From a virus: DNA of 20,419 nt. Each line of letters starts with the position of its first letter. The first letter of the stretch is position 1. The position numbers and the translations under genes are program-made. The stretch covers positions 1 through 20,419 of IMG/VR virus record IMGVR_UViG_3300022752_006029. One strand, written 5' to 3'. Below are positions 1 to 20,419 of the stretch, in pieces. Under the pieces are notes generated by a model. It did not search any database. It was given only the letters and a program-made list of their open reading frames with translations, and had not been told where the DNA came from.

Positions 1-1
1 A

Positions 2-235
2 ACTGGTTTGGAACTAGGGGTATTCAAGGTTTCTGGAAATGAAGGTAGTGAACTCATTTATGAAAATATCACAGAAGAAATTAAAAAAGGTGAAACAGTT
101 CTTTTGAATGAAGTTGAAAAGGATAAACCTTTACCAATCCAAGAAAATCAAAATGGACCAAAAGCTGCTCCGGTAGGTAACAAAGTAACAACAGGCTGGA
201 GCAATCCGTTTGGTGGAACAAGTTGGGGGTCTTGA
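2..235 (+). CDS. C-terminal end of an unidentified protein (5' truncated by window edge)
   Basis: The reading frame is open to the left edge with no stop upstream, so this is the last ~77 codons of a longer gene. The TTG near position 8 is probably internal and not the start. The visible part is acidic and lysine-rich in the middle and ends in a Gly/Ser/Trp-rich tail (GWSNPFGGTSWGS). No domain is recognised. It ends with TGA at 233-235, overlapping or abutting the next small gene, and it lies upstream of phoH in the same direction. Being part of a phage structural or replication operon is inferred from context only. Confidence 0.6.
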   Translation, partial: TGLELGVFKVSGNEGSELIYENITEEIKKGETVLLNEVEKDKPLPIQENQNGPKAAPVGNKVTTGWSNPFGGTSWGS

Positions 236-446
236 ATTGCATTCGTTTGATTCCATAGAAAGAATCAGCGATCCGGCCAGAAAAAACTTTGAAAATGATG
301 TGCTGAGTCAGTTTAGCAGGATTGTTCAGCAGTTTGAACCACCAAAAGATCCTTCGATTCCAGCATCAAACAAAAATCCTTTAAAACAAGTGAGTTTTGA
401 GGATGCCGTTCGGGAATTGTTGGAATTAAGCAGGAAAAAACAGTAA
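213..446 (+). CDS. Small unidentified protein
   Basis: This is a short frame of about 70-78 codons, charged and without membrane segments. It has a predicted helical C-terminus (VSFEDAVRELLELSRKKQ) and a Pro-rich middle (QFEPPKDPSIPASNKNP). No family is recognised. The start is uncertain: TTG at 210, GTG at 213 and TTG at 237 are in frame, and there is no ATG. GTG was chosen because two other genes in the window use GTG. TTG 237 would leave only one base after the upstream stop and has a G-run (GGGGG) just before it. It ends ten bases before the PhoH-like gene and is probably co-transcribed with it. Confidence 0.55.
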   Translation: MEQVGGLELHSFDSIERISDPARKNFENDVLSQFSRIVQQFEPPKDPSIPASNKNPLKQVSFEDAVRELLELSRKKQ

Positions 447-455
447 ATATTATTA

Positions 456-1205
456 ATGGGAAAAAAGAATAGAGGAAAAGAATCCTCTAAGAAACTTGTT
501 GAACAGAACCTGTTTTTAAATTTTGAAATTAATCAACGTTTCAATTTAAGCGAGGTACACAAGAGTTTCGTGGAGTGTGGTCTTAATAATGACAGTAAAA
601 TCATATTTTGTGATGGTGTTGCAGGAACAAGCAAAACATACCTGAGTGTTTATTGTGCCCTTGAGCTTCTGAAAAAGAGAGAAGTTGAAAAAATAGTATA
701 TATTCGTTCCCTTACAGAATCAGGAAAGCGGTTGCTGGGCAGTCTTCCCGGTGAAGTGGATGACAAATTCAAACCGTGGAGCATTCCGCTTCTGGAAAAA
801 TGCGATGAACTTATCAACGTGAGTGTGACCAATGCTCTTCTTCAGCAACATGTGATCAAAAGCACACCCATCAATTATCTACGGGGTGTAACTTTTAATG
901 ATGCGGCGGTTATTGTGGACGAGTTTCAAAATCTGGTCAAAGAAGAAGCCATAACTGTTTTGAGCCGATTTGGTAAAAATTGTAAAATGTTTGTGGTGGG
1001 GGACAGCATGCAAAGCGATATTGCAGAAAAAAGCGGTATCAAGGCAATCATCAATGCTTTTGACACAACAGAAAGCAAAGAACATGGCATTCATGTGTTT
1101 CATTTTACTGAAAATGAGATTACCCGTAGCAAAATGCTCAAGTATATTGTGAAGGTTATTGGCAATATTAAAAGCGAACCGCCTCAAAATAAAAATAAAA
1201 AATAA
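456..1205 (+). CDS. phoH: PhoH-like P-loop ATPase
   Basis: This 249-aa protein has a PhoH-family P-loop core. Walker A is GVAGTSKT (residues 54-61), Walker B is VIVDEFQN (152-159), a sensor-type VVGDSMQSD follows (181-188), and an arginine-containing ITRSKMLKYIV lies near 222-232. The spacing and order match phage PhoH proteins. The canonical Walker A is GPAGTGKT; here the second residue is Val and the sixth is Ser, while the catalytic Lys-Thr is kept. PhoH is common in marine and freshwater phages, and its role is not settled (an RNA-linked ATPase/helicase-like function has been proposed). The N-terminal ~45 residues and the last ~15 are Lys-rich. No Shine-Dalgarno sequence precedes the ATG; the upstream region is AT-only. 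It is followed by a second P-loop gene. Confidence 0.9.
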   Translation: MGKKNRGKESSKKLVEQNLFLNFEINQRFNLSEVHKSFVECGLNNDSKIIFCDGVAGTSKTYLSVYCALELLKKREVEKIVYIRSLTESGKRLLGSLPGEVDDKFKPWSIPLLEKCDELINVSVTNALLQQHVIKSTPINYLRGVTFNDAAVIVDEFQNLVKEEAITVLSRFGKNCKMFVVGDSMQSDIAEKSGIKAIINAFDTTESKEHGIHVFHFTENEITRSKMLKYIVKVIGNIKSEPPQNKNKK

Positions 1206-1217
1206 TTGAATACTGTG

Positions 1218-1235
1218 GGTATTTGGTAAAATACC
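1218..1235 (+). promoter_or_regulatory. Small hairpin just upstream of the P-loop kinase start
   Basis: GGTATTT, loop GGTA, then AAATACC form a perfect 7-bp stem with a 4-base loop, ending three bases before the ATG at 1239. It occupies the position where a ribosome-binding site would lie, and no Shine-Dalgarno sequence is visible. It could be a translational control element, a protein-binding site or chance in AT-rich DNA. It lacks the GC-rich stem and T-run expected of an intrinsic terminator. Confidence 0.35.
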
Positions 1236-1238
1236 TAT

Positions 1239-1961
1239 ATGCGCATAGCTGTTAGCGGAGCAGGACGAATGGGCAAAACCACGTTTGTTCGGGATTTTTT
1301 AAATAATTGGCCCAATTACAAAACACCGGAACAAACCTACCGAAAAGTCATAGAAGAGGACAAACACAGTCAAAAGACAAACGGCAAGATTCAACTTAAG
1401 GTGTTGGATGAACTTATCAAACAAACTTCCGGGTATACCCGTTCTGATAATGTGATTCATGATCGCTGTCCTCTGGACAATCTTGTTTACAGCATGTGGG
1501 GTTATGAAAAGGGATTGAAGGGATGTGATGCCATTTTCATGGAGAAAACAATCGCACTGACCAAAGAGAGCATGCGTAATCTGGATATTATATTTTTGAT
1601 CACAACCAGCCCTGCCAACAAGATTGTGCTTCGGGAAGGTGACACAAACAAAGATCTGAAATATCTGGAAGAAATTGATAATATTTTCAAGGAAATTTAT
1701 GGCAGATATCGTAAAGATGGCTGTACCGCATTTTTTCCAAAAGACGATTCTCCGGCCATCATAGACATTCATGGCAACCCACAGGAACGAATTGCCATGG
1801 CCAAGCTTTATGTGACAAATGACGGGGGAATTTATGGGGAAGAACAAGCCATATTCAATCCACAGGAATTGCTTCAGATGGAGGAACTTTTAAAGGATCA
1901 GAAGCAAGAATTGGAACGAGAAAACCGAGAAAAGGATTTATACAGAAAATTTGGTCTTTAA
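1239..1961 (+). CDS. P-loop NTPase / nucleoside-kinase-like protein (AAA_28 type)
   Basis: This 240-aa protein has an N-terminal P-loop, SGAGRMGKTT (residues 6-15, GxxGxGKT/S type), directly after the first beta-strand. A kinase-like HDRCPLDNLVY segment lies at 74-84, resembling the DRxxxD motif of thymidylate-kinase/NadR-like kinases, and a strand LDIIFLITTSP lies at 115-125. The basic segment around R132 could form a lid. The C-terminal ~35 residues (about 207-235) are strongly charged and probably coiled coil, so it may oligomerise or bind a partner. A phage nucleotide or nucleoside kinase is plausible, but the substrate cannot be read from the sequence. It follows phoH by 33 bases (including a small hairpin) and precedes the tail-fibre genes. 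Confidence 0.7.
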   Translation: MRIAVSGAGRMGKTTFVRDFLNNWPNYKTPEQTYRKVIEEDKHSQKTNGKIQLKVLDELIKQTSGYTRSDNVIHDRCPLDNLVYSMWGYEKGLKGCDAIFMEKTIALTKESMRNLDIIFLITTSPANKIVLREGDTNKDLKYLEEIDNIFKEIYGRYRKDGCTAFFPKDDSPAIIDIHGNPQERIAMAKLYVTNDGGIYGEEQAIFNPQELLQMEELLKDQKQELERENREKDLYRKFGL

Positions 1962-1983
1962 TAAACTGTCCCGTTTTTGTAAA

Positions 1984-1991
1984 TATAAATA
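1984..1991 (+). promoter_or_regulatory. TATAAATA box abutting the tail-fibre start (T4 late-promoter-like)
   Basis: TATAAATA sits immediately before the ATG at 1992 and is identical to the T4 late-promoter -10 box. With the usual 6-7 base spacing, transcription would start inside the gene, so it may be a chance AT-rich leader or serve as an upstream A/T-rich translation enhancer. A related AATAAATA lies upstream of the other structural-type gene at 7171 on the minus strand. No Shine-Dalgarno sequence is present. Confidence 0.3.
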
Positions 1992-3548
1992 ATGGGACTA
2001 TCTGTAAATTTTGGTGATTTTGTAAATAAAACTGGCTCTAGTCTGTCTGCTTCAGACTATTTGGTTGGTTTTACAACTGATTATGACGGAAACCGACAGG
2101 AAATCCGCATAACTGTAGAAGATTTTATAACATATATTGAAAGCAACAGCGCCAACGATCTTTATACAATTTTAAGTCAAAACAGTGGAAAATGGGACAA
2201 TACATACACTTCAGTCAATAACACATCAACGAATTGGGATAGTGTATATAGCACCGTAACATCATTATCAGACAGCTGGGAAGAAACTTTAGCTATTGCA
2301 CCGTTACAATCCGCATCAGCTAATTGGGACAGTACATACACTTCAGTAGAAAATACATCGTCTTCATGGGATAGTGTTTATTCCACAACAAATGCGAATA
2401 GCTCAACGTGGAGTGCTGCCGCTTCTGGAAGTGTGGCCCAAATCATAGCTGGAGCAAATATACTTGTCAGCGGAAATGTAGGAAGCGTAACTGTCAGCGC
2501 AAACAATCCAAATTGGGATAGTGTTTATTCCACAACAAATGCAAATAGCGCTTTTTGGTCTTTGGCATACACCAATCTTGTAGGAAACAGCGCCAATTAT
2601 CTTACAGGAACAGCAGTAAATTTAGGAGACATTCCAACACTTTCATCCTACTGGACTTTGGCATACACCAATCTTGTTGGTAATAGCGCCAATTATCTTA
2701 CAGGAACAGCAGTAAATTTAGGAGACATCCCAACACTTTCATCGAATTGGAACAACACATATACAGCAGTTTCTGTTAACAGTGCAAATTGGAACAGTAC
2801 ATATACACAATTCAGCAGCAACAGCGCAACTTATGCAACCATAGGTTTTGTAAATGGAAAGTTTCTTCCGGTTTCCGGGGGAAACATAAATGGGGATTTG
2901 ACAGTATCAGGTAATCTGACAGCTCTTGGCACATTTACATTTTTGGATACTATTGTCACAGTTACCAGCGCACTCAGCGTTTACAATGCAGGTACAGGTC
3001 CGGCTCTTACAGTTCAACAAACAGGAAATGAACCAGTGGCAAGATTCTTTGACAGTGAAAGCGGAGATGCCCTTTATATTGCCAACAATGGAAGAATTGG
3101 AATAGGAACTGCAAATCCCGACACACAATTATTTGTGGCAGGCACCACTTATGTTGAAGAGATCAAGGAGAAGGTGACACTTTCGGCTTCTCGGGCCAAC
3201 AGTACGGTTAATTTTGATATACTCACACAATCTGTTCTTTTCCTTACTTTAAGTTCTTCAGGTAATTGGACAGTCAATTTCCGGGGAGATAATAATACAA
3301 GTTTGAATAGCATCATGAGTGCAGGTCAAAGTTTCACCTGTGTATCAATCGTTTCAACAGGAACCACAGTTTACTATAGCAGTGCGGTTCAAATTGACGG
3401 AACAACTTATGTTCCTTATTATCTGAATGGATTGGCCCCTCAAGCAGTTGTTTCGAACACAAGAGCCTTGCAAAATTACGCTTATACAATCATTAAACGG
3501 GGCAACGCAGTGTTTAATGTGTTGGCCTCTGTAAATGAATATTACTAA
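1992..3548 (+). CDS. Repeat-rich phage tail fibre / virion structural protein
   Basis: This 518-aa, Ser/Thr/Asn-rich, Lys-poor protein is typical of a trimeric tail fibre. The N-terminal ~50 residues (LSASDYLVGFTTDYDGNRQE) look like a virion-attachment region. Residues ~65-275 form a shaft of about ten Trp-centred repeats of the form [NSK]W[DN][NS]xY[ST] (for example NWDSVYS, NWDSTYT, NWNSTYT). It includes two identical ~29-residue copies of AYTNLVGNSANYLTGTAVNL followed by GDIPTLSS. A conserved phage-fibre segment GRIGIGTANPDTQL lies near residue 365, and the C-terminal ~140 residues form a likely distal or receptor-binding domain (ending YTIIKRGNAVFNVLASVNEYY). Its TAA shares one base with the next gene's ATG (TAATG), so the two fibres are probably translated together. 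Confidence 0.85.
   Translation: MGLSVNFGDFVNKTGSSLSASDYLVGFTTDYDGNRQEIRITVEDFITYIESNSANDLYTILSQNSGKWDNTYTSVNNTSTNWDSVYSTVTSLSDSWEETLAIAPLQSASANWDSTYTSVENTSSSWDSVYSTTNANSSTWSAAASGSVAQIIAGANILVSGNVGSVTVSANNPNWDSVYSTTNANSAFWSLAYTNLVGNSANYLTGTAVNLGDIPTLSSYWTLAYTNLVGNSANYLTGTAVNLGDIPTLSSNWNNTYTAVSVNSANWNSTYTQFSSNSATYATIGFVNGKFLPVSGGNINGDLTVSGNLTALGTFTFLDTIVTVTSALSVYNAGTGPALTVQQTGNEPVARFFDSESGDALYIANNGRIGIGTANPDTQLFVAGTTYVEEIKEKVTLSASRANSTVNFDILTQSVLFLTLSSSGNWTVNFRGDNNTSLNSIMSAGQSFTCVSIVSTGTTVYYSSAVQIDGTTYVPYYLNGLAPQAVVSNTRALQNYAYTIIKRGNAVFNVLASVNEYY
2561..2743 (+). repeat. Tandem 96-bp-period direct repeat inside the tail fibre
   Basis: Two 87-base copies, 2561-2647 and 2657-2743, lie 96 bases apart. 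They differ at four positions by eye, in codons for Val, Gly, Asn and Ile, and all four are synonymous. The encoded segment is therefore repeated exactly. This indicates an older duplication held by selection on the protein, as opposed to a very recent slippage event. A shorter related repeat (TGGGATAGTGTTTATTCC and following bases) occurs at about 2367-2395 and 2514-2542. Confidence 0.85.
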
Positions 3549-6529
3549 TGCCAGCAAAAAGCACATTTGGTTCAGCTTCAGTTATACCATATACAACCAG
3601 TAATCCTGTTTATGGTGTAAGCCGCTCTTTGCGGTTTAATTCGGCTGATTCGACTTATTTAAGCAGGACTCCGAGTAGTGCAGGAAATAGGAAGACTTGG
3701 ACTTGGAGTGGTTGGGTTAAGAGAACAAAAAACGATTCTGTTGGAAATTTATTTTCAAACTCAAACGGAGCATCAGGATTTTCTGCTATTCGGCTGGAAA
3801 CCGCAAATACTTTAGGAGTTTTTGATTGGACGGGATCAGCGATGGTTTGGTATTTAAACACAAATCAAGTGTTTAGAGATCCGTCAGCTTGGTATCATAT
3901 TGTTGTAGCTATTGACACAACACAGGCTACAGCATCAAACAGGGTGAAAATATATATCAATGGTTCAGAAGTAACATCATTCTCTACTGCAACCTACCCA
4001 ACTCAAAACCTAGATACATACACAAACTCAACTCAGCAAGCCGCGATAGGATCAACAAGAACAACAGGAAACTCTGAATTTTTTGACGGCTACCTAACCG
4101 AAATCAACTTCATCGACGGCCAAGCCTTGACGCCGGACAGCTTTGGCTATACAGATCCTAACACCGGGGTATGGCAACTCAAAAAATACACAGGCACATA
4201 TGGGACAAATGGATTTTATCTTCCTTTTACAAATCAAGGTAATACACAAAATTATTTTACGTATTCAGAGGATTTTTCAAACGTATTTTGGACAAAGTAT
4301 CAAAGCACATGCGTTACTAATGCAACCACTGCTCCAAATGGAACAAACACAGCAGATAAAATGGTTATTAATAACGGGCAGATTGGTGGTCAATTTTACA
4401 CGACAGGAGGAGGATTAGCAGACAATACAATACTTACATCCTCTGTTTATTTGAAAGCTTTGGATTTTACTACAGGATATCTTTATATACAAAAGAAAGA
4501 TGGTGGTTTTGCTTATATAGGTTTTGATTTAGCTACTGGAAATGTAACTGAAGGAATAAATGGAGCAATCGGCGGAACCATAACTTCAGTAGGGGATGGA
4601 TGGTATCGTGTCACATGTACTTCGAGTATTGGTACAGGAGCAGGCACAACAATCAATGTAAACTTTGCGTTTAATGGTACTGGAGACGGAGTAAAAGGAA
4701 GTTATATTTGGGGTGCACAACTTGAACAAGGATCATCAGCAGGACCTTACATGTACACCTTGGCATCAACACAAGCCCAGACTTTGGCACTAGGAGAAGA
4801 CAGATCATTACCAGCCGGAGGTTATAATAATTGGGCAGCTAGTGCTTTCTCTGTTACACCCGGATCAGGCAATGACAGCCTTTTGGATAGCCCAACAGAT
4901 TATGGAAATGATACAGGATTGGGCGGAGAAGTAGGGAGCAATTATGCAACTTTTAATTCAGTTGATCTTGGAGGATCTACATTAACAAATGGAAATTTGG
5001 ATATATCATCCGGAGCAAACCAATACAGATATTCAACAATGCCTGTACCCCAAACAGGAAAATGGTATTTTGAATTCACTGTAAATAGTCTAGGAGCATC
5101 AAATACAGGATTTTGGATTGTTTTACCGACTCTTGGTGGTGTTTTTGGGCTTCCTGCGAGTGGAGCATATAGAATATTAAAAGACGCAAGCGATATTAGT
5201 ATAACAGGTTCAGGAACTCCGGCAGCAGGTCATACAATGAAAGTTGCTTATGATGCTGATAATAAAAGAATATGGTTTGGAAGAGACACATTATGGTTTT
5301 CAAATGCAGGAAATACAACAAGCGATCCTAGTGCTGGAACAAATCCGTCATTTTCAAATCTTACATCTACAAATAATGATTCCATATATGTTAATCAAAC
5401 CGGAGGCGGAGCTGCCACTTGCACAGGTTCAATAAATTTTGGTCAACGACCATTCGCCTATGCCGCTCCCACAGGATTTAAAACACTTTGCACAGCCAAC
5501 ATGCCAACGCCAAAAATTAAAAAACCCAAATCTGCATTTGATGCCATTACATATAATGGAACAGGGACAACATTTGTTTCTCCCTCCGGATTGGCATTTG
5601 CTCCGGATTTGGTTTGGGTCAAAAGCAGATCACAGGACATAAGCCATGTATTGTCGGATACTGTAAGAGGAACGGGAGAAGTATTATGCTCAAATAACAC
5701 AAGAGCAGGTTCGCCCGATTCATTTTTGACTAATTTTAATCAAAATGGTTTTACCCTCAATACCAGTATAACGGGAAATAATAGCGGGAGTACATATGTT
5801 GCGTGGTGTTGGAAAGGAGGAGGACCATCTTCTACGAACACTGCTGGAAGTATAACTAGCCAAGTTAGCGTGGATCCCCAGACAGGATTTAGTATTGTGA
5901 GTTATACTGGAACTGGGGCAAATGGGTCAACCATTGGGCATGGGCTTGGGGTTGCGCCAAAGATGATTATTGCGAAAAGAAGGACTGGAACAGAGCACTG
6001 GTATGTTGGGCATTCTTCGATTGGGTGGTCAAATCAACTAATATTAAATTTAACGTTAGGGTCTGGGGGAAGCGGAATATGGTTCCTCACTCAGCCGACA
6101 AGTTCTGTCTTTTATGTTGGTGGCACAGGAAATTCAATTAACGAGTCTGGACAAACAGCTATTGCTTATTGCTTCTCTGAAATTGAGGGCTACTCCAAGT
6201 TCGGAAGCTACACAGGCAATGGGTTGGCAGACGGGCCGTTTGTGTGGTGCGGATTTAGACCAAAATTTCTGCTAATAAAAAATACCTCTGCGGTGTCTCA
6301 ATGGGAAATTATCGACTCAACAAGAGACACTTATAACCCAGCTGGTTTCGAGCTTTACCCAAACGCAACTACCGTAGAGGCAAACGCCGCAAGTTCTGGT
6401 GGTGACTTTGATTTTCTGTCCAGCGGTTTTAAGTCAAGACGTGCAACAACGGAATTAAATTCTTCTGGGGCAACGCACATTTTCGCCGCTTTTGCCGAAT
6501 CACCCTTCAAATACGCCCGGGCAAGATAA
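3548..6529 (+). CDS. Large multidomain tail fibre: LamG-like, carbohydrate-binding-like, SPRY-like and C-terminal phage repeats
   Basis: At 993 aa this is the largest protein here. Residues ~25-205 match the concanavalin/LamG_3 fold seen in marine phage fibres: RSLRFNSADSTYLSRTPSSA, WTWSGWVKR, WYHIVVAIDTTQ, VKIYINGSEV, DGYLTEINFIDGQAL. Residues ~235-405 resemble a phage carbohydrate-binding module (NYFTYSEDFSNVFWTK, DGWYRVTCTSS, YIWGAQLEQGSSAGPY). After the linker GEDRSLPAGGYNNW, residues ~480-650 look SPRY-like (GKWYFEFTV, MKVAYDADNKRIWFGRD). Residues ~665-993 resemble the DUF7483-type phage C-terminus, with three related units beginning TYNGTGTTF (668), SYTGTGANG (785) and SYTGNGLAD (887). 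The likely role is host glycan recognition at the tail tip. Its stop is directly against the stop of the opposing minus-strand gene. The domain names rest on remembered family patterns. Confidence 0.87.
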   Translation: MPAKSTFGSASVIPYTTSNPVYGVSRSLRFNSADSTYLSRTPSSAGNRKTWTWSGWVKRTKNDSVGNLFSNSNGASGFSAIRLETANTLGVFDWTGSAMVWYLNTNQVFRDPSAWYHIVVAIDTTQATASNRVKIYINGSEVTSFSTATYPTQNLDTYTNSTQQAAIGSTRTTGNSEFFDGYLTEINFIDGQALTPDSFGYTDPNTGVWQLKKYTGTYGTNGFYLPFTNQGNTQNYFTYSEDFSNVFWTKYQSTCVTNATTAPNGTNTADKMVINNGQIGGQFYTTGGGLADNTILTSSVYLKALDFTTGYLYIQKKDGGFAYIGFDLATGNVTEGINGAIGGTITSVGDGWYRVTCTSSIGTGAGTTINVNFAFNGTGDGVKGSYIWGAQLEQGSSAGPYMYTLASTQAQTLALGEDRSLPAGGYNNWAASAFSVTPGSGNDSLLDSPTDYGNDTGLGGEVGSNYATFNSVDLGGSTLTNGNLDISSGANQYRYSTMPVPQTGKWYFEFTVNSLGASNTGFWIVLPTLGGVFGLPASGAYRILKDASDISITGSGTPAAGHTMKVAYDADNKRIWFGRDTLWFSNAGNTTSDPSAGTNPSFSNLTSTNNDSIYVNQTGGGAATCTGSINFGQRPFAYAAPTGFKTLCTANMPTPKIKKPKSAFDAITYNGTGTTFVSPSGLAFAPDLVWVKSRSQDISHVLSDTVRGTGEVLCSNNTRAGSPDSFLTNFNQNGFTLNTSITGNNSGSTYVAWCWKGGGPSSTNTAGSITSQVSVDPQTGFSIVSYTGTGANGSTIGHGLGVAPKMIIAKRRTGTEHWYVGHSSIGWSNQLILNLTLGSGGSGIWFLTQPTSSVFYVGGTGNSINESGQTAIAYCFSEIEGYSKFGSYTGNGLADGPFVWCGFRPKFLLIKNTSAVSQWEIIDSTRDTYNPAGFELYPNATTVEANAASSGGDFDFLSSGFKSRRATTELNSSGATHIFAAFAESPFKYARAR

Positions 6530-7171
6530 TTAGATTCCGTAAGGTCGATTTACCAGATAACGAACACCCACTGCGCTTATCTTGGGTATGTGCGTCAAAC
6601 GAATTGTAAACTGACAAGTATTCCCCACATTTGCCACATCCTGATCCCGAATAAATGGCAAAGGAAACGCGCTGATAAGATCAAATCCGGATATTCCTGT
6701 TGGGAAATTGGGTGAACCACCCAAAGGAGCAGGTTGGGCACTTGTTGCCAAAGTCAAAACAAAATCATTTGCCTGTAGATTGAACGAAGTTGGCTTGGTG
6801 ATTGTGATGAGGCTGCTGGCAGTTGCTCCATAAGCTATAAAGATTGCACTGGTGGCATAGAAAACAGACGATACTGCATTTGAAACTGTTGCGGACAATG
6901 AATCTATCCGGGTGTTTAAGGCGGTAATTTGTTGGTTTGTGGTGGTGGAAAGATTGTTTATCAGTGTTGTGGTGCTGGAACTTAATGATACTGTTTGGGC
7001 AGAAAGATTTGTGATTTGTGTGTAAAATGAAACATTGTTGGGACCCACCACAAAGTTTGCAAAATCTAAGGTGTTGGTTCCTTGTTCATTTTCCACAATC
7101 AAAAGGTTGCCATTTATAATCTCTTCCACCCGAGGCAACGTCTTGATATTAACTACATTTGGATCAGCCAT
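6530..7171 (-). CDS. Putative virion structural / fibre-associated protein with coiled-coil centre
   Basis: This 213-aa protein is encoded opposite to both flanking genes. The N-terminus, GNLLIVENEQGTNTLDFANF (residues 21-40), recalls the attachment regions of phage fibres and is loosely similar in pattern to the N-terminus of the 518-aa fibre. Residues ~50-100 (LSAQTVSLSSSTTTLINNLS and following) form a Ser/Thr-rich heptad-like stretch probably making a trimeric coiled coil. The C-terminal ~100 residues are compact and beta-rich (FNLQANDFVLTLATSAQ, CQFTIRLTHIPKISAVGVRY), ending NRPYGI. It could be a short fibre, fibre tip, assembly chaperone or neck whisker; the sequence does not decide. AATAAATA lies six bases before its ATG. 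It converges on the LamG fibre with no bases between the stops and diverges from the first glycosyltransferase across 23 bases. Confidence 0.7.
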   Translation of the reverse strand: MADPNVVNIKTLPRVEEIINGNLLIVENEQGTNTLDFANFVVGPNNVSFYTQITNLSAQTVSLSSSTTTLINNLSTTTNQQITALNTRIDSLSATVSNAVSSVFYATSAIFIAYGATASSLITITKPTSFNLQANDFVLTLATSAQPAPLGGSPNFPTGISGFDLISAFPLPFIRDQDVANVGNTCQFTIRLTHIPKISAVGVRYLVNRPYGI

Positions 7172-7194
7172 TGATATTATTTATTTTAAAGTAA

Positions 7195-8004
7195 ATGAAT
7201 ACAATGACAAAAGTAGGAATTGGTATTGTTACCTGCAATCGGCCGGATTTTTACAATAAATGCCGCCAAAACATACCCGAAGGGTATGATGTGGTAACAG
7301 TTAATGACGGCTCGAATTTTGAGCCTTTTCAAAGAAAAGGGGACATTTTTATACAAAATAAGGTAAATGTGGGGGTTGGTAAAAGTAAAAATATATTATT
7401 TCAGAAGCTTTTGGAAAAAGGAAAAGACCATATTTTTATCATTGAAGACGATATGCTCGTAAAAAATCCGGATGTTTTTAATGCATACATAAAGGCATCT
7501 GAAACAACAGGAATACAACATTTTATGTTTGCTTATCACGGCCCTGCCAATAAAAATGGCATTTCCGGAGGTCCGCCCTGCCCTCGTTTTATTGTTGAAT
7601 ATCCTGAAAATTTAAAAATAGCAATTGTTCAAGGTTGTGTGGGAAGTTTTTGTTACTATACCCGGAAAGTTCTTGAAGAAGTGGGATTGTTTGACGAACA
7701 ATTTTTGAATGCTTTTGAGCATGTTGAACACAGTTATCGCATATCCCTTGCAGGATATACCACTCCTTATTGGAACTGGCCGGATATTGCGAATAGCATG
7801 GATTATATTGATGAATTAATGTGCTCTGAACACAGCAGTGCCATTCGTCCCCGAAATGATTGGCGGGAAAACATAATAAAAGGATGTCAGTTGTTTTATA
7901 AAAAACATGGTTATAATCCAGCATGGCAAAATTGTGTACCAGATTCACCCAAACAAAAAGTATTGGAAACTCTTAAACAAATGAGGAAACAAACAAAAAA
8001 ATGA
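7195..8004 (+). CDS. GT-A family 2-like glycosyltransferase
   Basis: This 269-aa protein has features of GT2: a first strand VGIGIVTCNRPDFY (7-20), a nucleotide-binding VNDGS (36-40), NVGVGKSKN (58-66) and a DXD-type metal/nucleotide-sugar motif IIEDDM (82-87). FEHVEHSYRISLAGY (174-188) corresponds to the usual acceptor/catalytic-base region. The protein appears soluble, with no membrane segment, so it probably acts in the cytoplasm on a nucleotide sugar supplied by host or phage. A second in-frame ATG at 7204 is an alternative start. It opens the glycan block and overlaps the next glycosyltransferase by an ATGA. The sugar and acceptor are unknown. Confidence 0.85.
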   Translation: MNTMTKVGIGIVTCNRPDFYNKCRQNIPEGYDVVTVNDGSNFEPFQRKGDIFIQNKVNVGVGKSKNILFQKLLEKGKDHIFIIEDDMLVKNPDVFNAYIKASETTGIQHFMFAYHGPANKNGISGGPPCPRFIVEYPENLKIAIVQGCVGSFCYYTRKVLEEVGLFDEQFLNAFEHVEHSYRISLAGYTTPYWNWPDIANSMDYIDELMCSEHSSAIRPRNDWRENIIKGCQLFYKKHGYNPAWQNCVPDSPKQKVLETLKQMRKQTKK

Positions 8005-8738
8005 AAATTGCCCTTCTATTACCCACACGGGAGCGCATGAACAATAAAATCAGTTTCATGATGAGTGCTCTTGCCCGATGCAGCAATCCGGACAACTATA
8101 ATCTTTATATGGGTATTGATAAGGACGACCCCACATTGGAACGCTGTCAAAAAATGGCAAAAGTCATAAAAAATCTTAAAATCGTGGTCATTCCTCCGAA
8201 TCCGGAAGGTTTTAGATTGGGTTATTTTTGGAATGTTCTGGCCCAAAACAGCACAGAAGAAATCATCAGCATGGTTGGAGATGACATGGTTTTCAGCACA
8301 GATGGTTGGGATGAGAAGATTTTAGAAGAATTTTCAAAAGAAAAGTGTCCGGATAAGTTTAAATTGGTCTGCGGATTTGACGGACATCGTCAGGATCAGT
8401 TCGCCGCATGGCTTTTCATTCATCGATATTACATGGAAGTGACAGGATATTTCATGCGTCCAGAGTTTAGCCGGAACTGGATAGATCAATGGTTAGACAA
8501 CATGTATACAGCATTTGGACGCAAGGTGTATCGTTCCGATATTACCATAACACATAACCATTGGGTGTTTGGCACAAGCAAATATGACAAGGTGGCGGAA
8601 ATGTTACGCAAGCATGAAGGAGATAATAAGGAACATTCTGACCTTATTTGGCCAAAACTCAGGGATGAACGCATAAAAGAAGCCAAAAAATGGGAACAAG
8701 TCTTGGGTATCAAGGCAGATCTTGATAAGATTCAGTGA
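8001..8738 (+). CDS. GT-A type glycosyltransferase
   Basis: This 245-aa protein begins with a GT-A-like strand MKIALLLPTRER. It has GIDKDDPT (38-45), a donor-site helix region NPEGFRLGYFWN (67-78) and a DXD-type MVGDDMVFS (91-99) followed by GWDEKIL. The second half (FDGHRQDQFAAWLFIHRYY, ITHNHWVFGTSKYD) is His-rich and probably forms the acceptor site. The family pattern is that of small GT2-like enzymes of capsule clusters and phages. The start lies inside the upstream stop (AAAATGA), so translation is probably coupled, with no ribosome-binding site. The C-terminus is a charged helix. Confidence 0.78.
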   Translation: MKIALLLPTRERMNNKISFMMSALARCSNPDNYNLYMGIDKDDPTLERCQKMAKVIKNLKIVVIPPNPEGFRLGYFWNVLAQNSTEEIISMVGDDMVFSTDGWDEKILEEFSKEKCPDKFKLVCGFDGHRQDQFAAWLFIHRYYMEVTGYFMRPEFSRNWIDQWLDNMYTAFGRKVYRSDITITHNHWVFGTSKYDKVAEMLRKHEGDNKEHSDLIWPKLRDERIKEAKKWEQVLGIKADLDKIQ

Positions 8739-9478
8739 AAAAAACACTTTTTAGTTTTGGTAATTGGAGATATTATCCAACTTTGGATGCACTAAAACAA
8801 AGTGCGGAACAGAATGCTAATATTGATACCGTAGTTATTTTAAAAGAAAATGACATTGAAAGTGATTTTTACAAAAAGAATATACAACATTTCAATGATA
8901 AACGGGGATTTGGTTATTGGATATGGAAAAGTTATTTTATAAAAAAATTTTTAGACAAAGCAACAAAAGATGATGTTTTCATGTATGTGGATTCAGGGAA
9001 TGAAGTGGTGGGGGATCTTTTTCCTTTGTATAATTTGTGCCAAAAGGATGAAAAAGGCATAATTCTTTTTGAAAATACAGACGGAGAACCAAATGGAAAT
9101 GTTTGGAAAAACAATCTTTGGACCAAGTCAGATTGTTTTAACCTTATGAATCTTAAAACCGATGAATATTTGTATGGCAATCAGGTAAATGCGTCTTATA
9201 TAGTTTTTCGTAAAACCGATTTTAGTCAGAAGTTTTTCAACTGTTATCTGGATGTTTGCCAAAATTATAATATAATTTCAGATGCACCAAATGTAACAGA
9301 GGATTTCAACAAGGATTTTCGGGATCACCGACATGATCAATCCATTCTTTCTTTGCTTTCCATTCGTTACAAAATAACCATTCATCGAGATCCTTCCCAA
9401 TGGGGAAACCACAAAATCAAACAGGATTCCCCCTATAAACAATTGTTCTTTCATCACCGGAGGAAATACTATCTATGA
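8735..9478 (+). CDS. Putative glycosyltransferase of the polysaccharide-cluster GT-A type
   Basis: This 247-aa protein has the pattern RGFGYWIWKSYFIKKFLD (57-74), DDVFMYVDSGNEV (79-91) and DFRDHRHDQSILSLLS (194-209). Together these recall a group of bacterial and viral capsule-cluster glycosyltransferases in which GYGYWxWK, a D(A/S)G motif replacing the usual DXD, and HDQS are conserved. It is probably cytoplasmic. The start codon is GTG within GTGA, sharing the stop of the previous gene, so initiation is probably by re-initiation. A GGAGG in its last codons lies 11 bases before the next ATG. Donor and acceptor cannot be inferred. Confidence 0.72.
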   Translation: MKKTLFSFGNWRYYPTLDALKQSAEQNANIDTVVILKENDIESDFYKKNIQHFNDKRGFGYWIWKSYFIKKFLDKATKDDVFMYVDSGNEVVGDLFPLYNLCQKDEKGIILFENTDGEPNGNVWKNNLWTKSDCFNLMNLKTDEYLYGNQVNASYIVFRKTDFSQKFFNCYLDVCQNYNIISDAPNVTEDFNKDFRDHRHDQSILSLLSIRYKITIHRDPSQWGNHKIKQDSPYKQLFFHHRRKYYL

Positions 9479-10323
9479 AATTTCTTATCATTCAGGAAAA
9501 TGGTAGGCATATAGTTAGTCGTCATCTTCGGGAATGCCATAGCCTTTGCCGTGCACTTTGGTTTCATGGCGAGGAATGTGATGTGTGGGGATTGGGACAT
9601 GCCAATTTTGAAAAGATTCCAGATTACAATTCCTATGATGTGATAATCAATTTGGAAAATTATGATGTGGGATGGGTACCTGATCTTTCAAATTATAACA
9701 AACCCATCAAACTTCTTTGGGCCATCGACAGTCATTGTCAGGGAAAACAGTATTATTTGAATATTTTTCAAAAAGGAAAATACCGAAAAATACTGGAAGC
9801 CACCCGTTATTTTCTGGACGAAAACAGTGTTTGGTTCCCCAACTGTTATGATTCGGATTTCATTACTCCTTTGAAAGACGTTGAAAAAACAACGTTTTTG
9901 GGATTTTGTGGTAACTATTGTAACCGAAAACCACTTTTTGATGCGGTAAAAAATTATTTTCCTGAATTTAAATTGGATATTGATGTACGGGGAATACACA
10001 TGATTCGAGCCATAAACTCATATCAGGTTCTTTTCAACAAGAATATTTTTAATGACATCAATTATCGCAGTTTTGAAACAGCCGGTTGCGGAACATGTCT
10101 TCTCACAAGTTATGATGATCAGTACAATGAACTTGGGTTCAAGGAAGGCGAAACATTCTTTATGTATAAGTCAGTGGAGGAAGCAATTGAAAAGATAAAT
10201 TACTTGAAAGCCAATCCATCAGTTGCCAAGGATGTGGGTATAAAGGGAGAAGAATTTGTTCGGCAGAAACATACTTTCAAAAATAGGGCAAAAAGTCTGA
10301 TCAAATTTGTAAAAACTTTATGA
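9475..10323 (+). CDS. GT-B glycosyltransferase (CgeB / Glyco_trans_1_2-like)
   Basis: This 282-aa protein looks like a GT-B fold. The N-terminal half (MKFLIIQENGRHIVSRHLRE, WGLGHANFEK, YDVIINLENYDVGW) is the acceptor Rossmann-like domain. The C-terminal half carries NKNIFNDINYRSFETAGCGT near residues 188-207 followed by CLLTS, then the GETFFMYKSVEEAIEKINYL pattern of PF13524-type enzymes such as CgeB, in which the FE.AGCG...LL segment contacts the nucleotide sugar. The preceding gene ends in ATGA over this start. A GGAGG 11 bases upstream is one of the few Shine-Dalgarno-like sequences in the window, although its spacing is long. It probably acts in the cytoplasm, and its sugar is unknown. 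Confidence 0.82.
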   Translation: MKFLIIQENGRHIVSRHLRECHSLCRALWFHGEECDVWGLGHANFEKIPDYNSYDVIINLENYDVGWVPDLSNYNKPIKLLWAIDSHCQGKQYYLNIFQKGKYRKILEATRYFLDENSVWFPNCYDSDFITPLKDVEKTTFLGFCGNYCNRKPLFDAVKNYFPEFKLDIDVRGIHMIRAINSYQVLFNKNIFNDINYRSFETAGCGTCLLTSYDDQYNELGFKEGETFFMYKSVEEAIEKINYLKANPSVAKDVGIKGEEFVRQKHTFKNRAKSLIKFVKTL

Positions 10324-11012
10324 TTATAAAATCGGAAGAGGGACACGTTTTAACCCATCTGGGTTTGGGTGATCAAGTGACTTGTAACGGTCTTGTCCGG
10401 GAATTATACAAGCGTCATCCAAAGTTATATGTGTATAGCAAGTTGAAATATTATTATAATATCGAATTCATGTATCGGGATTTGCCCAATCTAAAAGTGT
10501 TTCCCATAGAAGAAAGCGGAGCGCAATATTTTGTTAATTTACACGGAATAAAAAATTTTTATAAATTAGGTATGGGAGGAGGCGATACCGTAGAGAAAAG
10601 TTTTTACGCCCAAGCAGGTGTGGATTTTAATAAAAAATGGGAAAGTTTCTACGTGCAGCGTGACCCTGAACGGGAACAAAAACTTTATTCCAGTTTTGGT
10701 TTTCAACCGGGTGAATACGCATTTATTCATGATGATATTGCAAGAAATCAGATTGTTGATACTAACAAGATACAAGATAAAAATTTAAAAATATTTCGGG
10801 TAAAACCAGAATATACAAACAACATATTTGATTATTGCAAAATAATTGAGAATGCAAAAGAAATTCATGTGATAGAATCTTGCGTCATGTTTATGGTGGA
10901 TTTGGTTTTTAAACAATTGGATAAACCTATGTACATGCATAGATATACAAAACCAATAGAACCATGGGAATATCCAACCAACCGATTAAATTGGCACATT
11001 TATGAGCGATAA
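10320..11012 (+). CDS. Possible GT9/GT-B-like glycosyltransferase
   Basis: This 230-aa protein begins with THLGLGDQVTCNGLVRELYK (12-31), reminiscent of the glycine-rich N-terminal loop of family 9 (heptosyltransferase-like) GT-B enzymes, where GLGD binds the acceptor or phosphate. After a central region it shows KNLKIFRVKPEYTNNIFDYC and a late ENAKEIHVIESCVMFMVDLV, comparable to the 'x.s..sv..h.A...gk' element of GT-B C-domains. It is shorter than usual GT9 proteins (~320-350 aa), so it could be a minimal or degenerate member or an auxiliary protein. It overlaps both neighbours by ATGA or 11 bases. The assignment leans on context and the N-terminal motif. Confidence 0.6.
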   Translation: MIIKSEEGHVLTHLGLGDQVTCNGLVRELYKRHPKLYVYSKLKYYYNIEFMYRDLPNLKVFPIEESGAQYFVNLHGIKNFYKLGMGGGDTVEKSFYAQAGVDFNKKWESFYVQRDPEREQKLYSSFGFQPGEYAFIHDDIARNQIVDTNKIQDKNLKIFRVKPEYTNNIFDYCKIIENAKEIHVIESCVMFMVDLVFKQLDKPMYMHRYTKPIEPWEYPTNRLNWHIYER

Positions 11013-11661
11013 AATCCCTTTAGTTTTCGATATTGGATATAATGTGGGTAATTTTACCCGATACATATTGGGAATTTATCCAAATGCTAAAATTATAGGA
11101 GTGGACGGTCATCCCACATATAAGGAAATGTTTGATCGAAATCCAATACCAAATGTTGAATATGTGCACGGGGTTGTTTCGGACGTTTGCAAACCGGATG
11201 TGTCTCTTTTCATATGTGATTGTAATCCCGGAATCAATTCAATAAATCCAGAATGGATTGAAAAAATACGGCATAGTCATTATTTCCAACAAACAAAGCG
11301 GGAAATAAAGGTAAGATCCACGACTTTGGATAAAATGATAAGCGTTTATGGGATTCCTGATATTATAAAATTGGATATTGAAGGTGCTGAGTCCATAGCA
11401 TTAAGCGGATTATCGCAAAAATGCGGTACGATTCTTTTGGAATGGTGTGAGGAATTTTTCGAAGATACATTAAAATGTGTTGAAATTCTAAGAAAACTTG
11501 GCTATAACATGTTTTCCAATGACAGCCATTGGGAAGGTACAAATGAAACCATACATGAATTCAACCCAAACTTGGAGTACAAAAGTTGGGACGAACTTGT
11601 AAAAGATGAGGACATTGATCCATCGCGTAAAATGCGTTGGGGAATGTTATATGCCAAATGA
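11002..11661 (+). CDS. FkbM-family SAM-dependent methyltransferase
   Basis: This 219-aa protein has the class I methyltransferase signature in the FkbM pattern: SAM-binding DIGYNVGNFT (10-19), acidic strand-2 end VDGHP (34-38), VRSTTLDKMI (104-113) and the diagnostic PDIIKLDIEGAE (119-130), followed by LLEWCEEFF. FkbM enzymes O-methylate sugars or polyketides and are common in O-antigen and capsule clusters. In this block it probably caps or decorates a sugar hydroxyl. The start lies within the end of the preceding gene (11-base overlap) and the stop overlaps the next ATG (ATGA). It may take SAM from the host. The target is unknown. Confidence 0.87.
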   Translation: MSDKIPLVFDIGYNVGNFTRYILGIYPNAKIIGVDGHPTYKEMFDRNPIPNVEYVHGVVSDVCKPDVSLFICDCNPGINSINPEWIEKIRHSHYFQQTKREIKVRSTTLDKMISVYGIPDIIKLDIEGAESIALSGLSQKCGTILLEWCEEFFEDTLKCVEILRKLGYNMFSNDSHWEGTNETIHEFNPNLEYKSWDELVKDEDIDPSRKMRWGMLYAK

Positions 11662-12347
11662 ACATAACTGAACGATACAAAGAAATTCCGAAAGAAGCTT
11701 GGGCGCAGGAATCCCAGCAAATGGAATTGAAATTATGGGAAGCCAATAATATTGGGGATGATTGGAATATGTGGTGGAAAATAAAATTTGATCATTATAT
11801 TTCAATTGCAAACGAAAAAGTTGATTCCATAGCAGAAGTCGGGTGTGGTCCTATAGCCAAAAACATACAATACGTGGTTCAAGCACTCCAAAATAAACCC
11901 ACAAAGTACTTTCTTAATGATCCTCTTCTAAAGGAATATGTGAACATGAACAGACCCGTGGCTGGTTTTGCAATGGAAGTTCAGGCAAAACTCAGTGCAA
12001 AACCTCTAGAGGAATGGACTCTGAAGGAACCGGTGGATATGATAGTTTGCATTAATGTTTTGGATCATGTCTATAGCATGCCCAAATGCATGCAATCCAT
12101 ATATAACAACCTAAAGAAAGGCGGAATTCTTATTTTGGGAAATGATTTGACCAATCAGGAAGATTTTCTTAAAACGCCGAAAGATGATCCCCATGGAATG
12201 ATGCACCCGATTCGTTTTGATCAGGATGATGCCAAACCTTTCTTAAAGGATTACGAACCCATAAATGAAAAGATTCTTTCCCGTCAAGATGGCCGTGCTC
12301 CGGACAGCCATTATGCAACTCTTCTGTATATAGGCAGAAAAAAATGA
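11658..12347 (+). CDS. Class I SAM-dependent methyltransferase
   Basis: The start at 11658 was chosen because its ATG overlaps the upstream stop (ATGA), like most genes here. A TTG seven codons earlier is possible but less likely. The 229-aa product has motif I IAEVGCGPIAKNIQ (58-71), a motif II-like YFLNDPLLKEY (84-94), then VDMIVCINVLDHVYSMPKC (126-144) and LKKGGILILGNDL (152-164), the standard Methyltransf_11/25 order. The N-terminal 45 residues (AWAQESQQMELKLWEANN) form an accessory helical segment as in several sugar or small-molecule methyltransferases. It is the second methyltransferase in tandem with the FkbM enzyme, pointing to a doubly methylated or differently methylated glycan. 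Its start is inside the preceding stop codon. Confidence 0.82.
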   Translation: MNITERYKEIPKEAWAQESQQMELKLWEANNIGDDWNMWWKIKFDHYISIANEKVDSIAEVGCGPIAKNIQYVVQALQNKPTKYFLNDPLLKEYVNMNRPVAGFAMEVQAKLSAKPLEEWTLKEPVDMIVCINVLDHVYSMPKCMQSIYNNLKKGGILILGNDLTNQEDFLKTPKDDPHGMMHPIRFDQDDAKPFLKDYEPINEKILSRQDGRAPDSHYATLLYIGRKK

Positions 12348-13345
12348 AAGCGGCTGTATTGGAAAAAATTGACCACCCGCTTGTAGTGGCTGATGTTGCC
12401 CTGACTGAAATCAAATTTGGTCAGGTAGCTGTAAAAATAAATGTTAGTGGGGTTTGTGGTGCCCAGCTTCAGGAAATTGCCGGACAAAAAGGAAATGCCA
12501 AATTCGTTCCCCATCTTTTGGGACATGAAGGTTGCGGAATTGTGGAATGCGTTGGAGAAGGGGTTACAAGGGTAAAGGTGGGAGACAAGGTCATTCTTCA
12601 TTGGAAAAAAGGAGAAGGTATTGAATCACCTTTTCCTGAATACATTTATGACGGAAGAAAGATCAGCAGCGGAAAAATAACTACTCTTAGTGAAAAAAGT
12701 ATCGTTTCAGAAAACCGACTTACACCAGTTCCTCAAAATGTTCCGGATGAATTTTGTGCACTGTTAGGTTGTGGACTCAGCACTGCACTTGGAATTGTAA
12801 ATTATGATGCCAACGTAAAGTTTGGAGAAACTGTTCTTGTAATTGGTTGTGGAGGAGTGGGTCTTAATATAATCTTGGCATCAAACTTGGCCGGATCCGG
12901 CAACATTTATGGTGTTGATATTTCAAACGAAAAGCAAAGCATGGTGGAGGAACTGGGAGCCCGATTTGTTGGAGGATCAAACCAAATTCATGAAAAAATA
13001 GACTGTATTGTTGACACAACAGGAAACATGCATGTTGTTTCCCACTATTTGCCTTTACTTTCAAACAGGGGAAGATGCATAATTGTGAGCCAACCTCATA
13101 ACAATAAAACCTTAGAAATAAAAAACCCAGCCAACTTTTTTGCAGGAAATGGCCAGATCATCCGTTCTACACAGGGCGGGAATGTGAATCCAAGTGAAGA
13201 TTTTCCTAGATATGTTAATTTATATAATAAAAGAAAGATTGATTTTGAAAAAATGATAACGCATCGTTTTAGTCTGGACGATGTTAATAAAGCCATAGAT
13301 TTAGTAAAAAATGGTAAAGCCGGTAGAATTATGATTCGTCCCTGA
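12344..13345 (+). CDS. Zinc-type medium-chain dehydrogenase (MDR/ADH family)
   Basis: This 333-aa protein has the medium-chain dehydrogenase layout. It has catalytic zinc ligand candidates C38 (VSGVCGA), H61-E62 (LLGHEGCG) and C143 (LLGCGLSTALG), and a nucleotide-binding domain VLVIGCGGVGLNII (164-177) with an acidic residue in GVDIS (190-194) that favours NAD over NADP. The four-Cys structural-zinc loop is absent; the region 86-110 has no Cys. The usual (S/T)48-H51 proton relay, CxSDxxH-like, reads CGAQLQE, with Ala and Gln at those positions. This suggests an altered catalytic mechanism or substrate. It presumably oxidises or reduces a sugar, polyol or ketose in the precursor cassette. It shares its ATGA with the methyltransferase upstream and is followed by the thiamine-diphosphate enzyme. 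Confidence 0.85.
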   Translation: MKAAVLEKIDHPLVVADVALTEIKFGQVAVKINVSGVCGAQLQEIAGQKGNAKFVPHLLGHEGCGIVECVGEGVTRVKVGDKVILHWKKGEGIESPFPEYIYDGRKISSGKITTLSEKSIVSENRLTPVPQNVPDEFCALLGCGLSTALGIVNYDANVKFGETVLVIGCGGVGLNIILASNLAGSGNIYGVDISNEKQSMVEELGARFVGGSNQIHEKIDCIVDTTGNMHVVSHYLPLLSNRGRCIIVSQPHNNKTLEIKNPANFFAGNGQIIRSTQGGNVNPSEDFPRYVNLYNKRKIDFEKMITHRFSLDDVNKAIDLVKNGKAGRIMIRP

Positions 13346-13358
13346 TAAAATAGATTTT

Positions 13359-14543
13359 ATGTTAACCAAAAACGATCTTTTAAATTTTGAAAACCACATC
13401 GCAGACCTTTACAGGGACTGTCAACTTCCTTTTCTGTTCCATCTTTCAGGTGGAAATGAGGATCAGCTTATAGAAATTTTTAAAGAAATTAAAGAAGGTG
13501 ATTATGTTTTGGCAACACACCGGAATCATTATCATGCCCTATTGCACGGAATTCCTGCTGATGTTTTGTCTGACAGAATCAAGAATGGTAGAAGCATGTT
13601 TGTATATGACCGAAAGAGAAACTTTTTCACATCGGCAATTATAGGAGGTACTGCCGCAATTGCAGCCGGTATTGCTCTTGCATTAAAACGTAAAGGATCC
13701 GACAAAAAGGTTTGGTGTTTTGTGGGAGATGGAACAGAAGATTCTGGTCATCTTTTTGAAGCGGCCCGATATGTGCACGGCTTTGATTTACCCTGCACTT
13801 TTGTAATTGAGGATAACAACCGTTCAGTTTGCACCAATAAAACAGAAAGATGGGGCAAGGCATTGGATCCCACGTTCTTTCCTTGTGTAAGAAAATATTA
13901 CTATGATATTACATGGCCGCATGCCCGGACTGAAGACATGATCAATCTTGGCAAAACCAAAGTAAAAACTCATGATGATTATTTTCCCCCTCTTCCGAAA
14001 GAAGAACTTCCGGTAGTTGAAGCCCCGGATGATATCAAATTCAAGGATGCGATTAACCAAATGATGACGGAAATAGGAAAAATGAATTCCGTGTTTATTG
14101 GTTATAATGTAACAAATGGAGATGCCATGGGGACCTTAAAGGGCGTTGATAAATCCCAAAAGATTGAGACTCCGGTGGCGGAAAACCTGATGACAGGATT
14201 GGGAATAGGTATGTCATTTGAAGGATTTAAACCTGTTGTTTATTACGAGCGACATGATTTTATGCTTGTAGCTGCAGACGCAATCATCAACCACGTGAAC
14301 CATATTGAAAGAATTTCTCATGGGGAATACAAGGCTCCGGTAATTCTTCGTACAGTTGTGGCCGATTCCGGACCATTTTATTCCGGCCCTACACATTCAC
14401 AAGACTTCACTGAAGGATTCCGGCATATGGTTGATTTTCCGATCTATGTTCCGACTACGGGGAAAGAAGCGGTGATTGCATACAGAAACGCAATGAATTC
14501 CAGCCGTCCCTGTATGACTGTGGAGAAGAAAAGCTGTTTCTAA
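13359..14543 (+). CDS. Compact thiamine-diphosphate enzyme: fused E1-alpha-like and E1-beta/transketolase pyrimidine domains
   Basis: In one 394-aa chain, residues ~25-200 form the PP (diphosphate) domain with THRNHYHALLHG (53-64) and the ThDP/Mg motif GDG(123-125)...EDNN(151-154), the GDG-X(~27)-NN signature. Residues ~225-394 resemble the pyrimidine domain, with the conserved Glu candidate in IETPVAENLMTGLGIGMSF (269-287) followed by PVILRTVVADSGPFYSGPTH (327-346), similar to E1-beta/transketolase segments. The C-terminal transketolase domain is missing and no E2 or E3 partner is nearby. This makes a lipoyl-linked dehydrogenase unlikely and favours a carboligase, transketolase-like or decarboxylase role in making an unusual sugar precursor. 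It stands 13 bases after the dehydrogenase and 5 before the kinase. Confidence 0.85.
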   Translation: MLTKNDLLNFENHIADLYRDCQLPFLFHLSGGNEDQLIEIFKEIKEGDYVLATHRNHYHALLHGIPADVLSDRIKNGRSMFVYDRKRNFFTSAIIGGTAAIAAGIALALKRKGSDKKVWCFVGDGTEDSGHLFEAARYVHGFDLPCTFVIEDNNRSVCTNKTERWGKALDPTFFPCVRKYYYDITWPHARTEDMINLGKTKVKTHDDYFPPLPKEELPVVEAPDDIKFKDAINQMMTEIGKMNSVFIGYNVTNGDAMGTLKGVDKSQKIETPVAENLMTGLGIGMSFEGFKPVVYYERHDFMLVAADAIINHVNHIERISHGEYKAPVILRTVVADSGPFYSGPTHSQDFTEGFRHMVDFPIYVPTTGKEAVIAYRNAMNSSRPCMTVEKKSCF

Positions 14544-14548
14544 AATGA

Positions 14549-15286
14549 ATGAACAACAATATTCTCATAATTGGTGAAAGTTGTCGCGACATTTTTGTTT
14601 ATTGTGATTGTACTCGTCTGTGTCCTGATATTCCCGTTCCAGCGCTAAAAGTAATCCGTCAGACAGAAAACGAAGGAATGGCCAAAAACGTTCAAAGGAA
14701 CGTTTTGGCTTTGGGTGCTGAATGTAATATCACCACCAATTCAAACTGGACAAATATAACAAAAACTCGGTATGTGCATGATCAGACCAATCATATGTTT
14801 ATTCGGGTCGATACAGATCATCAAATTGATCCATTAGACATGAATTTGTTGAATTTAAATTATGGATTGGTGGTGATATCCGATTATAACAAGGGATTTT
14901 TGTCAGAATCAGTTATAGAAAAAATATGTTCAAGTCATTCAAATGTGTTTTTGGATACCAAAAAGAAACTGGGATCTTGGGCAAAGAACGCAAAAATTAT
15001 AAAAATAAACAATTTTGAATATGAAAGAAGCAGGGAAAATCTTACCCCAGAACTTAAAAACAAGATTATTTGCACAAAAGGAGGAGATGGTTGCGCATAT
15101 CAGGGTAAAATATATCCGACAAAAAGAATAGAAGTAAAAGACACTTCAGGTTGTGGAGATACATTTTTGGCCGGACTTGTTGTAAAATATTCGGAAACAA
15201 ACGATATAATAGAATCCATAGCTTTTGCCAACATTTGTGCATCAGAAGTTGCCCAGCATAAGGGTGTAACTGTTCCCAAGCTATGA
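14549..15286 (+). CDS. PfkB-family sugar kinase, HldE/RfaE kinase-domain-like
   Basis: This 245-aa protein is shorter than most ribokinase-fold kinases (~300 aa). The N-terminal part, ILIIGESCRDIFVYCDCTRL followed by CPDIPVPALKV, aligns by eye with the HldE kinase domain (VLVVGDVMLDRY...PEAPVPVVKV). VVISDYNKG (108-116) matches LSDYGKG, and DTSGCGDTFLAGL (198-210) is the second PfkB signature with catalytic Asp204. The first signature, GGAANVARN in HldE, reads EGMAKNVQRN, so the Gly pair is altered, possibly changing sugar specificity. The expected reaction is ATP-dependent phosphorylation of a sugar phosphate at the anomeric carbon. It overlaps the HAD-nucleotidyltransferase gene by ATGA, coupling kinase, phosphatase and nucleotidyltransferase steps. 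Confidence 0.83.
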   Translation: MNNNILIIGESCRDIFVYCDCTRLCPDIPVPALKVIRQTENEGMAKNVQRNVLALGAECNITTNSNWTNITKTRYVHDQTNHMFIRVDTDHQIDPLDMNLLNLNYGLVVISDYNKGFLSESVIEKICSSHSNVFLDTKKKLGSWAKNAKIIKINNFEYERSRENLTPELKNKIICTKGGDGCAYQGKIYPTKRIEVKDTSGCGDTFLAGLVVKYSETNDIIESIAFANICASEVAQHKGVTVPKL

Positions 15287-16659
15287 GTGACATCAAGCTG
15301 GTTATATTTGATCTGGATGGTGTTTTGGTGGATTCCCGGGAATTGCATTATGTTTCATTGAATCGTGCCTTGGAAGATGTGGATAAAAAATATATAATAA
15401 CAAAAGAAGAACATCTTTCCACATTTGATGGACTTAGCACGACGAAAAAGTTAAAGATTCTTTCTGAAAAGAAAGGTTTACCAGAAGAATATCATAAAAA
15501 GATATGGGAATTAAAACAAAAATATACAACAGAAATTATTGATAATTTTCAGGAAGATCAAAGAATAAAGGAAATTCTTAAAAAAATAAAACAAGATGGC
15601 AAAAAGATTTGTTGTTGCACAAATTCTATAAGAGAAACTTCAAAAATACAATTGCTAAGAAAAGGATTTTTTGAATATATAGATTATTTGTTTTCAAATG
15701 AAGACGTCACACACCCAAAACCAAGTGCAGAAATGTATTTGCGGGCGATGTTGGTTTGCCATGTAAATCCGGATGAAACTGTTATTGTAGAGGATTCACA
15801 TATTGGAAGAAAAGCAGCACAAAGATCCGGGGCACATCTTTTTGCTGTAAAAAATAGCAATGATTTGAACTATGAAAAACTAAAAGCTTTTATAGATAAG
15901 AAAGAGACACATATGATTAAACCAAAATGGCAGGGCAGAGGAGATGTTCGGGTTCTTATTCCTATGGCAGGAGCAGGTTCCCGTTTTGAAAAAGCAGGGT
16001 ATACATTCCCTAAACCTCTTATTGAAGTGCGAGGAAAGCCCATGATTCAGGTTGTTATAGAGAATCTTAATATTGATGCAGAACATGTTTTTATAGTGCA
16101 AAAAGAACATTATGAAAAATATAATTTAAAAAATCTTTTAAATATTATTTCTCCCAATTGCAAAATTGTTCAAACACAGGGAATAACTGAAGGAGCGGCC
16201 TGCACAACTCTTTTGGCGAAAGAATATTTTAATGATGATAAAGCTCTTATTATTGCCAATTCAGACCAATTTATTGAATGGGATAGCAACGAGTTCATGT
16301 ATTCCATGATTGCAGATAATATTGATGCGGGAATACTGACTTTTAATTCGACCCACCCCAAATGGAGTTATGCAAAGGTTAATGATGACGGGTTTGTTTG
16401 TGAGGTTGCAGAAAAGAATCCCATCAGCAACATAGCCACTGTGGGTGTTTATTATTGGAAACGGGGATCGGACTATGTCAAATATGCCGAGCAAATGATA
16501 AACAAAAATATCCGGGTTAATAATGAATTTTATGTTTGCCCTGTGTTCAATGAAGCCATACAAGACGGAAAGAAAATAAAAGTATTCAATATTGAAAAGA
16601 TGTGGGGGCTGGGCACGCCGGAAGATTTGGATTATTATCTTAAAAACCGACCAGAATGA
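15283..16659 (+). CDS. HAD phosphatase fused to sugar-1-phosphate nucleotidyltransferase
   Basis: This 458-aa protein has two enzymes in one chain. Residues 1-~205 are a beta-phosphoglucomutase/phosphatase-type HAD: motif I DLDGVLVDS (D10, D12), motif II CCTNS (S115 region), motif III HPKPSAEMY (K146), motif IV VEDSHIG (E170-D171). Residues ~218-458 are a GT-A nucleotidyltransferase: LIPMAGAGSRFEKAGYTFPK (225-244, NTP-binding loop with Lys244), GKPMIQ, ANSDQF with Asp328 (325-330) and IEKMWGLGTPEDL near the end, as in GlmU/RmlA-like proteins. It probably removes one phosphate from a bisphosphate made by the preceding kinase and then forms the NDP-sugar. The nucleotide used is not evident. It is translationally coupled by ATGA at both ends. 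Confidence 0.9.
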   Translation: MSDIKLVIFDLDGVLVDSRELHYVSLNRALEDVDKKYIITKEEHLSTFDGLSTTKKLKILSEKKGLPEEYHKKIWELKQKYTTEIIDNFQEDQRIKEILKKIKQDGKKICCCTNSIRETSKIQLLRKGFFEYIDYLFSNEDVTHPKPSAEMYLRAMLVCHVNPDETVIVEDSHIGRKAAQRSGAHLFAVKNSNDLNYEKLKAFIDKKETHMIKPKWQGRGDVRVLIPMAGAGSRFEKAGYTFPKPLIEVRGKPMIQVVIENLNIDAEHVFIVQKEHYEKYNLKNLLNIISPNCKIVQTQGITEGAACTTLLAKEYFNDDKALIIANSDQFIEWDSNEFMYSMIADNIDAGILTFNSTHPKWSYAKVNDDGFVCEVAEKNPISNIATVGVYYWKRGSDYVKYAEQMINKNIRVNNEFYVCPVFNEAIQDGKKIKVFNIEKMWGLGTPEDLDYYLKNRPE

Positions 16660-17105
16660 TTCTTATATCACATCGAGGCAACCTAAACGGAAAGAACGGT
16701 AAAACGGAAAACAATCCGCATATCATAGATGATGTTTTAAAAAAGGGATATGATTGTGAAATTGATATTCATACAGTAGAGGGAATTGTTCACTTAGGTC
16801 ACGATAATCCTGTTTATCCTGTCGGATTGAATTGGCTTAAAGAAAGAAAAGAACATATCTGGGTACATTGCAAAGACGTTGCTTCAATGGAACTGATGCA
16901 ACACCATAAAGAGCTTAATTATTTTTGGCATGAAAATGATGTCATGACTCTTACAAGCCATGGATACATCTGGGTTTATCCCGGAAAACAACCGGTTAAA
17001 GACAGTATTGCTGTGATGCCTGAAACTAACAATGAATTTGTTTCAGTTTGTTCCGGAATCTGTTCGGACGTTATTGAAACTTACAAAAGCTTGGATTTCT
17101 TGTAA
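16656..17105 (+). CDS. Short GDPD/PI-PLC-like phosphodiesterase
   Basis: This 149-aa protein begins with ILISHRGN (2-9), which places the catalytic HRG at the start. The metal/phosphate ligands EIDIHT (35-40) and LGHDNP (47-52) follow, giving the HRG...ExD...HD set of glycerophosphodiester phosphodiesterases. Family members are usually ~240-300 aa TIM barrels. This one ends after a CSGICSDVI segment that resembles the late strand, so it may be a compact or compressed barrel and not a fragment. Its partner could be a phosphodiester-linked polyol or glycerol unit in the glycan. It overlaps the nucleotidyltransferase by ATGA upstream and converges on the minus-strand gene with a 25-base overlap. 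Confidence 0.75.
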   Translation: MILISHRGNLNGKNGKTENNPHIIDDVLKKGYDCEIDIHTVEGIVHLGHDNPVYPVGLNWLKERKEHIWVHCKDVASMELMQHHKELNYFWHENDVMTLTSHGYIWVYPGKQPVKDSIAVMPETNNEFVSVCSGICSDVIETYKSLDFL

Positions 17106-17716
17106 TCTTCCAGCATTTTAAGATTTTTATCAAGTTCGTGGTACATGGCCCATCCCAGCTTTTCCACCACATAACGTGTGCCGTGATTGCCCGGGACAGG
17201 ATCTCGTTCAGGAATTAGATAATATTTTCCGCTTTGTTTGGCCAGATCTGCGATGCATCTTTCAATTGAATAGTCTACCTTTTCAATATAATGAATGGCC
17301 CATTTGGTGAATTTATGCATGAAACGAAAATCATTTTCGCGGGCAAAGAAAACGTCGGTGCTGAACCATGGGTCACCTGTCCATCGACATCCCGCATAAA
17401 CATAATCTTTTTCCTCCATCAATTTTAAGATATCTATCACTTTTTGTTCATCCAAAAGCCAGCTATCCACACTCAGTTTGATCCAGTTTTTAACACCGTT
17501 ATCCTTCAAAAGATTATATCCTCCTATCATCATGTCGGTATCGCCTTCGATATGACCCCGGTTACCACAACGAAAATCACAAATCTCATCTGCCTTATTT
17601 CCATTATAACAATAAGCAATATGAGGTTTGATTATTTTGTAAGAATTAAGTATTTCTTTCAAATATGGCCAATACTCTTCCCGGTTATAGCAAGTAACAA
17701 TAAAGTTTACATCCAT
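17081..17716 (-). CDS. Putative GT-A glycosyltransferase on the opposite strand
   Basis: This 211-aa protein begins with a GT-A-like strand MDVNFIVTCYNREEYWPYLK. It has HIAYCYNGN (32-40), the segment RGHIEGDTDMMIGGYNLLKD (53-72) resembling the donor-site helix, and WIKLSVDSWLLDE (78-90), where D84 occupies a DXD-like position. DYVYAGCRWTGDPWFSTDVF (104-123) follows. Enzymes of this kind appear in capsule clusters and giant virus genomes. The 3' end overlaps the GDPD-like gene by 25 bases on the other strand. It is the only minus-strand gene in the glycan block, so it must have its own promoter, likely in the 71-base divergent region at 17717-17787. No signal peptide is seen. Confidence 0.72.
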   Translation of the reverse strand: MDVNFIVTCYNREEYWPYLKEILNSYKIIKPHIAYCYNGNKADEICDFRCGNRGHIEGDTDMMIGGYNLLKDNGVKNWIKLSVDSWLLDEQKVIDILKLMEEKDYVYAGCRWTGDPWFSTDVFFARENDFRFMHKFTKWAIHYIEKVDYSIERCIADLAKQSGKYYLIPERDPVPGNHGTRYVVEKLGWAMYHELDKNLKMLEDYKKSKLL

Positions 17717-17743
17717 GCTTTTAATTAAAGAATGTTTTTATAA

Positions 17744-17759
17744 TTCAACAATTGTTGAA
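17744..17759. promoter_or_regulatory. Perfect 16-bp palindrome in a divergent intergenic region
   Basis: TTCAACAATTGTTGAA is identical to its reverse complement and sits in the 71 bases between the two divergent glycosyltransferase genes. It contains TTGTTG on both strands. On the plus strand TTGTTG (17752-17757) is followed after 18 bases by TAAATT (17776-17781). On the minus strand it is followed after 17 bases by TTAATT. The palindrome could thus supply -35-like elements to two divergent promoters or be an operator. The promoter reading is inference and the boxes are weak. Confidence 0.5.
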
Positions 17760-17787
17760 AAATAATTCTTACCCCTAAATTAACCAT

Positions 17788-18711
17788 ATGACACCCGAAC
17801 AAATGCAGGAACAGGTTCGTCATGCCACAAGAAACCGCATGCGTTATGTGTATCAGTTTGTTAACAAGGATTTTTTTAAAATAAATGTTCCGGAAACAAA
17901 GACAAATCTTAAGATTGCTGTTTTATTGTCTGGAGGTCTTAGAAATTTTGCGATTACGCAAGAATGGGCAAACAAATTCATGATTGACCCAATTAAAGCA
18001 GATGTGTTTGTTCATGGTTGGTGTAGCAAAGATGGAGTTGAAAAAGATTCAGAAACTGTCATGGGGTACCACAATATCAAAGAGTTTAAGATTCAAGATA
18101 GAAGCAAGGTTAAAATACCTGTACCAGAAGTAATGCACCACAAATATCCAGATCATGTGAATCGGGGATGGGGAATGGAAGTGGCGGATCATGTTTTAGG
18201 ACAACTTTATAATATAAAAGGATGTTATGATTTGATTGAGCAATATGAAAAGAAAAATGGTTTTCAATATGATGTAATTGTCCGGGGTCGTCCTGATGAA
18301 TTCTGGTTTGATCGGCTTCAGGATGCTGATCTTGAATTTGTTGCTAAAAACAATGTGTTGGGCACACCGCAGCATTATATTTCGGTAATATCAGGAGGTC
18401 ATGTGAATGATCGATTTGCCATGGGTAATCACGAAATAATCCGTCGTTATTGTGAAATGTTTAATTTTGTTGAGGATTATGCAAAATTGGCAGGAAATGA
18501 CGAAGCTACAGAATTTTATGTAGATCATCACGTGAGAAACACTATGCGGGATGTTCCTCTTCATAATATTGATGCAACATTCATGTTGGAATATCCCGGG
18601 GACTATCCAATGGAGCGGGGCTTCAATCCAACTAACATGCGCCATTTGGAACAAAACGACAGCAACGTGGCAATTGCAGAAGCTGAAAGCATAAAGAAAA
18701 CTGTTGGGTGA
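17788..18711 (+). CDS. Putative glycosyltransferase of the LSGGLRN / RGRPD type
   Basis: This 307-aa protein has the strings IAVLLSGGLRNFAIT (43-57), ADVFVHGW (71-78), NIKGCYDLIEQYEKKNGFQY (142-161), DVIVRGRPDEFWFD (162-175) and NDRFAMGN (207-214). I recall this set from a family in viruses, capsule clusters and plants (DUF7796-like, probably glycosyltransferases), in which an R(x)RPD motif and a Q...C...YE stretch recur. There is no clear DXD, so the catalytic assignment is weak. It starts 71 bases after the divergent minus-strand gene and has no Shine-Dalgarno sequence. It overlaps the next gene by GTGA, indicating a coupled pair. Family membership is from memory. Confidence 0.7.
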   Translation: MTPEQMQEQVRHATRNRMRYVYQFVNKDFFKINVPETKTNLKIAVLLSGGLRNFAITQEWANKFMIDPIKADVFVHGWCSKDGVEKDSETVMGYHNIKEFKIQDRSKVKIPVPEVMHHKYPDHVNRGWGMEVADHVLGQLYNIKGCYDLIEQYEKKNGFQYDVIVRGRPDEFWFDRLQDADLEFVAKNNVLGTPQHYISVISGGHVNDRFAMGNHEIIRRYCEMFNFVEDYAKLAGNDEATEFYVDHHVRNTMRDVPLHNIDATFMLEYPGDYPMERGFNPTNMRHLEQNDSNVAIAEAESIKKTVG

Positions 18712-19487
18712 ACGTTTCTTTTTTCCAAACTTATGGGGATCGTCTGCCTCTTCTAAAGATTCGGGCTGAAGACAAATGCTTTCAAAATTTTATAGATAAT
18801 TTTGATCTGAATATTATCTCTTTGCATAATCCAACGGAAGATGTGAAGGAGTATGTCAAAAACAATAAAATCGTCAAAAACTGCATGTTGTTTGTTTTTA
18901 ACAACAATTCTTATTGCGATTGTATCCGATATTTGATGAGTTTTTTGGAAAAAAAGCCCATAAAAAAGTTTTTCTTTTATCAGGATGATACCTTTTCCTA
19001 TGAAACTACTGATAAAAACCAAGAGGATTTAAAGCATCTGGTGTTTAACACAGATCACCAAATGATTAATTTGTCTTATAAAATTGAATATCTTGTGGAA
19101 AAAGGAAAATGGACGGAAAAAAACAAAAAGATTTTGTATCAAACAGAATCATTCAAATTGTATGATACAGACACTTTTGATTTCCGGGACAGCGGTTTAT
19201 GGGGTTTTGATGATTCGTGTTTTGTTTGCACACCAGAACGGTTAAAAACCATATTTGATTCCAATTATTTTAATTTTCCGGACATATGGAATGCTGAACA
19301 TTATTTGAAACATAAATTTGAAAATAACAGATCTTCAAGATATATCACGGACGTTTCTTTTTTTATAAATTATAATATTTTGGGAAGAAATACCGAAGCA
19401 AAAAACTTGGAACGATTAAAAGAAAGGGTAAAAATGTCAGACTCCTCTTTACAAATGCTTTCGGATTATTATAATCAACGACGATGA
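18708..19487 (+). CDS. Possible glycosyltransferase (GT-A-like, DXD-type motif)
   Basis: This 259-aa protein uses GTG as start within the upstream stop (GTGA). The most telling segment is KKFFFYQDDTFSYET (86-100), where YQDD could be a DXD metal site at the end of a strand as in GT-A folds. VNVSFFQTYGDRLPLLKIRA forms the first strand and loop, and GLWGFDDSCFVCTPERLKTI (163-182) resembles an acceptor-loop or late strand. The remainder is Asn/Lys/Phe-rich. No specific family is recognised, and the assignment rests on this motif and the location between glycosyltransferase and GMP-reductase-like genes. Its stop overlaps the start of the last gene by ATGA. Confidence 0.5.
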   Translation: MNVSFFQTYGDRLPLLKIRAEDKCFQNFIDNFDLNIISLHNPTEDVKEYVKNNKIVKNCMLFVFNNNSYCDCIRYLMSFLEKKPIKKFFFYQDDTFSYETTDKNQEDLKHLVFNTDHQMINLSYKIEYLVEKGKWTEKNKKILYQTESFKLYDTDTFDFRDSGLWGFDDSCFVCTPERLKTIFDSNYFNFPDIWNAEHYLKHKFENNRSSRYITDVSFFINYNILGRNTEAKNLERLKERVKMSDSSLQMLSDYYNQRR

Positions 19488-20419
19488 AAAAAGAACCTGC
19501 TCTTGGATTTGAAGATGTTGTGCTGATTCCAAAATACAGCGAACTTCAGACACGTAAAGATGCACATACCAAGGTTTTTATTGCTAACAATATCTTTAGA
19601 GTACCCGTTTGTCCTTCGAATATGGTTTGTACAATCAATCAAGAGCTAAGTCGTTTTCTTTCTGAAAATCAATATTTCTATGTGATGCATCGATTCGGAG
19701 ATACGGTCGGTTTTGTCAGAACAGCCAACAATGAAAATTGGAAATTTATCAGCATCTCTGTTGGGGTAAACGAAAAATGCACCAAAGTAATTGATCAGCT
19801 AAAGGAAGAAAATCTCAAGGTGGACTGTATTTTGATTGATGTTGCTCATGGTCACCATGTTCTTGTCAAACAAGCCATAGCAAAGATTAAAAAGGATTTT
19901 CCAGATACTTTTGTAATAGCAGGGAATGTAACAACCAAAGAAGGTACTCAGGATCTTAAAGATTGGGGTGCGGATATGGTTAAAATTTCTATTGGAACTG
20001 GCCGAGCATGCATTACAAAAGATAAAACAGGATTTACTCTTCCTATTTTCTCATGCATTCAGGAGTGTGCGGAAGTTGAAGTTCCCATCATGGCAGATGG
20101 TGGAGTTCGTTGTCACGGGGATATTGCGAAAAGTATTGTGGCAGGATCATCAATCAATATGATCGGAAGCATGTTTGCCGCTTGTTCAGATAGTCCCGCC
20201 GATACCATATATGAATATCCGGTTATTGATTCTAAAAGCGATGATTATTTCAAAAAACCGAAAATATATAAAAAATATTTTGGTTCTGCCAGTTTCCAAA
20301 ACAAGATGATTACTAATCAAAAGGTTGAAAATATAGAAGGAACAACGGTTTTGGTGGAACAAAATCCCAAAACATATGCACAAATGCTTTTGGAAATAGA
20401 ACAGGATCTCCAGAGTAGC
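19484..20419 (+). CDS. GMP reductase / IMP dehydrogenase-family enzyme (3' end outside window)
   Basis: The open frame has 312 codons and is still open at the right edge. The start is an ATG sharing ATGA with the preceding stop. The N-terminus LGFEDVVLIPKYSELQTRKD is typical of the family, followed by PSNMVCTIN (44-52). LIDVAHGHH (117-125), VIAGNVTT (144-151), VKISIGTGRACITKDKTGF (166-184) with catalytic Cys176 and a Thr two residues on, and PIMADGGVRCHGDIAKSIVAG (201-221) match the loop, flap and phosphate-binding elements of GuaC. The residue before Cys is Ala where S-V-C is usual (GRAC here). The CBS domains of IMPDH are absent, which favours GMP reductase (GMP to IMP, NADPH) or a related activity. 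Its place after glycosyltransferases hints at a link to purine or nucleotide-sugar supply. Confidence 0.87.
   Translation, partial: MKKEPALGFEDVVLIPKYSELQTRKDAHTKVFIANNIFRVPVCPSNMVCTINQELSRFLSENQYFYVMHRFGDTVGFVRTANNENWKFISISVGVNEKCTKVIDQLKEENLKVDCILIDVAHGHHVLVKQAIAKIKKDFPDTFVIAGNVTTKEGTQDLKDWGADMVKISIGTGRACITKDKTGFTLPIFSCIQECAEVEVPIMADGGVRCHGDIAKSIVAGSSINMIGSMFAACSDSPADTIYEYPVIDSKSDDYFKKPKIYKKYFGSASFQNKMITNQKVENIEGTTVLVEQNPKTYAQMLLEIEQDLQSS

Follow-up and report, generated by a model that had tools for sequence, protein, structure and literature searches.

A short ThDP gene of mostly aquatic phages is accompanied by one or the other of two unrelated oxidoreductases, a Zn-dependent alcohol dehydrogenase (Zn-ADH) or a radical-SAM protein, and this is what is new here. 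We analysed a stretch of 20,419 nucleotides (the window), a virus record of IMG/VR which also carries PhoH, tail-fibre-type and glycosyltransferase genes and is a phage fragment; the ThDP gene lies at 13359-14543 on the plus strand. By the predicted genes around it, the pairing is near-constant and mutually exclusive, and the oxidoreductase partner is more informative on the chemistry than the missing E2 subunit. The product is best explained, from its sequence features, as a functional ThDP enzyme of E1/transketolase descent that consists of only the two cofactor-binding domains. A preliminary description of this DNA had read it as a minimal, E2-free enzyme of a glycan cluster, which holds, while the phage origin, the split-gene family and the oxidoreductase partner had escaped it.

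A two-domain ThDP protein

The gene is an open frame of 394 codons from ATG to stop, and the reverse strand is full of stops. Two Pfam matches exceed the curated cut-offs: residues 9-161 match E1_dh (E 9.9e-17) and residues 227-391 Transket_pyr (E 1.3e-10). There is no Pfam match to Transketolase_C (PF02780) in the 394-aa protein. Residues 3-393 align with positions 7-404 of the 405 in the PHROG_34187 profile (function unknown; E 5e-191), so the minimal chain of fused PP and PYR domains proposed earlier is borne out by frame, domains and full-length family match. The PP (diphosphate-binding) domain, residues 1-205 (13359..13973, +), is closest to E1-alpha and forms a separate gene of about 205 aa in split relatives, while the PYR (pyrimidine-binding) domain, residues 226-394 (14034..14540, +), is closest to E1-beta. 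Alignment of fused and split relatives places the fusion point in a short, variable linker at about residues 206-225 (13974..14033, +). The chain ends with the PYR domain, at the point where Transketolase_C would start. Truncation or frameshift is ruled out by the complete viral homologues, which are all similar in length, and because the missing third domain recurs across more than 150 loci, it is a family trait.

The third domain and an E2 partner are missing beyond the window as well. A search of 12 virus records, comprising that of the window, the complete genomes of the cyanophages P-TIM68 and S-SM2 and 9 other large ones, gave neither E2 (PF00198) nor Transketolase_C; the control profiles for this search matched in 10 of 14 and 14 of 14 genomes. 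The idea that either is encoded elsewhere in the genome was rejected for these two complete and ten partial records. The earlier statements that both are missing are therefore upheld, and an E2 gene just outside the window, which would have spoken against the earlier reading, has no counterpart in the two complete relatives. Two marks of an E1 component, Transketolase_C on the beta part and a cognate lipoyl E2 encoded alongside, are both lacking. In the literature searched, ThDP enzymes of the transketolase/E1 lineage are described with three domains (PP, PYR and Transketolase_C), the role of the last being obscure. A large natural family free of it, both fused and split, offers a direct test of this role, and also a way to study how E1 chemistry is uncoupled from E2.

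The defining features of ThDP enzymes (PMC2831816) are a PP-domain motif, GD-X25-30-N, and a catalytic Glu on the PYR side; the sequence has the motif and a candidate for the Glu. The Mg/ThDP motif is GD-X28-N, from D124 to N153 (13728..13817, +), within GDG...EDNN at residues 123-125 and 151-154; G123, D124 and N153 are at least 97% conserved in 155 PP-domain proteins. In alignment to 1ik6, the candidate catalytic Glu275 (14181..14183, +) falls on the Glu of the E1-beta 'DTP..E' motif and His346 (14394-14396, +) on the histidine of the E1-beta 'HS', and both are at least 97% conserved in 154 PYR-domain proteins. The preliminary description had picked out the same motif and a Glu candidate. 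His28, Arg55, His57, His59, His188, Arg298 and Asp300 reach the same level (at least 97% of 154-155 proteins), and the catalytic residues are kept across more than 150 sequences at identities down to about 40-50%.

The AlphaFold monomer is confident (pLDDT 89.6, pTM 0.92). In the PDB, Foldseek matched it best to transketolases, with TMq up to 0.67, and to DXS, at about 0.36; a structural viral library gave no close match over the full length. The ThDP site lies between two chains in transketolase and inside one chain in DXS (PMC7661550), so the better overlay of the model on transketolase hints at an inter-chain site in the phage enzyme. The active form would presumably be a dimer when fused, or an alpha2beta2 tetramer when split, with ThDP at the PP/PYR interface.

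In sequence comparison, both domain profiles score E1 alpha/beta highest, DXS second and transketolase third, with full-sequence E values against E1 alpha/beta down to 1.8e-32 and 1.9e-25. The top profile and PDB matches are E1 alpha/beta, although these matches are far under the NCBIfam equivalog cut-offs. In a concatenated tree the family forms a single clade with support of 100/99, which joins E1 (92/89) through a long branch, and DXS and transketolase fall outside this grouping. The phylogeny suggested earlier as a check thus groups the protein with other glycan-cluster homologues in one clade next to E1. E1 alpha and beta (pyruvate/branched-chain type, TEED superfamily K2) are closest on both domains, share the PP and PYR motifs and form the sister clade, but the phage enzyme lacks Transketolase_C and E2, has a shortened PP part, is often one chain and stands in a glycan-cluster context. 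Similarity to transketolase and DXS is weak, and the third domain that would make the protein a member of either is missing.

Other reduced or divided ThDP enzymes are known. The sulfopyruvate and phosphonopyruvate decarboxylases ComDE and RhiEF consist of PYR and PP only, on two genes (PMC12141560), but they belong to the decarboxylase lineage, whereas the phage family is E1/transketolase-like and has the fused order PP-PYR; sulfopyruvate decarboxylase beta was matched at E 0.008 only, with E1/transketolase types best. The split-gene transketolase of Carboxydothermus and archaea has PP and PYR on separate chains and is active as alpha2beta2 (PMC7661550), but, in contrast to the phage family, its PYR chain still bears the C-terminal domain. 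In a search that covered mostly literature outside subscription, we found no description of an E1-lineage architecture without Transketolase_C or of the partner swap.

Fused and split genes and their carriers

A first scan of IMG/VR gave 64 loci, and with three further scans the set grew to 155 different PP-domain proteins and 154 PYR-domain proteins, fused proteins being counted in both. More than 150 distinct loci, mostly from aquatic phages, carry the short protein or the split pair. Complete fused copies have 394-443 aa (mostly 394-407), and the split form makes up slightly less than half of the enlarged set. The usual split order in viruses is PYR (about 172-176 aa), radical SAM, PP (about 205 aa), and an uncultured phage of 735 kb also has the halves as separate genes. 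With well over a hundred mostly aquatic virus contigs, the gene family may define an unrecognised phage route to altered host or virion glycans.

Among deposited phages, full-length homologues occur only in the isolates S-SM2 and P-TIM68 (60-63% identity), where they are annotated as "transketolase central region-containing protein". These members of PHROG_34187 are direct homologues with the same ADH-ThDP-kinase neighbours, and in the literature searched we found generic annotation and no study of the protein. Sullivan et al. (2010) noted LPS clusters in S-SM2 and did not discuss the ThDP protein (PMC3037559). A DNA-level search gave no near sequenced phage, and a plasmid search at E 1e-20 found nothing.

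In cells the family is rare and sporadic; the matches listed include Patescibacteria, Nanoarchaeota, Desulfobacterota/Myxococcota and Omnitrophota MAGs and one Prochlorococcus assembly. These contigs may in part be of viral origin or wrongly binned, and there may be cellular carriers beyond those listed. Genome scans of three phyla at E 1e-25 matched 4 of 297, 1 of 287 and 6 of 279 genomes, the seed genome included each time, and 3 of the 4 matches in the 297-genome set resemble ordinary E1-alpha. A wide bacterial distribution was rejected on these counts.

Zn-ADH or radical SAM as partner

In the window the partner is a Zn-ADH of the MDR type (333 aa; 12344..13345, +), recognised by profile matches and neighbourhood, with conserved Zn ligand candidates C38, H61, E62 and C143. 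The first locus set has a Zn-ADH beside or near the ThDP gene in 64 loci, directly upstream in 57 and two genes upstream in the other 7. First-set loci without ADH, unless cut short, mostly have a radical-SAM protein instead. This partner keeps the CX3CX2C motif and C-terminal cysteines; those tested carry a SPASM domain, and the 364-aa version in a siphophage-like group (L172) matched Radical_SAM only.

In the enlarged set, flanking sequence is present for 126 loci: a Zn-ADH alone stands in 64 of them, radical SAM alone in 55 and neither in 7, and no locus combines the two (Fisher p 2e-28). Among 28 representatives at 75% identity the corresponding counts are 13, 12, 3 and 0 (p 1.5e-5); both p-values leave shared ancestry in. 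Most split loci of the enlarged set are new, and the radical-SAM profile was built from the loci in which the pairing pattern first appeared. The tree requires at least three partner changes, in both directions: L129 and L161, within the fused ADH clade, carry radical SAM, and L238 and L246, within the split radical-SAM clade, carry ADH. One candidate double-partner locus, L070, was rejected; its radical-SAM match has 55 bits, versus 461-505 for the main partners, and lies 1.8 kb away. The either-or pairing is a clean clue to the sugar reaction.

In neomycin producers, the oxidation step of BtrN is performed by a Zn-ADH (NeoA). BtrN, a radical-SAM enzyme with a twitch domain, oxidises an alcohol of a sugar-like cyclitol to the ketone (PMC9012708). 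No statement of the equivalence of NeoA and BtrN was found in the literature searched.

Several loci differ from the common arrangements. A third, divergent split group (L165-L169, L250, L252; also L075) showed neither partner with the profiles applied here. DegT-aminotransferase-like and RfbC-like genes stand nearby in L250 and L252, and L252 also has, by eye, a separate E1alpha/E1beta-like pair at 5215-6932. In L185 (5145-7268) the radical-SAM partner has 707 aa versus about 360, and the extra sequence, which by eye looks intein-like ('FFCLVAGTRVV...GDRVF'), starts at the CX3CX2C motif.

Glycan cassettes and the possible reaction

Downstream of the ThDP gene, a condensed HldE-N-like PfkB sugar kinase (245 aa; 14549..15286, +; rfaE_dom_I E 4.5e-29) is present in dozens of phages; it is short against the 315-position profile but keeps the GCGD motif. 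Its stop codon is overlapped by a 458-aa fusion of HAD phosphatase and NTP_transferase (nucleotidylyltransferase; 15283..16659, +), the probable nucleotide-sugar activation step. Upstream, profile matches mark glycan genes with glycosyltransferase-type ORFs (7195..12347, +), among them an FkbM methyltransferase (11002-11661, +) and a second methyltransferase (11637-12347, +). The HldE-like kinase is added in most fused phage loci, and in 69 distinct loci kinase and ADH both lie close to the fused gene. An HldD-like epimerase (E 5e-50) and an RfaE-domain-II-like nucleotidyltransferase (E 1e-32) are often found in fused phage loci, and cupin and HAD genes are also frequent there.

Glycosyltransferases adjoin both arrangements. 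Another phage group has a small cassette of GT2-type glycosyltransferase (45 loci), a conserved 254-aa protein (48 loci), PYR, radical SAM and PP, located in the virion module between the P22-type coat gene and the tail genes (L171, L179, L194, L204 and about 40 more), where it may glycosylate virions. The kinase had no match in these P22-coat-linked cassettes, so that kinase and nucleotide activation are optional, and the core looks like ThDP enzyme, oxidoreductase and glycosyltransferases. The cassette product is probably an unusual sugar for surface glycans.

The earlier suggestion of a carboligase or decarboxylase for sugar synthesis is plausible. We give about an even chance to a phage carboligase that places a two-carbon unit onto a carbonyl provided by the paired dehydrogenase, for glycan synthesis. 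The partner, Zn-ADH or radical SAM, would oxidise a sugar or sugar-phosphate hydroxyl, leaving a carbonyl. A donor, either pyruvate or a ketose phosphate, would be cleaved by the ThDP enzyme to give a C2-carbanion/enamine, and the same enzyme would ligate the two-carbon unit to the new carbonyl. As the product would leave the enzyme without lipoyl transfer, E2 would be unnecessary. Kinase and nucleotidylyltransferase, where present, would phosphorylate and activate the product, and neighbouring glycosyltransferases would consume the activated sugar. By analogy, the best reading is an attachment of two carbons to a ketosugar like that of AviB1/AviB2. The E1-like AviB1/AviB2 and Pau11/Pau12 of avilamycin and paulomycin are proposed to attach two pyruvate carbons to a ketosugar (PMC4425429, PMC4753412), an E2-free two-carbon-branch role proposed from genetics (PMC4425429). 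The likeness to AviB is drawn from its published description, and Pau11/Pau12 are separate subunits of 325 and 345 aa, of which the beta member has room for a third domain. Somewhat more tentatively, the cassette may represent an undescribed C-C bond-forming phage module, in which a two-domain carboligase and an interchangeable alcohol oxidiser would make new branched or chain-extended surface sugars and the third domain would be dispensable.

Several points count against the carboligase. The radical-SAM protein might run other radical chemistry, Zn-ADH can act as a reductase downstream of the ThDP step, a small clade (L165-L169, L250, L252) has neither partner, and the HldE/HldD-like genes equally fit heptulose-phosphate synthesis of the transketolase type. 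The last alternative, the main rival and less probable than the carboligase, would take a ketol unit off a ketose phosphate or hydroxypyruvate and pass it to an aldose phosphate, giving a heptulose or other ketose phosphate for an NDP-heptose-like route through HldE-like kinase, RfaE-II-like nucleotidyltransferase and HldD-like epimerase, with the dehydrogenase acting on another atom of the sugar. It draws on the kinase in most fused loci, the HldD-like and RfaE-II-like genes in many, the HddA-like and HddC-like genes that immediately precede the split pair in Omnitrophota L075, the failure of any GmhA family to match, and the monomer model, which overlays transketolase better than DXS. However, the sequence is nearest to E1 instead of transketolase, and searches around the pair found neither a kinase nor an RfaE-II-like gene in most radical-SAM-type loci.

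A non-oxidative decarboxylase that turns a 2-oxoacid into an aldehyde, which Zn-ADH would reduce or the partner consume as in phosphonate pathways, seems improbable: ADH adjoins the gene and the third-domain-free ComDE and RhiEF are decarboxylases (PMC12141560), but the alternation with radical SAM fits aldehyde reduction poorly, the sequence is E1-like and not ComDE/RhiEF-like, and no PEP mutase or phosphonate genes were seen. The E1-like sequence of both domains would also suit a phage E1 mimic plugging into a host 2-oxoacid dehydrogenase complex and feeding host E2. In solved E1-E2 complexes, the E2-binding surface is borne by the E1-beta C-terminal domain, and just this domain is missing here. 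Given also the shortened PP part, the glycan-synthesis context and phages without E2 (12 records), such a mimic is very improbable. The lack of a domain present in E1 might instead mark a degenerate, catalytically dead relic, but we give this hardly any weight, with catalytic residues at least 97% conserved across that range of divergence and partner genes constant.

Two further observations concern neighbouring genes. The protein of 230 aa at 10320-11012 has no Pfam, NCBIfam or PHROG match, and its BLAST cluster lies upstream of the ThDP gene in 9 loci. Genes annotated as "phosphoheptose isomerase" occur in P-TIM68 and S-SM2 (L002:17474-17812; L003:21980-22291 and 23621-23950). The label is probably wrong, for their apparent cluster member L037:4691-5023 matches no isomerase family but the EcbF-BcbF HAD capsule phosphatase (E 1e-5).
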